Shown here piece after piece: positions 1 through 64,000 of a stretch of 64,000 nt of DNA. Origin of the DNA: Vulcanimicrobiota bacterium. Lineage in GTDB: Bacteria; Vulcanimicrobiota; Vulcanimicrobiia; Vulcanimicrobiales; Vulcanimicrobiaceae. Every line of letters begins with the position of its first letter. Positions within the stretch are counted from its first letter, which is position 1. The translations under genes were made by a program, and so were the position numbers. Under the pieces are notes generated by a model. It made no database searches. It saw nothing but the letters and a program-made list of their open reading frames with translations, and was not told where the DNA came from. Location of the stretch: positions 1,271,762 to 1,335,761 of the forward strand of contig PLJL01000004.1 in assembly GCA_003140215.1 (NCBI GenBank), in the 5' to 3' direction.

Positions 1-39
1 CTGCTCTTCGGACTTGCTTCGACGAGTTTCTGGAAGTAA

Positions 40-792
40 CTATTCGTCGTCATCAGGTCGAAACTCCCAATCGCCGTTTTCGACGAGCGTGAGCTCACCA
101 ATCGGTTCTTTGTCACTCAAATCGTCGCCAGGCTTCGCAAACTGCCGAAACATCTTGTAGAATACAGCTTTTCCATGCGCGGTCTCAGTTGAGTCAAAGC
201 CAAAGGCTGATCGAGCTATTTTCTTCGGGCAAAAACGGATTGCATCAATCTTTGAAGCTATCCGCTCATGATCTACGGTAAGCTTCGCGGAAAGATAGAT
301 TCGGCTAGGTTCCGACCGCCAGTAGTACAACTTGGTCCAGCCGAGTGTCGCTTGGACGAGGGTTGGATGCAAACTTTCCATAATCAAGCACATCTCGTCG
401 ACCAGTTTCTCGCGCCGCGGATTTCCCCGCAGATAATCCTGGTCAATGCGCTCGATCGCTAGAATTTCATTCACGCCTTTGAAGGCAAACTGTTTCTGTC
501 TTTCGTCGATTGTCTCAAGAACTTTGCGCAGGGTAGTCTTTTTAACGTCGGGGGCGCCAATGGCCAACTGCTTAAATGCAAGCATCCGAGCCAGTCTCAG
601 AAGATTCTGCTCCCCGGCGGCCTCAACGTGGGACTCGACCAGCGCGAGTCCGACTTCGGGGTAGACCTCGCACTTGATAAACAGGTCTTCCATCAGAGCC
701 GCGAATTGCGCGTCGTACGTTTCGTTGGCTTCTAGGTCGAGCAACTCTTTCAGAGTATCTGATGTTTCCGAAGTTTTTTCGTCGTCGGCCAT
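40..792 (-). CDS. Hypothetical protein, accessory region
   Basis: Predicted 250-aa acidic, mostly helical cytoplasmic protein that I do not recognise. I chose the ATG at 792 (MADDEKTSETSD...) because the 23 in-frame codons upstream read like random Arg/Pro-rich sequence. No signal peptide or membrane segment is visible. The C-terminus is very acidic (FRPDDDE). It lies 127 bp downstream of, and on the same strand as, the DAC-domain-like gene, so the two may be co-transcribed. Base composition is less GC-rich than the neighbouring core genes, which suggests horizontally acquired DNA. No function is assigned. Confidence 0.6.
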   Translation of the reverse strand: MADDEKTSETSDTLKELLDLEANETYDAQFAALMEDLFIKCEVYPEVGLALVESHVEAAGEQNLLRLARMLAFKQLAIGAPDVKKTTLRKVLETIDERQKQFAFKGVNEILAIERIDQDYLRGNPRREKLVDEMCLIMESLHPTLVQATLGWTKLYYWRSEPSRIYLSAKLTVDHERIASKIDAIRFCPKKIARSAFGFDSTETAHGKAVFYKMFRQFAKPGDDLSDKEPIGELTLVENGDWEFRPDDDE

Positions 793-919
793 GCTACGAA
801 CCTCACTATTCGGCAGTCGGCGATTCCAGGTGGGTCGACCGCGATCCCCAGTCCTGGTCAATGAGCGAGTGAATCAGCTCCCTTACATCTAAACTTAGTA
901 GTCGTCGTTTCCGTCACGG

Positions 920-2296
920 CTAGACCCGGATGAATTCTGCGCCATTGTGGTAAACTGTAATGTCTCCGTCAGAGCTTACCTTAACGGACAGCCCATAATT
1001 CGACGCTCCGATGGCAGCCTTCGTCCGGCTGCCCTCCGTTCCGCGCAAACGGCCCGCTTTTTTCGGTTGAAGGACAGCGCCGTAAGCTCGAATGACGCCG
1101 GAATTTTCAAGGACGACGGCTCCGTCCAACGAGGCCAATTCAACGGCGATAACACGGGGTAAGGTCTGAAACTTGTGTTGCGCAATTACCTCGTCGAATT
1201 GTGCGTCCGTTGCGCCGCGCTGCGAATCCCGAATCGCGTCACCAGGGCGAACAATTTGGCGCAGATTATTCCTATTATGCAGGATGACAAATAGTCCGCC
1301 AGACCGGCGAAAAGATACGTCCAGCGCGGCGCGGTAGATCGCACCTACTACTTTACCCAGAATGCCCGGTGGGACACGTTGCGCCCGAGCTCGATCTTTG
1401 AGCAAGTTCACAAGATGAGCATGATTCCAATACTGCCATCGACCGTATCGATACGTGAATCGAAGGGAGCCTCCATCGAAGACGAGGATGTCGCCCTGTC
1501 TGCTCAGCACGATTCCGGATCTTCCCGACGTAGCGCTTCTGGCGATCGGTTCGGTCCATTCGGGATAGTAGTGGCGCGCCGTACTACTCGGAATCTCAAA
1601 CCGCGCAAGGTCGACGAAGTCGAGTAAGAGTCCGCTTCGGGAGATATGGTACGCTGTGCGAAAGCCATCCGACAGAGCCTTGTACTTTTTCGTGCTGAGA
1701 TAGCTGCCTGGGAAGCCGACCGCGCCATGCCTTGTTTCGCCGGGATCGAGAACGCAGCCGAACGTCAAGGCCTTGTTCTCGTACGTTTGCTCAGAAAGAG
1801 TATGCAGAGCCTCGAAAATTGAACTTACCGATACCGCGAGACTATTGTACGACCCCACATGGTTGGCAACGACGTATTCGTCGAAGGCCTCACTTATCGC
1901 CGTCATGGAAGCGTTGCTTGCGGTCAACGCCTCATTCTGCAGCACCTCGTCAATCCGCGACGCAATTAGTTTGCAAATTTCAAACTCACGCAAATCTAGA
2001 GTCTTTTGGTGCGCCGTAATACTTCGTGGTAGCGGTCGACGTTCAACCTCTGCAGTGAGTGAACGCGATGATTCTTCGCCTTCATTCCCTACGGCCAAGG
2101 TAATGCGTATTGCGGTGCGCGCTGATGAGGACCATACAGACCCGGGCCTTGTCCATGTGCGCTCGATCCATCTCTTGACGCGAACGTGAGGAAGAATACG
2201 CTCAATTGCGCGAGAGCAGCGTTCGATAAATGCGACTCCTGAGAGGCCCAATACTGCCCGTAGCTTGCTGTTGGCTCTCAGGACGGGCCGCTTCAC
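920..2296 (-). CDS. Protein with C-terminal degenerate diadenylate cyclase (DAC/DisA_N-like) domain
   Basis: 458 aa. The first ~280 residues are unrecognised. The last ~150 follow the order of a DAC domain, which makes c-di-AMP from two ATP: a GGLFVILHNRNNL strand-turn (as in GALIVIER...), a SLDGAVVL block holding the DGA motif, then GSRTKAAIG where canonical proteins have GTRHRAAIG, and SSDGDITVY where they have SEETGxIS. The RHR motif is thus changed to RTK and the SEE segment is lost, so cyclase activity is doubtful; a sensor or nucleotide-binding role is possible. Neighbour on the same strand is the 40-792 gene. The family call rests on motif order read by eye. Confidence 0.6.
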   Translation of the reverse strand: MKRPVLRANSKLRAVLGLSGVAFIERCSRAIERILPHVRVKRWIERTWTRPGSVWSSSARTAIRITLAVGNEGEESSRSLTAEVERRPLPRSITAHQKTLDLREFEICKLIASRIDEVLQNEALTASNASMTAISEAFDEYVVANHVGSYNSLAVSVSSIFEALHTLSEQTYENKALTFGCVLDPGETRHGAVGFPGSYLSTKKYKALSDGFRTAYHISRSGLLLDFVDLARFEIPSSTARHYYPEWTEPIARSATSGRSGIVLSRQGDILVFDGGSLRFTYRYGRWQYWNHAHLVNLLKDRARAQRVPPGILGKVVGAIYRAALDVSFRRSGGLFVILHNRNNLRQIVRPGDAIRDSQRGATDAQFDEVIAQHKFQTLPRVIAVELASLDGAVVLENSGVIRAYGAVLQPKKAGRLRGTEGSRTKAAIGASNYGLSVKVSSDGDITVYHNGAEFIRV

Positions 2297-2831
2297 GGTT
2301 TCGTCGCCTGGGAAGCGCGCGCCTCAGGACTCCGAGGAGTCACCCTTATCCCTTCCCAAGGACCCTCTAATCCTGAACCCCCTTGTGCGATCAGCCGAAG
2401 GCTCGCCCATACGCCGTGCGAGGCGATGCGTAAACACATTCTAGGCTAGGTTCAGTCTTTTGTCTTCAGCAAGAGTTGATTTAGGGATGCTTGCTGTCGA
2501 ACTCGGGATAAGTCCCACGAAATCTGAAGGCTCGACACGAAAGGTGCTTTCGGCATCGTCAAACCCTCGTAGACGCTTACGGCTGTTCGTTGAATTCGGG
2601 CGGCTCAACAAAGACCTAAGTTTGCAAGAGCCGCTATCGATAAAAGGAGCGCCCGTATGCTTCGGCTAGACTAGTTGGACGCCGGTAGCTTGGGCCCCCC
2701 TACTGGCCATGAGCATGGGACGGTGGAGCAGGGATGCCAGCGGTCTCTTTGATTTTGGTTCCGGAAAGTGTTTTAACGCTGAGCTAGTCCACGATCTCTG
2801 AGGAGCGTAAACCGGGTGCTGCGGTATTGGG
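2297..2831. other. Intergenic region with no supported gene
   Basis: A 535-bp stretch between the accessory DAC-like gene and the ligase gene. It is less GC-rich than the ligase gene. A 69-codon open frame at 2460-2669 has no recognisable sequence and no clear ribosome binding site. I see no tRNA, transposase remnant or convincing terminator. It may be the right edge of the accessory segment. Confidence 0.4.
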
Positions 2832-4556
2832 CTATCTCCTCACACCTTCGCGGGTTAGCATCTCGGCATAGATCTCCGTGACGCGCTCGATCGTGTCGGC
2901 TTCCTGCGGTGACTTGTCGGGGCGCAGGCGCACGATGCGCGGGAAGCGCAGCGAGTAGCCGCTCGCGTGCAGATCGCTCTTCTGGATGATGTCAAAGGCG
3001 ATTTCGAGCACGACGGTCGGCTCGACGGGGATCTCGTGCCGCTTGAGATCGAGCCGTGCGTATGCCGCGCGCGCCTCGTCGGGTGGAAGCCGGTGCGCTT
3101 CGAACCACTCGGTCATCGCGGCGATCTCGAGGTCGGTCAGCCCGCTGTACGCTTTCCCGATCACGGCTAACTCGTGCCTGTCATCCTGAGCCTGTCGAAG
3201 GACACGCACGGCGAAGGTGTAGTCGGAGAGGACGTTGACCCGACGACCGTGCCCGCGCTCGACCGCGACGACGACGCAGTCCAGCGTCGCCAATTCGCGT
3301 TTGAGCTTGAGCCACGATTTGCCGCGCCGGCCGGGTGTGTAGGGCGAGTCGCTGCGCTTGAAGACCAGGCCTTCGTTCCCGGCCAGCCGCGAGGCTTCGA
3401 AGCGCTCGTGCACGACCTCGGGCGCAGCGCCCTCCTCCAACGCCGACCATGGCGCGGCCACCAGCGTGTCGGAGGTGCTCGCGAAGAGTTCCGCCAGCTG
3501 CGCGCGCCGCTCGGCCAGCGGACGATCGAGCAGAAACTCGTCGTCGCGCGCGAGCGCGTCGAACGCGACGTATTGCACCGGTACCTCGCGCAGCAGTTCC
3601 GGCGCGACCTCCTTGCGCTGCAGGCGGGCCTGCAGGTACCGAAAGGGCAGCACGCGCCCGTCGCGCACCGCGACGATCTCGCCGTCGAGTGCGAACGAGC
3701 CCGGCACCGCGCGCAACGCCGCGACGATTTCGGGATACGATGCGGCGACGTCGTTGAGCGTGCGCGAGAACAGCGAGATGCGGCCGGGCGTGACGTGCGC
3801 CTGCGCCCGGATCCCGTCGTACTTGTGCTCGACCAGCCACGCCGCCGCGGCGAGGTCCTTGTATTCGGTGCCGTACGCGATCGGCGAGGCCAGCATGAAT
3901 GCGACCGGTGCATGGTATGCGATCGTGACCCCATCGAGCGCGTCGTGCTTGGCCGCCAGCGCGACCGCGCCGAGATCTCCCGCCGCGCTCGCGGCGCGCC
4001 GTACCGCGCCTGGATCGCGCGCGAAGGCCCGCGCGACCGCGTCGATCACCAGTCCCTCGCGCAGCCCGATCCGCAGCTCGTCGGTCATGATCTTGATCAC
4101 GTAGGTCGCTTCGAGCGGATCGGTGCACGCCGAGAAGATGCGCTCGCACAGGACGCGCCGGCGCTTCTGCGCGTTCTTCCCCGCGGCGTCGGCGATCTCG
4201 CCCAGGAGGACCGCGAACCGTGCGGGCGTGAGTGTGTCGCGGAACAGTCCCAGGTCGTGCGAGGGCCGCACGAACGGCCCAAGCGCCGCGCCGAGATCGC
4301 CGGTGGCGCGATAGCCGGCCGACAGCGCCGCGTCCTCGACGCCCCACACGCCGGCGGCCGCCTCGACGATCGTCCGACCGCCGACCGCGAGGCTGCGTTC
4401 CTGCGCTTGCGGGAAGGGGTTGCCGGTGAAGAAGCGTGCTGCCGGCGCCAAATCGCCGTCGTCGAGCTCGCGCAGATACTCGGCGACGAGTCCGATCTTC
4501 TCGAGCTTGCTCGCGGTTGCCGCGATCGCGGCGCAGGTCCGGGCAAAGGCGATCAC
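2832..4556 (-). CDS. lig: ATP-dependent DNA ligase
   Basis: 574 aa, the length of archaeal-type/LigB ATP-dependent ligases. It seals nicks by ligase adenylation, AMP transfer to DNA and phosphodiester formation. Residues 1-~210 form the helical DNA-binding domain. The nucleotidyltransferase domain holds motif I KYDGIR with adenylated Lys near 245, then FALDGEIVA, EGLVFK and WLKLK (motifs III-V). An OB-fold domain follows, ending in RFPRIVRLRPDK. Around residues 451-460 the sequence VLRQAQDDR is encoded by a copy of an interspersed DNA repeat. The TIGR04122-like exonuclease partner lies 1.8 kb away. Probable role: accessory DNA repair beside an NAD-dependent LigA elsewhere. Confidence 0.93.
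   Translation of the reverse strand: MIAFARTCAAIAATASKLEKIGLVAEYLRELDDGDLAPAARFFTGNPFPQAQERSLAVGGRTIVEAAAGVWGVEDAALSAGYRATGDLGAALGPFVRPSHDLGLFRDTLTPARFAVLLGEIADAAGKNAQKRRRVLCERIFSACTDPLEATYVIKIMTDELRIGLREGLVIDAVARAFARDPGAVRRAASAAGDLGAVALAAKHDALDGVTIAYHAPVAFMLASPIAYGTEYKDLAAAAWLVEHKYDGIRAQAHVTPGRISLFSRTLNDVAASYPEIVAALRAVPGSFALDGEIVAVRDGRVLPFRYLQARLQRKEVAPELLREVPVQYVAFDALARDDEFLLDRPLAERRAQLAELFASTSDTLVAAPWSALEEGAAPEVVHERFEASRLAGNEGLVFKRSDSPYTPGRRGKSWLKLKRELATLDCVVVAVERGHGRRVNVLSDYTFAVRVLRQAQDDRHELAVIGKAYSGLTDLEIAAMTEWFEAHRLPPDEARAAYARLDLKRHEIPVEPTVVLEIAFDIIQKSDLHASGYSLRFPRIVRLRPDKSPQEADTIERVTEIYAEMLTREGVRR
3174..3203 (+). repeat. Interspersed GTCGAAGGA-type repeat inside the ligase gene
   Basis: The core TCCTGAGCCTGTCGAAGGAC matches a repeat type found scattered in many bacterial genomes. 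Here it is read antisense within the ligase frame and yields the typical LRQAQDD peptide. Related copies occur at 4590-4623, 47063-47109 and 56614-56660, all in the same orientation. Confidence 0.75.
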
Positions 4557-4589
4557 GGCGCCGGGAGTTCGCGCCGGGGCTGCAAGTGA

Positions 4590-4623
4590 CCGCCGCGGGT
4601 GTCACCCCGAGCCTGTCGAACGG
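4590..4623 (+). repeat. Divergent copy of the interspersed repeat
   Basis: GGTGTCACCCCGAGCCTGTC followed by GAACGG resembles the other copies, with the same GCCTGTCGAA core. It sits between the divergent ligase gene and the RAM-domain gene, just before the chosen GTG start of the latter. Confidence 0.6.
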
Positions 4624-4630
4624 CGCCAGC

Positions 4631-4909
4631 GTGATCACCGCGATCGTTCTGCTGACCGTCGAGCCGGGCCGCGTGCGCACGCTGGCCGAGGAGCTGCTCC
4701 AGATCGACGGCGTCACCGAGTGCTACAGCGTCGCGGGGCCCTACGATCTCGTCGCGATGGTACGGGTGCGCGAGCACGAGGAGCTCAGCGATCTGGTGAC
4801 CGAGCGGATCGCCTCGCACGCCGGGATCAGCGCGACCGAGACGCTCATTGCGTTCCGCTCCTTCGCCAAACGCGATCTCGGCCTGGTGTGGGACATCGGA
4901 ACGGACTGA
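4631..4909 (+). CDS. Stand-alone Lrp/AsnC ligand-binding (RAM) domain protein
   Basis: 92 aa from a GTG at 4631. The sequence ITAIVLLTVEPGRVRTLAEELLQ...VTECYSVAGPYDLVAMVRV has the alpha/beta RAM fold of Lrp-family regulators without the helix-turn-helix. Such small proteins oligomerise and bind amino acids or similar effectors. The open frame extends upstream to 4436, but that part is Arg-rich, antisense to the ligase gene and partly repeat-derived, so I excluded it. A GTG at 4587 is an alternative start. It is followed 19 bp later by a secreted-protein gene. The ligand is unknown. Confidence 0.8.
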   Translation: MITAIVLLTVEPGRVRTLAEELLQIDGVTECYSVAGPYDLVAMVRVREHEELSDLVTERIASHAGISATETLIAFRSFAKRDLGLVWDIGTD

Positions 4910-4928
4910 TGTGAAGGAGGATGGTCCA

Positions 4929-5477
4929 TTGATTCGTTCGATCGCTGCAGGGGCATTCGGACTCGGCGTCCTGGTCATCGCGGCCGTCCCGGCGTACGCC
5001 GACGCCACCGGCGACGTCCGGGCTGCGATGGTGAAGTTCTTGGGCCTGTCGTCGTACGAGATGTCGTTCGGGACGGGCGCGCGGATCGGTACGGTGGATA
5101 TCGTCAAGCCGCACAGCCGGCACGTGCGCATGGCAACGGGAGAGATCATCTCGATCGGATCGGACTTCTACGTGAAGCGGGGGAACAGCGGCTGGACGAA
5201 GCTGCCGGCGGGCGCGGGCGCGGGCGCGGCCGGGGCGTTCGTAAACATGGAGACGTTGGGACGGAAGGTGAGCGGCGCGACCGCGACCGACATTGGCATG
5301 AAGAGCGTCGACGGCGAGACGCTGCACGCGTATCGCGTGAGGGACAGTGCCGGTCACGAGGTTACCGTCTACATCGCGCGCGACGGTTTCGTGCACCGCG
5401 TCGATGACGTCAGCGGCCCGGGCGAGGCACGCTTCAGCAAGTTCAACGCGGTTCCGCCGATTCGCGCGCCGATCTGA
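4929..5477 (+). CDS. Secreted/periplasmic protein, possibly LolA-like
   Basis: 182 aa from a TTG at 4929, chosen because AAGGAGG (4914-4920) is correctly spaced and a clean signal peptide follows (IRSIAAGAFGLGVLVIAAVPAYA). The mature part has alternating strands such as IGTVDIVKPHSRHVRMA and FYVKRGNSGWTKLP. These recall the curved beta-sheet of LolA/LolB-like outer-membrane lipoprotein factors, but the similarity is only in style. A Gly/Ala-rich linker (AGAGAGAAGAF) is present. It probably acts in the periplasm. Confidence 0.7.
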   Translation: MIRSIAAGAFGLGVLVIAAVPAYADATGDVRAAMVKFLGLSSYEMSFGTGARIGTVDIVKPHSRHVRMATGEIISIGSDFYVKRGNSGWTKLPAGAGAGAAGAFVNMETLGRKVSGATATDIGMKSVDGETLHAYRVRDSAGHEVTVYIARDGFVHRVDDVSGPGEARFSKFNAVPPIRAPI

Positions 5478-5521
5478 GCGCCCTGCAGGCACTTCCCGGC
5501 GCGAGCGGGTAGGCGTCGCGA

Positions 5522-6385
5522 ATGTTCGACGGCTTCACCCGCTCGTTGGTCGATACGGGCGAGGCGACGATCTGCGTGCGCAGCGGCGGCAGCGGTCCGC
5601 CGTTGCTGCTGCTGCACGGGTACCCGCAGACGCACGTGATGTGGCACCTCGTCGCGCCGCGGCTGGCCCGCGACTTCAGCGTGGTGGCGATGGATTTGCG
5701 CGGCTACGGCGACAGTTCCAAGCCGCCGACGACCGCCGACCACGAGCCCTACTCGAAGCGCGCGATGGCGCGCGACGCGGTTGCCGTGATGCAGCACCTC
5801 GGCTTCGAGCGGTTCGCGGTCGCCGGGCACGATCGCGGCGGGCGCGTGGCGTACCGCCTCGCGCTCGATCATCCGCAGCGCGTCAGCAAGATCGCGACGC
5901 TGGACATCATTCCGACAGGCGAACACTTCCGGCGCGCCGACATGACGTTCGGGCTGGGCTACTGGCATTGGTTCTTCCTAGCGCAGCCCTACCCGCTGCC
6001 CGAGAAGCTCCTGGGCGCCGATCCGGCCTGGTTTCTGCAAGCCCGCCCGAATCGGCCCAACGTGCACAGGCCCGAAGCGCTCGCGGAGTATCTGCGCTGC
6101 TTCCGCGATCCCGAGACGATTCACGCCTCGTGCGAAGACTATCGCGCCGGCGCGACGTTCGACTTCGCGCTCGACGAAGCCGATCGTGGGAGCAGGAAGA
6201 TCAACGCGCCGCTGCTCGCGTTGTGGGCCGGGCGCGGCGAGGTCGGCAAGTGGTACGACGTGCTGAGCATCTGGCGCGATTGGGCCGACGACGTTCGAGG
6301 CCAAGCGATCGATGCCGGACATTTCATGCCGGAAGAGGCGCCCGACGCTACGTACGACGCGCTCCGCGAGTTCTTCTCGAGCTAG
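5522..6385 (+). CDS. Alpha/beta hydrolase, haloacetate (fluoroacetate) dehalogenase-like
   Basis: 287 aa. The oxyanion strand is LLLHGYPQTHVMWH. The nucleophile elbow is GHDRGGR, with catalytic Asp followed by Arg at +1 and +4, the arrangement known to bind the carboxylate in fluoroacetate dehalogenase. The YWHWFFL segment supplies the His-Trp pair that cradles the halide, and DAGHFMPEEAP carries the catalytic His. The family removes halide from haloacetates by an ester intermediate, while relatives are epoxide hydrolases. The Arg pair and HW pair favour the dehalogenase. The stop lies against the convergent exonuclease gene (4-bp overlap). Confidence 0.82.
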   Translation: MFDGFTRSLVDTGEATICVRSGGSGPPLLLLHGYPQTHVMWHLVAPRLARDFSVVAMDLRGYGDSSKPPTTADHEPYSKRAMARDAVAVMQHLGFERFAVAGHDRGGRVAYRLALDHPQRVSKIATLDIIPTGEHFRRADMTFGLGYWHWFFLAQPYPLPEKLLGADPAWFLQARPNRPNVHRPEALAEYLRCFRDPETIHASCEDYRAGATFDFALDEADRGSRKINAPLLALWAGRGEVGKWYDVLSIWRDWADDVRGQAIDAGHFMPEEAPDATYDALREFFSS

Positions 6386-7365
6386 AAGAAGTCGAGCTGC
6401 TCGTTCGCCTCAAGGTAGGTCGCGTCAACGCCCATGCGGCGCAGGCGGTGGACGAAATCGCGCCGGCCATGGTTGAGCAAGACCTTGCGCGGTTGCGCGA
6501 GCTCGATGTAGAGCAGCAGCGAGCGATAGTCAGCGTGATCGCTCAGCGGGATGCACGTGTCGACGCCGTACCGGTACGGAGCGCTCGGGTCCAGCGCCCA
6601 GCCCGACAGCATCGCGGTCCGGGCGGGCTTGTCGCGCAGTGCTTTGGGGCGGATCTTGCGCGAGGGTGGCCAGATCAGGGCGCTGGTACCGTCGTACGTG
6701 CGCGCGTCGTACCGTGCGTAGGGCGGAAGCCGCACGCCGGTCGCTTCGTAGACGCATGCGATCGCGTGCACCGCCGGGTGCACCGTAATCGGGATGCCGG
6801 CCTTGCCCAGGATCGCCATCGCTTCTTGCGCCTTGCCCAGCGAGTACGCTAAGAAGACGGGCGCGTGGCCGTCCTCGAGCGCCTGGGTCGCGAACGAGAC
6901 GAGGGCGTCCTCGACCTCATCGCGGGGTGGAAAGACGTACTGCGGCCGACCGAAAGTGCACTCCATGAGCAGCACGTCGCACGGCTTGACCTCGGGCGGC
7001 TCGCACGTGTACGAACGTGCCAGCTTGAAGTCGCCGGTATAGACGAAGCGGCCACGCTCGCCCTCGATGAGCAGCTGTGCGCTACCCAGAACGTGCCCGG
7101 CCGGAAAGAGCGTGAGCGTGTGCTCGCCGTCGGACCACGGCTCGTTGAAGGCGTGCTCCTCGAACTCGCAGCCGGTCGTGGAGCCGCGCCGCTCGAAACG
7201 CGAGCGACAAATGCGCGCGTTGGCCGGGGTGGTGACGATCCGGTCGTGCTCGCGCGCGTGGTCGCTGTGCCCGTGCGAGACGTAGCAGCGGGCGCGCGGG
7301 CGCATCGAATCGATCCAGAGATCGAGGTCGCTGACGTACAGCGACCGCTGGGCCAGGGAGAACAC
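6382..7365 (-). CDS. DNA ligase-associated metallo-beta-lactamase exonuclease (TIGR04122-like)
   Basis: 327 aa. The metal-binding signature SHGHSDHA near residue 30 defines a metallo-beta-lactamase fold. [17 protein letters not shown] and the C-terminal [19 protein letters not shown] and LSDHADY mark the beta-CASP/SNM1-like family found beside bacterial ATP-dependent ligases. The likely reaction is 5'-3' exonucleolytic processing of DNA ends before ligation. The ATP-dependent ligase gene is 1.8 kb upstream on the same strand. The usual helicase and phosphoesterase partners of that cluster are not in the window. Confidence 0.85.
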
Positions 7366-7465
7366 GTCGAACGTGTGTTCGTGCCCGCCGGTGGACGCAC
7401 CCTTTGCGGCCGAGCGGGGGTTTAGCGGGTCACCTCACACGCTAACCGGAGCATCGAGAGAAACC

Positions 7466-8425
7466 GTGCGCGTTTACGACACCATCGCCGACACGTTTGG
7501 CAACACGCCGCTCGTCCGCATCCCGCGGCTGAACAAGGGCCTCGGCGCCGAGATCCTGTGTAAGTTGGAGTCGAAGAACCCCGCCGGTTCGGTGAAGGAC
7601 CGCATCGGGGTCGCGATGATCGAAGCCGCCGAGCGCGACGGGAAGCTTCGTCCCGACTCCGTCATCGTCGAGCCGACCAGCGGCAACACCGGGATCGCGC
7701 TGGCGTTCGTCTGCGCGGCGAAGGGCTATCCGCTGATTCTGACGATGCCCGAGACGATGACCGTCGAGCGCCGCAACCTGCTCAAAGCGTACGGCGCGCA
7801 ACTGGTCCTCACGCCGGGAACTGAGGGCATGAAAGGCGCGATCGCCAAAGCCAAGGAGATCGTCGCCTCGAACCCGGCGAAATTCTTCGCGCCCGGCCAG
7901 TTCGACAATCCGGCCAACGTCGAAATCCATTATCGCACCACCGGTGAAGAGATCTGGCGCGACACCGACGGCAAGGTCGACATCCTCGTCGCCGGCGTCG
8001 GTACCGGCGGCACGATTACCGGTGCGGGGCATCTGCTCAAGGAGCGCAAGCCCAGCGTGCAATGCATCACCGTCGAACCCGACACCTCGACGGTCCTGTC
8101 GGGCGGAGCGCCCGGCCCGCACAAGCTGCAGGGGTTCGCGCCGGGTTTCGTCCCGTCGATTCTCGACACGCACGTCTATAGCGAAGTCATCAAGGCGAGC
8201 TTCGACGACTCCGTCGCGACCGCGCGGCGCCTGGCGCGCGAGGAAGGCATTCTCGCCGGCATCTCGTCGGGTGCGAACCTCTGGGCCGCGATGCAGGTGG
8301 CCGGGCGACCCGAGAACGCCGGCAAGCTCATCGTCGCGATCGTGTGCGACACCGGCGAACGCTATCTCTCAAGCCCGCTCTTCGCCGAGCAGGAAGCGAA
8401 CGTTTTCGAGCCCGCGCTCGCATAG
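7466..8425 (+). CDS. cysK: Cysteine synthase A
   Basis: 319 aa from GTG 7466 ([19 protein letters not shown]). PLP enzyme that makes L-cysteine from O-acetylserine and sulfide. The PLP lysine is in [11 protein letters not shown], the substrate loop is [10 protein letters not shown], and the phosphate-binding loop is [10 protein letters not shown]. Length is typical. An in-frame extension to 7373 exists, but the family begins at this GTG. The asparaginase gene follows after 19 bp, suggesting co-transcription within amino acid metabolism. Confidence 0.95.
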
Positions 8426-8444
8426 CGAGCGCGCGGCCCCCGCG

Positions 8445-9470
8445 ATGTTCTGGGAATTGGCCGGCGTTGCGGCGGTCGCCGTGCGGCGCGGCGGGCGCGT
8501 GGAGTCGGTACATCAGGTAGCAGCCTGCGCGGCCGAGGTCGACGGAACGATCGTGCTCAAGATCGGCACGGTCCAGTCGCCGGTGTTCTTGCGCTCGTCG
8601 GCTAAGCCGTTCATCGCCGCGGCCTCCGTGCGCGCCGGCGTGCTCGAACGGTTCGGCTTCGGCGAGCGCGAGCTCGCGGTTATGTGCGCCTCGCACAACG
8701 GCGAGCCCGCGCACGTCGAGCTGGTGGCATCGATGCTCGAGCGAATCGGCGCGACGGTCGACGACCTCGGCTGCGGCGCGCACCCGCCGTCCTACGAGCC
8801 CGCCGCGGCGGCGCTGGCGGCGCGCGGCGAGCGGCCCACGCAGCTGCACAATAACTGCAGCGGCAAGCACGCCGGCATCTTGGCGCTGGCGAAAGTTCTG
8901 GGCGCGCCCTTCGCGGGGTACCTCGAAGCCGGCCATCCGGCGCAGCGCGCGATCATCGCGTTGTGCGAGCGGGTCAGCGACGACGTGTTCGAGGGCGACA
9001 GGCTCGCGGTGGACGGCTGCGGCATCCCGGTGTATGCCACGACCCTGCACAAAGCGGCGGTGTCGTTCGCCCGCTTTGCCACGCTACGCGGGCTGGAAGA
9101 TGCCGACGCCGCAGCGTTGGCACGCGTGGGTGCGGCGATGGCGGCCGAACCGTGGTACGTTGCGGGGACGGGCCGCTTCGACACCGATCTGATGCGTGCG
9201 AGCGGCGGCCGAATCGTGTGCAAGGCCGGCGCCGAGGGCGTCCACTGCGACGCCCTGCTCGACGCCGGGCTCGGACTCGCGCTCAAGGTGGTCGACGGCT
9301 CGCGCCGCGCCGCCGCACCGGCGACGCTCGCGGTGCTGCACGCGCTGCGCGTGCTCGAGCCGGCCGCACGCACGGCGCTGCGCCCGCACGCCGCCGTCCC
9401 GGTGAAGAACGTCGCCGGGCGCGTTGTGGGCGAGGTCGCGGCGCTGGAGGGCTGGATCCCGCAGGGGTAG
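8445..9470 (+). CDS. Class-3 (Rhizobium etli ReAV-type) L-asparaginase
   Basis: 341 aa from ATG 8445. Belongs to the Asparaginase_II family (PF06089), which hydrolyses L-asparagine to aspartate and ammonia. Visible signatures are FLRSSAKPF (SxxK), MCASHNGEP, HNNCSGKHAG and VDGCGIPVYA, which carry the Ser-Lys pairs and metal-ligand Cys of the ReAV structure. It lies 19 bp after cysK in the same direction. No signal peptide is present, so it is cytoplasmic. The open frame continues upstream through cysK but is not coding there. Confidence 0.88.
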   Translation: MFWELAGVAAVAVRRGGRVESVHQVAACAAEVDGTIVLKIGTVQSPVFLRSSAKPFIAAASVRAGVLERFGFGERELAVMCASHNGEPAHVELVASMLERIGATVDDLGCGAHPPSYEPAAAALAARGERPTQLHNNCSGKHAGILALAKVLGAPFAGYLEAGHPAQRAIIALCERVSDDVFEGDRLAVDGCGIPVYATTLHKAAVSFARFATLRGLEDADAAALARVGAAMAAEPWYVAGTGRFDTDLMRASGGRIVCKAGAEGVHCDALLDAGLGLALKVVDGSRRAAAPATLAVLHALRVLEPAARTALRPHAAVPVKNVAGRVVGEVAALEGWIPQG

Positions 9471-9504
9471 CAACCCCGGGCACCTCGCGCCGGTCGAAGC
9501 CTTC

Positions 9505-12500
9505 GTGGTCGACTTCTTCCTGCATCGCCCCATCATGGCATCGGTCTTCTCGCTCGTGATCTTGCTGCTCGGCTTGATCTCGATCCCGACGCTGCCCATC
9601 GCGCAGTTTCCCAACATCACGCCGCCCACAGTGAGCGTGGTCGCGGTCTATCAGGGCGCCAGCGCCGAGGCCGTGGAGTCGTCCGTTACGACGCCGCTCG
9701 AAGAGGCGATCAACGGCGTGCAAGGGTTGCGCTACATCCAGTCCACGTCGGGGAGCGACGGTACATCGCAGATCACGGCGACCTTCAACCTCGACCGCGA
9801 CTTGGATCAAGCGACCAACGACGTCCAGAACGCGGTCAACGGCGCGCAAGGCCGTCTCCCCAACGAGGTCAAGCAGATCGGTGTCAGCGTCTCGAAGAAC
9901 GCCGGAACGTTCGTCGCCGCGCTCGGGGTCACATCGACCGACAAGCGCTGGGATCAGGCCTACCTGACCAACTTCCTCGAGACCAACGTCGTCAACGACC
10001 TCAAGCGCATCAACGGTGTCTCGGACGTGCGCGTCTTCGGCGAGCGCAAATACGCGATGCGGCTGTGGGTCGACCCAAAGCGTTTGGCCGACCAAGGGCT
10101 CACCGCCGGCGACGTGGTGACTGCGCTTCAGTCGCAGAACGTGCAGGTCGCGGCAGGAGCGATCGGCGCGCCGCCGACGAACGGTCATCAGGAGCGCGAG
10201 TATTCGGTCCTGGCCACGGGCCGTCTGCACGACGCGGCGCAGTTCGCGAACATCGTCCTCAAGACGAATCCTGACGGCGGCTACGTGAAGGTGCGCGACG
10301 TCGGGCGCGTCGTCCTCGGCGCCGAGAACTATGCGGGCTCACTGTGGTTCAACGGCAACGAGGCGATCGGCCTGGGAATCCTTCAGTTGCAGACCGGCAA
10401 CGCGCTGTCCGTCTCGCAGCAAGTACGCGCTGCGATGGACCGGCTCTCGGCGAAATTCCCGTCCGGCGTCAGCTACAAGGTCGCTTTCGACACCGCCGAG
10501 TTCGTCCGCGAGTCGATCAAGGAGGTCGTGATCACACTGCTGATCGCGATCGGGCTGGTCGTGCTCGTCATCTTCCTGTTCCTTCAGGATTGGCGGACCA
10601 CCCTGATCCCGGCGCTGACGATTCCGGTCTCGTTGCTCGGGACGTTCTTCCTGATGAAGGTGCTCGGGTTCTCGATCAACACGCTCACGCTGTTCGGACT
10701 CACGCTCGCGACCGGCCTGGTCGTCGACGATGCGATCGTCGTCATCGAGAACATCGCGCGTTTCATCCAGGAGAAGGGGATGTCGCCGCTCGAGGGTGCG
10801 CGCGAGGCGATGCGCGAGATCACCGGCGCCGTCCTCGCTTCGTCGCTCGTCCTGCTGGCAGTGTTCATCCCGGTGGCCTTCTTCCCGGGCACGACCGGCC
10901 AGCTCTACAAGCAGTTCGCGCTCACCATCGCCTGCTCGATAACGATTTCGCTGTTCTGCGCTCTCACGCTCACGCCGGTGCTCTCTTCACTGCTGCTCGG
11001 GCGGACCGGCCATAAGGAGCGCGGGATCTTCCGGCCGGTGAATCGAGTGATCGACGCGACCCGCAGCGGATATCACCGCGCCCTGCCGCAGGTGATGCGA
11101 TTCCGGTGGGCGGTGCTGGCCGTATTCGCGGTCCTGTTGAGTGTGACGGGCTGGGTCTACACGACGACGCCGACCGCATTCGTCCCCGATGAGGATCAAG
11201 GCTTCGCGCTAGTCAGCGCGCAACTGCCCGAAGGGACGGCGATCGACGTCACGCACCAAGTGCAGCGCGACATCGAGAAGATTCTCCACGCGCAGCCCGA
11301 GGTCTCCGATATCTTCGACGTGGCTGGGTTCAGCTTCACGGGTTCGGGCTCGAACAAGATCACGATGTTCATCCGCCTGTACCCGTGGGCCGAGCGCCCC
11401 GGCAAGCAGCACGCGCTTGGCGCCGTGAAAGATCGCGTGAACTACCGGTTGTTCAGCGATTTCGCCACGCAGCATCCCGACGTTCTGGCGTTCGCGATCC
11501 AGCCGCCGTCGATTCCGATCGGATTCCAGGCCGGCTTCACCTACGAGCTCGAGGACCGCGCGAACCAGGGGATCCCGGCGCTCAATGCCACTGCCTTGAA
11601 CAACCTGATCTATCCGACCTACATGATGAAAGACCCGCCGGTGCAAAGGGTCTACACGACGTTTAGGACCGACAAGCCGACCATTCTCACCGACGTCAAC
11701 CGCGACAAGGCCTCGACGCTGGGCGTCTCGCTCCCGTCGCTGTTTGACACGATGCAGGTCTACCTCGGCTCGGTGTACGTGAACGACTTCGACATGAACG
11801 GGAAGGCCTATCGCGTCTACGTTCAGGCCGACACACCGTATCGTTCGCGCGTGTCGGACCTCGACAAGATCTTCGTCCGGAGCGCAAACCCGCTGTTCGT
11901 CAACGGAGCGCTCGTGACGCCGCCGTCCATCCCGCTAACGGCGCTGGTCGACATCACAGAGGTCAAGGCACCCCCGACGATCACCCACTTCAACCTTTAT
12001 CGCTCGATCGAGATAGGCGGCAGCCCGGCACAGGGTCACGGCTCGGGCGAGGCCCTTGCGACGATGGACAAATTCGCCGCGAACCTGCCGCCGGGGTACG
12101 CGACCGAGTGGAGCGGCGTCTCGCGCGAGCAGATCGAGGGCGGCGCCCAAGCTGCGCTGATCTTCGGCCTCGGGATCGTGTTCGTGTTCCTGGTTCTCTC
12201 GGCACAATACGAGTCGTTCGCCGACCCGCTGATCATCTTGCTGGCGGTTCCGCTCGCGTTGCTCGGCGCGGTAGGCGGTTTGCTCGTGCGGCATTTCTTC
12301 TCCGACGTGTTCGCACAGGTCGGCTACGTGATGCTGATCGGACTGGCGTCGAAGAACGCAATTCTGATCGTCGAGTTCGCGAACCAACAACGCGCGCAGG
12401 GGGTCGATCCGGTGACCGCCGTCGTGCGCGCTGCGGAGACGCGGCTGCGGCCGATCTTGATGACGTCGATCGCGTTCGTCCTCGGCGTCACGCCGCTGGT

Positions 12501-12735
12501 ATTCGCGACCGGCGCGGGCAGCGCCGCGCGTAACTCGCTCGGCACCGCGGTGTTCGGCGGGATGATCCTCTCGACGATCCTCAACCTGTTCATCACGCCG
12601 GTGCTGTACGTGTTCATCGCCGGTCTCGAAGATAGGCTCGGCATCGGACGCAGCCGCCATGCCCCGCCGGGCGCCAACGGCGCAACCGACACCGCCTCCG
12701 GAACCCCCTCGGCTCCGCAGCCGGTTCGCGTCTAG
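9505..12735 (+). CDS. RND multidrug efflux transporter (HAE1/AcrB-like)
   Basis: 1076 aa from GTG 9505 (VDFFLHRPIMASVFSLVILLLG). Inner-membrane proton/drug antiporter, expected to work as a trimer with an adaptor and a TolC channel. It has TM1 followed by a periplasmic domain, a TM2-6 block including GLVVDDAIVVIENI (essential TM4 acidic pair), a second periplasmic domain, and TM8-12 with GLASKNAILIVEFANQ. Length is normal. No adaptor or outer-membrane channel gene is adjacent, so this is an orphan pump here. An open frame extending to 9424 overlaps the asparaginase end and lacks family sequence. Confidence 0.93.
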   Translation: MVDFFLHRPIMASVFSLVILLLGLISIPTLPIAQFPNITPPTVSVVAVYQGASAEAVESSVTTPLEEAINGVQGLRYIQSTSGSDGTSQITATFNLDRDLDQATNDVQNAVNGAQGRLPNEVKQIGVSVSKNAGTFVAALGVTSTDKRWDQAYLTNFLETNVVNDLKRINGVSDVRVFGERKYAMRLWVDPKRLADQGLTAGDVVTALQSQNVQVAAGAIGAPPTNGHQEREYSVLATGRLHDAAQFANIVLKTNPDGGYVKVRDVGRVVLGAENYAGSLWFNGNEAIGLGILQLQTGNALSVSQQVRAAMDRLSAKFPSGVSYKVAFDTAEFVRESIKEVVITLLIAIGLVVLVIFLFLQDWRTTLIPALTIPVSLLGTFFLMKVLGFSINTLTLFGLTLATGLVVDDAIVVIENIARFIQEKGMSPLEGAREAMREITGAVLASSLVLLAVFIPVAFFPGTTGQLYKQFALTIACSITISLFCALTLTPVLSSLLLGRTGHKERGIFRPVNRVIDATRSGYHRALPQVMRFRWAVLAVFAVLLSVTGWVYTTTPTAFVPDEDQGFALVSAQLPEGTAIDVTHQVQRDIEKILHAQPEVSDIFDVAGFSFTGSGSNKITMFIRLYPWAERPGKQHALGAVKDRVNYRLFSDFATQHPDVLAFAIQPPSIPIGFQAGFTYELEDRANQGIPALNATALNNLIYPTYMMKDPPVQRVYTTFRTDKPTILTDVNRDKASTLGVSLPSLFDTMQVYLGSVYVNDFDMNGKAYRVYVQADTPYRSRVSDLDKIFVRSANPLFVNGALVTPPSIPLTALVDITEVKAPPTITHFNLYRSIEIGGSPAQGHGSGEALATMDKFAANLPPGYATEWSGVSREQIEGGAQAALIFGLGIVFVFLVLSAQYESFADPLIILLAVPLALLGAVGGLLVRHFFSDVFAQVGYVMLIGLASKNAILIVEFANQQRAQGVDPVTAVVRAAETRLRPILMTSIAFVLGVTPLVFATGAGSAARNSLGTAVFGGMILSTILNLFITPVLYVFIAGLEDRLGIGRSRHAPPGANGATDTASGTPSAPQPVRV

Positions 12736-12799
12736 TAGATCGTGGCGCGGCGCCGGAGCGACGACGCCTCGCCCGGGGGGGCGACAATAGTGAGTTCAC

Positions 12800-13240
12800 A
12801 TGGATAACGGGCGACAGTGGGTCGGATTCTGCATCGGCACCGAAACGGGTCCGCGGCTCAGGGTGACGTATATTGCGGCGACGGGGATTCCGGAGGAGGG
12901 CTGGCACCGGTTTCGGGTCGAGGCTGCGGTCCCGGGATTCACGGCACGCTTCGAATTCGAATCGCTGCTGGACGTCATAGCGGGATTTCGGGACAACGTC
13001 TTGGCGATGTCGGAGACGCTTCGAGGTGCGGCAGCCCTACGGTTCACGGAAGAAGATGTGCGCATTCACGGTGAGATGAGCGACCGGTTGGGCCACGTGC
13101 TATGGCGGATCGAGCTTCGGCACGGTGTTTGGGACCCCGTGACGCTGCGTTTCAATATCCAGGACGATCAAACGACGTTGCGGAAAATTGCTGCGCAGTG
13201 CAACTCGTTGCTCAAGGGCGCGAACGCTCGCCCGGTGTGA
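12800..13240 (+). CDS. Hypothetical protein
   Basis: 146 aa, ATG 12800. It appears soluble, with no signal peptide or membrane segment, and beta-rich segments (RVTYIAATGIPEEGW, FTARFEFESLLDVIAGF, VTLRFNIQDDQTTLRKIA). I do not recognise a family with confidence. It lies between the RND pump and the convergent glucan phosphorylase gene, 7 bp from the latter. Reading frame and composition look genuine. Confidence 0.65.
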   Translation: MDNGRQWVGFCIGTETGPRLRVTYIAATGIPEEGWHRFRVEAAVPGFTARFEFESLLDVIAGFRDNVLAMSETLRGAAALRFTEEDVRIHGEMSDRLGHVLWRIELRHGVWDPVTLRFNIQDDQTTLRKIAAQCNSLLKGANARPV

Positions 13241-13247
13241 AGCGGCG

Positions 13248-14972
13248 TCAGCCGGCTCGGCGTTGTTGTTCGTCGGACTCGACGCTCTCGCGCGGCTGCG
13301 GCATGTAGGCGTCGATCGCGTACTGGGCGAGCATGCGTTGGGCGTTGAAGTGCGAGGCGTTGAACGCGATTGCGCCGCGCATGACGGCCAGGTAGCGGTC
13401 GCGGTCGTGAGCATAGACCGGTAAGATCTCGCGTTCGAGCAGCGCGTAGAGCGCGTCTGCGGTGCGGTCGTCGTCCGTGCCGGTCTGCGCATCGATCGAC
13501 CAGCCGGTGACGCCGTCGACGGCGCCCTCGATCCACCAGCCGTCCATGACGCTCAGGCTGGGCACGCCGTTCATCGCGGCTTTCATCCCGCTCGTTCCCG
13601 ACGCTTCGTTGGGCGGCCGGGGCGTGTTGAGCCACAGATCCGCACCGGAGGTCAGCGCCGCGCCCCAGCTCATGTCGTAATCTTCGACGTACACGATGTC
13701 GACGTCGCCGGCGAGCGCGTTCGCGGCGCCGACGATGTGGCCGATCATCCCCTTGCCGTCCCAATCGCGGGGGTGCGCTTTGCCGGCGAACACCAGCTGG
13801 ATACCGCCGAAGGCCCGAGCGATGCGCGCCAGGCGACCGGCATCGCGCAGGATGAGGTCGTTGCGTTTGTAGGCCGTAGCGCGCCGGGCGATCCCGATGG
13901 TGAAGCGGTTGGCGTCGAGCACCTTGCCCGTGGCGTGGGCGGCGCGTTCGATCATGGCGTGCTTGGCCAGGGCGTGGGCTTCGCCGATCTCGTGCAGCGG
14001 GATCCCGATCGCCTGGCGCAAGTGCCAGTTGTCGCGGCGCCAGCCGGCGATGCGGCGATCGTAGAGCTCGGCGAACGGCGCCGACGACCAGGTGGCGGCG
14101 TGCACGCCGTTGGTCACGGCGTTGATGGAGACGTGCGGAAACATCGCGCGCGACACCTCGCCGTGGCGCAGCGCGACCGCGTTGGTGAAGCGCGATGCGC
14201 GCAGCGCCAGATGCGTCATGTTGAGCACGTCGTGATCGGCCAGTCCGAGCGCGCGCAGCGTAGCAACCTGTTCGGGACCGAGGACTTCGTGCACGAGGTC
14301 CAAGCCGAAGCAGTCGTGCCCCGCCGGCACCGGCGTGTGGGTGGTGAAGATGCACCGCTCGCGCACCCGCGCGAGGTCGTCGCAGGTCGGTAGGCCGGAA
14401 TCGGTCGCGCGGGCTTGGTCCAGCAGCGCGAGGATCAGCAGTGCCGAGTGCCCTTCGTTCATATGGTACGTGCCGACGCGCTCGTGCCCGAGCGCGCGCA
14501 GCGCCATGACCGCGCCCAAACCGAGCAGCGTCTCCTGCTCGAGCCGGTAGCGTGCGTCGCCGCCGTAGAGCGCGCGGGTCAGGCTCCGCGCGGCGTCGTC
14601 GTTCGCCGGCCGATCGGCGTCGAGGAAATAGACCGGCACGCAGTGTCCGTCGATGCCCAGGACCGGACAGCGCCAGACGCCGACCTCGACCTGACGACCC
14701 GAGATCGGGACGCGCACCACCGTCGCGAGTTCCTCGAGCGCCTCGGCGGGACTCCAGCGCTGCGGCTCTTCGTGCTGACCGCCCGCGGGGTCGAGGTGTT
14801 GGCGAAAGTATCCGTCGCGATAGAGCAGCGTCACGCCCGCCATCGGGTAGCCGGCGTCCGCGGCTGCGCGAATGACATCCCCGGCCAGGACGCCGAGCCC
14901 GCCGCTGTACGTGGCGATGCCCGAGGCAACGCCAATTTCCATCGACACATAAGCGACGAGAGGTGCGGTCAT
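13248..14972 (-). CDS. glgP: Alpha-glucan (glycogen) phosphorylase, short form
   Basis: 574 aa from ATG 14972 (MTAPLVAYVSMEIGVASGIATY...). Phosphorolyses alpha-1,4-glucans to glucose-1-phosphate. N-terminal landmarks are YSGGLGVLAGD and GHSALLIL. The C-terminal EASGTSGMKAAMNG holds the conserved PLP-site lysine, followed by SLSVMDGWWIEG. This is the shorter TIGR02094-type enzyme, about 250 residues smaller than E. coli GlgP. The 55 codons upstream of the ATG are Arg/Cys-rich and overlap the Fic gene, so I excluded them. Confidence 0.93.
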   Translation of the reverse strand: MTAPLVAYVSMEIGVASGIATYSGGLGVLAGDVIRAAADAGYPMAGVTLLYRDGYFRQHLDPAGGQHEEPQRWSPAEALEELATVVRVPISGRQVEVGVWRCPVLGIDGHCVPVYFLDADRPANDDAARSLTRALYGGDARYRLEQETLLGLGAVMALRALGHERVGTYHMNEGHSALLILALLDQARATDSGLPTCDDLARVRERCIFTTHTPVPAGHDCFGLDLVHEVLGPEQVATLRALGLADHDVLNMTHLALRASRFTNAVALRHGEVSRAMFPHVSINAVTNGVHAATWSSAPFAELYDRRIAGWRRDNWHLRQAIGIPLHEIGEAHALAKHAMIERAAHATGKVLDANRFTIGIARRATAYKRNDLILRDAGRLARIARAFGGIQLVFAGKAHPRDWDGKGMIGHIVGAANALAGDVDIVYVEDYDMSWGAALTSGADLWLNTPRPPNEASGTSGMKAAMNGVPSLSVMDGWWIEGAVDGVTGWSIDAQTGTDDDRTADALYALLEREILPVYAHDRDRYLAVMRGAIAFNASHFNAQRMLAQYAIDAYMPQPRESVESDEQQRRAG

Positions 14973-14994
14973 AGTCTCACTTGTTCGTCGGTGA

Positions 14995-15918
14995 TCAGGC
15001 GGTTTCGGCTGAGGGTTGCGCGCCATAGGCCGCAACCCACGGCGCCGTGGTGTACAAACGTCCTTCGCGGCGCACGACGCGCAGCCGCCCGCGCTGGGCC
15101 GCCTTGTACAGCCGGTCCGCGCGACCGGCCGCTGCAAAGTCCGTGAGCGGGTGCAGCGCGTCGACGGGCTCCACCACGTCGCGCAGCCGTTCGAGCCCGC
15201 GCGCCAGCGCGGTTCCGATCACGCGCGCCAGGGGCGCGGCATCGCCGGCGAGCGCGGCGCGCAAGGCGGCGGCGTACGCGCGCCGCGACCGCGCGTCGAG
15301 CGCGACCGGAGGCAGCCCGCGGCGGAAGGCCAGCAGCCCCGCCACCAGGCGCGCCACGCGCCCGTTCCCGTTGGGGAAGGGCTGCAGGCGCACCAGTCGC
15401 GCGACCGCACGAGCCAGGGCCAGCGGCGCTGAATCGTCGGCGCCCAGCGCGAGCCGCCCGACGTAGGTCTCGGTCTCGAACGGCACCAGCCAGTGCGGCG
15501 GCGGGACGGTGCCGTCGGCCAATGGCGGCACGGTTCGCGTGCGCCATGCCCCCGCGTCGTCGCTGATCCCGCGAACCGCGAGGCGGTGCAGCGTCCGCAG
15601 GTCCTCGGTGGTGACCGGTCCGCGACGCGCCGCTTGCTGCGCCGCCCACCCGGCCGCGTCGGCGTAGCCGCGGACGATCTGGTAGTCCTCGAAGCGGTGG
15701 CCGCCCAGCGCGCGACCGCGATCGAGCAAGGCCCGAACCTCGGTCAGGTCGAGCCCGGAGCCGGCGAGCCGGGACGACCCGGCGATCTCCTCGAGGCGCA
15801 GGGCCGCGAAGGCGCTCCGCAGCGCGGGCGACGGGGGAGCCGCACGGACCACCGCTGCCAGGGCCTCGATCCGGCTCACGATCGGTCCAATCGCGTCCAT
15901 TTCTGCCTTATTGGACAT
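14995..15918 (-). CDS. Fic/DOC family protein with altered active site
   Basis: 307 aa from ATG 15918 (MSNKAEMDA); the ATG at 15900 with AAGGCAG upstream is an equally good start. Fic proteins usually transfer AMP to hydroxyl side chains. The Fic motif reads LQPFPNGNGRVAR where the consensus is HPFxDGNGRxxR, so catalytic His is Gln and the metal-site Asp is Asn. The N-terminal inhibitory helix SSxIEG reads SSRLAG, so the inhibitory Glu is also absent. GAWRTRTVPP and a C-terminal winged-helix-like part (ADRLYKAAQRGRLRVV) are present. It probably lacks AMP transferase activity and may act as a regulator. Confidence 0.82.
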   Translation of the reverse strand: MSNKAEMDAIGPIVSRIEALAAVVRAAPPSPALRSAFAALRLEEIAGSSRLAGSGLDLTEVRALLDRGRALGGHRFEDYQIVRGYADAAGWAAQQAARRGPVTTEDLRTLHRLAVRGISDDAGAWRTRTVPPLADGTVPPPHWLVPFETETYVGRLALGADDSAPLALARAVARLVRLQPFPNGNGRVARLVAGLLAFRRGLPPVALDARSRRAYAAALRAALAGDAAPLARVIGTALARGLERLRDVVEPVDALHPLTDFAAAGRADRLYKAAQRGRLRVVRREGRLYTTAPWVAAYGAQPSAETA

Positions 15919-15961
15919 CAAAGCGGCGATTCCGGTGCGCCGAACCGGTAGGATGGGCGCG

Positions 15962-18900
15962 ATGGCGGATTTTCTGGCGGCGCTGCGCGAGCGCGTCCTG
16001 CTCTTCGACGGGGCGATGGGGACGCAGCTCATGGCACTCCACCTCACCGATGAGGACTTCGGCGGGGCGCCCTACCACGGGTGCAACGAGGCCCTGGTCC
16101 TGACCCGGCCCGACCTGATCGAGCAGATCCACCGCGACTACTTCGCGGCCGGGGCCGACGTCGTCGAAACGGACTCGTTCACCGCGTCGCGGCTCAAGCT
16201 CGACGAGTACGGGCTGGGCGCCAAGACGCGCGAGGTCAACCTGGCCTCCGCCCAGATCGCGCGCCGCGCCGCCGATGCATTTTCGGCACCCCAACGGCCG
16301 CGCTTCGTCGCCGGAGCACTGGGACCGACCGGGATGCTCATCTCCTCGTCCGATCCGGCGCTGTCGAAGATCACCTTCGACCAGCTCGCGGACCTGTACG
16401 AAGAGCAATCGACCGCGCTCGTCGAGGGCGGCGTCGACCTGCTGCTCCTGGAGACCAGCCAAGATCTGCTCGAGATGAAGGCCGCGATCGCGGGCATCAG
16501 CCGCGCCTTCGACAAGGGCGTGCGCCGGGTGCCGATTCAAGCGCAGGCGACGCTCGACGTCACCGGACGGATGTTGCTGGGCACCGACATCAGCGCGGTC
16601 TGCGCGACGCTCGACGCGCTGCCGATCGACGTCATCGGACTCAATTGCTCGACCGGCCCGTCGCACATGCGCGACCCGATCCGCTATCTGGTGGAGAGCT
16701 CGCGCTGCTTCGTGAGCGTCATCCCGAACGCCGGTCTGCCGCGCATGGGGCCCAAGGGCGAAACGATCTATCCCGAGACGCCCGAAGAGATGTCGCGCGA
16801 GTTGCACGCGTTCGTGACCGACTTCGGCGTGAACGCGATCGGCGGCTGCTGCGGGACCACGCCCGCGCACATCGCGGCGTTCCGCGCCGGGCTCGACGCG
16901 CTCGTCGCCGGCGGATACGCCGCGCGCATCCCGCAGCCCAAGCCGTTGCAGCTCGCGGCATCGGCGATGACCGCCGTTCCGCTCAAGCAAGAAGGCACCG
17001 TGCTGCTCATCGGCGAGCGCGTCAACAGCCAGGGGTCGCGCAAGATCAAACGCTTGCTGCTCTCCGACGACTACGACGAGATCACGCTCGTGGCACGCGC
17101 CCAAGTCGAAGGCGGCGCTCACCTTCTCGACGTCTGCACGGCGCTGACCGAGCGCACCGACGAGGACGTGCAGATGGCCACGATCGTCAAGCGGCTCGCG
17201 CAGTCGGTTGAGGCGCCGTTGGTGATCGATTCGACCGAAGCCAAGGTGATCGAAGCGGCGCTCAAGATCTACGCCGGGCGGCCGGTGGTCAACTCGATCA
17301 ACCTCGAGAACGGGCGCGTCAAGATCGAGTCCGTGATGCCGCTGGTGAAGGAAGCCGGCGCGGCGGTGGTTGCGCTCACGATCGACGAGACGGGGATGGC
17401 GAAGACCGCGCAGCGCAAGCTCGAGATCGCACGCCGCATCCACGACATCGTCGTCGACGAGTACGGCCTGCCGCCGGGCGCGCTCATCTTCGACGACCTC
17501 ACCTTCACGCTGGCGACGGGCGACGCCGAGTACATCGACTCGGCGGTCGAGACGATCGAGGGGATCCGGCTGATCAAGCGCGAGCTGCCCGGGGTCCTCA
17601 CGTCGCTGGGCGTCTCGAACGTCTCGTTCGGCCTCAAGCCCGCCGCGCGTCACGTCCTCAACTCGGTGATGCTGCATCACTGCGTCGAGGCCGGGCTCGA
17701 CATGGCCATCGTCAACGCCGCCGAGATCAAACCCTACGCGGAGATCGACGCGCTCGAGCGCGAGCTGTGCGACGACCTGGTGCTCAATCGCCGGCCCGAC
17801 GCGCTGCAGCGCGTGATCGAGCACTTCGAATCGCAGACGGTCTCCGGAAACGCGGCGGTGGCGCAGCTCGAGGACGAAGCCGACGCGCCGGTCGAGCAAC
17901 GCATCCACAACGCCATCCTGCGCCGCCGCAAGGACGGGATCGAGGCCAAGATCGACGAGGCGCTGCTCGCGCGCGGTCCCGTCGACGTGCTCAACAACGT
18001 GCTGTTGCCGGCGATGAAGGAAGTCGGCGACAAGTTCGGCTCGGGCGAGCTGATCCTGCCGTTCGTGCTGCAGTCCGCCGAGGTCATGAAGAAGGCGGTC
18101 GCGCACCTCGAGCAGTTTCTCGAGCGCAAGGAAGGCGTGAGCAAGGGGATCGTGGTGCTGGCCACGGTGTTCGGCGATGTGCACGACATCGGCAAGAACC
18201 TCGTCGGCACCATCCTTTCCAACAACGGCTACACCGTGCACGACATCGGCAAACAGGTCCCGGTCAACACGATCTTGGACAAGGCCGTCGAGGTGAACGC
18301 CGACGCGATCGGTCTTTCGGCGTTGTTGGTGTCGACCTCCAAACAGATGCCGACGCTGGTGAAGGAGCAGGCCTCGCGCGGGCTCGAGTACCCGGTCGTG
18401 ATCGGCGGCGCGGCGATCAACCGCGACTTCGGGCGCCGCGTGGCCTATGCCGCCGACGACCGCTTCTTCGCGCCCGGCGTGTTCTACGCCAAGGACGCGT
18501 TCGAAGGCCTCGACCTCATGGACGCGCTCACCGATGAGGTCGCGCGCGGTACGCTGGTGGAGCGCGTCCGCGCTGAAGCCGCGGCGCTGCGCGTGAAGGA
18601 CGCCGCCGCGACCGCCGCGCCGTCCGCCAGCGGCCGCACCGCGCGCGCCGACGTCGGTACGGCCGACGTCCCGACGCCGCCGTTCTTGGGCGCGCGAACG
18701 CTCGCGCACGTCGAGCCGCGCGAACTCTGGGATTGCTTCGACCTCAAAAGTCTGTACCGGCTCTCGTGGGGCGGTGCGAACACCAAGGGCGCCGACTGGG
18801 AGCGGCTCGTCGCCGACGAGTTCGAACCGCGGCTGCGCCGTTACGAGAAGATGGCCGAGAGAGAGCCGTTCCTCGAGCCGCGCGTGGTGTACGGCTATTT

Positions 18901-19450
18901 CCCCGCCGCCGGCAGCGGCGACGACGTCATCGTCTACGACCCGCAGGATCGCACCCGCGAGCTCGCGCGCTTCACCTTCGCCCGCCAGTCCGGCGGCGAG
19001 CACCTGTGCCTTGCCGACTACGTGCGCGAGCCGCTCGAGGGCGGCGCGAGCGATGTGATCGCCCTCCAGGTGGTGACGATCGGGGCCGAAGCGTCGCGGC
19101 GCACCGAGGCGCTGCAAGCCCGCAACGACTATAGCGAGTCGTACTTTCTGCACGGTTTTTCCGTGCAGTCGGCCGAAGCGCTCGCCGAGCGTTCGCACCG
19201 CCGCATCCGCGCCGAGCTCGGTCTTGCGGACGGCCGCGGAAAACGGTACTCCTGGGGCTACGGAGCGTGTCCCGATCTCACCCAACACGAGATCGTGTGG
19301 AAGCTGCTCGACGTCGAGAACGCGATCGGGGCGTCGCTCACCAGCGCACACCAGATCATGCCCGAACAGTCGACCGCCGCGATCGTGATCCACCACCCGC
19401 GCGCCGCATACTTCAACGCCGCCGCAGTCCGAGAGCTCGCGTCGGTCTAG
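15962..19450 (+). CDS. metH: Cobalamin-dependent methionine synthase
   Basis: 1162 aa from ATG 15962 (MADFLAALRERVLLFDGAMGTQL). It transfers methyl from methyltetrahydrofolate through B12 to homocysteine. All domains are present. The homocysteine domain has zinc Cys in LNCSTGP and GGCCGTTPAH. The pterin-binding domain starts around LLIGERVNSQGS. The B12 cap/binding domain has FGDVHDIGKNLV, whose His is the lower axial ligand. The reactivation domain holds RIRAELGL and YSWGYGACPDLTQH. The window also encodes B12 uptake under a riboswitch (57-61 kb). The binding-protein gene starts 9 bp downstream. Confidence 0.97.
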   Translation: MADFLAALRERVLLFDGAMGTQLMALHLTDEDFGGAPYHGCNEALVLTRPDLIEQIHRDYFAAGADVVETDSFTASRLKLDEYGLGAKTREVNLASAQIARRAADAFSAPQRPRFVAGALGPTGMLISSSDPALSKITFDQLADLYEEQSTALVEGGVDLLLLETSQDLLEMKAAIAGISRAFDKGVRRVPIQAQATLDVTGRMLLGTDISAVCATLDALPIDVIGLNCSTGPSHMRDPIRYLVESSRCFVSVIPNAGLPRMGPKGETIYPETPEEMSRELHAFVTDFGVNAIGGCCGTTPAHIAAFRAGLDALVAGGYAARIPQPKPLQLAASAMTAVPLKQEGTVLLIGERVNSQGSRKIKRLLLSDDYDEITLVARAQVEGGAHLLDVCTALTERTDEDVQMATIVKRLAQSVEAPLVIDSTEAKVIEAALKIYAGRPVVNSINLENGRVKIESVMPLVKEAGAAVVALTIDETGMAKTAQRKLEIARRIHDIVVDEYGLPPGALIFDDLTFTLATGDAEYIDSAVETIEGIRLIKRELPGVLTSLGVSNVSFGLKPAARHVLNSVMLHHCVEAGLDMAIVNAAEIKPYAEIDALERELCDDLVLNRRPDALQRVIEHFESQTVSGNAAVAQLEDEADAPVEQRIHNAILRRRKDGIEAKIDEALLARGPVDVLNNVLLPAMKEVGDKFGSGELILPFVLQSAEVMKKAVAHLEQFLERKEGVSKGIVVLATVFGDVHDIGKNLVGTILSNNGYTVHDIGKQVPVNTILDKAVEVNADAIGLSALLVSTSKQMPTLVKEQASRGLEYPVVIGGAAINRDFGRRVAYAADDRFFAPGVFYAKDAFEGLDLMDALTDEVARGTLVERVRAEAAALRVKDAAATAAPSASGRTARADVGTADVPTPPFLGARTLAHVEPRELWDCFDLKSLYRLSWGGANTKGADWERLVADEFEPRLRRYEKMAEREPFLEPRVVYGYFPAAGSGDDVIVYDPQDRTRELARFTFARQSGGEHLCLADYVREPLEGGASDVIALQVVTIGAEASRRTEALQARNDYSESYFLHGFSVQSAEALAERSHRRIRAELGLADGRGKRYSWGYGACPDLTQHEIVWKLLDVENAIGASLTSAHQIMPEQSTAAIVIHHPRAAYFNAAAVRELASV

Positions 19451-19459
19451 GGAAGCAGA

Positions 19460-20485
19460 ATGGGAGCGATGCGCGCGCGGATCGCAGCGGCGCTCATCGC
19501 GCTGGCTTCGGTCGCGGCTGCACCGGCAGCGCGGATCGGGGTCGAGATGCCGGCGGCGGGCGATGACGGCGCGCGTGGACTGGCCGCCGTCACGGCGATC
19601 CGGCTCGCTCTCGAGCCCGAGCGCGTCGTCGTTCGCGACAGCGCGAACGGCGGCTTCCAGAACCCGCATCGCGACGAAGGCAGCGACAACGACGTCGACC
19701 GCAGGCTCGCGCCGTCGATCGTCGCAGCCTTCGCGGGCGATCCGAGCATCGTCGCCGCGATCGGCGGGCTGCGCCGCAACGTCGGCGACGCAGACGCGGC
19801 TGCCGCGCAGGCGCACGGACTCCCGTTCATCGTGTTGTCGCGCTGGACGCGCAACGGGCGCAACGCCGGCGTCTTTTGCCTGTGCCTTTCGCCACCGCGG
19901 CTAGTCGGCCGCGCGCGCGACTTCGCGCGCTACCGGTTCGGTCCGCGTCTGCTGCTCGTGCTCGTGGGCGACGCCGGGATGTTGCCGGGCCTCTGGCCGC
20001 ACCGATTCGACGGGCTCTCGGTCGTGCGCGTCGAGGCGACGGCACGTAGCGCCGATGCGGCTCGCCGGCGCGCGCTCGGCATGGACGGCGTCATCGTGCT
20101 CGCCGACGAGCGTCCGCCCACACTGTGGAGCGGCACGGCGTTTCGTTCGCGTTTCGATGAAGCGTATCTGCGTCGCCTCGGCCACCGCGACTTTCGGGCA
20201 GTGCCGGAGGGGATGCCCCGCGGCCAGGTTGCCACGTTGGAGGAACTGCTGCCCGCAACCTCGCGTCTGCGGTTCAGCGTACGCTTTCACGCGATCGCGG
20301 GATTCGCACCCAACAATGAGGTCGCGGCCGCGCATGCCGCGGCCCAGATCCTGCGCGCCGCGGGATCGGACCGGGCCGCCGTGGTCCGCGCGCTCCAACA
20401 CCGGCGCTTCGAAACCGTGATCGGCAGCGTGAGCTTCGACGCCGACGGCTATCAGGCGACGGCCGTCCTGGCCGCGATGCCCTGA
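19460..20485 (+). CDS. Short type-1 periplasmic binding protein-like protein
   Basis: 341 aa, ATG 19460, with an alternative ATG at 19469. It has a signal peptide (RARIAAALIALASVAAAPA) and a mature part resembling the Leu/Ile/Val-binding fold: ARIGVEMPAAGDDG, IVAAFAGDPSIVAAIGGLRR, YRFGPRLLLVLVGD, and the C-terminal IGSVSFDADGYQATAVLAAMP. About 70 residues shorter than the LivJ-like protein that follows. It starts 9 bp after metH and precedes the liv operon by 89 bp, so it may be a second sensor or binding subunit. The ligand is unknown. Confidence 0.72.
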   Translation: MGAMRARIAAALIALASVAAAPAARIGVEMPAAGDDGARGLAAVTAIRLALEPERVVVRDSANGGFQNPHRDEGSDNDVDRRLAPSIVAAFAGDPSIVAAIGGLRRNVGDADAAAAQAHGLPFIVLSRWTRNGRNAGVFCLCLSPPRLVGRARDFARYRFGPRLLLVLVGDAGMLPGLWPHRFDGLSVVRVEATARSADAARRRALGMDGVIVLADERPPTLWSGTAFRSRFDEAYLRRLGHRDFRAVPEGMPRGQVATLEELLPATSRLRFSVRFHAIAGFAPNNEVAAAHAAAQILRAAGSDRAAVVRALQHRRFETVIGSVSFDADGYQATAVLAAMP

Positions 20486-20574
20486 CCGCCAAAGGGAAGC
20501 CGCCGCACCCGGCGTAGTCCCGCAACTCGTCGGCGAACGCTCATGTTGCGTCGCGTTTGTACGGGAGGAAGTCC

Positions 20575-21813
20575 ATGCTGTCATCACCGAGGCGCCCAGT
20601 TGCGCTTGGGGCCGCACTCGCGGCCGCGCTTGGAATCGTCCTGGGCTCGACGCTGGCCGTGCCGGGTCCCGCAGGCGCCGCGAGCGTGGTCAAGATCGGG
20701 GTCGATCTTCCCGTCTCGGGCGCCGATGCCACCAACGGCATCCCGACGCGCAACGGCGTGATGCTCGCGGTCGAGCAGGCCAACGCCAAGCCTCTGCCCG
20801 GCGGATTGAAGTTCGAGATGAGCGCCCTGGACGATGCCGTCCAGGGCGTTCACGATCCCGCCCAGGGCGCCCAGAACGTCAAGACCTTCATCGCCGACTC
20901 GGCGGTGCTGGGGATGGTCGGGCCCTTCAACTCCAACGTCGCCAAAGCCGAAATCCCGCTGACCAATGATGCAGGGCTGGTGCAGATCAGCCCCTCCAAC
21001 ACGAACACCGGCTTGACCAAGGGCGATGACGCCAAGAAACTGCGCACCTCGCATCCCGATGTGAACACGTACTTTCGCGTCTGCACGACCGACGATCGCC
21101 AAGGCGCGGCCGCGGCGACGTTTGCTCGCAAGCTGGGGCTCAAGAAGGCCTTCATCATCGACGACAACGAGACGTACGGCAAGGGCCTGGCCGACGTGTT
21201 CGAGGCGTCGTTCGCCAAGCAGGGAGGCGCCGTCCTCGGCCACGAGCACATCACCAAGGGACAACAAGATTTCAAAGCGCTGCTCACCAAGGTGCACAGC
21301 GCGTCGCCCGACATGATCTTCTTCGGCGGCACCACCGCCAGCGGCGGTGGGCTGGTGCGCAAGCAGATGGCCGACGTCGGAATGCGCGACATCAAGTACG
21401 TCGGCGGTGACGGCATCAGCGACGAGGAGTATCTCAAAGAGACCGCCGACATGGCCAACAACTCGTACTACACTGTGGCCGCGCCGGAAACGTCGAAGCT
21501 CGCCAGCGCGAAGGCCTTCGTCTCGGCCTACCACAAGCGCTTCGGCTCGAATCCCGGTCCCTACAGCGCCAATGCCTACTCGGCGTCGCAGATCATCATC
21601 GCCGCGGTGCTCAAGGGGGTCAAGGACAACGCCGGCAAGCTGCCGACGCGACTCGAAGTCCGCCAGAACGTCGCGGCCACGCAGAACTTCGACTCCCCGA
21701 TCGGCAAGATCGGCTTCGACCGCAACGGCGACACGACCGCACCGATCCTGAGTTTCTACGCGATCCGCAATGGGAAGGCGCAGTTCATCAACCAGCTCAA
21801 CGTGAAAGACTGA
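20575..21813 (+). CDS. livJ: Branched-chain amino acid ABC transporter, substrate-binding protein
   Basis: 412 aa from ATG 20575, preceded by GGGAGGA (20563-20569). Signal peptide to about residue 36 (GPAGAAS). Periplasmic binding protein type 1 fold: VVKIGVDLPVSGADATNG, VLGMVGPFNSNVAKAEIP, KKAFIIDDNETYGKG and QIIIAAVLKGVKDN. It captures branched-chain or related amino acids and delivers them to LivHM. First gene of the liv operon, which continues with livH after 7 bp. Confidence 0.92.
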   Translation: MLSSPRRPVALGAALAAALGIVLGSTLAVPGPAGAASVVKIGVDLPVSGADATNGIPTRNGVMLAVEQANAKPLPGGLKFEMSALDDAVQGVHDPAQGAQNVKTFIADSAVLGMVGPFNSNVAKAEIPLTNDAGLVQISPSNTNTGLTKGDDAKKLRTSHPDVNTYFRVCTTDDRQGAAAATFARKLGLKKAFIIDDNETYGKGLADVFEASFAKQGGAVLGHEHITKGQQDFKALLTKVHSASPDMIFFGGTTASGGGLVRKQMADVGMRDIKYVGGDGISDEEYLKETADMANNSYYTVAAPETSKLASAKAFVSAYHKRFGSNPGPYSANAYSASQIIIAAVLKGVKDNAGKLPTRLEVRQNVAATQNFDSPIGKIGFDRNGDTTAPILSFYAIRNGKAQFINQLNVKD

Positions 21814-21820
21814 CCGCCGC

Positions 21821-22732
21821 TTGGACGTCTTCCTACAGCAACTGATCAACGGGCTGTCGTTGGGCGGGATCTACGCCCTCATCGCGCTCGGTTACACGAT
21901 GGTCTACGGCATCATCGAGCTGATCAACTTCGCGCATGGCGACGTCTATACGCTGGGAACGTTCTTCTCGCTGGCGATCCTCACGTTGCTTGGCGTCACG
22001 GGCATCGTTACCGGACCCGCCCTCATCGTCGTGGTCGCGGTGACGATCCTGGGCGCCATGATCTTGTGCGGACTGACCGGTGTGATCGTGGAGCGCCTGG
22101 CGTACCGGCGGCTGCGCAACGCCCCCAAGCTGGCCCCGCTCATCACGGCGATCGGGATGTCGTTCATCCTCGAGAACCTGATGCTCTACTGGCATGGTCC
22201 GTCGCCGATCCCATTTCCGGCCGTCATCCCCAATCCCGCAGTCGGTCTGGGGAGCGTGACGATCCAGGCCAAGCAGATCATGGTGATCGTTTTGGCCGTG
22301 GTCCTGATGGTCGTGCTGCAGGTTTTCGTCTACAACACGAAGCTCGGCAAGGCGATGCGCGCGACGGCTCAGGACAAAGACGCCGCGCAGCTGATGGGGA
22401 TCAACATCAACACGACCATCGCGCTGACGTTTCTGATCGGCTCGGCGCTGGCCGGTGCGGCGGGCTTCGTCTCGGGCGTCTACTACGGCTCGACCTGGTT
22501 CCTCAACGGTTTCGCGGCCGGCTTGAAAGCGTTCACTGCCGCGGTCCTCGGTGGGATCGGCAACCTCGCAGGCGCGATGCTCGGTGGGTTCTTGATCGGG
22601 CTGACCGAGGCGATGACGACGCAGTTCATCAGCGATCAATGGTCCAACGTCGTGGTGTTCTCGGTCCTCGTGCTCGTGCTGATCTTCCGGCCGACGGGAC
22701 TGCTCGGCGAGTCGCTGCCCAACAAGGTCTGA
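21821..22732 (+). CDS. livH: Branched-chain amino acid ABC permease LivH
   Basis: 303 aa, TTG start at 21821. Integral membrane permease with about 8 helices. The family opening LINGLSLGGIYALIALGYTMVYGIIELINFAHGD is intact, and the cytoplasmic coupling region KLGKAMRATAQDKDAAQLMGIN contacts the ATPases. It pairs with LivM to form the channel. The livM start lies 1 bp after its stop. Confidence 0.95.
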   Translation: MDVFLQQLINGLSLGGIYALIALGYTMVYGIIELINFAHGDVYTLGTFFSLAILTLLGVTGIVTGPALIVVVAVTILGAMILCGLTGVIVERLAYRRLRNAPKLAPLITAIGMSFILENLMLYWHGPSPIPFPAVIPNPAVGLGSVTIQAKQIMVIVLAVVLMVVLQVFVYNTKLGKAMRATAQDKDAAQLMGININTTIALTFLIGSALAGAAGFVSGVYYGSTWFLNGFAAGLKAFTAAVLGGIGNLAGAMLGGFLIGLTEAMTTQFISDQWSNVVVFSVLVLVLIFRPTGLLGESLPNKV

Positions 22733-22733
22733 C

Positions 22734-23855
22734 GTGGCGGTCGCAACGAGGTTCGGTTCGAGTCTGCCCGCCCCGCTGCGAACACCCGGGGCTCGCACGG
22801 CGCTGGTCTTCGCGGTGGCGCTCGCGTTGCCGTTCGTCGGACACAATGGCGGGTTCACGAACTTTCTCGCCGACGCCGGGGCGTTCGTGCTGCTCGCGCT
22901 GGGCCTCAACATCGTCGTCGGCTTCGCCGGGCTGCTCGACCTCGGCTACGCCGCGTTCTTCGCAATCGGTTCGTACGCGTTCGCGCTGCTGGCCTCGCCG
23001 CAAGTAAACGTGCATTGGGCGATTTGGCCCCAAGGCGGCATCCACGTTCCGTTTTGGGTGCTGCTGTTCGTGGCGTCGGGGATCGCAGCGGTGTTCGGGA
23101 TACTGCTCGGCGCGCCGACGTTGCGGCTGCGCGGCGACTACTTGGCGATCGTGACGCTCGGCTTCGGCGAGATCGTGCCGCAAACGTTCTTGAACCTCTC
23201 GCAGTGGACCGGCGGCCCCAACGGGATCGGTTCGCTCGACCAACCCACGATCGGCTCGTACAAGTTCGGTTTCGATCCGCTGCCGTACTACTTCATGGTC
23301 CTCGGGCTGGTCGCACTGACGGTGTGGCTGGCGAACAACCTGCGCGCGAGCCGGCTGGGCCGCGCGTGGATGGCGATCCGCGAGGACGAACTGGCCGCCG
23401 CGCACATGGGGATCAACACGACGACCACCAAGCTCGCGGCCTTCGCGATCGGTGCGTCGTTTAGCGGCCTGGCCGGCTGCGCGCTCGCTTCGAAGCTGCA
23501 GTTGGTATCGACCGAGCAGTTTCAGTTTCAGGTCAGCGTCTTCATCCTCGCGATGCTCGTGCTGGGCGGGATGGGCAACATCCCGGGCGTCATCGTCGGC
23601 AGCCTGGTGCTGTCCGCGCTCGAGCGCTTCATCTTGCCGCAAGCGACGAACTTTTTGCACGGGCTGGGCTTCGCGAGCATCGACCTGTCCAATTCGCGGT
23701 TCTTGATCTACGGCGTCATTCTGGTGATGATGATGCTGTTTCGCCCCGAGGGGCTGATCCCGAGCGGGCAACGCAAGGCGGAGCTGCACGCCGCCGAGGA
23801 TGACACGACCGTCGCCGGTCACGAGCAGGAACTCTACACGGAGGCGATCCGGTAG
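22734..23855 (+). CDS. livM: Branched-chain amino acid ABC permease LivM
   Basis: 373 aa, GTG start at 22734. Second permease subunit. LGLNIVVGFAGLLDLGYAAFFAIGSYAFALL and LRGDYLAIVTLGFGEI are family hallmarks, and the coupling helix region is LGRAWMAIREDELAAAHMGIN. Hydrophilic C-terminal tail of about 30 residues. Its stop overlaps the GTG of livG by one base, so translation is likely coupled. Confidence 0.95.
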   Translation: MAVATRFGSSLPAPLRTPGARTALVFAVALALPFVGHNGGFTNFLADAGAFVLLALGLNIVVGFAGLLDLGYAAFFAIGSYAFALLASPQVNVHWAIWPQGGIHVPFWVLLFVASGIAAVFGILLGAPTLRLRGDYLAIVTLGFGEIVPQTFLNLSQWTGGPNGIGSLDQPTIGSYKFGFDPLPYYFMVLGLVALTVWLANNLRASRLGRAWMAIREDELAAAHMGINTTTTKLAAFAIGASFSGLAGCALASKLQLVSTEQFQFQVSVFILAMLVLGGMGNIPGVIVGSLVLSALERFILPQATNFLHGLGFASIDLSNSRFLIYGVILVMMMLFRPEGLIPSGQRKAELHAAEDDTTVAGHEQELYTEAIR

Positions 23856-24619
23856 TGTCGATTCTGGCGATGGAAGGCGTCACCCAGCGTTTCGGCGGGC
23901 TCGTGGCGGTGAACGACCTGAGCTTTGCGATTGAAGCCGGATCGATCGTCGCGATGATCGGCCCCAACGGTGCGGGGAAGTCGACCGCTTTCAACCTCGT
24001 CACGGGGATCTACAAGCCGACCGCAGGCCGAATCGTCTTCGACGGAACCGATATCACGGGCCGCAACAGCAGCAGGATCGCGCCGCTCGGCATCGCGCGA
24101 ACGTTTCAGAACATTCGGCTGTTCGCGTTCATGTCGGCGATCGACAACGTCATGACCGGCGAGCACGCGCGCTTGCGGGCGAACCTCGTGGACTCGCTCC
24201 TGCACACCCCTCGGCAGCGCAAAGAGGAGCGAGTCGCGCGGGAGCGCGGGATGGAGCTATTGCGCTTCGTCGGGCTCGAACGCTATGCGGAGAGCTACGC
24301 CCGCAATCTGCCTTACGGGTTCCAACGGCGGCTCGAGATCGCGCGCGCGCTCGGGACGAATCCGAAGCTGCTGCTCCTCGACGAGCCCGCTGCCGGGATG
24401 AATCCAACCGAGAAGCGCGACCTCATCACGCTGATCCGTGCGATACGCGAGCGCGGCGTCACCGTATTCCTCATCGAGCACGACATGGGGCTCGTGATGG
24501 AGATCTCCGAGCGCATCACCGTGCTCGACCACGGCGAGAAGATCGCCGAGGGCCTGCCGGCGGACGTGCGCAACGACCCCAAGGTGATCGAAGCGTATCT
24601 CGGGGCGCCGGCCGCATGA
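23855..24619 (+). CDS. livG: Branched-chain amino acid ABC ATP-binding protein LivG
   Basis: 254 aa, GTG start overlapping the livM stop. Walker A GPNGAGKST, a signature region altered to LPYGFQRRLEIARAL (the usual LSGGQ is YGFQR, as is common in LivG), Walker B LLLLDEPAAGMNP, and the H-loop in FLIEHDM. It forms the ATPase heterodimer with LivF. Length typical. Confidence 0.95.
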   Translation: MSILAMEGVTQRFGGLVAVNDLSFAIEAGSIVAMIGPNGAGKSTAFNLVTGIYKPTAGRIVFDGTDITGRNSSRIAPLGIARTFQNIRLFAFMSAIDNVMTGEHARLRANLVDSLLHTPRQRKEERVARERGMELLRFVGLERYAESYARNLPYGFQRRLEIARALGTNPKLLLLDEPAAGMNPTEKRDLITLIRAIRERGVTVFLIEHDMGLVMEISERITVLDHGEKIAEGLPADVRNDPKVIEAYLGAPAA

Positions 24620-24641
24620 GCGGCACGCGAAGCGAGGCGTG

Positions 24642-25358
24642 ATGGCGCTGCTTGAAGTCGAGAATCTGGTAGCACGGTACGGGCGCATCACCGCGCTCGA
24701 CGGCATCGCGCTCACCGTGGAGCAAGGCGAGATCGTAACGCTGATCGGTGCCAACGGCGCGGGTAAGACCACGACGTTGCGGACGATCAGCGGGCTGGTC
24801 CGCCCCGCAGCGGGAACGATCCGCTTCGACGGACGCGACATCTCGAAGCTGGCGCCTAACGACATCGTGCGGGCCGGGATCAGCCACTCGCCCGAGGGCC
24901 GTCACGTCTTCCCGCGCATGACGGTGCGCGAAAACCTCGAGTTGGGGGCGTACACGCGCACGGCGAAGTCCGAGATCGCCGAGGACACGGAACAAGTGCT
25001 GGGGATCTTTCCGCGCTTGCGCGAGCGCTACGAGCAAAAGGCCGGGACGATGTCGGGCGGGGAGCAACAGATGCTGGCGATCGCGCGCGCGATGATGTCG
25101 CGGCCGCGGCTGCTGCTGCTCGACGAGCCATCGTTAGGGCTCTCGCCGATCCTGGTGCAGACGATCTTCGGGGTGATTCGCGACATCAACGCGCGCGGCA
25201 CGACCGTGCTGCTGATCGAGCAGAACGCGCGTCAAGCGCTCGCGGTCGCGGCGCGCGGGTACGTTCTCGAGGTCGGGCGAATCGCCCACTCCGGTGCCGC
25301 CGCCGAACTCTCGGCCAGTGAAGCAGTCCGCGCGGCGTATCTTGGAGGAGCAGCATGA
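24642..25358 (+). CDS. livF: Branched-chain amino acid ABC ATP-binding protein LivF
   Basis: 238 aa from ATG 24642; an in-frame GTG at 24639 is adjacent. Walker A GANGAGKTTT, signature MSGGEQQMLAIARAM, Walker B LLLLDEPSLGLSP and the H-loop replacement LLIEQNARQ are intact. Last transporter gene of the operon. The next gene starts within its stop (ATGA). Confidence 0.95.
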   Translation: MALLEVENLVARYGRITALDGIALTVEQGEIVTLIGANGAGKTTTLRTISGLVRPAAGTIRFDGRDISKLAPNDIVRAGISHSPEGRHVFPRMTVRENLELGAYTRTAKSEIAEDTEQVLGIFPRLRERYEQKAGTMSGGEQQMLAIARAMMSRPRLLLLDEPSLGLSPILVQTIFGVIRDINARGTTVLLIEQNARQALAVAARGYVLEVGRIAHSGAAAELSASEAVRAAYLGGAA

Positions 25359-25888
25359 ACGGCAGCGCCGGCGGCATGAGCCCGGCTTTGATCAGCCTGG
25401 CGGTCGGACTGGTCGTCATCGTGCGGTTCTTGTTTCGCGAGCTGCGCGAACGCACGGTGAAGGTCCGGACGCTGTGGATTCGCCCGGGGATCATCGCGCT
25501 GCTCACGGTCGGATTTGCGGTGGCGGCGTTCGCGCGCCCAAGCGTGAATCCAGGGCTGTTCGTTCTGATGCTGCTCGCCGGCGCGGCCGTGGGGGTCCTC
25601 ACCGGGGTGCTGGTCCTGGGCTCGACGACGTTCGCGCCGGCCGGCATCGCGGGGGCGGTGCGGGTGCGCGGCAGCGTCGTCACCGTGATCGTCTGGATCG
25701 CGGCGCTCTCGTTGCGCTTGGCGGCGCGGTTCGTGGTGGGCGGAGCCGGCGCCGATCTGACGACGCAGTACGAGCTCAACGCGGGGTTGCTGGCGCTTCT
25801 CGCCGGGGCGTTCATTGTCGTGGCGCTGGGATTCCATCGCGCCATCGACCGGCTCGCGCCGGATGCTACGGTGGCGCGAACGCTCTAG
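25355..25888 (+). CDS. Small integral membrane protein, DUF1453/CcdC-like
   Basis: 177 aa, ATG overlapping the livF stop. About five hydrophobic helices: ALISLAVGLVVIVRFLF, GIIALLTVGFAVAAFA, LFVLMLLAGAAVGVLTG, VVTVIVWIAALSLRL and LLALLAGAFIVVALGF. The pattern resembles CcdC/DUF1453 membrane proteins, whose role is uncertain. Translational coupling to livF places it in the operon, but a transport role is only inferred. Ends convergently against 25885-26091. Confidence 0.7.
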   Translation: MNGSAGGMSPALISLAVGLVVIVRFLFRELRERTVKVRTLWIRPGIIALLTVGFAVAAFARPSVNPGLFVLMLLAGAAVGVLTGVLVLGSTTFAPAGIAGAVRVRGSVVTVIVWIAALSLRLAARFVVGGAGADLTTQYELNAGLLALLAGAFIVVALGFHRAIDRLAPDATVARTL

Positions 25889-26091
25889 GCGTAGCCGAGC
25901 GCGTCGCCGGACAAGGCGATGTAGAGGTCGAGCAACTCGTCGAAGACCTGCCGGACGCGCGGGTCCGGGCTACGCCGGGCCATCACGCCGGCGGCACGCA
26001 CCAGCTCGTCGATCCGCGGCAGCTTCTCGACGACGGGCTCGGGCGACGCGACGATCGCGTCCCGTTCCTCGGTGATTCCGACCAGTGTCAT
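25885..26091 (-). CDS. Small acidic protein, paralogue of 26187-26378
   Basis: 68 aa from ATG 26091 (MTLVGITEERDAIV). Its C-terminal VFDELLDLYIALSGDAL aligns with VYDEVLDLYVRLSADAI of the next small gene, and both begin with a short acidic helix. No membrane segment is seen; it is probably a helical partner or regulator. Function unknown. Its 4-bp overlap with the convergent membrane-protein gene and the paralogy support it as real. Confidence 0.6.
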   Translation of the reverse strand: MTLVGITEERDAIVASPEPVVEKLPRIDELVRAAGVMARRSPDPRVRQVFDELLDLYIALSGDALGYA

Positions 26092-26186
26092 GGCTGGATG
26101 CTCCTGCTCTTGCGGCACACCGCCGTACCGCTTGTATCGGCAGCCCGCCCGAGAAGTTTATCGCCCGGTCCGGCGGCCAGCCCGGT

Positions 26187-26378
26187 CTACGTGCTCAGAA
26201 TCGCGTCCGCGCTGAGCCGGACGTACAGATCGAGGACCTCGTCGTAGACGTCGCGGGCGCTCACGGCGACCGATGCGGCCCGGCGTAACAGGGCGTCGGC
26301 GCGTTCCAGGCGCTCCGCCGTGGGCCGGCTGGAGGCGGCAATCGCGTCGAGTTCGTCCGTGATCTGATCGAGGCTCAT
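26187..26378 (-). CDS. Small acidic protein, paralogue of 25885-26091
   Basis: 63 aa from ATG 26378 (MSLDQITDELDAIAASS). Shares the layout and the DEVLDLYVRLSADAI tail with the gene at 25885-26091, so the two look like a tandem duplication. Function unknown. An in-frame ATG at 26399 would add seven residues. Confidence 0.6.
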   Translation of the reverse strand: MSLDQITDELDAIAASSRPTAERLERADALLRRAASVAVSARDVYDEVLDLYVRLSADAILST

Positions 26379-26459
26379 GGGCGGCCCTCCGTGGTCCACT
26401 ACTGCCGTATCGGCGCGCAGCCCACGGGATATTACCGCGCGGCCGCGGAGTGCCGCTCG

Positions 26460-26999
26460 TCAGGCCGGGGTCGTACCGTCGAAGAAGGGGCGCAGCTCGC
26501 CGACGAACGTGTCGGTGTTGTGGATGCTGCGCAGCACCACGATGATGGCGTCACGGGGGAAGCCCGACTCCAACGTGACGGTGTAGCCGCAGAAGACGTC
26601 GCCGGTGTCGTCCGCGCCCCAGAACAAGAAGTTCTGGTCGCTCAGATACAACAGCCTGCGCATCAGCCCCGACTGATCTCGTGCCTTGCCGAGGTTGATG
26701 TAACCGCCGCGGTAGTGAGGATAGACGCGAAAGCCGATGGTGTTGCTCTTCGTGACGCTTACGATGACTTCGAGCGAGGCGGCGTTCTTCAAGCCGCTGG
26801 TAGCCGAGCCGAAGAAGTTGTACGGGTTCTTCGTGCTTTGCTGGAACGTGATGTTCACGTCGGACCGAGCACCCGCCGAATTGAGGACTTGGCGGACCTG
26901 TTCGCGTGTAGCGTCGCGCTCCGCGTCCTGCGCCTTCGCGGACGACGCGCAGGTGAGCACGGCAAACACGATCACAGCACAGAATCGTAGCAAGCGCAT
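26460..26999 (-). CDS. Secreted hypothetical protein
   Basis: 179 aa from ATG 26999 (MRLLRFCAVIVFAVLTCASSAKA...), with a clear signal peptide cut near AKA-QD. The mature region has an amphipathic helix (REQVRQVLNSAG) and alternating strands (LEVIVSVTKSNTIGFRVYP, FLFWGADDTGDVFCGY). The arrangement faintly recalls YbjN/chaperone-like sensory domains, but I cannot name a family. It adjoins the 3' side of the Ro60 gene. Confidence 0.65.
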   Translation of the reverse strand: MRLLRFCAVIVFAVLTCASSAKAQDAERDATREQVRQVLNSAGARSDVNITFQQSTKNPYNFFGSATSGLKNAASLEVIVSVTKSNTIGFRVYPHYRGGYINLGKARDQSGLMRRLLYLSDQNFLFWGADDTGDVFCGYTVTLESGFPRDAIIVVLRSIHNTDTFVGELRPFFDGTTPA

Positions 27000-27135
27000 G
27001 GCTGAGTAATATTTAGTCCGACTGCCCGGGTCCTTCAAGCGAGGCGAACCCGGGCCCGAACACGCTCGTGCGGGGGCCGGGGCACCCCGACGTCGACCGG
27101 ACGGGCCCGCGTACGGGCCCGCCCGGTTCGTTCGT

Positions 27136-28743
27136 TCACGCCTTCCGCGCGAAGTCCGCGATCAGCGCGGGCGTCGCGGCGTCGAAGCCCACGACGTCGA
27201 GCATGCCGCCGTCGTTGGGGTCCGCGATGGTGAACCCGTTCGACGTCATGCCGACCACGACGAGCTTCGCCGGAATGCCCATCCGCTCGCGGTAGCGCCG
27301 CAGCGCCTCGTCCGGGTGGATGGTGCCGGCCCACGTCTCCGAGTCCGTCATGATGAGGAACAGGTCGACCGTGAGCCGCCGCTCGAGCGCGTAGAGCATC
27401 GGGAGCGCGCAGTCCGTTCCCATGAACGGCAGCGCGGCCGTGCGCTGCACGACCGAGTCGACGCTTTCGGCCTTGCCGATCTCGAACGGCACGAAGTCGT
27501 CCGCGAACGCCATGACCCGCACCGCCTCCTCGGTGCGCACGTGCGTGAGCGCCATCGCCGCCGCGCCGACGCGGGGCGTGATCCCCGGGATACCGGCGAT
27601 CGTGCCGCTCGACATCGAGCCCGACACGTCGAGCCCGATCAGCGTGCGCGCACCGGTCGGCTCGACGTTCTCGAACGCCAGCGCGAACGCCGCGTCGAGC
27701 GCGTCGACGACCGCCGGCACCGGCGTCCACGTCGCCGAGCCGCGCACGCCGCGTCCCGACTTGTAGGTCGTGAGCGCCGCGAGCAGCGCGATCGGGTGGA
27801 TACGTGCCTTGCGCAGCGCCGTCCGATCCGTGATCCGCGCGATCACCGGTGCGGTCGCCTCGCCCTTGGGCGTGAGCAGACCGACCCGCGTGAGCGTCGC
27901 GAGGTTACGGATCAGGGCCGTCAGCGGCAGTCCCGGGAGCAGCGCCTCCCAAACACGCGGCTCCTTGAGCCACGCGCTCGGCAGCGCTTCACGCGGGAGC
28001 CCGGTCGCGCGCACCAGCTCCGCGCACGTTGCGGCGTCGGCGCCCTCGGACACCTTGGCCGTTGCGTGCGCGCGCAGGAGCGACAGCGCCTGGAACTCCT
28101 CCGTGGGGACGTCGCCCTTCACGATCCACGCATAGAGCGCGGCGCGCTCGGCGTCCGCGGCGAGCGGGTGCGCCAGACGGAAGACGTCACGGTGCGTGAA
28201 GCCCTCGCGGTTCTGGTACTTGAGCGCCTGGTACGCGAGATCGCGGACCGGCTTCGCCTCGTACCAGCCGCGCAGACCGCGGCGCAGGCCGCGGCCCCAG
28301 CCGCGGAACTGCTCGATGAACGAGCAGAACGTGAGCAGGTGCGAGCCCGTGCGGCAGACGCGCCGCAAGCCCTCGCCCAGTGCGAAGCTGCGCGTCGCCT
28401 CGTCGCCGAAGCCCGCGCACGCCGCGAGCGCGAAGATCGCCGGCTGCACCTTCGGCGCGCGACCGCTCTCGGAGAGCTCGATCACGCGCGCGACGACCCG
28501 ACGGCCGTCCTCGCGAATGGCGTCGACGAGGTTCACCGCGTTCTGCTTGGTGAGCCGGTCCTCGGTCGCGTAGTACGTACCCGATTCGGCACCGAGAATC
28601 AGAAAGCGGTCGACGCGCGCCCAACGGTCGAGCGGGTAGACGTAGCCGCCGTTGTCGGCGCGCACCTGGGCGCGACCCGGCTGCGGCTGCGTCTGCAGCG
28701 TGCCCGCGGCGCGGCCACGGAAGATCCGTGCGAGCATGTTCAT
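27136..28743 (-). CDS. rsr: Ro60/Rsr-type TROVE and vWA domain RNA-binding protein
   Basis: 535 aa from ATG 28743, with GGGAGG upstream. Ro60 proteins are ring-shaped HEAT-repeat RNA chaperones that bind Y RNAs and the ends of misfolded RNAs; bacterial Rsr works with nucleases such as PNPase. Residues ~30-350 form the TROVE domain (NGGYVYPLDRWARVDRFLILGAESGTYY, ALAYQALKYQ). The vWA domain has an intact MIDAS: DVSGSMS at 372-378, MGTD and IMTDSETW. It lies downstream of rtcB on the same strand, separated by three Y-RNA-like elements. The ORF opens further upstream only through the Y-like element. Confidence 0.93.
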   Translation of the reverse strand: MNMLARIFRGRAAGTLQTQPQPGRAQVRADNGGYVYPLDRWARVDRFLILGAESGTYYATEDRLTKQNAVNLVDAIREDGRRVVARVIELSESGRAPKVQPAIFALAACAGFGDEATRSFALGEGLRRVCRTGSHLLTFCSFIEQFRGWGRGLRRGLRGWYEAKPVRDLAYQALKYQNREGFTHRDVFRLAHPLAADAERAALYAWIVKGDVPTEEFQALSLLRAHATAKVSEGADAATCAELVRATGLPREALPSAWLKEPRVWEALLPGLPLTALIRNLATLTRVGLLTPKGEATAPVIARITDRTALRKARIHPIALLAALTTYKSGRGVRGSATWTPVPAVVDALDAAFALAFENVEPTGARTLIGLDVSGSMSSGTIAGIPGITPRVGAAAMALTHVRTEEAVRVMAFADDFVPFEIGKAESVDSVVQRTAALPFMGTDCALPMLYALERRLTVDLFLIMTDSETWAGTIHPDEALRRYRERMGIPAKLVVVGMTSNGFTIADPNDGGMLDVVGFDAATPALIADFARKA

Positions 28744-28816
28744 GATGGTGTTCCCTCCCTTCGTGCGTGAAATCGAGGTGATGATGAATGCGAGCCGGAG
28801 CCTGCGGGCGAGTGAT

Positions 28817-28938
28817 GTTCGAGGGTGGGCTTGCGCCCCGCGCTCTACCACTGAGCTACGTGCGATGCACGGCGGGAATCGAACCCGCGCCTCTCGTTTA
28901 GCAGACGATAACCTCGGACGTTCGGCCCGCAAGCCGAA
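28817..28938 (-). ncRNA. Y-RNA-like element 1 with circularly permuted tRNA-like module
   Basis: Read on the minus strand. It begins with hairpin TTCGGC-TTGCGG-GCCGAA (28938-28921), then stem strand GTCCGAGG (28919-28912), which pairs with CCTCGAAC (28824-28817) with one mismatch. Inside, in order, are TCGT-CTGCTAA-ACGA (28908-28894), a T arm GCGGG-TTCGATT-CCCGC (28888-28872), a CGTGC-ATC-GCACG hairpin equal to a closed acceptor stem (28871-28859), and a D arm GCTC-AGTGGTA-GAGC (28856-28842). This is a tRNA read in permuted order, as in YrlA-type bacterial Y RNAs. The GTCCGAGGTTATC block resembles the Ro-binding strand of Y RNAs. Position next to Ro60 supports the call. Confidence 0.75.
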
Positions 28939-28955
28939 ACCGTGGACGAGCGATT

Positions 28956-29053
28956 GTTCGAGGAGTGAGGCTCACCCGTAGCGGACTCGCCCCATGCGCT
29001 TTCGCGCGGTCGTGAGGAACGATAACCTCGAACGTCCGGCCCACGGCGGCCGG
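28956..29053 (-). ncRNA. Y-RNA-like element 2
   Basis: Same architecture as element 1: a leading hairpin CCGGCC-GCCGTG-GGCCGG (29053-29036), then GTTCGAGG (29033-29026) perfectly paired with CCTCGAAC (28963-28956). GAGGTTATCGT is shared with element 1, and the 3' flank CTCGAACA is also shared. The interior differs: CTCAC pairs with GTGAG and encloses a GCGC-GAAA-GCGC hairpin, with no tRNA-like arms. Likely a second Ro60-bound RNA with a different effector domain. Confidence 0.68.
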
Positions 29054-29085
29054 CTTATGATTGTGAGGACTCGCAGACGAATGGT

Positions 29086-29208
29086 GGTGCGGGAGCAGGA
29101 CGACACCTCGCGTCCCTCGCCGACATTGCGCGGCTTGCGCCGCACGCCGCCTTTTGGATTCGAACCAGTAGCTTCCAGAGAACCCGCACCGTCCGGCCCG
29201 CGAGCCGG
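29086..29208 (-). ncRNA. Y-RNA-like element 3
   Basis: Begins directly after the rtcB stop with hairpin CCGGC-TCGCGG-GCCGG (29208-29193), then GGTGCGGG (29190-29183) perfectly paired with CCCGCACC (29093-29086). The stem sequence differs from elements 1 and 2, yet pairing is retained in the same place, which suggests compensatory change. The interior carries a T-loop-like GGTTCGAATCC (29167-29157) and a GCGGC-GCAA-GCCGC hairpin (29143-29130). Third of three tandem elements between rtcB and rsr. Confidence 0.62.
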
Positions 29209-29210
29209 GG

Positions 29211-30401
29211 TCAGCCCTTGATGCAGACCACCTGGCGGAGCGTGTGTACGATCCGTACCAGATCGTGCTGCGCCGCCATGACGTCGTCGATGTCCTTGTA
29301 CGCGGACGGTGCCTCGTCGAGGACGCCCGCGTCCTTGCGGCATTCGACGCCGTGCGTCTCGCGCGCGAGATCCTTGAGCGTGAGCGTGCGCATCGCCTCG
29401 CCGCGGCTCATCCGGCGGCCGGCGCCGTGCGAGCACGACTCGAACGATTCCGGATTGCCGAGACCGCGCACGACGAACGAGCGCGCGCCCATCGAGCCGG
29501 GGATGAAGCCGAGCTCGTCGAGGCCGGCGCGGACCGCACCCTTGCGCGTCACGTACACGTCGGCACCGAAGTGCCGTTCGCGCGCGACGTAGTTGTGGTG
29601 GCAGTTCACGACGGTCTCGGCGCGCGCGAAGCGCGGCAGCTTGACCTTGCCGTCGCGCAGCGCCTCGAGCGCGTTCTCCATCATGATCTCGCGGTTGGTG
29701 CGAGCGTAGTCCTGCGCCCAGCCTACCGCGTCCACGTAGGCGTCGAACGCCGGCGTGTTCTCGGTGAGGTGGGCGAGGTCGCGATCGGCGATCGTGACGC
29801 CGGCGCGCTCGAGCTCCTCGTGCGCGCGCTCGATGTAGAACGAGCCGATGCGATTGCCCGCGCCGCGCGAGCCCGAGTGCAGGACGAGCCAGACGTCGCC
29901 CGCTTCGTCGAGGCAGACCTCGCAGAAGTGGTTGCCGCCGCCCATCGTGCCGAGCTGCTCGCGCACGTTGCGGGTCGAGACCTTCGGCGCGCGCTCGACC
30001 ACGCGGTCGTAGCGCTCGCCGAGGTCGGCCTTCCACGCGCGCTCCGCCGCCGGCGTCGCATCGCGGTGAGCCGCCTTACCGACCGGCACCACGTGCTCGA
30101 TCGCGTTGCGAACGCCGCGGAGGTCCGTCGGAAGGTCCTCGGCGCGCAGGGTGAGCTTCTGCGCGATCATGCCGCAGCCGATGTCGACGCCGACCGCGGC
30201 CGGCACGATCGCACCGATCGTCGGGATGACGCTGCCTACGGTCGCGCCACGGCCGAGGTGCACGTCCGGCATCACCGCGACGTGCGAGTGCACGAACGGC
30301 AGCGAGGCCATGTTGGCGACCTGCTTGCGCGCGTTCTCGTCGAACTCGACGCCGTCGACCCACGCCTTGATCGGGTGGCCGGCGTTCTCGATCACTTCCA
30401 C
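29211..30401 (-). CDS. rtcB: RNA-splicing ligase RtcB
   Basis: 396 aa from GTG 30401, chosen because AAAGGAGG lies 8-9 bases upstream. RtcB joins 2',3'-cyclic-phosphate or 3'-phosphate RNA ends to 5'-OH ends using GTP and Mn2+, as in tRNA repair and splicing. Metal and catalytic blocks are visible: VDIGCGM at 72-78, GGGNHFCEV, HSGSRGAGN, NCHHNYV and SHGAGRRMSRGEA, whose His is guanylylated in known RtcBs. The C-terminus LRQVVCIKG is intact. It precedes the Y-like RNAs and rsr, and its leader contains a terminator. No rtcA or RtcR regulator is in the window. Confidence 0.96.
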   Translation of the reverse strand: MEVIENAGHPIKAWVDGVEFDENARKQVANMASLPFVHSHVAVMPDVHLGRGATVGSVIPTIGAIVPAAVGVDIGCGMIAQKLTLRAEDLPTDLRGVRNAIEHVVPVGKAAHRDATPAAERAWKADLGERYDRVVERAPKVSTRNVREQLGTMGGGNHFCEVCLDEAGDVWLVLHSGSRGAGNRIGSFYIERAHEELERAGVTIADRDLAHLTENTPAFDAYVDAVGWAQDYARTNREIMMENALEALRDGKVKLPRFARAETVVNCHHNYVARERHFGADVYVTRKGAVRAGLDELGFIPGSMGARSFVVRGLGNPESFESCSHGAGRRMSRGEAMRTLTLKDLARETHGVECRKDAGVLDEAPSAYKDIDDVMAAQHDLVRIVHTLRQVVCIKG

Positions 30402-30407
30402 GGTGAT

Positions 30408-30416
30408 GCCCTCCTT
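30408..30416 (-). promoter_or_regulatory. Strong Shine-Dalgarno of rtcB
   Basis: AAAGGAGGG on the minus strand fixes the GTG start at 30401. The open frame continues upstream through the leader terminator hairpin, so the longer start is unlikely. Confidence 0.75.
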
Positions 30417-30420
30417 TCGG

Positions 30421-30457
30421 AAAAATAAGAAACGGGGTGAGCGCATCGCTCACCCCG
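30421..30457 (-). terminator. Intrinsic terminator in the rtcB leader (probable attenuator)
   Basis: On the minus strand CGGGGTGAGC-GATGC-GCTCACCCCG is a perfect 10-bp stem with a 5-nt loop, followed by TTTCTTATTTTT. It ends only about 20 nt before the rtcB start and lies downstream of the predicted rtcB promoter. No gene sits between promoter and hairpin, so it should act by premature termination. A competing antiterminator is not obvious to me. Confidence 0.72.
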
Positions 30458-30605
30458 CCTTCGGCGTTCGTGGTTTGCGCTCGAGTGTTAGGTTCGGCTC
30501 GCCCCGATCGGCGTGCACGCCGTCAGCGGCTTCCGCGAGGCGGAGCCGTGATTTCGATCGAGGCCGGAGACGTACGATGGTGTTTGCATGATGAACTCGG
30601 GAAGA

Positions 30606-30635
30606 AGCGTACGCGACGATTGCGACCTTTGTCAA
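30606..30635 (-). promoter_or_regulatory. Predicted sigma70-type promoter for rtcB-rsr
   Basis: On the minus strand TTGACA (30635-30630) is followed after 18 bp by TACGCT (30611-30606). Transcription would start near 30599, giving a leader of about 200 nt before rtcB. Confidence 0.5.
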
Positions 30636-30701
30636 GGTGTCGGCGCGCGTTTTTCGACCGGTGTCGATTGTGGAGATCGAAAAAGATTTTATGAGAACCG
30701 C

Positions 30702-30731
30702 TTGACAAGCAGCTAGACTTCGCTCTAGGAT
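30702..30731 (+). promoter_or_regulatory. Predicted sigma70-type promoter for the tRNA array
   Basis: TTGACA (30702-30707), an 18-bp spacer, then TAGGAT (30726-30731). It points toward the array and lies about 67 bp from the divergent rtcB promoter, so the two units may share regulation. Confidence 0.55.
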
Positions 30732-30734
30732 CGG

Positions 30735-30941
30735 TCCGTTATGATGCAACGATCCGCATCGGCCCGCCCATCATCCAAAGGCCACTCGCTATGGTCTTTA
30801 GATTCGTATTGCCTTAGCGCGAATACGTTTGGGCGAGTCGCGGCGAAGCCGGAAGGCATCGTCGTATCGTAGCTGTCGCACCGGAGCTCTTGTAGGTTTA
30901 CGAGGGGATCGGCGCACAGCCGGTCCCCTCGGTCGTTTCCT
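30735..30941 (+). other. Structured leader of the tRNA array
   Basis: No gene is supported here. Three hairpins can be drawn: AAAGGCCA with TGGTCTTT (30777-30799), CGTATT with AATACG (30805-30827), and CGAGGGGA with TCCCCTCG (30901-30931), the last enclosing a CGGC/GCCG stem. They may guide processing of the polycistronic tRNA precursor or control its transcription. Confidence 0.4.
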
Positions 30942-31009
30942 GGGTCCGTGTCGTGGCGACGGGCGCGATTCCAACCCGCGCAGTGGGCGTTCGACTCGTC
31001 CCGGACCCG
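30942..31009 (+). tRNA. tRNA-Trp(CCA), reduced D arm
   Basis: Acceptor GGGTCCG pairs with CGGACCC. Anticodon loop TTCCAAC gives CCA. T arm GGGCG-TTCGACT-CGTCC. The D arm is only GTCG-TGG-CGAC, with a 3-nt loop, so D-loop/T-loop contact would be lost. Discriminator G, followed by CA rather than CCA. Confidence 0.75.
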
Positions 31010-31013
31010 CATG

Positions 31014-31090
31014 GTGGTCGAGGCCGAAGCATTCGAGGCGCTCGCCCGTGACGCGAGCCGAAGTGGGTGAAAGTCCCATCGGCCACCCCA
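31014..31090 (+). tRNA. tRNA-His(GTG) with extra G-1 and C33
   Basis: Eight-pair acceptor GTGGTCGA/TCGGCCAC includes the G-1:C73 pair diagnostic for tRNA-His. Anticodon stem CTCGC/GCGAG encloses CCGTGAC, so position 33 is C. The T loop TGAAAGT is non-canonical. It is followed by CCCA. Confidence 0.8.
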
Positions 31091-31408
31091 AGTATTTTCG
31101 ACGTGCACGCTCGTGCACGTGTAGTTCAACGCGTCCTTTGAAAACTGCATACGTTCATCGCAACTATCGCGCGAGACTCTCGTGCGGCGCACAGGCACGC
31201 GCCGCGCCGTTGAGCCGATCTCGCGCGCCCCGGCGGCCGGGGCAACGTCGTGCGCCCGGCGAGAGGGGAGCGGCGAGGTCGCAATCTTCGTTCCCAGGAC
31301 CGCGTGTTCACGGTGAGCCGCGCGGTCCGCCGGCGCCGTCGTGGAGTGACGTGCGCGAAAGCACTGTGTCGTGGTGGTCCGCGACCCCGTGCAGCTCACC
31401 GTGTCTTT
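31091..31408 (+). ncRNA. Structured spacer in the tRNA array, possible non-coding RNA
   Basis: A 318-bp gap in an otherwise tight array. It holds a perfect hairpin ACGTGCAC-GCTC-GTGCACGT (31101-31120), GGACCGCG pairing with CGCGGTCC (31297-31328), and a 10-bp long-range pair CACGGTGAGC (31309-31318) with GCTCACCGTG (31394-31403), which encloses a GTGC-GCGAAA-GCAC hairpin. The last two compete. No reading frame is convincing. It could be another Y-like RNA or a processing element. Confidence 0.4.
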
Positions 31409-31497
31409 GGAACGGTGGCCGAGTGGTAAGGCAGCGCGCTGCTATCGCGTCGAAGCTCGCAAGAGCTGCTCAGGTTCGAGTCCTGACCGTTCCGCCA
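31409..31497 (+). tRNA. tRNA-Ser(GCT)
   Basis: Class II tRNA. Acceptor GGAACGG/CCGTTCC, anticodon stem GCGCG/CGCGT with loop CTGCTAT, long variable arm AGCTC-GCAA-GAGCT, T arm TCAGG-TTCGAGT-CCTGA, discriminator G and encoded CCA. Confidence 0.9.
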
Positions 31498-31499
31498 AT

Positions 31500-31575
31500 C
31501 GGGAGTTAGCTGAGACAGTTGTAGCGCGGGTTTGAAGCACCCGAGACGCGGATGCGAGCGCCGCACTCCCGGCCA
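31500..31575 (+). tRNA. tRNA-Phe(GAA), abnormal T loop
   Basis: Acceptor CGGGAGT/ACTCCCG, anticodon stem CGGGT/ACCCG with loop TTGAAGC, encoded CCA. The T loop is TGCGAGC instead of TTCRANY, with a mismatched last T-stem pair. Confidence 0.8.
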
Positions 31576-31579
31576 ATTC

Positions 31580-31654
31580 GCCCCCGTAGCTAAGCGGAAA
31601 AGCGACGGCCTACGAAGCCGTTCATCGGCGGTTCAAATCCGCCCGGGGGTCCCA
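31580..31654 (+). tRNA. tRNA-Arg(ACG)
   Basis: Acceptor GCCCCCG/CGGGGGT, anticodon stem ACGGC/GCCGT with loop CTACGAA, T arm GGCGG-TTCAAAT-CCGCC, encoded CCA. A34 would need conversion to inosine by TadA. Confidence 0.9.
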
Positions 31655-31657
31655 TCT

Positions 31658-31731
31658 GGGCTGCCATGTTCCAAGGCTGGCGAACCTCACTTGCAATGAG
31701 GTTGTGTAGGGTTCGATACCCTAGCGGTCCA
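31658..31731 (+). tRNA. tRNA-Ala(TGC)
   Basis: Acceptor GGGCTGC/GCGGTCC keeps the G3:U70 identity pair of tRNA-Ala and A73. Anticodon stem CCTCA/TGAGG with loop CTTGCAA. T arm TAGGG-TTCGATA-CCCTA. The D arm pairs poorly. It is followed by CTA rather than CCA. Confidence 0.8.
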
Positions 31732-31749
31732 CTAAACATCATCTGACGA

Positions 31750-31823
31750 TCCCGAGTGGTCCAACGGTACGACGTCCGATTGTTAATCGGAAAAACTCAG
31801 TTCGAGTCTGAGCTTGGGAGCCA
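31750..31823 (+). tRNA. tRNA-Asn(GTT)
   Basis: Acceptor TCCCGAG/CTTGGGA, anticodon stem TCCGA/TCGGA with loop TTGTTAA, T arm CTCAG-TTCGAGT-CTGAG, discriminator G and encoded CCA. Confidence 0.9.
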
Positions 31824-31824
31824 C

Positions 31825-31900
31825 GCCGGCGTAGACCAACGGCAGAGTCAACAGGTCGAGGGCCTGTAGAGTGCGAGTTCAAATCTCGCCGCCGGTACCA
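31825..31900 (+). tRNA. tRNA with Leu anticodon GAG, class I, C33
   Basis: Acceptor GCCGGCG/CGCCGGT, anticodon stem ACAGG/CCTGT with loop TCGAGGG (C33), T arm GCGAG-TTCAAAT-CTCGC, CCA encoded. The 5-nt variable loop is unlike normal bacterial tRNA-Leu, which has a long arm. Confidence 0.8.
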
Positions 31901-31903
31901 TTT

Positions 31904-31979
31904 GCCGCTCTCGCTCAACGGTAGAAGCAACGCACCCAGGCTGCGTCAAGTCTCGGTTCAAATCCGAGGAGCGGTACCA
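31904..31979 (+). tRNA. tRNA with Leu anticodon CAG, class I, C33
   Basis: Acceptor GCCGCTC/GAGCGGT, anticodon stem ACGCA/TGCGT with loop CCCAGGC (C33), T arm CTCGG-TTCAAAT-CCGAG, CCA encoded. Short variable loop CAAGT. Confidence 0.8.
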
Positions 31980-31981
31980 AC

Positions 31982-32056
31982 GTCGTCGTAGACCAATGTA
32001 GAGTCAGCGCACTCAAAATGCGTTCAGTCTCGGTTCGAGTCCGAGCGGCGACACCA
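31982..32056 (+). tRNA. tRNA with Leu anticodon CAA, class I
   Basis: Acceptor GTCGTCG/CGGCGAC, anticodon stem GCGCA/TGCGT with loop CTCAAAA, T arm CTCGG-TTCGAGT-CCGAG, A73 and CCA. Short variable loop TCAGT; third Leu anticodon without a long arm. Confidence 0.82.
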
Positions 32057-32057
32057 C

Positions 32058-32145
32058 GCCTGAGATGTCCCGTTTGGGAGGGACGGCGGATTGTAAACCC
32101 GTCGCGCTTGTCGCACTGTCGGTTCAAATCCGACTTCAGGCACCA
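32058..32145 (+). tRNA. tRNA-Tyr(GTA)
   Basis: Class II. Acceptor GCCTGAG/TTCAGGC, D arm GTCCC/GGGAC, loop TTGTAAA with an A-C mismatch at the base of the loop, long variable arm, T arm GTCGG-TTCAAAT-CCGAC, encoded CCA. Confidence 0.82.
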
Positions 32146-32147
32146 TT

Positions 32148-32213
32148 GCGGGCACGCAGAGTGCGAAGTGGGTCTCATAAGTCCACGAGCGAGGGGCAGT
32201 TCCTCGGCCCGCA
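32148..32213 (+). tRNA. tRNA-Met-like (CAT), D-arm reduced
   Basis: Only 66 nt. Acceptor GCGGGC/GCCCGC, anticodon stem TGGGT/GTCCA with loop CTCATAA. The D arm is reduced to CGC-AGAGT-GCG, and the T arm CGAGG-GGCAGTT-CCTCG has a non-canonical loop. TCCA follows the discriminator. It resembles an organelle-style minimal tRNA or a decaying copy. Confidence 0.6.
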
Positions 32214-32218
32214 TCCAC

Positions 32219-32295
32219 ACCTCTATAGCTCAGCGGCCTAGAGCACCCGGCTCATAACCGGAAAGTCCGTGGTTCGACTCCACGTAGAGGTACCA
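32219..32295 (+). tRNA. tRNA-Met(CAT) (or Ile2)
   Basis: Acceptor ACCTCTA/TAGAGGT, D stem GCTC/GAGC, loop CTCATAA, T arm CGTGG-TTCGACT-CCACG, A73 and CCA. The sequence alone does not show whether C34 is lysidinylated to read Ile codons. Confidence 0.88.
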
Positions 32296-32296
32296 T

Positions 32297-32374
32297 CTGG
32301 GCATAGCGGAGCTTGGTCACCGCGCTCCCCTCGGGCGGGAGAGAACGCAGGTTCGAATCCTGCTGCCCAGGCCA
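32297..32374 (+). tRNA. tRNA-Pro(CGG) copy a
   Basis: Acceptor CTGGGCA/TGCCCAG, D stem GCGG/CCGC, anticodon stem CTCCC/GGGAG with loop CTCGGGC, T arm GCAGG-TTCGAAT-CCTGC, CCA encoded. G37 as in genuine tRNA-Pro. Confidence 0.88.
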
Positions 32375-32380
32375 TTTGTC

Positions 32381-32452
32381 GCGCGCGCAGCTCGACGGAC
32401 GAGCCCCGGCCTTCTAAGCCGGCGAATGCGGGTTCGACTCCCGCCGCGCGTT
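32381..32452 (+). tRNA. tRNA-Arg(TCT), no encoded CCA
   Basis: Acceptor GCGCGCG/CGCGCGT, D stem GCTC/GAGC, anticodon stem CCGGC/GCCGG with loop CTTCTAA, T arm GCGGG-TTCGACT-CCCGC. Followed by GTG. Confidence 0.85.
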
Positions 32453-32454
32453 GT

Positions 32455-32525
32455 GTCCGCGTAGCTCACCGGCAGAGCAGCACGTTGGTATCGTGCCGAC
32501 AGCGGTTCGACTCCGCTCGCGGGCT
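32455..32525 (+). tRNA. tRNA-Thr(GGT), no encoded CCA
   Basis: Acceptor GTCCGCG/CGCGGGC, D stem GCTC/GAGC, anticodon stem GCACG/CGTGC with loop TTGGTAT, T arm AGCGG-TTCGACT-CCGCT. Followed by TAT. Confidence 0.85.
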
Positions 32526-32528
32526 TAT

Positions 32529-32607
32529 CTGGGCGTAGGGAAGCCAGGTCATCCCGCCTGCCTCGGACGCAGGAGCATCGCGAGTTCGAATCTCGCCGCC
32601 CAGACCA
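32529..32607 (+). tRNA. tRNA-Pro(CGG) copy b
   Basis: Acceptor CTGGGCG/CGCCCAG, D stem GGGA/TCCC, anticodon stem CCTGC/GCAGG with loop CTCGGAC (same anticodon as copy a but A37), T arm GCGAG-TTCGAAT-CTCGC, CCA encoded. Paralogue of copy a. Confidence 0.85.
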
Positions 32608-32608
32608 T

Positions 32609-32683
32609 CTCCCCGTAGCTCAGCGGAAGAGCGCCGCTTTCCGAAGGCGGGCGCCGGCGGTTCGAATCCGTCCGGGGAGACCA
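32609..32683 (+). tRNA. tRNA-Arg(CCG)
   Basis: Acceptor CTCCCCG/CGGGGAG, D stem GCTC/GAGC, anticodon stem CCGCT/GGCGG with loop TTCCGAA, T arm GGCGG-TTCGAAT-CCGTC, A73 and CCA. Confidence 0.88.
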
Positions 32684-32687
32684 TCGC

Positions 32688-32761
32688 TCCGGGATCGTCC
32701 AGTGGCAGGACGCGAGCCTTTGGCACTCGCTACGCTCGTTCGATTCGAGCTCCCGGAGCCA
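32688..32761 (+). tRNA. tRNA-Gln(TTG)
   Basis: Acceptor TCCGGGA/TCCCGGA, D stem GTCC/GGAC, anticodon stem CGAGC/ACTCG with a C-A closing mismatch, loop CTTTGGC, T arm GCTCG-TTCGATT-CGAGC, G73 and CCA. Confidence 0.85.
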
Positions 32762-32767
32762 ACCAAT

Positions 32768-32843
32768 GCCGGCGGAGCTCGAGTGACAGAGCCGCGGATT
32801 TTTAATCCGAATGGTGCGGGTTTGAGCCCCGCCGCCGGCACCA
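32768..32843 (+). tRNA. tRNA-Lys(TTT), T loop with T56
   Basis: Acceptor GCCGGCG/CGCCGGC, D stem GCTC/GAGC, loop TTTTTAA on CGGA/TCCG, T arm GCGGG-TTTGAGC-CCCGC. Position 56 is T rather than the near-invariant C. CCA encoded. Confidence 0.82.
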
Positions 32844-32848
32844 CACGA

Positions 32849-32922
32849 TCCGAGATCAGCCAACGGCAGGCTGCGAGGTTCTGAGCCTCGTCATCGTCGT
32901 TCGAATCGACGTCTCGGAGCCA
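32849..32922 (+). tRNA. tRNA-Gln(CTG)
   Basis: Acceptor TCCGAGA/TCTCGGA, D stem AGCC/GGCT, anticodon stem CGAGG/CCTCG with loop TTCTGAG, T arm CGTCG-TTCGAAT-CGACG, G73 and CCA. Confidence 0.88.
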
Positions 32923-32923
32923 T

Positions 32924-32999
32924 GCGCGCGAAGCAAACGTGGAATTGCGCCGGACCCTTACTCCGGCAATGCTCGGTTCGAATCCGAGCGCGCGCACCA
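32924..32999 (+). tRNA. tRNA-Lys(CTT), C33
   Basis: Acceptor GCGCGCG/CGCGCGC, D stem GCAA/TTGC, anticodon stem CCGGA/TCCGG with loop CCCTTAC (C33), T arm CTCGG-TTCGAAT-CCGAG, A73 and CCA. Confidence 0.85.
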
Positions 33000-33002
33000 A
33001 AT

Positions 33003-33077
33003 GACGCAGTAGGAAAGTGGGAATCCGGCGAGCTGCATCCTCGCCAAGAACGTGTTCGATTCACGTCTGCGTCTCCA
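33003..33077 (+). tRNA. tRNA-Cys(GCA)
   Basis: Acceptor GACGCAG/CTGCGTC, anticodon stem GCGAG/CTCGC with loop CTGCATC, T arm ACGTG-TTCGATT-CACGT, discriminator T (U73, a tRNA-Cys determinant) and CCA. Confidence 0.88.
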
Positions 33078-33078
33078 T

Positions 33079-33155
33079 GCCGGTGTAGCTCGCCTCGGAA
33101 GAGCGGTCGCCCCGTAAGCGACAGGCAATCGGTTCGAATCCGATCACCGGCTCCA
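33079..33155 (+). tRNA. tRNA-Thr(CGT), C33
   Basis: Acceptor GCCGGTG/CACCGGC, D stem GCTC/GAGC, anticodon stem GTCGC/GCGAC with loop CCCGTAA (C33), T arm ATCGG-TTCGAAT-CCGAT, CCA encoded. Confidence 0.85.
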
Positions 33156-33166
33156 ACTCTCTTCTC

Positions 33167-33255
33167 GGAAGGTGCCGGACAGTGGTGTCCAGGCGGTCCT
33201 GAAAACCGTGGGGGCGTGATGAGCGCTCGGCGTTCGATTCGTCCACCTTCCTCCA
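33167..33255 (+). tRNA. tRNA-Ser(TGA), C33
   Basis: Class II. Acceptor GGAAGGT/ACCTTCC, anticodon stem GCGGT/ACCGT with loop CCTGAAA (C33), long variable arm, T loop TTCGATT on a stem with one mismatch, CCA encoded. Confidence 0.82.
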
Positions 33256-33256
33256 G

Positions 33257-33331
33257 GGTCTCGTAGTGTAGTGGACTGCACCGCTGATTGTCGATCAGCT
33301 AGTACGAGTTCGATCCTCGTCGAGGCCGCCA
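33257..33331 (+). tRNA. tRNA-Asp(GTC)
   Basis: Acceptor GGTCTCG/CGAGGCC, D stem GTGT/GCAC, anticodon stem GCTGA/TCAGC with loop TTGTCGA, T arm ACGAG-TTCGATC-CTCGT, G73 and CCA. Confidence 0.88.
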
Positions 33332-33332
33332 T

Positions 33333-33408
33333 ATCGGGGAATGCAAAGCGTCGCGCGCCCGTGTTTTCACCTCGGTACTAGCCGGTTCGAGTCCGGTCCC
33401 CGATACCA
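33333..33408 (+). tRNA. tRNA-Glu(TTC)
   Basis: Acceptor ATCGGGG/CCCCGAT, anticodon stem CCGTG/CTCGG with one T-T mismatch and loop TTTTCAC, T arm GCCGG-TTCGAGT-CCGGT, CCA encoded. The D arm pairs poorly. Confidence 0.8.
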
Positions 33409-33420
33409 ACGTTTCCTCAG

Positions 33421-33497
33421 TTAGGATACCATGGCGGTCACTTGCTTCGTACCGCGCAGAGTGCCACCACGTTGTCACCGCGGATTTGGTATCCTAA
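33421..33497 (+). repeat. 11-bp inverted repeat closing a tRNA-sized insert before the HNH gene
   Basis: TTAGGATACCA (33421-33431) is the exact reverse complement of TGGTATCCTAA (33487-33497). The enclosed 55 nt can form GCGGT/ACCGC but has no T or D arm, so it is not a normal tRNA. It ends 6 bp before the HNH endonuclease start. It could be a regulatory hairpin, an element end or a small structured RNA. Confidence 0.6.
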
Positions 33498-33503
33498 GGT
33501 TAT

Positions 33504-34232
33504 ATGAGAGCCGGCCGGATCTCTGTCTTCTGGTCTTACTCTGATGCGGAGCTGGAAACCGCATTGAAGGAGGCGCGCTCGCTTTCAGGCTTCTTGAGGA
33601 CTATAGGTCACGCTGTTTCGGCGAACTCGTATCGAACCCTCAATAGGCGGATTGCAGCGAGCTCGATCGACCTCTCCGCACTTGATCGGTACCATGCGGT
33701 CAGAGCTGCGTCTTTCCGCAGGCGTACTCCGCTCGTTGATGTGTTGGTCGCGGGCCGCCCGTTTAATAACGGGGTCTTGAAGCGCCGCCTACTGGCGGAG
33801 GGGTTGCTCGAAGATCGCTGCCAGAAATGCGGACTGGGGCCGACATGGCAAGGCCAGAGAATCAGCCTGCAGCTGGACCATATGAATGGCGATCGTCAAG
33901 ATAACCGCCTTGAGAATCTGCGTATTCTTTGTCCAAACTGTCATTCTCAAACCCCGACGTTTGGTAGCAAAAAGTTGGTCCGTGTCGTCCATAAGTGCAG
34001 AACATGCAGAAGCGCGCGCGTTACCGACCCGACACGAGAATGCCGCGACTGCTACGAGGGAAGACAGCGCCGAGAACGCGGGTGCGTTCCAATTGAAGAA
34101 CTAATCACTCTCGCTCGAGCCTATGGTTTCACAAGGGCTGGACACCGCCTTGGAATCAGCGGCGGTGCCGTTAAGAAACGCATCATCAAGCACCAGGCAA
34201 GGGAAGCCAAGCGCCGGGAAACGGGCTCATAG
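33504..34232 (+). CDS. HNH endonuclease inserted in the tRNA array
   Basis: 242 aa from ATG 33504. N-terminal helices (SYSDAELETALKEARSLSGFLRTIG) look DNA-binding. The central HNH/zinc domain is CQKCGL...LQLDHMNGDRQDNRLENL...CPNCHSQT. A second Cys pair CRTCRS...CRDC follows, and a C-terminal helix-turn-helix (ITLARAYGFTRAGHRLGISG). This is the plan of phage-type homing endonucleases. It interrupts the array between tRNA-Glu and tRNA-Ile and is visibly less GC-rich than its surroundings, consistent with recent insertion. Its target may lie in a tRNA or array junction. Confidence 0.88.
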   Translation: MRAGRISVFWSYSDAELETALKEARSLSGFLRTIGHAVSANSYRTLNRRIAASSIDLSALDRYHAVRAASFRRRTPLVDVLVAGRPFNNGVLKRRLLAEGLLEDRCQKCGLGPTWQGQRISLQLDHMNGDRQDNRLENLRILCPNCHSQTPTFGSKKLVRVVHKCRTCRSARVTDPTRECRDCYEGRQRRERGCVPIEELITLARAYGFTRAGHRLGISGGAVKKRIIKHQAREAKRRETGS

Positions 34233-34281
34233 GCAGAGCAGCGCCTCCAATAGCGCGTAGTCCTTTTTTCAATCCCCCCAT

Positions 34282-34358
34282 CCCGTCGTAGCTTAACGGC
34301 AAAAAGCGCCGCCCCGATAAGGCGGAGACCGCGTGTTCAACTCACGCCGGCGGGACCA
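34282..34358 (+). tRNA. tRNA-Ile(GAT), C33
   Basis: Acceptor CCCGTCG/CGGCGGG, anticodon stem CCGCC/GGCGG with loop CCGATAA (C33), T arm GCGTG-TTCAACT-CACGC, A73 and CCA. Confidence 0.85.
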
Positions 34359-34359
34359 T

Positions 34360-34436
34360 GCGCGAGAGGTCCTCTGGGAAGGACGTCGGTCCTACAAACC
34401 GATCGTTGTCGGGTTCGAATCCCACCTTGCGCACCA
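34360..34436 (+). tRNA. tRNA-Val(TAC), C33
   Basis: Acceptor GCGCGAG/CTTGCGC, D stem GTCC/GGAC, anticodon stem TCGGT/ACCGA with loop CCTACAA (C33), T loop TTCGAAT on a stem needing one bulge, A73 and CCA. Confidence 0.83.
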
Positions 34437-34439
34437 ATT

Positions 34440-34513
34440 GCAGATCTAACACAGTGGTAGTGTACCGGCGTGCCGAGCCGGAGAGACGGGTTCGATCCCC
34501 GTGGTCTGCCCCA
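34440..34513 (+). tRNA. tRNA-Gly(GCC)
   Basis: Acceptor GCAGATC/GGTCTGC, D stem ACAC/GTGT, anticodon stem CCGGC/GCCGG with loop GTGCCGA, T arm ACGGG-TTCGATC-CCCGT, CCA encoded. Confidence 0.9.
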
Positions 34514-34514
34514 T

Positions 34515-34588
34515 GCGGGTGAAGCATTGTGGTGATGCTTCTGACTTCCAATCAGAGGAGCGGGGTTCGATCCCCCGCGCCCGCACCA
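34515..34588 (+). tRNA. tRNA-Gly(TCC), last of the array
   Basis: Acceptor GCGGGTG/CGCCCGC, D stem GCAT/ATGC, anticodon stem TCTGA/TCAGA with loop CTTCCAA, T arm CGGGG-TTCGATC-CCCCG, A73 and CCA. Confidence 0.9.
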
Positions 34589-34628
34589 TTTTAACCACCA
34601 CCCCGATCGTCACAGAAAGGAGGCGTCC

Positions 34629-35156
34629 ATGTCCGTCCTGCTCCTTAACTTCACCTATGAGCCGCTGGGCGTCGTGGACGTCGCGCGGGCCGTGCGGCTG
34701 CTCTTCGCGCGCAAGGTCGAGCTCGTGCACGCCGGCAGCGGCGAGATCCGCTCCGTGACGGCGGCGTTCCCGCTGCCGTCGGTCGTGCGGCTGCTCTACT
34801 ACGTCGCGCGCCGCCGCAAGAAGGTCGCGCTGACGAAGAAGAACGTGCTGCTGCGCGACGACTACGTGTGCGCGTACTGCGTCGCACCGGGCGGCCGCGA
34901 CATGACCGTCGACCACGTCGTGCCGCGCAGCCGCGGCGGCCGCTCGGTGTGGGAGAACCTTGTCGCCTGCTGCTCGGCGTGCAATGCGCGCAAGCGGGAC
35001 CGCACGCCGGACGAGGCGCGGATGCCGCTGCGCCGCAAGCCGCGCGAGCCGCGCTATATCCCGTGGGTGGTCGTGCGTCGCAACACGGCGCCCGACGAGT
35101 GGGGTGCGTACCTCGCACTCTACCACGTCGACATCGAAGAGCGGGTCGGGCGCTGA
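34629..35156 (+). CDS. HNH endonuclease at the end of the tRNA array
   Basis: 175 aa from ATG 34629, with GAAAGGAGG upstream. N-terminal VLLLNFTYEPLGVVDVARAVRLLF, then the HNH core CAYC...MTVDHVVPRSRGGRSVWENLVACCSACNARKRDRTP and the tail IPWVVVRR. This compact family is widespread in bacteria and often sits near repair or mobile genes; its role is not firmly known. It follows tRNA-Gly by 40 bp and shares the strong ribosome binding site style of rtcB and rsr, so I include it in the island. Confidence 0.88.
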   Translation: MSVLLLNFTYEPLGVVDVARAVRLLFARKVELVHAGSGEIRSVTAAFPLPSVVRLLYYVARRRKKVALTKKNVLLRDDYVCAYCVAPGGRDMTVDHVVPRSRGGRSVWENLVACCSACNARKRDRTPDEARMPLRRKPREPRYIPWVVVRRNTAPDEWGAYLALYHVDIEERVGR

Positions 35157-35217
35157 GCGCCCGGCTCGCTTCCGGTCGCGCAGTGAATCGGCGGGTCGCG
35201 GCAGAATAGCGGCCACC

Positions 35218-37239
35218 ATGGCGTCGGCTTGGGCCCTAGTTCGACGGTTCGCCGTGCGCATTCGGACGCAAGCGGTCCTGTTGAGCGTCGTCCCGCTGAC
35301 GTTCTTGGTGGCCCTGTTCGTCATCGCGAGCATCTTGCGGAGCGAGACGGAGCAAACGGCGGCATGGTCGCAGCTCGCGAGCAACGCGCTCAAGCAGTCG
35401 GACCTGGTCCAAAAGACGATCGGCGACGCGAACCGTGCCATCGTGGACTACACCACCAAGAACCACCGGCCGGCGGCGCTGGGCCCATACCGAGCCGCGT
35501 TGCGTGCCTTGGGTCCGCAGGTTGTGGAGCTGCGCCGACTCGTGCGCGACGAACCCTCGCAAGAAGTGCGTGCGGGGCGATTGGGGGCGCTCTCGGCCGA
35601 CGTCATGGACCTGCTGACGCAATATCTCGCACTTTGGGATGCCGGCAAGAAAACCCAGGCGCCGGCGATGCTCCAACAGCCGCGCAACCGGAAGATCGTC
35701 AGCGACTGGCTCCTCGCAAAGACCGCCTTCGACGACGCCGAGCGCGCGAACACCATCGGGCGCTTCACCGACCTGCAGCGTGAAGTCGTCCTACTCAACC
35801 GCATCCTGCTCGTAGCGTCGATCGCGGGTATCCTCTTGACGCTGTTCGTCACGGCGATGTTCGGCTTGCGGATCGCTCGCAGGTTGCAGCGCCTCGCGGA
35901 GAACGCGCAAGGGCTGGGCGAGGGCCAGCAGGCCGCGGTGATCGGCGGCAGCGACGAGATCGCCGACCTCGACCGGGTCTATCACGAGATGACGCAGCGA
36001 ATCCGCGACACGCTGCAGCAAAACGACGAGGCCCTGGCCGCGTACGAGCGCGCGCACCATGTCGCCACGACGCTGCAGCGCGCGCTCTTGCCTCAGGAGC
36101 TGCCGCAGATCGCCGGGATCGTTTTCGACGCCGTATACGAACCGGCCAAGAGCGAGGCGCAAGTCGGCGGAGATTGGTATGATGCGCTGCGCCTGGCCGA
36201 TGGGCGCGTGCTGATCTCGATCGGCGACGTCGCCGGCAGCGGCTTGCAGGCAGCGGTGATCATGGCCGCCATGCGTGAGGTCATCCGCGGCGTGGCGCAG
36301 GTCTATGCCGATCCCGCCACCATCATCGACGCCGCCGACCGCACGCTCAAGACGGAGCATCTCGACAACGTCGTAACCGCGTTCGTCGGCGTGTTCGACC
36401 CGGTCGCGCGCACCCTGGCGTACGTCTCGGCGGGACATCCGCCGCCGCTGGTCCGCGCGCCCGACGGCACCGTCACCGACCTTCCGTCCCGCGGTCTGCC
36501 GCTGGGCATTCGCTTGCGGAACGACGCTGACGCCCGCACCGCGGCCATTCCCGCCGGCGCCACCGTGATTTTCTACACCGACGGTCTCATCGAGTCGACC
36601 AAGGACGTCATCGCCGGCGAGCGCACGTTGCGCGCCGCGCTGGCCGATCCCAGCACGGTGGCGCGCCCGCAGGTCGCGCAGACCTTGTACGACCGCGTCC
36701 TGCACGACGGTACGCACGACGACGTTGCGATCCTCGCGATGCGCGTCGACGCTAGCTCGGCCGGCGCCGCATCGGAGGCGGCCGGTGAGCATCATCACCG
36801 CTGGAGCTTCGACACCGGCGACTTCGCGACGGCGCAACGTTCTCGCCTCGCGTTCGCCTCGATCCTGGCCGACGGTGGGATCTGCGAAGAGGACGTGTTC
36901 ACCGCCGAGCTCATCTTCGGAGAGCTGCTCAGCAACGCCGTGCGGTATGCGCCCGGGCCGGTCGAAGTCGTGCTCGACCGCAGCGGCGACTCGATCGCGA
37001 TCCTGCACTTTCTCGACCTCGGACCGGGTTTCATCGTGATGCCGCGGTTGCCGTCCGACCTGCTGAGCGAGCGCGGACGCGGCTTGTTTCTCGTGTGGTC
37101 GCTGGCCGAAGAGCTCAACGTGACCAAGCGCATCGACGGCGGCTCGCATGCCCGGGTCGTCCTAACGGCGCGCCGCGCCCGCAAACGCGGGGGGTCGCGG
37201 CGTCCCAAGATGGCCCAGGCCGCGACCGACACCGGCTGA
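35218..37239 (+). CDS. Membrane sensor SpoIIE/RsbU phosphatase fused to RsbW-like ATPase
   Basis: 673 aa from ATG 35218. TM1 (VLLSVVPLTFLVALFVIASIL), a ~170-aa extracytoplasmic helical sensor, TM2 (ILLVASIAGILLTLFVTAMF), a HAMP region, then a PP2C/SpoIIE phosphatase with GGDWYDAL, IGDVAGSGLQA and FYTDGLIES (metal Asp residues). The C-terminal 130 residues are a HATPase anti-sigma kinase-like domain with GELLSNAVRYAPG, LDLGPGF and GRGLFLV. Such proteins reverse and impose phosphorylation of an anti-sigma antagonist in general stress signalling. Having both activities in one chain is notable. No STAS or sigma gene is adjacent. Confidence 0.88.
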   Translation: MASAWALVRRFAVRIRTQAVLLSVVPLTFLVALFVIASILRSETEQTAAWSQLASNALKQSDLVQKTIGDANRAIVDYTTKNHRPAALGPYRAALRALGPQVVELRRLVRDEPSQEVRAGRLGALSADVMDLLTQYLALWDAGKKTQAPAMLQQPRNRKIVSDWLLAKTAFDDAERANTIGRFTDLQREVVLLNRILLVASIAGILLTLFVTAMFGLRIARRLQRLAENAQGLGEGQQAAVIGGSDEIADLDRVYHEMTQRIRDTLQQNDEALAAYERAHHVATTLQRALLPQELPQIAGIVFDAVYEPAKSEAQVGGDWYDALRLADGRVLISIGDVAGSGLQAAVIMAAMREVIRGVAQVYADPATIIDAADRTLKTEHLDNVVTAFVGVFDPVARTLAYVSAGHPPPLVRAPDGTVTDLPSRGLPLGIRLRNDADARTAAIPAGATVIFYTDGLIESTKDVIAGERTLRAALADPSTVARPQVAQTLYDRVLHDGTHDDVAILAMRVDASSAGAASEAAGEHHHRWSFDTGDFATAQRSRLAFASILADGGICEEDVFTAELIFGELLSNAVRYAPGPVEVVLDRSGDSIAILHFLDLGPGFIVMPRLPSDLLSERGRGLFLVWSLAEELNVTKRIDGGSHARVVLTARRARKRGGSRRPKMAQAATDTG

Positions 37240-38066
37240 TGCGCAGCACCTTCGAGCGCGACGGTTTCGTGGTGCTGCGCGAGTTCAAGGCGCCCGGCGA
37301 GATCGCTGCACTACGGGCGCGTGCGGCTGAGATCGTCGAGGCCTTCGATCCCGGCGAGGCCGGCGCGATCTTCACCACGCGCGACGAGTCGACGACCAAG
37401 GCCGACGAGTACTTCCTGTCTTCCGGCGACAAGATCCGCTGCTTCTTCGAAGAGGAGGCTTTCGACGCGGCCGGCGGGCTACGCCAATCCAAGCCGCTCT
37501 CCATCAACAAGATCGGGCACGCGCTGCACGATCTCGATCCGGTCTTCGAGCGCTTCTCGCGCGACCCGCGGCTCCACGATCTCGCGCTCGCGCTCGGCCT
37601 CGCGCAGCCGCGCGTCTACCAGTCCATGTACATCTTCAAGCAGCCCCGGATCGGCGGTGAGGTGCGCTGGCACCAGGACGCCACGTATTTCGACACCGAT
37701 CCCGTGAGCGTGACGACGCTGTGGTTCGCGCTCGAACGGGCCGACCGCAGCAACGGCTGTCTGTGGGTGCAGCGCGGTGGGCACCGCACGCCGCTGCGCG
37801 AGCGGTTCAGCGTCGACGCCCGCGGCAGCCGGCTCGACGTGCTCGACCACACCCCCTGGCCCAACGAGGCCGTAGCTGAGCCCGTGGAGGTCGAAGCCGG
37901 CACGCTCGTCGTGCTGCACGGCTTGCTGCCCCACTACAGCGCGCCGAACCGTTCGGCCGTGTCGCGCCACGCCTATACGCTGCACTGCGTCGATGCGGGC
38001 GCGCGCTACGCGCCGACGAATTGGCTGCAGCGTTCGACCGCATTTCCCGCCCGCGACTTCGTCTAA
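37239..38066 (+). CDS. Phytanoyl-CoA dioxygenase (PhyH) family protein
   Basis: 275 aa; ATG overlaps the stop of the phosphatase gene by one base. Fe(II)/2-oxoglutarate dioxygenase fold. Iron ligands are WHQDATYF (HxD) and the distal His in LPHYSAPN, and Arg in SRHAYTL would bind 2-oxoglutarate. It resembles PHYHD1-like proteins, which hydroxylate unknown small substrates. A lipase-like hydrolase gene follows after 5 bp. Confidence 0.85.
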   Translation: MRSTFERDGFVVLREFKAPGEIAALRARAAEIVEAFDPGEAGAIFTTRDESTTKADEYFLSSGDKIRCFFEEEAFDAAGGLRQSKPLSINKIGHALHDLDPVFERFSRDPRLHDLALALGLAQPRVYQSMYIFKQPRIGGEVRWHQDATYFDTDPVSVTTLWFALERADRSNGCLWVQRGGHRTPLRERFSVDARGSRLDVLDHTPWPNEAVAEPVEVEAGTLVVLHGLLPHYSAPNRSAVSRHAYTLHCVDAGARYAPTNWLQRSTAFPARDFV

Positions 38067-38071
38067 GCCGC

Positions 38072-38992
38072 ATGGACGAAACGGGCGCCGGCCTGCTCAC
38101 CTTCACCAGCGACGGGCTCGAGGTGGTCGGCGACCGCCGCCTGCCGGCGGGTGCGCCGCGCGCCGCGGTCATCATCGCGCACGGGATGGCCGAGCACGCG
38201 GCGCGCTACCGCCGTTTCGCCGCCGAGCTCGCCGCGCACGGCTACGCCGTGTATGCGCCCGACCTGCGCGGCCACGGGCGCACCGCCGGGGGTGACGAGC
38301 GGCTGGGCTGGGCCGGCGCCGACGGCTGGAACGCGATGCTGCGCGACCTCGCGCGGCTGATCGAGCTCGCCGGCGAACGTCACCCGGGCGTCCCGGTCGT
38401 CCTGTTCGGACACAGCATGGGGTCGATTCTCGCGCAGCGCGTCGCGCAGCTCGCGGGCGAGCGCCTCGCCGGACTGATCCTGTCCGGCACGACCGGCTCG
38501 GCGCCGAAGCTCGGCGCCGGGATCCTCGCCGCGCGACTGTTGTGCACGCTGCGCGGAGGCCGCGCTCCCTCGCCGCTCCAACGCGTGATGTTCGCCGGGT
38601 TCAACGCGTCCTTCGCGCCGCAGCCCACCGGCTTCGAGTGGCTGAGCCGCGATGCGTCCGAAGTCCAGCGGTACGTCGACGACCCCCGCTGCGGGTTCAC
38701 GTTCTCGAACCGGCTGCTGCTCGACATGCTGCGCGGTTACGCGGAGGTGTGGAAGCCGGAGAACGAGCGCCGAATCCCGCCCGGCCTGCCGGTTTTGCTC
38801 GTCTCGGGCGAGCTGGACCCCGTCGGGGCGAGAACGAGCACGGTGACGGCGCTCGCCGCGCGTTACCGCGCGCTGGGCCTGGGCGACGTGCAGGTGGTGT
38901 TCTATCCCGGCGCGCGTCACGAGATGCTCAACGAGACCAACCGCGACGAGGTCGTCCGCGACGTCGTCGGCTGGCTCGACGCGCGGGTCTAA
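38072..38992 (+). CDS. Alpha/beta hydrolase, monoacylglycerol lipase-like
   Basis: 306 aa from ATG 38072 (MDETGAGLLTFTSDGLEVVG). Features of the serine aminopeptidase/MAGL group (Hydrolase_4): IIAHGMAEHAARYRRFA, YAPDLRGHGRTAG, nucleophile GHSMGS, acid in SGELDPVG and His in PGARHEMLNE. Probably hydrolyses lipid or other esters in the cytoplasm. Ends convergently against the SDR gene. Confidence 0.88.
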   Translation: MDETGAGLLTFTSDGLEVVGDRRLPAGAPRAAVIIAHGMAEHAARYRRFAAELAAHGYAVYAPDLRGHGRTAGGDERLGWAGADGWNAMLRDLARLIELAGERHPGVPVVLFGHSMGSILAQRVAQLAGERLAGLILSGTTGSAPKLGAGILAARLLCTLRGGRAPSPLQRVMFAGFNASFAPQPTGFEWLSRDASEVQRYVDDPRCGFTFSNRLLLDMLRGYAEVWKPENERRIPPGLPVLLVSGELDPVGARTSTVTALAARYRALGLGDVQVVFYPGARHEMLNETNRDEVVRDVVGWLDARV

Positions 38993-39810
38993 TCGACGAA
39001 GATGTCGTCGGTCAGCGGCGTCCCGGGTTCGACCGCGTAGCCGGAGAGATCGGTCACGCCGGCGGTGCGCAGCACGTCTTCGTCGATGAAGGTATTGCCG
39101 GTGCAGCTGCGCGCCTCCCGGCACAGGATCTCGTAGGCCGCGTCCGCGACGACCGCCGGCGTACGCGAGGAGCGGATCATTGCGTCCCCGCCGAGGAGAT
39201 TTTGCACCGCGGCGGTCGCGATCGTCGTTTTCGGCCACAGCGCGTTCGCGGCGATCCCGCGCGCGCGGAACTCCGCAGCGAAACCGAGCGTCAGCAGCGT
39301 CATCCCGTACTTCTTGAACGTATAGGCCGGAGCGCCGGCAATCCACTTCGACTTCAGCGCGATCGGCGGCGAGAGGGTAAGGATGTGCGCGTTGGGCGAC
39401 TTCTCGAGATACGGGAGCGCAGCCCGGGTGACCAGATAGGTCGCGCGCGGACCGATCGCGGTCATCAAATCGAACGCCTTTGCGTCGACCTGCGCCGTCC
39501 CGCCCAGGCGGATCGCGCTGGCATTGTTGACGACCACGTCGATCCCGCCGAAGCGCTCGACGGCGGCTCCAACGGCCTGCGCGATCTGCGCCTCGTCGCG
39601 AACGTCGCATTGCACCGCGAGCGCTTTGCCGCCGGCGGCTTCGATCTCGGCGGCCGCGGTGTAGATCGTGCCCGGCAGCTTGGGGTGCGGCTCGACGGTC
39701 TTGGCGACGACGACGACGTTCGCGCCGTCCCGTGCGGCGCGCAGGCCGATCGCAAGGCCGATGCCGCGACTCGCGCCGCTGATGAAGAGCGTTTTGCCGG
39801 CGAGGCTCAC
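38989..39810 (-). CDS. Short-chain dehydrogenase/reductase (HSDL2-like)
   Basis: 273 aa. NAD(P)-binding TGxxxGIG motif as SGASRGIG, NNAS, and a YTFKKYG active-site region. The usual catalytic Ser is in LSPP rather than a typical S-x12-Y, as in HSDL2-like proteins of lipid metabolism. The DEDVLRTAGVTDLSGY tail is typical of that group. Overlaps the enoyl-CoA hydratase gene by 4 bp (ATGA), so the pair is translationally coupled. Confidence 0.85.
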   Translation of the reverse strand: MSLAGKTLFISGASRGIGLAIGLRAARDGANVVVVAKTVEPHPKLPGTIYTAAAEIEAAGGKALAVQCDVRDEAQIAQAVGAAVERFGGIDVVVNNASAIRLGGTAQVDAKAFDLMTAIGPRATYLVTRAALPYLEKSPNAHILTLSPPIALKSKWIAGAPAYTFKKYGMTLLTLGFAAEFRARGIAANALWPKTTIATAAVQNLLGGDAMIRSSRTPAVVADAAYEILCREARSCTGNTFIDEDVLRTAGVTDLSGYAVEPGTPLTDDIFVD

Positions 39811-40565
39811 GTTGCGCTACGGCCGGCCCGCTCGAAGAACGAGCTCATCGCGGAGCGCGCCTCTGCCGAGGCGAGGCGCTCGCGAAACGCGACGGTTTCA
39901 CGTGCGATCGCGGCCAAGACCACGTCGCGGTCGTAGGTCAGGAGGCGTTTCGTCGCCCGCACCGCCGCGCGCGGCTTGAGCGCGATCATCCGTGCGGCCA
40001 GCTCGGCGACCGCGTCGAGCTCCTCGTCGGGGACGACCTTGGTGACGATCCCGTCGGCGAAGGCCTGCCCCGCGTTGATCGCCTCGCCCAGGTACAGTGC
40101 GGCTCCGGCGCGCGCGCGCCCGATGCGCCGCGGCAGCAGTACGCTACTGGCGGCCTCGGGGACGAGGCCGAGATCGACGAACGGCACCTTGAACTTCGCG
40201 GTCGGCGCCGCGTAGACGACGTCGCAGTGCAGGAGCATGGTCGTGCCGATGCCGACCGCCGCACCGCGCACGGCGGCGACGACCGGGACGTCGGTCGTCG
40301 CCAAGCCGGTCAGAAAGCGAAACACCGGCGCGTCGTCGCCATGCGGCGGCTGGTCGAGAAAGTCGCGCAGGTCGTTGCCGCCGGTGAACGTGTCGCCGCG
40401 CCCACGGATCAAGAGCGCACCGACGTCGTCGCCGGCGGCCGACGCGACCGCGTCGGCCATGGCGGCGTACATCGCCACGGTCAGGGCGTTCTTCTTGTCG
40501 GGCCGATCCAGTACGACGTGACGGACGCCGTCGCGGTCTTCGACGGAGATGCCGAGCGAGCTCAT
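39807..40565 (-). CDS. Enoyl-CoA hydratase/isomerase family protein
   Basis: 252 aa from ATG 40565 (MSSLGISVEDRDGVRHVVLDRPDKKNALT). Crotonase fold: oxyanion loops TFTGGNDLRDF and VRGAAVGIGTTMLLHCD, then FKVPFVDLGLVPEAAS. The second catalytic Glu position is E in PEAAS; the first is not clearly Glu, so isomerase or another crotonase activity is possible. Operon with the SDR gene suggests fatty acid metabolism. The longer frame to 41213 is antisense to another gene. Confidence 0.88.
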   Translation of the reverse strand: MSSLGISVEDRDGVRHVVLDRPDKKNALTVAMYAAMADAVASAAGDDVGALLIRGRGDTFTGGNDLRDFLDQPPHGDDAPVFRFLTGLATTDVPVVAAVRGAAVGIGTTMLLHCDVVYAAPTAKFKVPFVDLGLVPEAASSVLLPRRIGRARAGAALYLGEAINAGQAFADGIVTKVVPDEELDAVAELAARMIALKPRAAVRATKRLLTYDRDVVLAAIARETVAFRERLASAEARSAMSSFFERAGRSAT

Positions 40566-40643
40566 AGCGCGCTGTCCGCGCGCGAAGGCCGGCTTCCCTC
40601 TGCAGCCCAGGAAAAACGGCCGGTTGAGCCCAACCCGCCGTCC

Positions 40644-41444
40644 ATGGGTGCTCATCGGCTCGTCTCCCGCTGTGCCGTTTCGCTCTTCGTGCTGGCGTCG
40701 TTCGCCACGGCGAGCCTGGCCGGGGCACGGGGCCAGCCCAGCCCCACGCCCGCGCCCAAGGCCGACCGCAACGCCGCGATCATCGACCCGCTCACCGAGA
40801 TCGGCCGCGTTCGCGCGCGCACGCCCTACTGCGCGGCGCTCGCCGGCGCGCGGCTCGGCGTCGACGCGGCGATCACGTATCAGTACGCGGTTCCCACGCT
40901 GTACCGCGATCTGCGCTATTTCCGGCTCGATTCGTATTTGACCAAACATCAGTCCGAGCAACGGACCGAGCACGATCTGAGCTCGCTGTGGAATTTGGCC
41001 ACGGCCGGGCGCGCCGAAGTGCAGGCGCTGCGCTCCGCGGCACTGGCGCCGGGCGTCGATGAAGCCAAGCGGACGGAGATGCTCGGCTTTGCCAACGCGC
41101 TCGACGGTGCGAAAGCGCGCCAGATGGAACTCGCCCGGACGATCGCGCGCACGTATGCCATCCTGGCCGAAGCGCCGGTACGGCTCATCGCCAACGCCCC
41201 CTCCGACGATCACGGCGCGGCCGCGCTACGCGGCGGTCCGCGCGCGGCGAGCATCGGCCTCCCCGGCGGCGCGCCGACCGCGCAGCCGTACACGAGCGCG
41301 CAGATGGAGGGGCTCGAGGACCACTCGCGCGAGCAGGGGTTGTTCGGTACGTTCGGCGCGGAGAGCTTCATCCGCGACGATCTCCAGGAAGCGGCACGGC
41401 ACGCGACCGCCGCGATGAAGCTCGGCAGCTGCACGGAGCTCTGA
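40644..41444 (+). CDS. Secreted hypothetical protein, paralogue of 42904-43713
   Basis: 266 aa from ATG 40644, signal peptide (VSLFVLASFATASLAGA). Mature part mostly helical: IIDPLTEIGRVRARTPYCAAL, then long helices, ending in FGAESFIRDDLQEAARHATAAMKLGSC. The next-but-one gene has the same architecture (LVEIGKVRARSPYCAAL ... FGPEDLIREDLKTAAKHGTTAILLGGC), with two conserved Cys. No known family recognised. A lipase-like gene lies between the two. Confidence 0.75.
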   Translation: MGAHRLVSRCAVSLFVLASFATASLAGARGQPSPTPAPKADRNAAIIDPLTEIGRVRARTPYCAALAGARLGVDAAITYQYAVPTLYRDLRYFRLDSYLTKHQSEQRTEHDLSSLWNLATAGRAEVQALRSAALAPGVDEAKRTEMLGFANALDGAKARQMELARTIARTYAILAEAPVRLIANAPSDDHGAAALRGGPRAASIGLPGGAPTAQPYTSAQMEGLEDHSREQGLFGTFGAESFIRDDLQEAARHATAAMKLGSCTEL

Positions 41445-41448
41445 GGCA

Positions 41449-42900
41449 ATGCACGCCGGTCCGATCCAAAGCGTCCTGCTCGTCCACGGCTACAGCGTGC
41501 GTTCGCTCAACAGTTGGGGCCGGCTCCCGCAACTGCTGCAGGCCGGCGGGCTCGCGCCTGAGGCGATCTTTCTGTCGGCCTTCGTCTCCCTCGACGACTA
41601 CGTGACGTGCAACGATCTCGCGGCTGCGCTCGAGCACCAGATCGCGGCGATGGAACGCGCCGGGCTCGACCTCGGCACGACCGCGATCATCTGCCACTCC
41701 ACGGGCGCGCTGGTCACCCGCCGCTGGCTGCTCGATCGCCGAGCCGCCGGTGGCAAGACACCCAGCCACCTGATCACCGTCGCCGGAGCGAATCATGGTT
41801 CGACCCTCGCGCAGTTGGGCCGCACCGAGCTGGCCCACGTGTTTCGGCACCTCACCGAACAGACCGATGTCGGAAAGCGCGTGCTCGAGGATCTCGACTA
41901 CGGCAGTACGTTCGTACGCACGCTGAACCGCGAGTGGCTCGAGGCGTGGAACGACGGCGGTGCGCCGCTATGGAAAGACGTGTACTGTTTCAGCATGGGC
42001 GGCGCGGATCATAGCTACTGGCAGAACCAGCTGGTTTGGCAGTCGCGCGAGGCAGGCTCCGACGGCACGGTGCGCATCAGCGGCGCGAATCTGAACTACC
42101 GGTTCCTCGATCTCGCGCCGCCGTACGAAAAAATGACGCCGCTGGTCATGACGCAGCCGGCGCCGCATCTGGTCGCCCAGACGCCCGACAAACGCTACTC
42201 GCACACCAGTCAGCACGATGCCGACACGTTGGGGATCGTGCTGGGAACGGTCGCCGGGGTCGCAAGCGAGCTCGCGCACCTCGGATCGAAGCCGCAACCG
42301 GTGTCGCAACAGAGCTTCGGGATTCTCGAGGGGATCGTTGCGCCGGAAGAACGCCCGTTCCGCGCGCTCATCGAAGCGTTTGCCGTGCAGGACTCGGACG
42401 CATACGTCAAGCTTGCCACGAGCTGGTACGACGAGACCAACGTTTGGGGTGCGGCGAATCCCGACGAGGTGAACGCGACGATCGTGGTGTCGATTGCGGA
42501 CGAGCGGAATGCGATCGTCGACGACAGCCTGATCCTCATCCGCGACGACCAAGGGCTCCAGAGCATCTCGGCGAGCTTGCTCGGCGTGCCGATCAAGAAC
42601 GAGGTCACGCCGAGCGTCGTCAGCTTCTACGTCAACGTCCCGAACTTCCGCGCGGCGCATCCCCACAGCGTTCACATCGAGGCCCGCACCGACACGCCTT
42701 ACGTCTCGTACAGCCTCACGCTCGACGGACCGATCTCGGACGACAGCGCCCATTCGGTGACCGACAACCAAGTGACCTACGTCAACGTGCGCGCCGTGCG
42801 CGACCCGTCCGCGGCGTTGGTCTTCTACAGTTTGGCGCACCCCGGCCTGGCGGCGATCCTCGACACCAACTACCCGCCGTTCCCCGCCGGCTCGGTGTAG
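41449..42900 (+). CDS. Lipase-like alpha/beta hydrolase with C-terminal beta domain
   Basis: 483 aa. VLLVHGYSV and nucleophile ICHSTGALVTR define a lipase/PGAP1-type hydrolase. GGADHSYW and RYSHTSQHDAD may carry the catalytic His. Residues ~320-480 form an extra beta-rich domain (NATIVVSIADERNAIVDDSLILI, YVNVRAV). No signal peptide is visible, although the flanking paralogues are exported. The start is 4 bp after the first paralogue's stop, and the second paralogue follows 3 bp later, so the three form an operon. Confidence 0.8.
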   Translation: MHAGPIQSVLLVHGYSVRSLNSWGRLPQLLQAGGLAPEAIFLSAFVSLDDYVTCNDLAAALEHQIAAMERAGLDLGTTAIICHSTGALVTRRWLLDRRAAGGKTPSHLITVAGANHGSTLAQLGRTELAHVFRHLTEQTDVGKRVLEDLDYGSTFVRTLNREWLEAWNDGGAPLWKDVYCFSMGGADHSYWQNQLVWQSREAGSDGTVRISGANLNYRFLDLAPPYEKMTPLVMTQPAPHLVAQTPDKRYSHTSQHDADTLGIVLGTVAGVASELAHLGSKPQPVSQQSFGILEGIVAPEERPFRALIEAFAVQDSDAYVKLATSWYDETNVWGAANPDEVNATIVVSIADERNAIVDDSLILIRDDQGLQSISASLLGVPIKNEVTPSVVSFYVNVPNFRAAHPHSVHIEARTDTPYVSYSLTLDGPISDDSAHSVTDNQVTYVNVRAVRDPSAALVFYSLAHPGLAAILDTNYPPFPAGSV

Positions 42901-42903
42901 GCG

Positions 42904-43713
42904 GTGGGCCGGCGCCGTGTGCTCCGCGGCTCGGGCGGCCTCGCCCTCGTCGTCGCTTGCGCCGTGGCGTCGGCGGTGGCCGCGAATGCTCAGGCGGCGC
43001 CGAGCCCGGTGCCCACGTCGGCGGCCGAGCAGAACGCGGCGATCCTTGCGCCGCTCGTCGAGATCGGGAAGGTACGCGCGCGCAGTCCGTACTGCGCCGC
43101 GCTGGCGCGCGCCCGGCCGGCGATCGACGCAGCGATCGCCTACGAGTACGCGGCACCGGGCGTGGCGCGAGATTTGCAACGCTTTCGCCTCGACTCCAAC
43201 CTGACCAAGGCGCAGTCCCTCGACAAGGCCGAGCATGACCTTGCCGCGCTGGCCAACCTTGCCGACGCCGGTCGCGCCGACATCGCGGCGCTGCGCGGCA
43301 CCGCCGCCGCCGAGGGCGACGAGCAGAAGCGCCGCGAGATGACCGACTTCGCGAACGCGCTCGACGGCGCGAAGAACCGCCAGTTGGCGCTGGCGCGCTC
43401 GATCGCGAAAGTCGTCGGCCAACTCGCCGAGACACCCGCCCGCGACGCGGCGAACGCTCCCGGCGACGACCACGGTCCGTCCGGCTTGCGCGGGGGCAGA
43501 CGACAGCCCGCCGTCGTCACGACCCCGACACCCGGGCCGCCGGATCGGCTGGTCACGTACACGACCACGCAGGCCGATGCGATTACCGATCACGATCGCC
43601 TGCAGCAACTGTTCAGTGCTTTTGGACCGGAGGACCTCATTCGCGAGGATCTCAAGACTGCCGCGAAGCACGGCACGACTGCGATCCTGCTCGGCGGGTG
43701 CACCAACAGCTAA
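42904..43713 (+). CDS. Secreted hypothetical protein, paralogue of 40644-41444
   Basis: 269 aa from GTG 42904, with an Arg-rich n-region and signal peptide (GGLALVVACAVASAVAANA). Shares conserved Cys and helical blocks with the first paralogue. A Pro/Thr-rich linker (VTTPTPGPPDR) precedes the C-terminal helix. Third gene of the operon. Function unknown. Confidence 0.75.
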   Translation: MGRRRVLRGSGGLALVVACAVASAVAANAQAAPSPVPTSAAEQNAAILAPLVEIGKVRARSPYCAALARARPAIDAAIAYEYAAPGVARDLQRFRLDSNLTKAQSLDKAEHDLAALANLADAGRADIAALRGTAAAEGDEQKRREMTDFANALDGAKNRQLALARSIAKVVGQLAETPARDAANAPGDDHGPSGLRGGRRQPAVVTTPTPGPPDRLVTYTTTQADAITDHDRLQQLFSAFGPEDLIREDLKTAAKHGTTAILLGGCTNS

Positions 43714-43746
43714 GGGCTGCTGCGGCGCGGCGCCGCCGCTGACCGG

Positions 43747-44916
43747 CTACGCGTTCGCGGTGCGCGACGGACGATAGAGGTGCGCGGTACCGTACACCGG
43801 GATCCCCCCGACGATCGTCGCCAGAACGTGGTACTCGTCGCTCCATATCGACAAGTCGGCGCGCTTGCCGGCTTCGACCGTACCGAGGTCGCGCTCGAGG
43901 TTGAGCAGCCGGGCCGGGCTCCGCGTCGCATTGACGATCGCGGTTTCGAACGGGATGTCGGCGTACGCCATGAGGTTGCGGACCGCTTGGTCCATCAGCA
44001 GCGCGCTGCCCGCGATCGTCCCGTCCTCGGCCCGCACGACGCCGCCGTCGATGCGGTAACCGCTCCCGGCGGGCGGCATGTTGTCGGTCGCCAGCACCAA
44101 GCGCTCGTGCAGCGTGCGATAGAGCAGGTCGACCATCGGCGGCGACACGTGGTACCCGTCGCAAATCAGCTGGACCGTGGTGCGCGACTCTTGAATGAAT
44201 GCCGCGAGGATCGAGGGGTCGCGGTGGTCGAGCGGCGGCATTGCGTTGAACGCGTGGGTGACGGTCCGAAAACCGAGGCCGATCGCCAGCATCCCCTCGC
44301 GGTAGTGCGCCGCGGTGTGCCCGGCCGAGCACACGATCCCTTGGTCGAAGAAGAAGCGCGCGACGTCGTCGACGCCGTCGGCTTCAGGTGCCATCGTGAC
44401 CAGGACGAGCGCGCCGCGGCAGGCCTCGATCATCTCCTGTGCGCGCTCGGTCGTAGCGGGCAGGATCCATTCGGCACGGTGTACGCGGCGGAACTTCGGG
44501 TTGAGGAACGGACCTTCGAAGTGAATTCCCAGACAGCGCGCGCCGATCGGGTCGCCGGCTTCGACGAGTTGGTTCGCCGCTTCCGACACCTCGGCGGCGG
44601 CGTGCATCATCGATTCCCAGGGTGCGGTCATGATCCCGGCGATGTAACCGCTGGCGCCTTGGCGCGCGTACGCCCGCGACGCGACCTCGACCGCGTTGCC
44701 TTGATCGCGGTTGAACAGAAACTCGTCGGCCCCGTTGCTGTGCACGTCGATCATCCCGGGTGCGACGATCGCTCCGTCCGGTGGGCGCAGGTCGCTGGGA
44801 CCGTCCTCGGGCAGGATGCGTGCGATTCGGCCCCGGTCGACGGCGATCCGACCGTGGGCCAGCGTGCCGTCGCCCAGCGCGATGCGCGCTGGGCCCAAAA
44901 TGTAGGTGTCGGACAC
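43747..44916 (-). CDS. nagA: N-acetylglucosamine-6-phosphate deacetylase
   Basis: 389 aa. Amidohydrolase that deacetylates GlcNAc-6-P during amino-sugar or cell-wall recycling. Seen: MIDVHSNGADEF, GIHFEGPFLNP (metal Glu), AGHTAAHY and THAFNAMPP (metal His residues), and catalytic Asp in LATDNMPPAG, then the ADLSIW C-terminal strand. Full length. No other nag genes are adjacent. Confidence 0.9.
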   Translation of the reverse strand: MSDTYILGPARIALGDGTLAHGRIAVDRGRIARILPEDGPSDLRPPDGAIVAPGMIDVHSNGADEFLFNRDQGNAVEVASRAYARQGASGYIAGIMTAPWESMMHAAAEVSEAANQLVEAGDPIGARCLGIHFEGPFLNPKFRRVHRAEWILPATTERAQEMIEACRGALVLVTMAPEADGVDDVARFFFDQGIVCSAGHTAAHYREGMLAIGLGFRTVTHAFNAMPPLDHRDPSILAAFIQESRTTVQLICDGYHVSPPMVDLLYRTLHERLVLATDNMPPAGSGYRIDGGVVRAEDGTIAGSALLMDQAVRNLMAYADIPFETAIVNATRSPARLLNLERDLGTVEAGKRADLSIWSDEYHVLATIVGGIPVYGTAHLYRPSRTANA

Positions 44917-44965
44917 GTCCGGCTCGATTCGGGAACGTCGCGGAGGTGACCCCCTTGCGACCGCG

Positions 44966-47749
44966 CTAACGGCGGCCGAACAGGCGCCGCAAGAACGAAC
45001 CGCGCTCGCTTGCCTCGGGCGGCTCAGACGTTGGAGCGCTGTACGCGAGACGGGCGCGCTCGGCGCGTTCGCGTTCGCCGCGCGCGAGCCGCGCCATGTG
45101 TTCTTCGGCGTGCGCCTCGAGCGTCGCGCGCAGCGCCGGGAGTTCGTTCCAACCCGCCGGCGCGCGCCCGGCGTCGCGCGCTTCGCGATACTCGAGCGTC
45201 GACGTCGTGAAGATGCGCTGCGGGACGATCGCGCGCTCGCGCAAATAGCGGTCGGCGAGCATCACGACGTTGCGCCGTTCGGCGGCGTCCTCGTGATCGG
45301 CGAGGGTGTGCGCGAAGGTCATCGGTTTACCGTCCTCGGCGATCGCTGCGTAGAGCTCGAGTTCGCGGTCCGAGAGCTGGCGTGAGAACAGCGCGACGAT
45401 CTCGCTGGCCGCTTGTGCTGCGGCGCGCACGATCTCGTTCGCCAGCGGAAATCCCGAGTCGAAGGCCGGGGTGTGGACCAGCACCAGCTGGCGCGGCAGG
45501 GTCCACGGCGTTTCGATGAGCACGGGCGTGCGGGTCGATGCATCGAGCGCTGCGTCGAGCGCGATGGCGTTCCAGCCGGCATCGTCGCCGAGCGCGTACG
45601 CGCGGTGCTGCTCGCCGTAACGCACGTGTACCGGAAACCGCATCTCGACATCGCCGCCTTCGTCGGCGAGAACGCGGCTGCCGGCGATCGCGTTGATCAG
45701 GCTGGACTTGCCGCGCTTGAACGCGCCCAGGACGGCGATCCGCCAGCGCTCCGGACGCAACCCGTGCTCGTAGGTCAAGGGATCGAAGCGCGCCGTCCCG
45801 GCCGGCGAGACGCGCTCGCGGCCGGCCTGGGGGTCCAGCGGAACCGCGGGATCGGCGAGCTCGGCACGCTCGGCCCGGCTCTCGCGGGCGAAGGCTTCGG
45901 TGCGCGTCTCGACCCGCGTCGCGAGCCCGCTCAGCGTTTCGGCGCGGGCGCGCGCGTCGCGCGCGGCGGCGGCGCGGTCGAGACCCGCGGCATGGGCGTC
46001 GAGCGCGCGGTCGAGCGGCCCCAGCGCTTCGGCGCGCACGTGCGGCGCCAGGGCGGCGATGCGGGCTCCCAGATGGTGTGCGATCGTCTCGATGCGCGCC
46101 GCGATCGCGTCGACGTACGCGCGCAGTTCGCCGTCGAAGGCGCGGTAGATGCCGGCGGCGAGGTCAGCGAGCAACTCGCGCTTCATGTACGTGCCCGAGG
46201 GCGCAGCGGCGAAGCGGCGCGCGATCGCGTCGACGAATCCGACCGCGGGGCCGCCGAGTGCACCCAGCACGATCGAGCTGCGCAGCCCGGTCTCGAGGTC
46301 GGTGCTCCATGCGCCGCTCGAGGCGTCGGCGCCGAACGCGCGCGCGGCGTCCTCGGTGACCGGAAGGCGTTCGGCGGCGAGCGCGTCGAGCAGCGGTGCC
46401 ATCACTCCGCCGGCGTCCGCGCCGCGCGCAGCATCGATGACCGAGGCCGAAGCGGCCTTCGCTTCGTCGCGCACCTGCTTCGCGACCGCCTCGGCGGCGT
46501 CGGCGGCGAAGCGTCCGACGGCGGTGGCCAAGACATCGTCGACGAGGATGTGCAGCTTGGCGCGATCGCGCAGCCGGGCGATGTCGGCGGTGTCGAAGGT
46601 CCGCATCAGCGTGCGGGCCAAGGCCGTGCGCGTCTCGGCACCACGGGCGCCGATCGCGGCGGCGAGCTTCGCACCGGCATCGGCGAGCCGCAGTTGCGCC
46701 GCGCTCGCGGCCTCGTCGAAGGCGTCGAGCGCAGGCGCGATGGCCGAACGGCGCGCGCGCAACTCGTCCGCGGGCAATTCCAGCGCGGCGGCGTCGAACG
46801 ACAGCGCGTCCGCGGCGCGCGTTGCGATGCGCCGCGCCTCCGCGGCGGCGCGCCGCAGCCGCGACCGGCCGGTCGTTGCCACCAACGAGGCGTCGAGCGC
46901 GCCGCGAAACTCGCCGAAACGGCTCTGTGTGACGAGCGCGGCGTCGCCGGTCAGAAAGCCCTCCGCGTATTCGCGGGCCGAGAGCGGGTAGACCGGCGTT
47001 CCCGGAGCGTGCAACGCCGCTTGCGCGACGATGCGCTGCGCCGCCGCTTGCCACGCCTCGTCAGCCTGTCCTGACGTGGTGCCACCTGCGGGTGTGCCTG
47101 TCGAAGAACCCTCCCGCATCCGCCACAGGTCGATCTTCGTCTGCACGATGAAGACCGACTCGATGTAGCGTCGCACGATCCCCAAGAACGACGCATCGCC
47201 GTCGGTGAACGGCTGTTGGGTATCGATCAAGTAGAGCACGGCGTCGGCGCGGGGCAGGTACGATAGGGTGGCCCGGCGATGCGTGGGGTTGATCGAGGCT
47301 AGGCCGGGCGTGTCCGCGACGACGAATCCGCCGTTGAGAAAAGCCGAGTCGACTGCGACGCGCACCAGCACCGGCGCGCCCGACTCCTCGTCGCCGGTCG
47401 CATCGTGCAACTTGCCTTCTTCGCCGACCGCGACGAAGCGCGCCAACCGGCCAAGCGGGATGCGTTCTTCGCGCCCGTTCGAATAGACGGCGGTCGCCGA
47501 CTCGTCGGCCGCGTAGGTCAGCTCGGTGATCGTCGCGGTCGACGGGTTGATGTCGGTCGCCAAGAGGCCGGCGATGCGCTTACCGCCGGGGCGCTCCTCG
47601 AACTCGACCTTCTCGAGCAGCGCGTTGAGCAGGAACGACTTTCCGCTGGAGAACTCGCCAACCACGGCCAGCACGAAACGGCCGTCGCGTAGCCGCGCGA
47701 TCGTGCCTTCGAGCGCCGCTGCATCGGCGGCCGCGTCGTGGCGGCGCAT
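44966..47749 (-). CDS. Dynamin-like GTPase with two P-loop domains
   Basis: 927 aa from ATG 47749. First GTPase: Walker A GEFSSGKSFLLNAL, DTPG in VADTPGLASI and TKID. A central ~350-aa Ala-rich helical stalk follows, then a second GTPase-like part with GAFKRGKSSLINAI but HTPAFD in place of DxPG. C-terminal FLRRLFGRR may bind membrane. Bacterial dynamin-like proteins remodel or protect membranes. Coding character (DPLERYRAARDDVAATLDEL) continues upstream of the ATG with no ATG/GTG/TTG before the preceding stop, so the true start may be a rare codon. An interspersed repeat encodes residues near GTPAGGTTSGQ. Confidence 0.85.
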   Translation of the reverse strand: MRRHDAAADAAALEGTIARLRDGRFVLAVVGEFSSGKSFLLNALLEKVEFEERPGGKRIAGLLATDINPSTATITELTYAADESATAVYSNGREERIPLGRLARFVAVGEEGKLHDATGDEESGAPVLVRVAVDSAFLNGGFVVADTPGLASINPTHRRATLSYLPRADAVLYLIDTQQPFTDGDASFLGIVRRYIESVFIVQTKIDLWRMREGSSTGTPAGGTTSGQADEAWQAAAQRIVAQAALHAPGTPVYPLSAREYAEGFLTGDAALVTQSRFGEFRGALDASLVATTGRSRLRRAAAEARRIATRAADALSFDAAALELPADELRARRSAIAPALDAFDEAASAAQLRLADAGAKLAAAIGARGAETRTALARTLMRTFDTADIARLRDRAKLHILVDDVLATAVGRFAADAAEAVAKQVRDEAKAASASVIDAARGADAGGVMAPLLDALAAERLPVTEDAARAFGADASSGAWSTDLETGLRSSIVLGALGGPAVGFVDAIARRFAAAPSGTYMKRELLADLAAGIYRAFDGELRAYVDAIAARIETIAHHLGARIAALAPHVRAEALGPLDRALDAHAAGLDRAAAARDARARAETLSGLATRVETRTEAFARESRAERAELADPAVPLDPQAGRERVSPAGTARFDPLTYEHGLRPERWRIAVLGAFKRGKSSLINAIAGSRVLADEGGDVEMRFPVHVRYGEQHRAYALGDDAGWNAIALDAALDASTRTPVLIETPWTLPRQLVLVHTPAFDSGFPLANEIVRAAAQAASEIVALFSRQLSDRELELYAAIAEDGKPMTFAHTLADHEDAAERRNVVMLADRYLRERAIVPQRIFTTSTLEYREARDAGRAPAGWNELPALRATLEAHAEEHMARLARGERERAERARLAYSAPTSEPPEASERGSFLRRLFGRR
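47063..47109 (+). repeat. Long-form interspersed repeat inside the dynamin-like gene
   Basis: A 47-bp unit matching 56614-56660 at 42 of 47 positions by eye. It contains CCTGACGTGGTG and ends in TGTCGAAGAAC. Read antisense it adds a Gly/Thr-rich linker to the protein without breaking the frame. Confidence 0.8.
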
Positions 47750-47848
47750 GAACTCGCCGCCGACCTGCTCGCGCAGCTCGTCGAGCGTCGCCGCGACGTC
47801 GTCCCGCGCGGCGCGATATCGCTCCAGCGGATCGTAGATGCGAGCGCC

Positions 47849-49201
47849 TCAGCCGCGCAGGACGGCGAGGGCTTCGTCGCGGCCCTTTTCCATGAGCGCC
47901 GGCGTATCGCCCTCGACGTTGAGGCGCAGGAGTGGCTCGGTGTTCGATTTGCGCACGTTGAGCCACCAGTCGGGGTATTCGATCGTGACGCCGTCGAGAT
48001 GGTCGATCGTGGCGTCGTTGAAGTGCTGCTCGATGTGCGTCATCTTGGTGTCGGCATCGGCGACGGTCGTATTGATCTCGCCCGAGCGAAAGCGCGTGTT
48101 GTAGGGAGCGATCGCGTCGGTGATCGCGCCGTCGATATCGCTGAACAGATCGAGGCATTGCAGGAGCGCGATCATCCCCGAATCGGCGAACCAGTTCTCG
48201 CGAAAGTAGAAGTGCCCGCTGTGCTCGCCGCCGAACGGGATGTTCTGCGCGCGCATCTCGGGCTTGATCAACGAGTGCCCGACCTGCGAGCGTACCGGTA
48301 TCCCGCCGTGCTGCAGCACCGCCTCCGGGACGCTGCGCGAGCAGATCAAGTTGTAGAGGATCTTCGAGCCGGGGTACTTCTTGAGCGTGGCCACGCCGAC
48401 TGCGGCGGTGACGATGCTGCCGTCGGGGAAGCCGCCCCGTTCATCGACGATGAACATGCGGTCCGCGTCGCCGTCGAAGGCGGCTCCGAGGTCGCAGTTT
48501 TGTTCGATCACCGCCTTGCGCAGCGCGAGCTTGTTCTCGTCCTCGATCGGCGACGCGGGATGGTTCGGAAACGTGCCGTCGAGCTCGAAGAAGAGCGGGA
48601 TCACCTCGCATTGCGGCAGGTACTTGAAGACGTATGGAACCGTGAGCCCGGCCATCCCGTTGCCGGCGTCGATGGCGATCCGGTACGGCTTGATCGTGGT
48701 TACGTCGCGGATGAACGAGACGCAGTGCTTGCCGAAGTCATCGAGGATCTCGCGCGCCGTAACCGTGCCGCGGCGCTTGGGAGCGGTGAAGGCGCCCGAA
48801 ACGGCGAGGTCGCGAATCGCACCCAAACCGGTATCGAGCGAGATAGCCTGCGCTTCGTCGCGGCAGAATTTCAGGCCGTTGTACTGCGCGGGGTTGTGCG
48901 ACGCCGTGATCATCACGCCGCCGTCGAAGCCATAGTGTCCGACGGCGAAGTACAGCGCGTCGGTCGAGATCAGCCCGATGTGCGTGACGTCGGCGCCGCC
49001 GTCGACGGCGCCCCGCGTGAGCGCCTCGAGCAGATCGGTCCCCGAGGGGCGCATGTCGCGCCCAATGCAGATGTTGGCGCGGCCGAGGGCTTGCACGAAC
49101 GCGCGACCGATCAGATATGCCGTGTCCGGGTTGAGCTGGGTGCCGACGATACCGCGGACGTCGTAACTCTTGAAGATCGATGTATCGAACGCGTTGGCCA
49201 T
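47849..49201 (-). CDS. manB: Phosphomannomutase/phosphoglucomutase
   Basis: 450 aa from ATG 49201 (MANAFDTSIFKSYDVRGIVG). Alpha-D-phosphohexomutase interconverting 6- and 1-phospho sugars for polysaccharide synthesis. Phosphoserine loop TASHNPAQYNG, metal loop DGDADR, sugar loop GEHSGH and a C-terminal phosphate-binding RKSNTEPLLRLN. It lies directly upstream of the dynamin-like gene on the same strand. Substrate preference (Man or Glc) cannot be told from sequence alone. Confidence 0.92.
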   Translation of the reverse strand: MANAFDTSIFKSYDVRGIVGTQLNPDTAYLIGRAFVQALGRANICIGRDMRPSGTDLLEALTRGAVDGGADVTHIGLISTDALYFAVGHYGFDGGVMITASHNPAQYNGLKFCRDEAQAISLDTGLGAIRDLAVSGAFTAPKRRGTVTAREILDDFGKHCVSFIRDVTTIKPYRIAIDAGNGMAGLTVPYVFKYLPQCEVIPLFFELDGTFPNHPASPIEDENKLALRKAVIEQNCDLGAAFDGDADRMFIVDERGGFPDGSIVTAAVGVATLKKYPGSKILYNLICSRSVPEAVLQHGGIPVRSQVGHSLIKPEMRAQNIPFGGEHSGHFYFRENWFADSGMIALLQCLDLFSDIDGAITDAIAPYNTRFRSGEINTTVADADTKMTHIEQHFNDATIDHLDGVTIEYPDWWLNVRKSNTEPLLRLNVEGDTPALMEKGRDEALAVLRG

Positions 49202-49303
49202 GACCGGGCGGCTTTCGGAGAGCAAAACCGTGACCCCTCGAAATCGCCGGCCGCCCCCACACCACGCGCATACGATCGCCGTCGCGCGGGCACCGGCGAC
49301 GGC

Positions 49304-50467
49304 ATGCGAGCATCCGAGGCGGGTTTCTCGCTCATCGAGGTCTTGCTTGCAACGGCGCTGTTCATCGTGGTTGCGCTCGGAGCGTTCGAGATCGTGCGGC
49401 AGCTGCTTGCGGCTGCGCAGCACTTGGGCGCGCGCGACCAAGCCTACACCGCCCTCGAGCGCCTCAGCTCGCAGTTGCGCGCCGAAGCGCGAACGGCGAC
49501 GGCGATCTGGATCAGCTCGCCGGCCGCCGGGGCCGGCAGCGATGACTGCGTGCAACTCGATTTCTTCACCGCGGACGCCGGCGGCGCGAAGTTCTGGAGC
49601 TACCGCAACTTCCCCAATCACGGTGGCGCCGGCGACGCGCTCGAGCGGCTCGCCGGGACGGCACCGATCGGGCCGTGCGACGCGTCGCGACACGGCGAGG
49701 TCGTCTTGACGAAGCTGCAGTCGCCGCCCGCGGTCGCGCAAATCGCCGCGAACGCCTTGCCGGCGCATCAAGACCGCTACTCGTCCGAGGCCGACTCCGG
49801 GTTCGTCGCCGCGACCGTCCCGGCGACGCCGGCGCTGCCGCTGGGAGTGCTCGACGCGAGCGGCGCGCCGGTACGCGGCGGCAACGCCGTCATCGAACTG
49901 CGCGTCGACACCGCCGCTGCGTCACGCGTCGTCGATCTGCTGCCCGGCGTTTTTCCCAACGGTTTCAACGAGGTGCTGCGCTACACGTGCAGCGAGCGCT
50001 GCGACATCGGCCACGACGGGAACGCGCCCAAGACGCTGACGACCTGCGCGATGAGTTGGCAGCCCGGCTGGAGCACGTTCGTGCGCTGGAGCGACTTCAC
50101 CACCGACCCCGACGGATCGTTGCGCTTTCCGGCAGGCTGGTTCATCGCCGGAGCGTTCGTCTTCACCTACGGCGGGACGCGCGCCTCAGACGGCGGTGCC
50201 GACACGCTGGTGCGATCGTACCTGGCGACCAATTGGGATGCGGCGCGCGATTACGTCGCGTTCCCACCCGACCGGGCCGCCGCCGACGGCTCGACTGCGG
50301 GCAGTTTCGCACCCTGGGACGTTCGCAGCGAGCCGCCGGCGGCGTGGTTCGCGGACTTGACGCCGTATCTAGCCGCCGGCGAACGCGGCCCGATCGCGAC
50401 CGAGCAACAGCGCTGCGACGCCGTCGCGCGCCAAGGAGCGAGTGGTGGATTCTATCCGAACGGCTGA
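49304..50467 (+). CDS. Type IV prepilin-like protein (PilW-like)
   Basis: 387 aa from ATG 49304. Prepilin peptidase motif G-FSLIEVLLATALFIVVALGAFEIV at residues 7-30. The large C-terminal globular part with paired Cys (CSERC) is unusual in size for a major pilin, so a minor pilin or pseudopilin is likely. First of three overlapping or adjacent genes that look like a minor-pilin set; no assembly ATPase is nearby. Confidence 0.82.
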   Translation: MRASEAGFSLIEVLLATALFIVVALGAFEIVRQLLAAAQHLGARDQAYTALERLSSQLRAEARTATAIWISSPAAGAGSDDCVQLDFFTADAGGAKFWSYRNFPNHGGAGDALERLAGTAPIGPCDASRHGEVVLTKLQSPPAVAQIAANALPAHQDRYSSEADSGFVAATVPATPALPLGVLDASGAPVRGGNAVIELRVDTAAASRVVDLLPGVFPNGFNEVLRYTCSERCDIGHDGNAPKTLTTCAMSWQPGWSTFVRWSDFTTDPDGSLRFPAGWFIAGAFVFTYGGTRASDGGADTLVRSYLATNWDAARDYVAFPPDRAAADGSTAGSFAPWDVRSEPPAAWFADLTPYLAAGERGPIATEQQRCDAVARQGASGGFYPNG

Positions 50468-50993
50468 GCGCGGCTTCAGCCTGCTCGAGCTGCTCGTGTG
50501 CGTCGGCATGCTGGCGGCGGCGAGCGCCGCGACGGCGGGAGCCTTGGCCGCGATCGCGCGCAACGCCGGCCCGTCCGCGACGCGTGATGCAGCGCTGATG
50601 GTCGCACAGAACGCGCTGGTGCGGGCGCGTGCGGCGATCGCCTACGCCTCCTCGTCGGCACTGGACGGACCGGCGCTGCTGCGCGATCGCTCCTGGGGCC
50701 TGGTTCCGGGTGCGACGCAGTACGTCGCGGGCGGCGAGTTGCGCGCCGCTACGCCATGCGGGGCCACGGAACCGCGACCGCTGCGGCTGCCCGTGACGAC
50801 GGCGTACGATCCGGCCACGGAGCGCTTCAGCGTCGTGGTCACCTACCCGCGCGATCCGTGCGCGCTCTCCAGCGACGGAACGATCCCGCCGGGTCAGGCC
50901 CGCACCGTCAGCCTGACCGAGACGCTGCCGCCGTCCGCGTATCCGCCCGGCCAAACGGTCTATCGCGACGTGCCGACGCCGGCGCGAATGTAG
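50442..50993 (+). CDS. Type IV prepilin-like protein (minor pilin)
   Basis: 183 aa, GTG 50442, overlapping the previous gene by 26 bp. Prepilin motif ERG-FSLLELLVCVGMLAAASAATAGAL. The globular part has two or three Cys. Same orientation and export class as its neighbours, so probably part of one pseudopilus tip. Confidence 0.82.
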   Translation: MVDSIRTAERGFSLLELLVCVGMLAAASAATAGALAAIARNAGPSATRDAALMVAQNALVRARAAIAYASSSALDGPALLRDRSWGLVPGATQYVAGGELRAATPCGATEPRPLRLPVTTAYDPATERFSVVVTYPRDPCALSSDGTIPPGQARTVSLTETLPPSAYPPGQTVYRDVPTPARM

Positions 50994-50994
50994 C

Positions 50995-51789
50995 GTGCTC
51001 GGCACCACGCTGTGGCTCGTGACCGTGCTCGGTTTGCTGGCCACCGTTTCGATCGACGCGGCGGCGGCTTTCGGCCGCGCGAGCCTGCACGCGGCGGCCG
51101 ACCACGCCGTCGAGGGTGCGATGCACGATGCGGTCGCCGAGTATCAGAACGCGCTGCAGGCGGCCGTCGCCGTTGCAGCGCCGGCGCAAGGCAGCTATGC
51201 GGCGGCGCTGGCGACGCTGCCCAACCCGCTCGCCCGGACGGTGCCGCCCGACCCGGCTCCTGATTCGGCCGCGCCGCGCTTTACCGTCAGCTATGCGGTC
51301 ACGCCTACGACGCTGGCGCCGCCGGCGTGCTCGGCGGGCGGCCAAAGCACGTCCGCGCCCGACACGATCGCCTGGCTGCAGTGCCATCCCGCGGTGCAGG
51401 AATCGCGCTTGTCGCTGCACGTCACGGTGCGCATCCTCGACGCCGCGGGCAACCAGACGATCGCCCAGCGCGGCGACGACGTGACGTTGCGGCTCTTCGC
51501 CGAACCGCCGTACAGCGCGCTGGTCGGTCGAAACGACACGGCAGCGGGGGATCCGACGCACGCGGGGGTGCTCGTGCCGGTGCACGAGGGGGACCTGGGC
51601 GGGGATACCGTCAGCGGTGCGTCGCCGGCGCCTGGGCCGAGCCCGTGGCCGGCCGGGGGCACCCTCATCCACGTCCGGTACGAATGCCATGACGGGGCGG
51701 GCGGCTGCGCCGGCGCCGCACCCCCCGATCCCGACGCCGCGCTGCGGCCGGGGGTGGTCTGGGCCAACGGCAACGGGCCGGCCCCATAG
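50995..51789 (+). CDS. Probable pilus-associated membrane-anchored protein
   Basis: 264 aa, GTG 50995, 1 bp after the previous stop. N-terminal hydrophobic helix (LWLVTVLGLLATVSIDAAAAFG) without a prepilin GFxxxE motif, then an Ala-rich region and a Pro-rich C-terminus. The layout resembles PilX/TadE-type accessory proteins. The assignment comes from position and topology only. Confidence 0.6.
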   Translation: MLGTTLWLVTVLGLLATVSIDAAAAFGRASLHAAADHAVEGAMHDAVAEYQNALQAAVAVAAPAQGSYAAALATLPNPLARTVPPDPAPDSAAPRFTVSYAVTPTTLAPPACSAGGQSTSAPDTIAWLQCHPAVQESRLSLHVTVRILDAAGNQTIAQRGDDVTLRLFAEPPYSALVGRNDTAAGDPTHAGVLVPVHEGDLGGDTVSGASPAPGPSPWPAGGTLIHVRYECHDGAGGCAGAAPPDPDAALRPGVVWANGNGPAP

Positions 51790-51884
51790 TGTGCGCCCGG
51801 ACGCATCATCCGCGCTACACCTTGCACTTCGACCGGCCGATACGATTGGTGCCGGGTGTTCATGGATGAAGGGGACATAGCACG

Positions 51885-52079
51885 ATGCTGTACGGTGGAC
51901 CGTTGACGGACGCCGATGAACGGGCGTTCTTCGCTTGGGCCGATCGCGAACGCGCGATCACGCGCCTGCTCTATGCCGGGAAGATCGGCTTCGCGGAGCT
52001 GGCCCTGCGGCGCCAGATGAGCTACGACAGATTGCTGATCGAGTCGGAAGCGGTCCGCGACAGCTCCAAGAATCAGTAG
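51885..52079 (+). CDS. Small hypothetical protein
   Basis: 64 aa, ATG 51885, with GAAGGGG about 15 bases upstream. Charged helical sequence (DADERAFFAWADRERAITRLLYAGKIGFAELALRR). No family recognised. Composition and codon position bias look coding. Confidence 0.55.
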   Translation: MLYGGPLTDADERAFFAWADRERAITRLLYAGKIGFAELALRRQMSYDRLLIESEAVRDSSKNQ

Positions 52080-52080
52080 C

Positions 52081-52305
52081 TCAGCGCGGGACCCCGGCGG
52101 CTTTGAGGAAGGCCCGGCGGTTGAGGTCGCCGTGGAGCTCGCACGGGATGAGGTTGCAGGTCCCCTGCTGCTGCCGTGCCGCGCAGCCACAGCGCCAAAC
52201 GTGGTCCTCGGTGTTCGGGGCGCCGCCGTGCGCGTACGAAATCGTCCGGCTGGGCAGGCCCAGGACGGAGCGCAAGTAGACGAAGGTGTGCGCAAAGATC
52301 GCCAC
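52081..52305 (-). CDS. Small Cys-containing hypothetical protein
   Basis: 74 aa from ATG 52305, convergent with and 1 bp from the previous gene. CGCAARQQQGTCNLIPCELHGD could bind a metal (Cys4 plus His) but matches no family I know. A start at 52342 in another frame is weaker. Uncertain. Confidence 0.45.
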   Translation of the reverse strand: MAIFAHTFVYLRSVLGLPSRTISYAHGGAPNTEDHVWRCGCAARQQQGTCNLIPCELHGDLNRRAFLKAAGVPR

Positions 52306-52402
52306 GCGAACCCAGCGTAAGCGAGCGAGCGGGTCCTGGCAAGCGGCTTCGCAGGAAAGCGTGCGTTTGTACGCCAGGTTTAACGCAGCACCGGCGAATC
52401 GT

Positions 52403-53359
52403 TCAACGCGCGAGCGGGCTGAGGAACGTTTCGAGGGCGGCGTCGACCGCCTCGGGTTCCTCCTCGTGCGGTAGCAGGCCGCTTTCTGCGAAGGTCACCA
52501 GACGGGCGTTGCGTGCCAGCCCCATGAACTCGTCGGCATTGGAGCGCGGGGAGATGGCGGGTGCTTTCTCGCCCCACAGCAGCAGGACGGGCACGTCCAA
52601 GAACGGCAGATCCCGGGCCGCGTCGCAGTTGAGCGCGCCGCCCACGAACGCCGCCGGGACGTAGCGCGCGCCGGGCTGATGCGTCACGGCGTAGTAGTGA
52701 TCGACGACCTCGCGCGTGGCGTGCGAGGCGTCGGCATACACCTGCTTCGCGAGGAACGAGCGCAGCGTCGGCTTCGAGGAGAGTGCGTTGAACGCAGCTT
52801 CACCGAGCAGCGGCGACCGGATGAGCGCCGTGATCGCCGAACCGGCGGTCGTCGGCGCTCTGTCGAGCGTTCCGCCCAGCCCGGCGGGGCAGATGGCGGC
52901 AAGCCGTTCGATGCGAGCGTTCGAGCGCGTCGCGGCGCGAATCGCGAACGTCGCCCCGAGCGACGATGCGACCAGCGCCGCCGGCCCGGTGCCGAACGCC
53001 TCGAGCGCCGCGCCGATCTGCTCCACGAACAGCTCGCCGTCGTAGGTCAGGTTCGGTTTCGCGGACAGGCCGCAGCCCAGCAAATCGAAGGCCACCACGC
53101 GATGCCGGCGCGCCAGCAGCGGAAAGAGCTTGCGAAACTCGTACGACGAGGCGCCGGCGTGCAACCCGTGGATCAGGATCACCAGCGGGCCGGAGCCCGC
53201 CTCGCAGGCGAATATCTCGTAACCGCGCCAGGTCCACGGCCGGCGCGTCCCGCCCAACGCGTTGGTCGGGAGCGGGGCGTTGCTCAGCGCGCGGTTCGTC
53301 GCGGCGATCGCGCCGGTCACGCCGGCCCCGGCAAGCAGCGGACGTAGGAGTTTCTTCAC
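52403..53359 (-). CDS. Alpha/beta hydrolase
   Basis: 318 aa. N-terminal hydrophobic stretch LLRPLLAGAGVTGAIAATN (signal or anchor). VILIHGLHAGASS, FDLLGCGLS, nucleophile Ser in ASSLGATFA, acid in LLLWGEKAP and His in GLLPHEEEPEA complete a triad. Substrate unknown. Divergent from the small secreted protein gene. Confidence 0.85.
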   Translation of the reverse strand: MKKLLRPLLAGAGVTGAIAATNRALSNAPLPTNALGGTRRPWTWRGYEIFACEAGSGPLVILIHGLHAGASSYEFRKLFPLLARRHRVVAFDLLGCGLSAKPNLTYDGELFVEQIGAALEAFGTGPAALVASSLGATFAIRAATRSNARIERLAAICPAGLGGTLDRAPTTAGSAITALIRSPLLGEAAFNALSSKPTLRSFLAKQVYADASHATREVVDHYYAVTHQPGARYVPAAFVGGALNCDAARDLPFLDVPVLLLWGEKAPAISPRSNADEFMGLARNARLVTFAESGLLPHEEEPEAVDAALETFLSPLAR

Positions 53360-53389
53360 GGTCCTTCAGAGCGTACCCACAAGGACCGC

Positions 53390-53803
53390 GTGCGGCCGTC
53401 GTCGCAACGGCCGGTCGTGGTCGCCCGCGTCCTCAGCGCACTTGGTTTGCTGGCCGCGCTGAGTTCTTCCGTGCAAGCGGCGCCGTGCGGCGTCCCGCTC
53501 GGCCATGTGGTGTTCCTCAAATCTACCGACCTAGACCCCGACGTTTTCGTGTGGGATGCGAAGCAGCGAATCGTCGAATACGCGGGCGGCGTCTGGCACG
53601 ACACGCACGACGTCCTGACGCATACGCTGCTGGCCAAGCCCGGCACCCGCGCGGTGATCGTCCAGTGCGCTCCGGGCGCCGTCCACACCAAGTACGGTAC
53701 GGACGCGCACGACGCGATCGGGATCCGGCTCACCAACGGGCCGAACAAGGGCCGTTACGGCTGGGTGACGTCGGAAGATATCCACGAGGTCGCCCAGCGC
53801 TGA
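53390..53803 (+). CDS. Secreted hypothetical protein
   Basis: 137 aa, GTG 53390. Signal peptide (VVVARVLSALGLLAALSSSVQA). The mature ~108 residues are beta-rich, ending in NKGRYGWVTSEDIHEV, which resembles the last strands of an SH3-like fold. Two Cys. No clear family. Confidence 0.65.
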   Translation: MRPSSQRPVVVARVLSALGLLAALSSSVQAAPCGVPLGHVVFLKSTDLDPDVFVWDAKQRIVEYAGGVWHDTHDVLTHTLLAKPGTRAVIVQCAPGAVHTKYGTDAHDAIGIRLTNGPNKGRYGWVTSEDIHEVAQR

Positions 53804-53962
53804 ACGCGCGCCATTTGGACAAGCGTTGGGCGCCTATGTAGGGTACCGCGGCCGGTTGATGCGCGCGTTCCGACAAATATCGCCGACACACGTCGCGCCG
53901 CGGCGCTGATCTGTTCGCCATTTCCCCAATGGCGGCTGCGCGCCACAACCGTAGAATGAGGC

Positions 53963-55204
53963 GTGGATAAGATCAGCGCCGGCGACACCTCCTGGGTATT
54001 GGCTTCGGCCGCCCTGGTGATGATCATGACACCTGGTCTGGGCTTTTTCTACGGCGGCCTGGTGCGTCGGAAGAACGTCCTCTCGACGGTGATGCATAGT
54101 TTCTTCATCCTGTGCCTGATCAGCGTGCAATGGGTCCTGTGGGGGTACTCGCTCGCCTTCGGTCCGGACTGGAAGGGTCTGGGCATCATCGGCGATCTGT
54201 CGTGGATCGGACTCAACGGCGTCGGTCTCAAGCCGAATCCGGACTACTCCGCGACGATCCCGCACCAAGCGTACATGGTGTTTCAGTTGATGTTCGCCAT
54301 CATCACGCCGGCGCTCATCAGCGGCGCGTTCGCGGAACGCAAGCGCTTCAAGGCGTTCGTCTTGTTCAGCCTGCTGTGGGCGACGTTCGTCTACGATCCG
54401 CTCGCGCATTGGGTGTGGGGACACGGCGGGTGGCTCAATAAGCTGGGCGCGCTGGACTTCGCCGGCGGCACCGTCGTGCACATCTCCTCCGGTGTGTCGG
54501 CGCTGGTCGCGGCCTGGGTGCTGGGCAAACGCATCACGCACAAGACCGGCGAAGACGTCGAACCGCACGACATCCCGATGGTCGTCCTGGGCTGCGCGCT
54601 GCTGTGGTTCGGCTGGTTCGGTTTCAACGCCGGCAGCGCGCTTGCCGCCAACGGTCTGGCCGTCAGCGCGTTCGTCAACACCAACACTGCTGCGGCGATG
54701 GCCGCCCTGACCTGGCTGACGATCTCGTGGGCCCACAAGGGCCAGCCCAGCGTCGTCGGCGCGACCGCCGGCGCGGTCGCCGGGCTCGTAGCGATCACGC
54801 CGGCCGCCGGGTACGTGACCCCGGCCGCCTCGATCCTCATCGGGTTGATGGTTTCGCTGGTCTGCTACGCCGCCGTGATGCTGCGCGACAAGATGAAGGT
54901 CGACGACGCCCTCGACGTGTGGGCCGTGCACGGCGTCGGCGGAACGGTCGGCGCGCTGGCCACCGGCTTGTTCGCAACCGTCGCGATCAACTCGGGCGCC
55001 GCGAACGGCCTGTTCTACGGCAACCCGGTGCAGCTCAAGATTCAAGCCATCGCCGTCTTCTCGGCGTGGATCTTCAGCGGCGCCATGACCTTCATCATCC
55101 TCAAGGTCGTCAACGTGTTCGTCCCGCTACGCGTCACCGAAAAAGAGGAAGCCATGGGGCTCGACCTCTCGCAGCACTCAGAAGTCGCTTACAGCCCGTC
55201 GTAA
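53963..55204 (+). CDS. amt: Ammonium transporter
   Basis: 413 aa, GTG 53963. Eleven-helix Amt/MEP channel-type transporter conducting ammonium across the inner membrane. Family blocks LGFFYGGLVRRKNVLS and DFAGGTVVHISSGVSALVAA are present, with the twin pore histidines in VVHIS and VWAVHGVGGT. Unusually no glnK follows; a 42-aa membrane protein gene does. Confidence 0.95.
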   Translation: MDKISAGDTSWVLASAALVMIMTPGLGFFYGGLVRRKNVLSTVMHSFFILCLISVQWVLWGYSLAFGPDWKGLGIIGDLSWIGLNGVGLKPNPDYSATIPHQAYMVFQLMFAIITPALISGAFAERKRFKAFVLFSLLWATFVYDPLAHWVWGHGGWLNKLGALDFAGGTVVHISSGVSALVAAWVLGKRITHKTGEDVEPHDIPMVVLGCALLWFGWFGFNAGSALAANGLAVSAFVNTNTAAAMAALTWLTISWAHKGQPSVVGATAGAVAGLVAITPAAGYVTPAASILIGLMVSLVCYAAVMLRDKMKVDDALDVWAVHGVGGTVGALATGLFATVAINSGAANGLFYGNPVQLKIQAIAVFSAWIFSGAMTFIILKVVNVFVPLRVTEKEEAMGLDLSQHSEVAYSPS

Positions 55205-55223
55205 CGCAAAGGAGCCCCTTTCC

Positions 55224-55352
55224 GTGGAACTCATCGCCTCGATGGTCGCCTTCTTCGTCCTAGTCGGTTCGTGGTTCGTTCTGCCGGCGACGTCGCGCAC
55301 GATCGAACCGGCCGCGCACCCTGTCCCCGAAGGACTCCCGACGGCGGCGTAA
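55224..55352 (+). CDS. 42-aa single-helix membrane microprotein downstream of amt
   Basis: GTG 55224 with AAAGGAG 10 bases upstream. The peptide has one hydrophobic helix (LIASMVAFFVLVGSWFVLP) and a Pro/Glu-rich tail (PAAHPVPEGLPTAA). It starts 19 bp after amt and so is very likely co-transcribed. It could be an accessory subunit or regulator of Amt; this is inferred from position alone. Confidence 0.6.
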   Translation: MELIASMVAFFVLVGSWFVLPATSRTIEPAAHPVPEGLPTAA

Positions 55353-55407
55353 CGCGGCGCCGGCCCGGGCTTTTCTCTTCCTTTTCTGCCCCTCGTTAGG
55401 AGAACGT

Positions 55408-56613
55408 TTGCGAACCTTCATAGCGGCCTTGACAGCCGCATGCGCCCTCGGCACGACCGCCGCGCTGGCGCAGACGGCAGCTCCGACAACGGCGCCCAGT
55501 GCGGCGCCGACACCAACGCCCTCGCCCTCGCCGACGCCGCGCGCGTGGCAGGCGTCGGGATTCGCGGCAGCGTCGTACAATGGTTCGTCGCTGGGCCCGG
55601 GCACGGCCGGCTTCTCGTTCGCCAACGGCGGCGCGTCGCGGGTCTTCGACACGCTGAGCCGCCAGCCGATGCTCAATGCGATCAACGTGCAGCTGCAAAA
55701 GAACGGCGCACTCTCGGGCAAGCTCGAGCTGACCGCGGGGACGAATGCCAACGTCATCGCGTCGTATCCCTACGCCAACAACCCGAACGCGTTGCAGACG
55801 GCGTTCGACGTCACCCAGGCGTACGCCGGCTACACCAGCGGCTTGTTCACGCTCATCGGCGGCAAGTTCGCCACGCTCGCGGGCGCCGAAGTGATCGAGG
55901 ATCCGGCCAACGCCAACATCTCGCGCTCGATCCTGTTCGGCTATGCGATCCCATTCACGCACACCGGCGCGCGGCTGACATATGCGCCGTCGTCGCTGAT
56001 CTCGCTGATCGCGGGCGTCAACAACGGCTGGGACAACCTCAAGGGCCCCGGCGGCCCCAGGACGGCCGAGCTGGGTGCGGCGTACAACGGCAGCGTCATC
56101 TCGGTGGCGGCCCAAGGCTATCTCGGGATGGAGCGCTACTCGAACAGCATGTGGTCGGCGACCGGCGACTCACCCGCCGGACATCGCGCGTTGATCGACG
56201 TCGTCGGAACGTACCACGTCACGCCGAAGCTGACGTTCGTCGGAAACGTCGACAGCGGACGGCAGACCGCGGTCCCGTTGCTCGATGCGACCGGCGCGGT
56301 CGTACCCATACCGGGCGGTCTGGGCATCGCAACCTGGAACGGCGTGGCGGCCTACGCGCAATACCAGCTCACCGCGAAGCTCTCGGCGGCACTGCGCGGC
56401 GAATCGTTCAGCGACCACGGCGGCTACCGCACCGGGTACGACCAGCAATGGCGCGAGACGACGCTCACCTTTGCCTACGCCCCGTCGGCACCGGTGGTTT
56501 TTCGACTCGAAGGACGCACCGACAGCTCGAACCATCCGGTTTGGTCGGACCCGACGCTGGGCTTGCACACGGCGATGCAAAGCGTCGCCGCGCAAGTGCT
56601 GGTGAAGTTCTAA
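55408..56613 (+). CDS. Outer-membrane beta-barrel (porin, BBP2-like)
   Basis: 401 aa, TTG 55408, with TAGGAGA upstream. Signal peptide (AALTAACALGTTAALAQ), a Thr/Pro/Ser-rich linker (TPTPSPSPTPR), then amphipathic beta-strands ending in aromatic VLVKF, the C-terminal signature of outer-membrane barrels. ASGFAAASYNGS and FTLIGGKFATLAGAEVI resemble the putative porin BBP2 group. It may pass small solutes. It sits after amt but may be transcribed separately. Confidence 0.8.
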   Translation: MRTFIAALTAACALGTTAALAQTAAPTTAPSAAPTPTPSPSPTPRAWQASGFAAASYNGSSLGPGTAGFSFANGGASRVFDTLSRQPMLNAINVQLQKNGALSGKLELTAGTNANVIASYPYANNPNALQTAFDVTQAYAGYTSGLFTLIGGKFATLAGAEVIEDPANANISRSILFGYAIPFTHTGARLTYAPSSLISLIAGVNNGWDNLKGPGGPRTAELGAAYNGSVISVAAQGYLGMERYSNSMWSATGDSPAGHRALIDVVGTYHVTPKLTFVGNVDSGRQTAVPLLDATGAVVPIPGGLGIATWNGVAAYAQYQLTAKLSAALRGESFSDHGGYRTGYDQQWRETTLTFAYAPSAPVVFRLEGRTDSSNHPVWSDPTLGLHTAMQSVAAQVLVKF

Positions 56614-57470
56614 GGCCTGTCCTGACGTGGTGTCACCTGCGGGTGAGCTTGTCGAAGGACGGCGTTGCGGTGGAACGCCAGCCCGCCGGGCCGGCGCTCC
56701 ACCGTCACGGCGACGTCGTACGCGCGCTCGATCGACTCCGCGGTAAGCGCGCCTTCGGGCGAGCCGTCGGCGACGATCCCCTCGCAGCCCAGCACGATGA
56801 CCCGATCGGCGAACGCGGCGGCTTCTTCGAGCTGGTGCAGTACGGCGATGACGAGCGCGCCGTCGCGGGCCAATTCGCGGATCAGTTGCAGCGTCTCGAC
56901 GGAGGCCTTGAGATCGAGGTGCGAGGTGGGCTCGTCGAGTAGCACGACCGACGCGCGCTGCGCGATCGCCAGCGCGATCCACACGCGCTGGCGCTCGCCG
57001 GCCGAGAGCGTTCCGAGCTCGCGCGCGCGGAACGTCGTCAGCCCGGTGCGCCGCAACGCCTCGTCGACGGCGGCCTCGTCTTGCGGTGTCGCTTCCCACT
57101 CCCACCAGCGATGATGGGGAAACCGCGCCGCGGCGACGGCGCCGGCGACGGTGAGCGCGGCGAGAACCGGCTCGGTCGGATCGACGAGCGCGATCTGCTG
57201 CGCGCGCTCGCGCGCGTGGAGCGTGCGCACCGGGACGCCGTCGAGCCGGACCGCGCCGGCAGCGGGCGCCAGCGCGCCGGCGATCGTGCGCAGCAGCGTC
57301 GTCTTCCCGACCCCGTTGGCGCCGACGAGCGCGATGACGCCGCCATCGAGCACCAGCGAGACGTCGCGCAGCAGCGTGCGACCGCCGCGCTCGATCTCGA
57401 CGTCTTCGAGGGCGAGCTTCACTTGCTTGGGTACGGCTTCGGCTCGTAGCGGACTCGTCGGTTTACGCAT
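56610..57470 (-). CDS. btuD: Vitamin B12/siderophore ABC transporter ATP-binding protein
   Basis: 286 aa from ATG 57470. Walker A GANGVGKTT, signature LSAGERQRVWIALA, Walker B VVLLDEPTSHLD and the H-loop in AVLHQLEEA. It overlaps the permease gene by 8 bp and is under the upstream cobalamin riboswitch if transcribed as one operon. The last ~17 residues (LRQAHPQVTPRQDRP) are encoded by the interspersed repeat, so the native C-terminus was replaced or extended. Its stop overlaps the porin stop. Confidence 0.88.
   Translation of the reverse strand: MRKPTSPLRAEAVPKQVKLALEDVEIERGGRTLLRDVSLVLDGGVIALVGANGVGKTTLLRTIAGALAPAAGAVRLDGVPVRTLHARERAQQIALVDPTEPVLAALTVAGAVAAARFPHHRWWEWEATPQDEAAVDEALRRTGLTTFRARELGTLSAGERQRVWIALAIAQRASVVLLDEPTSHLDLKASVETLQLIRELARDGALVIAVLHQLEEAAAFADRVIVLGCEGIVADGSPEGALTAESIERAYDVAVTVERRPGGLAFHRNAVLRQAHPQVTPRQDRP
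56614..56660 (+). repeat. Long-form interspersed repeat at the btuD 3' end
   Basis: The same 47-bp unit as 47063-47109, here forming the C-terminal codons of btuD and beginning immediately after the porin stop codon. Confidence 0.8.
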
Positions 57471-58443
57471 AGGCGCGCGCCGCACCGCGCAGATAGAGCA
57501 CCAAGAACGTCGGGACGCCGACAAAGGCCAGCAGCACGCCCAACGGAATCTCGGCCGGCGCGGCGAGGGTGCGCGCGAACGTGTCGGCCAGGACGACGAG
57601 CGACGCGCCGGCGAGAACGCTCGCCGGGACGAGCGCGCGCAGATCCGGCCCGACGACGCGCCGCGCCAGATGCGGCACGACCAGTCCGACGAAGCCGACC
57701 AGTCCGGCCAGCGCGACGGCCGCCGCGGTCAGCAGCGTCGCCGCGACGAGCAGCGCCCATTGCAGGCGCGTTACGTCGACGCCGAGTGCGGCGGCTCGGC
57801 CCTCGCCCAGGCGCAGAACATTGAGCGACGGGATCGTCGCGACGCCGATGACCACGCCCAAGATCGCCTCGGGCGCCGCCGCGCCGAGGTCGGCCCAACC
57901 GCGACCGGCCAGCGACCCGGCTAGCCATGCCAGGATCGCCTCGCTCGCGGTGCCGCGCGCCAACCGCTCCAGCGCCAGCGTAACGAACGCCGACAGCAGC
58001 GCGGAGAGTGAGACCCCCGCGAGCACGAGCCGCTCGGCATCGAGCCGCGGTCCGCGCCGCGCGAGCACGGCGACGAGAATCGCGGTGGCCAGCCCGGAGA
58101 CGAAGCCCAGCGGTGGAACCAGCGCCGGCGCGACGCCGGCCGTCGCGGCGATGGCGATCGACGCGCCCGCGCCGCTGGACACGCCGGTGAGATACGGGTC
58201 CACGATCGGATTGCGCAGGAGCGATTGCAGCAGCACGCCGGCCAGCGCGAGCGTCGCACCGACCGTCGCCGCGATCGCGACGCGCGGGATGCGCAACTGC
58301 CAAATGATCGTGGCCGCATCGCCGCCCGCCGACGGATGCGCGAGCGCGTTCCAGAGGACGCCGGGCGCGAGCGCTGCGCCGCCGAACGCGATGCCGATCA
58401 GCATCGTGAGCGGGACGAGCGCGGCGAGCGCCCCGATCCTCAC
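57463..58443 (-). CDS. btuC: Vitamin B12/iron-siderophore ABC permease (FecCD/BtuC family)
   Basis: 326 aa, about 10 transmembrane helices. FecCD signatures are RIPRVAIAATVGATLALAGVLLQ, NPIVDPYLTGVSSGAGAS and VPHLARRVVGPD. It forms the import channel with BtuD. Overlaps the receptor gene by 4 bp. The substrate is assigned as cobalamin because of the riboswitch ahead of the operon. Confidence 0.9.
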   Translation of the reverse strand: MRIGALAALVPLTMLIGIAFGGAALAPGVLWNALAHPSAGGDAATIIWQLRIPRVAIAATVGATLALAGVLLQSLLRNPIVDPYLTGVSSGAGASIAIAATAGVAPALVPPLGFVSGLATAILVAVLARRGPRLDAERLVLAGVSLSALLSAFVTLALERLARGTASEAILAWLAGSLAGRGWADLGAAAPEAILGVVIGVATIPSLNVLRLGEGRAAALGVDVTRLQWALLVAATLLTAAAVALAGLVGFVGLVVPHLARRVVGPDLRALVPASVLAGASLVVLADTFARTLAAPAEIPLGVLLAFVGVPTFLVLYLRGAARAYA

Positions 58444-60305
58444 CGGGTCGAGAGCTCCAGCGTGAACGAGCGCCCCGGAAGCGGGAAGCCGCCGACCTCT
58501 TCGTAGCGCTCGTTGCCGAGGTCGTAGACGCGTAGCGAGATCAGCGTCCCCGGCGCGATCCGCAGGCGCGTGTATGCGTCGACACGCGTGAAGGGCTGAG
58601 CCGCACCGAACGCGTCGGGATTGAACCCCACCGAGTGCGCGACGATCCCCGCCGACGCCAGGACCGCCCGCGGCGTTCCGGCGTAGGCGAGTTCGACGTT
58701 GGACGCGAGCACCGGCCGCCGCGGCAGCCGTTGCTCCGAGCCGGTCAGGTTCTGCGCACGGTAGAGGTCGGACAGGTTGACGCGCGCGGTGAAACCGTGG
58801 AACGGTCGGGTGCGCACATCGAGCGACAGCCCGGCGATCACCGCGCGCTGCACGTTCTCGACGCTCGACGAGGTTGCGACGATCAGGTCGTTGCCCGCGG
58901 TCAAGAACCAGCCGAGGCTTGCTCCGCCCAGCACGTGCGCGGCATCGATCGAGAAGTCGAGATTCTTGGTGCGCTCCGGGCGCAGATTCGGGTTGGAGAA
59001 ACCGGGATAGTACAGGTCGACCGCGGTCGGCGCGCGGAACGCGGTCGAGGCGTTCGCCCGCAGGGCCAGCCCGTCGCCGAAGCTCCAGGTACCGCCCAGC
59101 GACGGCGCTAGCGCGCCGCCTTGCGCGCCGTCGCGCTCCGCCCGCAGCCCGGCGTAGGCGCGCAGGGCCGCGCTCAAGCGCACTTGGTCCTGCGCGTAGA
59201 GCGCGGTCTGCGCGAAGCCGTGCACCGGGGGGTTCCCGTCGCCGGCGTCGATGCGGTCGCTGCCGCGCGCGAGATCGAGTCCGTAGACGAGCGCGCCGCC
59301 GTCGTTCTGCACGACGTTGCGCAGCGACGCCTGCGCGCGTGCCTCGACGTTCAAGAACGCGAACGGGGCGCCGGTGAAGCTCTCCGCGGCGACCGGATCG
59401 CGATACACGAGCGCAAGCCGCGTGGCGGCCAGGTCGAGCGTGGTCGCGGCGCGCGCGCTCGTGCGCGAGAGCGATGCGCGGGCGTCGGCGTCAACGTCAT
59501 CTTGACGCGCGTTGGGCGTGATGAACGCCGCCGGCCCGGGGACGCCGAGATGGCGTGAAACGATGCCGGCGTCGAGACTGAGCCCGAGCGTTCCCAGCCG
59601 TGTCGCGGTGCGGCCGCGCAACGACGTCGAGCCGAGGTCGACGTCATCCCGCACGCCCGCCGGGTCGCCGCCGTAGGCCGGATACGCGAAAGCACTGCCC
59701 GCGACGCGGCGCTCGAACGCGAAGTTGGGTGTGTCGATCACCAAGGCGTGTTCGCCGAACGTCCCGGTCGAGAGCGACGCGATGGTGTCGCGGCGGTTGC
59801 GGGCTGACGTCACGATGTTGATCACGCCGCCGATGGCGCCGGTGCCGTAGAGTGTCGCGCCGCCGCCTTCGACGATCTCGATGCGCTCCACCCCGGCGGT
59901 CGGCAGCGCGCCGAGATCGAGCGTGCCGATCTGCGCCCCGGCCAGTGGACGTCCGTCGAGCAGCACCAACGTTCGGTTCGAGCCGGTACCGCGCAGCGAG
60001 ATGGTCGCCGACGACCCGATCGGGCCGCTGCGCGTCACGACGATCCCGGGAACGTCGTCGAGCGCCGCGGCGACGGTGCTGAAGCCGCGCCGCACGATGT
60101 CGGCTTTGGTGACGACGTACGTCGTCTTGCTGGTGGCGCCGAGCGGTTCGTCGCGCCGGTCGCTGGTGACGACGCGGCCGATCTCGCCCAGCGCGGGTTC
60201 GGGCGATGGGCTGGCGGCCGGCTGCGGCGCAGGTTGCGCGAGCGCGGGGGCGGCGTGCAACGCCGCGATTGCGGCGCAGAGCGCCGCGGTGGAGCGGAAC
60301 GACAT
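58440..60305 (-). CDS. btuB: TonB-dependent vitamin B12 receptor-like protein
   Basis: 621 aa, ATG 60305. Signal peptide (AALCAAIAALHAAPALAQ), a plug domain with VPGIVVTRSGPIG and LRGTGSNRTLVLLDG, and a 22-strand barrel ending in RSFTLELSTR. It moves its ligand across the outer membrane with TonB energy. The cobalamin riboswitch directly upstream indicates B12 as ligand. A TonB box is not clear to me; EIGRVVTSDR near the N-terminus is a candidate. Confidence 0.9.
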   Translation of the reverse strand: MSFRSTAALCAAIAALHAAPALAQPAPQPAASPSPEPALGEIGRVVTSDRRDEPLGATSKTTYVVTKADIVRRGFSTVAAALDDVPGIVVTRSGPIGSSATISLRGTGSNRTLVLLDGRPLAGAQIGTLDLGALPTAGVERIEIVEGGGATLYGTGAIGGVINIVTSARNRRDTIASLSTGTFGEHALVIDTPNFAFERRVAGSAFAYPAYGGDPAGVRDDVDLGSTSLRGRTATRLGTLGLSLDAGIVSRHLGVPGPAAFITPNARQDDVDADARASLSRTSARAATTLDLAATRLALVYRDPVAAESFTGAPFAFLNVEARAQASLRNVVQNDGGALVYGLDLARGSDRIDAGDGNPPVHGFAQTALYAQDQVRLSAALRAYAGLRAERDGAQGGALAPSLGGTWSFGDGLALRANASTAFRAPTAVDLYYPGFSNPNLRPERTKNLDFSIDAAHVLGGASLGWFLTAGNDLIVATSSSVENVQRAVIAGLSLDVRTRPFHGFTARVNLSDLYRAQNLTGSEQRLPRRPVLASNVELAYAGTPRAVLASAGIVAHSVGFNPDAFGAAQPFTRVDAYTRLRIAPGTLISLRVYDLGNERYEEVGGFPLPGRSFTLELSTR

Positions 60306-60339
60306 CGGGGGCCTTCCCTTTACGCGAGGGTGAGGTGAT

Positions 60340-60500
60340 GGCGTCCGCGCGACGGTATCCTGACTTCGCGGATCGGTGCTGGTGCTGCGGCCTTCCAGCC
60401 CTTTCGGACCGTGACGCGCAGCGGCTCCCCGCTGACAGTGGCGCGACCGTGCCGGATTCCCACCGGCTTCCCGCGCACGCGAACTTCCCCGCCCTTCGAC
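60340..60500 (-). promoter_or_regulatory. Cobalamin (adenosylcobalamin) riboswitch
   Basis: On the minus strand the conserved core reads GGGAAGCCGGTGGGAATCC, then CGCCACTGT, and the B12 box AGTCAGGATACC (60365-60354), about 48 nt before btuB. The order and sequences match the cobalamin riboswitch consensus. B12 binding should lower btuB-C-D expression, probably through sequestering the ribosome site AGGGAAGG just upstream of the ATG. Confidence 0.93.
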
Positions 60501-60535
60501 GAGGTGTGCCGCCGCTCCCGGCGTATCGCCCGGCG

Positions 60536-61408
60536 GTGATCCCGCGTTCCCTCGCGCTCGCCGCCCTCGCGCTCGCAGCGTGTGCGCGTCCGAGTGCGAT
60601 CGACCTGCACCCGAGCCGCATCACGGTGAGCGTCTCGGGCGAGAGCCGGCCGTTCAAACGCGTCGTCTCACTGGTGCCGTCGGTAACCGAGGACCTTTTC
60701 GCCGTCGGCGCCGGCGCGACGGTGCTGGGCGTGTCGGAGTACACCGACTATCCGCCGCGCGCGCAGCGTTTGCCGGTCGTTGCGACGTTCGCCTCGATCG
60801 CCACCGAACGGATCGTCGCGCTCCATCCCGACGTGGCGATCGGGATCACGGCGCAAGACCGGCTCGCGGGCGATCTGCGGCGCGCCGGCGTGAACGTCGT
60901 GCTGCTCCACGATGACAGCTTCGCCGACATCTTCGCGAACCTCGTCGAGCTCGGCGCAATGACCGGTCACGAACGGGATGCGAAAGCGCTCGTCGCCCGG
61001 CTGCACGCGCGCACCGCCGCGCTGGTGCGAACGGTGAAGCGGCGCGGTTCAAAACCGGCAGTCTTCGTGGTGCTCGGTACCGCCCCGGTGTTCACGGTTG
61101 GCGCAGGCTCGTACATCGCGAACCTGATCGAGATGGCCGGCGGCCGCAACGCCGCCGGCGACATCCGAGCCGCGTATGCGCGCTACAGTGCCGAAGCGCT
61201 CGTCGCGCGCCAGCCCGATCTGCTCATCGTCGACCCGACGGTCCGGCTCAACGACGTGCTCGGTCAGGCGCCCTGGAACGCACTGCGCGCAGTGCAGCGC
61301 CACCGCGTCTACACGCTACCCGACGCCGCGATCCTCGAGCGCCCCGGCCCGCGCTACAATGAAGGTCTAAGCTGGCTGATCGCGACCCTCGACCAGGCCG
61401 GACGCTAA
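60536..61408 (+). CDS. btuF: Vitamin B12 ABC transporter substrate-binding lipoprotein
   Basis: 290 aa from GTG 60536. The signal peptide ends in lipobox LAAC, so the mature protein is a lipoprotein. Type III binding-protein fold: RVVSLVPSVTEDLFAVGAG, GVSEYTDYPP, GTAPVFTVGAGSYIANLIEMAGG, and a long connecting helix. Divergent from btuB; the riboswitch lies on the other strand in its upstream region, so it has separate control. The start codon is uncertain. Confidence 0.88.
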   Translation: MIPRSLALAALALAACARPSAIDLHPSRITVSVSGESRPFKRVVSLVPSVTEDLFAVGAGATVLGVSEYTDYPPRAQRLPVVATFASIATERIVALHPDVAIGITAQDRLAGDLRRAGVNVVLLHDDSFADIFANLVELGAMTGHERDAKALVARLHARTAALVRTVKRRGSKPAVFVVLGTAPVFTVGAGSYIANLIEMAGGRNAAGDIRAAYARYSAEALVARQPDLLIVDPTVRLNDVLGQAPWNALRAVQRHRVYTLPDAAILERPGPRYNEGLSWLIATLDQAGR

Positions 61409-61409
61409 G

Positions 61410-61658
61410 CTACAACAGATCGCGCAGGCGCTCGACCGACAGGCCGGCTTCGTCGAGGATCGCAGCAAGCGTCTTCGGCTTGAGAATCTGACCGCTGTGA
61501 AGCGGGATCGTGACGGAATGTGAGCCATCGGCAGAACGGAGTCGAATGTGGCTACCGGATTGTCGTAATACACGAAAATGAGCGCGGAGGAGCACCCGCA
61601 ACACCTCAGCCGATGTTACGCGGGGCTGCCTGAGCGCCGAGAAGGTCGGCGCGGCCAT
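61410..61658 (-). CDS. hicA: HicA-type mRNA interferase toxin
   Basis: 82 aa from ATG 61658 (an ATG at 61670 is also in frame). double-stranded RNA-binding-like fold with the catalytic His in RQSGSHIRLRS and the KPKTLAAILDEAGLS C-terminal helix. Degrades mRNA when not bound by HicB. It lies downstream of hicB with its start about 17 bp after the antitoxin stop. The N-terminus is slightly longer than usual. Confidence 0.88.
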   Translation of the reverse strand: MAAPTFSALRQPRVTSAEVLRVLLRAHFRVLRQSGSHIRLRSADGSHSVTIPLHSGQILKPKTLAAILDEAGLSVERLRDLL

Positions 61659-61675
61659 TGAGAAGCCCACGGTGG

Positions 61676-61897
61676 TTACGAGACCGCGACGTCAATCGTA
61701 AACAGCTTCGCCCCGTCGGTGAGGGTGGGCCGATCGCCTTCCGAGGCCAAAGTCAGGGCAATGGCGTCACGGGCGTTCTCCAACGCCTCCTCGACCGTCT
61801 CACCTTGAGTGATCACGCCAGGAAGACTTGGAACAAGGACCGTGAACCCACCATCCACATCGGGTTCCAACACAACGGCGAATTGACATGTTGCCAT
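61676..61897 (-). CDS. hicB: HicB-type antitoxin
   Basis: 73 aa from ATG 61897 (MATCQFAVVLEPDVDGGFTVLVPSLPGV). Partial RNase H-like fold: SLPGVITQGETVEEALENARDAI is the classic HicB motif. It has no long C-terminal DNA-binding domain, so autoregulation may be weak or depend on the complex. Ordered antitoxin first, then toxin. Confidence 0.9.
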   Translation of the reverse strand: MATCQFAVVLEPDVDGGFTVLVPSLPGVITQGETVEEALENARDAIALTLASEGDRPTLTDGAKLFTIDVAVS

Positions 61898-61955
61898 ATA
61901 GAGAATCATACCACATTGTGCCAATCTCCAGCCCCGCCGCCGAAACAGTACAAAC

Positions 61956-63059
61956 GTGAACGAAAACCGTCGCCTTCATCCATCCGTCGCGGCGCCGCAG
62001 CGGGCCTTTGTCGTCGCCGTCGATCTGCAAGATCCGCAGCGCCCGCTCGCGCCCGAGCTGGCCGAGTTCGTCGCGCTCGCCAAAGCGGCCGGTGCAATCG
62101 TGGTCGGCGAAATCGTGCAGAAGCTGGCGCGCGTCGATCCTGCGACGTTGATCGGCAGCGGTAAGGCGCTCGAAGTAGCCGAGCGTGCGCAGGAACTGCG
62201 GGCCGACGTGCTGTTCGTGTTCAACGATCTGCGCCCGCGCCAGCGCAACAACCTCGAAAAGGTGATCCCGCTTCCGATCGTCGACCGCACGATGCTCATC
62301 CTCGACATCTTCGCTCAGCACGCGCGGTCGCGCGAAGGCCAGCTGCAGGTCGAGCTCGCGCAGCTGCGCTACCGGCAGTCGAACCTCATCGGCGCGGGCG
62401 AGGCGCTGTCGCGCTTGGGCGGCGGCGTCGGTACGCGCGGCCCCGGCGAGACCAAGCTGGAAGTCGACCGTCGCAAGATCCAGCAGCGCGTCTCGTTGCT
62501 GCAGGCGCAGCTCGAAACCGTTCGCAAACAGCGCGAAACACGGCGCGCGGGCCGCAACCGCGACCCGTTCGTTGCACTCGTCGGCTACACCAACGTCGGC
62601 AAGTCGTCGTTGCTCAACCGGCTGGCGGGCTCGGGCCAAGGGGAGGGCGCGTTCGTCGCCGACCAGCCGTTCGCGACGCTCGACCCGACGCTGCGCCGCG
62701 CCTACGTCGCGCCGGGCGTGAACGTGCGGCTCGCCGATACCGTCGGGTTCATCACGGCGCTCCCGCAGGAGCTGATGAACGCGTTCCGCGCGACCCTCGA
62801 AGAGCTCGACGCCGCCGACCTGCTGCTGCACGTCCACGACGCGGCGAATCCGGACTGGCCGCGTCAGAAGGCCTCCGTGGAAACGATCCTGGGGGAGCTC
62901 AAGCTGGGCGAGAAGCCCACCATCGAGGTGTTCAACAAAGTCGACCGCCTCGACGCCGGTGCCCGGGCCGTGCTGGCGCCCGACGGGATCGAGGTCAGCG
63001 CGCGCAACGGCGACGGGATCGACGCGCTGCGAGCGGCGATCGCGAAGCGTTTGGAATGA
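61956..63059 (+). CDS. hflX: Ribosome-associated GTPase HflX
   Basis: 367 aa, GTG 61956. The HflX N-terminal domain includes LIGSGKALEVAERAQELRADV, then LSRLGGGVGTRGPGETKLE and a coiled coil. G domain: GYTNVGKSSLLNRL, LDPTLRR, DTVGFI and NKVD. It splits stalled ribosomes under stress. Its stop overlaps the protease start (ATGA). Confidence 0.95.
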   Translation: MNENRRLHPSVAAPQRAFVVAVDLQDPQRPLAPELAEFVALAKAAGAIVVGEIVQKLARVDPATLIGSGKALEVAERAQELRADVLFVFNDLRPRQRNNLEKVIPLPIVDRTMLILDIFAQHARSREGQLQVELAQLRYRQSNLIGAGEALSRLGGGVGTRGPGETKLEVDRRKIQQRVSLLQAQLETVRKQRETRRAGRNRDPFVALVGYTNVGKSSLLNRLAGSGQGEGAFVADQPFATLDPTLRRAYVAPGVNVRLADTVGFITALPQELMNAFRATLEELDAADLLLHVHDAANPDWPRQKASVETILGELKLGEKPTIEVFNKVDRLDAGARAVLAPDGIEVSARNGDGIDALRAAIAKRLE

Positions 63060-63781
63060 AGTACTTCCTCACCGCGCTCGCCGTGGGCGCCGTGCTCGCG
63101 GGTTGCAGCGGACGCGCCGATCGCGCTGCGGGGCCGCCGCGCGACCGCTACGTCGTCGCCTACGAAGAGCTGCACCCGTCGGTCGTGTTCTTCACCATGA
63201 AGATTCCCGCCCAGGATCCCAAGCGGAAGGGCGAGTGGGACGATGCCTACGGGAGCGGGGTCGTGGTCGAGAGCGGAGCCTGGGGCTCGCGCATCCTCAC
63301 CGACGCACACGTGGTCGAGGGTGCGCGCAATCTCGTCGCGACGATCGGCGACGGACCGCATGCGCCGGCGCGCGTCGTCGCGCGAACCGGGCAGAACGAA
63401 GACCTCGCGATCGTCGACGTGCGGCTCAAGAATCAAAAGGCGGCGCGGCTCGGGAGCACGGCGTACCTCCGTCCCGGCACCGCGATCGGCGTGCTGGGGT
63501 ACCCGATCCCCGACGCGTTCGACGACGAGCACCTCGGCCGCACCGTCTCGTTGTACAGCGGCCGCGTCGCGAGCCTGCGTCCGGGAGCGCTCGAGATCGA
63601 CGTCCCGATCATCCCGGGCGAGAGCGGTGGCCCGGTCTTCGACGTGAACACCGGCGACGTCATCGGCATCGCGGAGTCGCGTTTCGAAGAGGAACGCGCG
63701 ATCGGCTTCGCCACCCCGATCGACGCCGCGACGCGGTTTCTCGCCGCGCACCCGCGCACGGAAGCCGCATCGCGCCGCTGA
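63056..63781 (+). CDS. Trypsin-like serine protease, lipoprotein
   Basis: 241 aa. Lipoprotein signal AVGAVLAGCSG. DegP/S1C-like catalytic domain with the triad His in LTDAHVVEGA, Asp in NEDLAIVDV and Ser in GESGGPVFD. No PDZ domain, so shorter than DegP/HtrA. Likely periplasmic quality control, tethered to a membrane. Coupled to hflX by a 4-bp overlap. Confidence 0.87.
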   Translation: MKYFLTALAVGAVLAGCSGRADRAAGPPRDRYVVAYEELHPSVVFFTMKIPAQDPKRKGEWDDAYGSGVVVESGAWGSRILTDAHVVEGARNLVATIGDGPHAPARVVARTGQNEDLAIVDVRLKNQKAARLGSTAYLRPGTAIGVLGYPIPDAFDDEHLGRTVSLYSGRVASLRPGALEIDVPIIPGESGGPVFDVNTGDVIGIAESRFEEERAIGFATPIDAATRFLAAHPRTEAASRR

Positions 63782-63810
63782 GCCGGTGACGTGGAAGGAG
63801 CGCTGTTACG

Positions 63811-64000
63811 TCAGCGCGGCGCGCCGACGTTGACGTGGGCGCGGATGCGCGAGCGGTCGCCGATCCAGCGCGCCGGCGGGATCCGCCACCAGCGCGCCAT
63901 CGTGTCGAGTTGCGTCGCGTAGCCGGCGCGCTTCTGGGCGAACGCGGGCCACGCGTCTTCGAGCGGATGGAGCGGTGCGCCCAGCTCGCCTAACGTCCGG
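63811..64000 (-). CDS. 3' end of an unidentified gene cut by the window edge
   Basis: The last 62 codons plus stop are present on the minus strand (...DAWPAFAQKRAGYATQLDTM... to VNVGAPR). Arg/Trp-rich with no recognised domain. The frame stays open to the window end and the composition is like that of neighbouring genes. Too short to identify. Confidence 0.5.
   Translation of the reverse strand, partial: RTLGELGAPLHPLEDAWPAFAQKRAGYATQLDTMARWWRIPPARWIGDRSRIRAHVNVGAPR

Follow-up and report, generated by a model that had tools for sequence, protein, structure and literature searches.

The Salmonella rsr-yrl-rtcBA operon co-transcribes the Ro60 and RtcB genes with Y RNAs; to our knowledge, no tRNA array is part of it. 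Dense extra tRNA clusters occur in Acidithiobacillus elements. Attenuators of the trp/his type comprise a leader ORF, a terminator and a competing hairpin, and their leaders repeat the control codons of one amino acid or of a few; attenuation is a textbook model for the sensing of single amino acids. The Salmonella RNA repair operon is regulated by damaged tRNAs (PMC7790460). Mycobacteria, too, carry dense extra tRNA clusters (PMC5966550), and the tRNAs of mycobacteriophage cluster C1 have anticodon-loop changes predicted to evade nucleases (PMC10264068). Anabaena PCC 7120 possesses a long operon of spare tRNAs, the trn operon, located on a megaplasmid and silent until translational stress (PMC10272220). 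Among annotated phages, Streptomyces phage Blueeyedbeauty has Ro60 among tRNAs with HNH genes, and Microbacterium phage Cece has RtcB, Ro60 and tRNAs together.

The locus considered here lies in a 64-kb window (the whole stretch of DNA analysed) from G000, the genome of an uncultured bacterium; G001–G009 and further such numbers denote the relatives compared. It consists of two divergent units: rtcB, three Y-like RNAs and the Ro60 gene (rsr) on the minus strand; 31 tRNAs and two HNH genes on the plus strand. This gene content had been proposed in a preliminary description, and is borne out by Pfam profiles, ARAGORN and folding. The features, in window coordinates, are as follows.

27136..28743, minus strand: rsr, Ro60 orthologue (PF25045 211 bits, PF05731 130 bits; 2nvo Rsr 422 bits)
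28804..28930, minus strand: Y-like RNA with a tRNA-like module (YrlA type); fold -51.3 kcal/mol, closed ends; RF02553 37.3 bits
28942..29044, minus strand: Y-like RNA; common 5' GGGCCGNAC..GAGGTTATCG and 3' CTCGTCC ends; fold -42.2 kcal/mol
29073..29201, minus strand: Y-like RNA; common 5' GGGCCGGAC..GGGTTCTC end; fold -57.7 kcal/mol
29211..30401, minus strand: rtcB, predicted RNA ligase (PF01139 408 bits; aligned to 2epg from residue 25 to the end)
30430..30460, minus strand: terminator-type hairpin lying between rtcB and its promoter; 14 pairs with a CTTATTTTTC tail
30488..30589, minus strand: rtcB leader ORF, 33 codons, the length in 6 genomes compared (34 in G009, counted from a second ATG)
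30606..30635, minus strand: predicted promoter of rtcB, Y RNAs and rsr, TTGACA-18-TACGCT, conserved in relatives
30702..30731, plus strand: predicted tRNA array promoter, TTGACA-18-TAGGAT, 10/12 matches (shuffles expect 0.1)
30741..30872, plus strand: leader ORF of the array, with all 20 amino acids in 43 codons; its ATG lies 9 nt downstream of the -10 hexamer
30881..30912, plus strand: predicted antiterminator hairpin, 12 pairs; 92.6% of 95 cells paired across 8 genomes (slid controls 25–57%)
30901..30931, plus strand: terminator-type hairpin of the array leader, 13 pairs, 10 of them invariant; 99% of 103 cells paired
30942..34588, plus strand: 31 tRNA genes for all 20 amino acids (ARAGORN, Rfam RF00005)
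33504..34232, plus strand: HNH endonuclease gene within the array (PF13392; phrog_10822 138 bits)
34629..35156, plus strand: HNH gene (HNHb) at the end of the island, from a family with one copy in the island and another in the core

The two units had been thought to leave a single promoter region of ~100 bp. The divergence holds; the spacing does not. The promoters are 66 bp apart, and each is followed by a leader of ~200 nt, so that 540 bp separate rtcB from the first tRNA. By profile search, the rsr product has both the TROVE and the vWA_Ro60 domain, with 2nvo as its solved relative; the rtcB product belongs to the RtcB family by profile score and alignment, and ligase activity is predicted for it. 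The likely start of rtcB is the GTG at 30401, preceded by AAAGGAGGG, rather than the ATG at 30446. All three Y-like RNAs fold with closed ends (GNGGGCCG...CGYCYRC). The Rfam YrlA model matches one of the three, below its gathering score of 69, and is not specific here, since it also gives 28–29 bits within the tRNA array.

Like the Salmonella operon, then, the island brings Ro60, Y-like RNAs and rtcB together; unlike it, it is not accompanied by the activator that acts there, RtcR (PF06956), which was found in 0 of 7 genomes although the E. coli positive control matched. Like the Anabaena trn operon, it sets a large tRNA cluster apart from the housekeeping set (in G008, 44 core tRNAs plus the array), and it contains rtcB and HNH genes, which in Anabaena respond to TrcR. 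In Anabaena, the off-switch is a repressor protein and rtcB is on the chromosome, whereas here the predicted switches are leader attenuators and everything lies in one compact island; the text of PMC10272220 names neither Ro60 nor TROVE (0 matches). The arrays of mycobacteria and Acidithiobacillus are dense extra clusters as here, with no linkage to Ro60, RtcB or an attenuator seen in the literature entries listed. Phages Blueeyedbeauty and Cece resemble the island in having HNH genes, RtcB or an RNA ligase, and a Ro-like gene that lies among tRNAs or close to them; their tRNAs, by contrast, are scattered among phage genes, and no two-leader divergent layout was seen in the phage regions examined. 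The claim that such a combination had not been described as a system therefore survives at most for the chromosomal form.

The island is an accessory element of one Candidatus Eremiobacterota genus. The tRNA array is present in 8 of 11 genomes of the genus, bordered by livF on one side and by HNHb or the genes of the SDR side on the other, up to the point where contigs end, G009 excepted; the transporter and enzyme genes flanking the island in G000 are those found in relatives. The distance from livF to the SDR gene is 411 bp in G005 (99% complete, one contig). Content varies: G004 retains a single tRNA of the array, rtcB was not found in G001 or G008, and that of G007 is interrupted by an in-frame TGA. 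Absence of the linkage from every related genome, which had been named as the refuting case, is excluded: the association is found again in related species, at the same chromosomal place in all compared but one. Given this recurrence, the linkage is more than chance.

The array is a second tRNA set. ARAGORN finds 28 tRNAs at its default setting; relaxing the threshold brings the plus-strand count to 31, the additions being His, a second Met and Glu. The RF00005 cut-off is reached by 21, and by anticodon the 31 cover all 20 amino acids, as first proposed. The other refuting case was an array that is the only tRNA set of the host and is transcribed constitutively; that it is the only set is excluded as well, since housekeeping tRNAs are located elsewhere: 37 core tRNAs in G000 and 44 in G008, the latter for all 20 amino acids. 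A reading in which the array replaces lost host tRNAs was considered, as the G000 core lacks Asp, Phe, Gln-ctg, Glu-ctc and some Val and Pro isoacceptors; it was rejected, because G000 is 87% complete and G008 has those tRNAs, so that the deficit probably reflects an assembly gap. Array tRNAs are 71% identical between genomes, core tRNAs 97%. Over 7684 comparisons, array stems show 2576 double compensatory differences and 205 unpaired ones; 97.7% of cells at variable stem positions are paired (66% when shuffled), and pairing equals that of core tRNAs, ARAGORN itself favouring paired stems. These comparisons indicate that the array tRNAs are under structural constraint. Discriminators fully match the core for ten amino acids, differing in Phe and part of Arg, Gln, Pro, Glu and His; Ala G3:U70 is kept in 6 of 7. 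U33 is absent from 34 of 175 array tRNAs and from 0 of 81 core tRNAs (tRNAs unassigned by ARAGORN are omitted from the U33, stem and discriminator comparisons). The proposed tRNA replacement and repair module thus stands in so far as a conserved accessory tRNA set, structurally constrained and additional to the host's own, lies beside genes of RNA-repair type.

The control region, with its leader ORFs and competing hairpins, had been overlooked in the preliminary description, and is the most informative part of the locus. Both promoters are conserved in relatives. On the array side of G000, the sequence features of an attenuator are present: an ORF, a terminator-type hairpin and an antiterminator that uses the 5' arm of the terminator-type hairpin, so that the two folds are mutually exclusive. 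The stop of the leader ORF is TAG or TAA at one aligned position across genomes, and a strong hairpin follows the stop by 31–36 nt on both sides of the island, except on the rtcB side of G004. The array hairpin is classed as terminator-like in G002, G003 and G009, and not in the G000 window, whose T tract is short. G004 and G007, like G000, have weak T tracts. On the rtcB side, the hairpin (31 nt from the ORF stop in G000) was found in 7 aligned genomes, is terminator-like in G002 and G009 and not in G003, and is absent in G004; this leader has no clear antiterminator, its alternative folds being weak.

The array leader shares with trp/his attenuators its ORF and its terminator-type and competing hairpins; it differs in having no run of control codons. 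Most isoacceptors appear in it once or twice, and 31 are used in the 43 codons of G000. All 20 amino acids are present in 4 of the 8 full array leaders (G000, G001, G002 and G007), 19 in G003, 18 in G004 and G008, and 17 in G009. When isoacceptors are counted in every genome with the core set of G008 and simple wobble rules, 7 of the 8 use 28–33 of 42 core isoacceptors within 41–44 codons; the exception, G009, has 27, and its orphan leader has 15 amino acids and 21 isoacceptors. A first control on ten genes of the 64-kb stretch (2859 windows) reached a maximum of 27. A wider one (13461 windows in 100 coding-like ORFs, plus 76 small ORFs) reached 30, so that leaders with 28–30 isoacceptors no longer exceed every control; its coding windows average 21.3, 0.57% reach 28 and none 31. 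None of 4504 protein windows and none of 67 small ORFs contains all 20 amino acids. The array leaders of G000 and G002 have W, C, H and K at different places, yet both retain the full 20 (P 0.0005–0.0024); the same retention test gives P 0.06–0.27 for G000–G001, G000–G007 and G007–G001. The pN/pS of this leader is 0.40–0.58 in the closest pairs and 0.7–1.1 in others, one off-frame value (0.50) lying below the in-frame one (0.69).

These figures belong to an ORF first spotted by eye and tested afterwards, and it is not alone in spelling all 20 amino acids: such ORFs make up 3 of 49 ATG ORFs of 40–46 codons in the window (the leader included), three occur on the G009 contig when GTG/TTG starts and up to 56 codons are allowed, and the antisense frame of the G000 leader is likewise stop-free with 20 amino acids. 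A leader scan of other Ro60-linked arrays was uninformative, because small ORFs with 19–20 amino acids were found at every one of the ten loci scanned. A Bradyrhizobium array is preceded by a 48-codon ORF with 20 amino acids, a lead only. The rtcB leaders use 22–26 isoacceptors in 33 codons, and the 22 of G002 are ordinary (9.8% of controls); purifying selection on this leader was not detected (pN/pS 0.8–1.8).

One way to understand this arrangement, and in our judgement probably the right one, is that the island pairs a spare tRNA set with a repair unit (RtcB, Ro60 and Y-like RNAs), both halves predicted to be kept off by attenuators whose leader ORFs draw on most of the tRNA species of the cell. 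From the sequence features we infer ribosome-mediated attenuation that would sense a shortage of almost any tRNA and free spares plus repair. That is, when tRNAs are plentiful, the ribosome would complete the leader ORF and mask the antiterminator, and the terminator would form; when a tRNA is cut, uncharged or short, the ribosome would stall, the antiterminator would form and polymerase would enter the array; the repair operon would be released through a similar leader on the rtcB side. Array tRNAs, charged by host synthetases, would then keep translation running, while RtcB would reseal cleaved RNAs, and Ro60 and Y RNA would together bind RNAs that are damaged or misfolded. With their altered anticodon loops, chiefly C33, the spares may be cut poorly by anticodon nucleases; as for an attacker, a search for PrrC/RloC-like nucleases (PF13166) gave 0 of 11 over the cut-off. 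We also lean towards the stronger form of the proposal, a general tRNA-depletion alarm: the leaders would have evolved to fit all 20 amino acids, and as many as three quarters of the isoacceptors, into ~43 codons, so that loss of almost any tRNA would free a nuclease-tolerant second set and the repair operon.

A different perspective, which we consider unlikely, supposes a spare tRNA set silenced by a repressor protein, with the leader ORF a by-product of leader sequence. The precedent is Anabaena, where 26 tRNAs are silenced by TrcR, rtcB is co-repressed and HNH genes rise in a trcR deletion (PMC10272220), and the rtcB leader here shows no amino-acid constraint. Against it stand the two hairpins with a common arm behind the array leader ORF in 8 genomes, the aligned stop of that ORF, and an isoacceptor diversity above nearly all coding and small-ORF controls. 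The hairpins predicted between promoter and genes argue against constitutive transcription, and against a codon-supplementing or anti-defence cluster inherited from phage and expressed without regulation. That explanation, improbable in our estimate, draws on the annotated phages in which Ro60 and tRNAs occur together with HNH genes and a gene for RtcB or an RNA ligase, on Ro60 adjoining at least 10 tRNAs in 6 of 80 viral contigs, and on U33-less tRNAs (5–15%) in 5 of 8 other Ro60-linked clusters; it is opposed by the flanks, since relatives carry matching transporter and enzyme genes there. A prophage is not favoured by searches of the array against phage (204 records) and plasmid (103 records) DNA: none of the matches listed covers more than 9% of the query. 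In a quick-method tree of Rsr, the genus and family sequences form one fully supported clade of 9, set apart and with a tentative place among phage and cellular rows (7 loci that copy genomes already included, and rows under 420 residues, were left out).

The array tRNAs diverge fast, a fifth of the genes have lost U33, some tRNAs are unassigned and G004 is reduced to one; this might instead suggest that the array tRNAs do not serve translation at all, being nuclease-absorbing decoys or a decaying pseudogene relic. This is very improbable, given stems paired as in core tRNAs (with the ARAGORN preference noted above) in which compensatory changes predominate, the many discriminators kept along with Ala G3:U70, and G000 anticodons that span all 20 amino acids.

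No leader peptide that samples every amino acid was found in the literature searched. If the attenuation reading is true, an all-sampling leader would sense the health of the whole tRNA pool, and the island would join an attenuator that reads this entire pool to a backup, on the chromosome, of the machinery for decoding. The puzzling large tRNA arrays known from bacteria and phages would gain a concrete, testable role, as a backup after tRNA-targeting toxins or defence systems; Ro60 and RtcB would be tied to that role; and the leader would offer a ready reporter for agents that cut or uncharge tRNAs.

The HNH gene within the array is likely a homing-type insert: among 9 other stretches compared, a relative (39%) occurs in G008 alone, at another array position. 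The island copy of the closing gene is 71–89% identical in relatives, and the core copy, 55–61% identical, is present in 13 of 15 genomes searched.

Domain matches, ARAGORN and fold predictions bear out the island of the preliminary description, with Ro60, structured RNAs and RtcB on the minus strand divergent from a tRNA array on the plus strand; both HNH genes claimed for it are there, one within the array (33504-34232, plus) and one, HNHb, closing the island (34629-35156, plus). The features needed here are as follows.

27136-28743, minus strand: rsr, with TROVE and vWA_Ro60 domains; aligns with the solved relative 2nvo
30635-30606, minus strand: rtcB promoter, TTGACA-18-TACGCT, conserved in the genomes read
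30702-30731, plus strand: array promoter, TTGACA-18-TAGGAT, conserved in the genomes read
30881-30912, plus strand: predicted antiterminator hairpin, 12 pairs, behind the array-leader stop
30901-30931, plus strand: terminator-type hairpin, 13 pairs, its 5' arm common to the antiterminator

The RtcB frame matches PF01139 at 408 bits and aligns with the solved relative 2epg; the GTG at 30401, preceded by AAAGGAGGG, is the best-placed start. Three RNAs with closed folds and common ends lie between rsr and rtcB. The Rfam YrlA model scores one of them at 37.3 bits, under its cut-off of 69 (the tRNA array also scores 28-29 bits), and matches at 36-48 bits, against the same cut-off, immediately upstream of rsr in six relatives. 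An inverted repeat, TTAGGATACCA...TGGTATCCTAA, was spotted at 33416-33500 (plus), directly ahead of the array-internal HNH gene. The place held by HNH genes in the genome of the window (G000) and in its congener G008 is taken, within the tRNA arrays of two others, by a DUF6847 gene (G001, L052:5902-6357, minus; G007, L071:3831-4286, plus). Farther along the window there is a Cobalamin riboswitch (60353-60473, minus, 61.9 bits).

The array-side arrangement of two hairpins, as predicted from sequence, is the layout of ribosome-mediated attenuation. In the proposed mechanism, a ribosome translating the leader ORF and stalled at a depleted tRNA would free the antiterminator, and spare tRNAs would be switched on; a similar leader on the rtcB side would switch on RtcB, the Y-like RNAs and Ro60 as well, and we infer a role for Ro60 in the same response. 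Sequence comparison shows the parts of this scheme, their conservation and constraint; that the ORFs are translated, that the switch operates and that the spares are charged and tolerate nucleases are predictions. Across eight genomes the antiterminator is paired in 92.6% of cells, versus 25-57% in slid versions, and its covariation score was matched by 2 of 500 shuffles; the terminator-type hairpin is paired in 99% of cells, with 10 of its 13 pairs invariant and hence little covariation information. A strong hairpin ends the leader behind each promoter, except that the rtcB leader of G004 has neither ORF nor hairpin. G002, G003 and G009 have a good T tract following the array hairpin; in G000, G004 and G007 it is weak. 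The rtcB-side hairpin scored as terminator-like in three genomes (G000, G002, G009) and failed to do so in G003; it is itself clear, but its alternative fold is not. A DNA search found the array leader in 8 of the 11 genomes of the genus (G004 by motif only), and among 87 other genomes just four matches, of 22-39 bases.

The array-leader ORF begins at an ATG 9-10 nt past the -10 hexamer in the six genomes measured, runs for 41-44 codons (32 in an orphan copy in G009) and stops 32-36 nt ahead of the hairpin core. It uses all 20 amino acids in G000, G001, G002 and G007, 19 in G003 and 18 in G008 and G004 (the G003 and G008 leaders are near-identical and count as one); G009 uses 15 in the orphan and 17 in its own array leader, and the G006 leader is interrupted by a contig end. 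All 20 occur in none of 4504 windows of 43 residues taken from proteins of the window (mean 15.1), in none of 67 small ATG ORFs with the leader excluded, in 39 of 73367 stop-free windows over six frames of the 64 kb, and in 3 of the window's 49 ATG ORFs of 40-46 codons, leader not excluded. Such ORFs become commoner if other start codons and lengths up to 56 codons are allowed, with three in the G009 contig. Counted against the 42 isoacceptors of G008, the leaders call on 31 (G000), 28 (G001, G004), 33 (G002) or 29 (G003, G007, G008); among 13461 windows of 100 coding-like ORFs the mean is 21.3, with 0.57% reaching at least 28, 0.16% at least 29 and none 31, and the maximum among 76 small ORFs is 28. 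Between G000 and G002 just 21 positions are identical and W, C, H and K have moved, with all 20 amino acids kept; random replacement retains all 20 in 0.05-0.24% of trials for this pair; with the closer pairs drawn from G000, G001 and G007 it does so in 6-27%. The pN/pS ratio is 0.40-0.58 in closer pairs and 0.7-1.1 in others.

On the rtcB side, an ORF of 33 codons is kept in the six genomes compared (34 in G009, via a second ATG). It uses 15-17 amino acids and 22-26 isoacceptors, where 9.8% of 33-codon control windows reach 22, 1.1% reach 24 and 0.06% reach 26. Its amino-acid sequence is unconserved (pN/pS 0.8-1.8), as would be expected if diversity alone matters, and equally if the ORF is non-coding.

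The 31 tRNAs for 20 amino acids of the preliminary description are reached on the plus strand with a relaxed ARAGORN setting; the default gives 28. That the array might be the host's sole tRNA set, a prospect raised there, is excluded: G000 has 60 tRNA matches genome-wide, 37 of them outside the array, and G008 (97% complete) carries an array plus 44 core tRNAs covering all 20 amino acids. Median identity between these two genomes is 97% for core tRNAs (n=37) versus 71% for array tRNAs (n=27); array tRNAs share 62% with their own core counterparts (n=28). Stem pairs were compared 7684 times over 35 isoacceptors in 8 genomes: 4576 cases showed no change, 327 a single change and 2576 a double change with pairing kept, and 205 were unpaired. 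Where positions vary, 97.7% of cells are paired versus 66% when shuffled, with the caveat that ARAGORN is biased towards paired stems. Discriminator bases are the same as in the core for ten amino acids and differ in all three Phe tRNAs and in part of those for Arg, Gln, Glu, His, Pro and others; G3:U70 is kept in 6 of 7 Ala array tRNAs. Because stems are constrained, and many discriminators and most Ala G3:U70 pairs kept, most array tRNAs are likely to be charged and used. The array could decode 98% of 3289 codons in ten window genes with generous wobble, 88% with strict wobble.

The anticodon loops have changed. Position 33 is U in 81 of 81 core tRNAs; at the default threshold the array has C in 33 of 175 and A in one, and C33 is repeated in the relaxed set among Ser-tga genes (6 of 7) and Thr-cgt genes (5 of 6). 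Non-U33 is found at 5-15% in five of eight other Ro60-linked clusters and is absent from the remaining three. Phage tRNAs with altered loops have been predicted to evade anticodon nucleases (PMC10264068); by analogy, nuclease escape would also fit the array tRNAs, and the spares may tolerate such enzymes. The Leu tRNAs of G000 and G001 (73-76 nt) have no long variable arm, among them the three at window 31825-32056.

The island is variable within the genus. PF05731 occurs in 10 of 60 genomes, that of the window (3.9 Mb, 87% complete) included, and eight of the ten are among the 11 genomes of the genus. Searches found rtcB in seven of these 11, the G007 copy with an in-frame TGA, and not in G001, G005, G008 or G010; G001 and G008 have lost it and kept both leaders. 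Default array sizes, unassigned tRNAs counted, are 28 (G000, G008), 25 (G003), 23 (G001, G007), 19 (G009), 18 (G006, at a contig end) and 13 (G002), and G004 retains one tRNA-Pro in place of the array. As far as the stretches reach, liv genes lie on one side and HNHb with the SDR-side genes on the other, G009 excepted. G005 (99% complete, 45 tRNA matches genome-wide) yielded neither rsr nor rtcB; its livF and SDR genes are 411 bp apart, which is the island-free state. G010 (81% complete) gave no match to rsr, rtcB or leader. HNHb is 71-89% identical among island genomes, and 13 of the 15 genomes searched have a core copy, 55-61% identical. In G008, directly behind the intact rtcB leader, rtcB is replaced by roughly 1 kb of different sequence (L057:7820-8720). 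In G009 rtcB sits at a separate locus with no tRNAs and both leaders still there, and the array locus has its own leader; the array-type leader beside rtcB, ORF and hairpin included, persists with no tRNAs after it (L072:8419-8636) and would be a stand-alone small RNA.

A close functional parallel is the 26-tRNA trn operon of Anabaena, which PMC10272220 describes as silent until translational stress, with a repressor, TrcR, common to rtcB; the switch there differs from the leader switch proposed here. Among the open-licence papers listed for leader peptides, attenuation, tRNA arrays, Ro60/RtcB and Eremiobacterota, none pointed to an all-amino-acid leader or to an island of this kind. Jumbo phages combine tRNAs with RtcB, a small subset also with TROVE (PMC7824862). 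A Ro-like protein is encoded in 348 of 50,697 phage records; among five regions inspected, it is linked to tRNAs in Blueeyedbeauty, which has 22 of them along with a tmRNA, and in Cece, which has 6 together with RtcB; Alice has 2 tRNAs in 41.6 kb, and Phosso and BearBQ have none within the stretches examined. Three TROVE plasmid loci have 1, 0 and 0 tRNAs. Among 80 genome loci retained from 151, at least 15 tRNAs occur in four of this genus and in Bradyrhizobium sp. C9, which gives the linkage a second cellular example, in a distant phylum; there (L277:4349-16546) the Ro60 gene lies among 33 tRNAs, and an HNH gene falls in the PHROG to which HNHb belongs. Of 80 viral contigs retained from 269, six carry at least 10 tRNAs within the stretch examined, many stretches being short. 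One viral contig (L177) has 35 tRNA hits beside Ro60; the anticodon of one is cta, and another has an anticodon of four bases.
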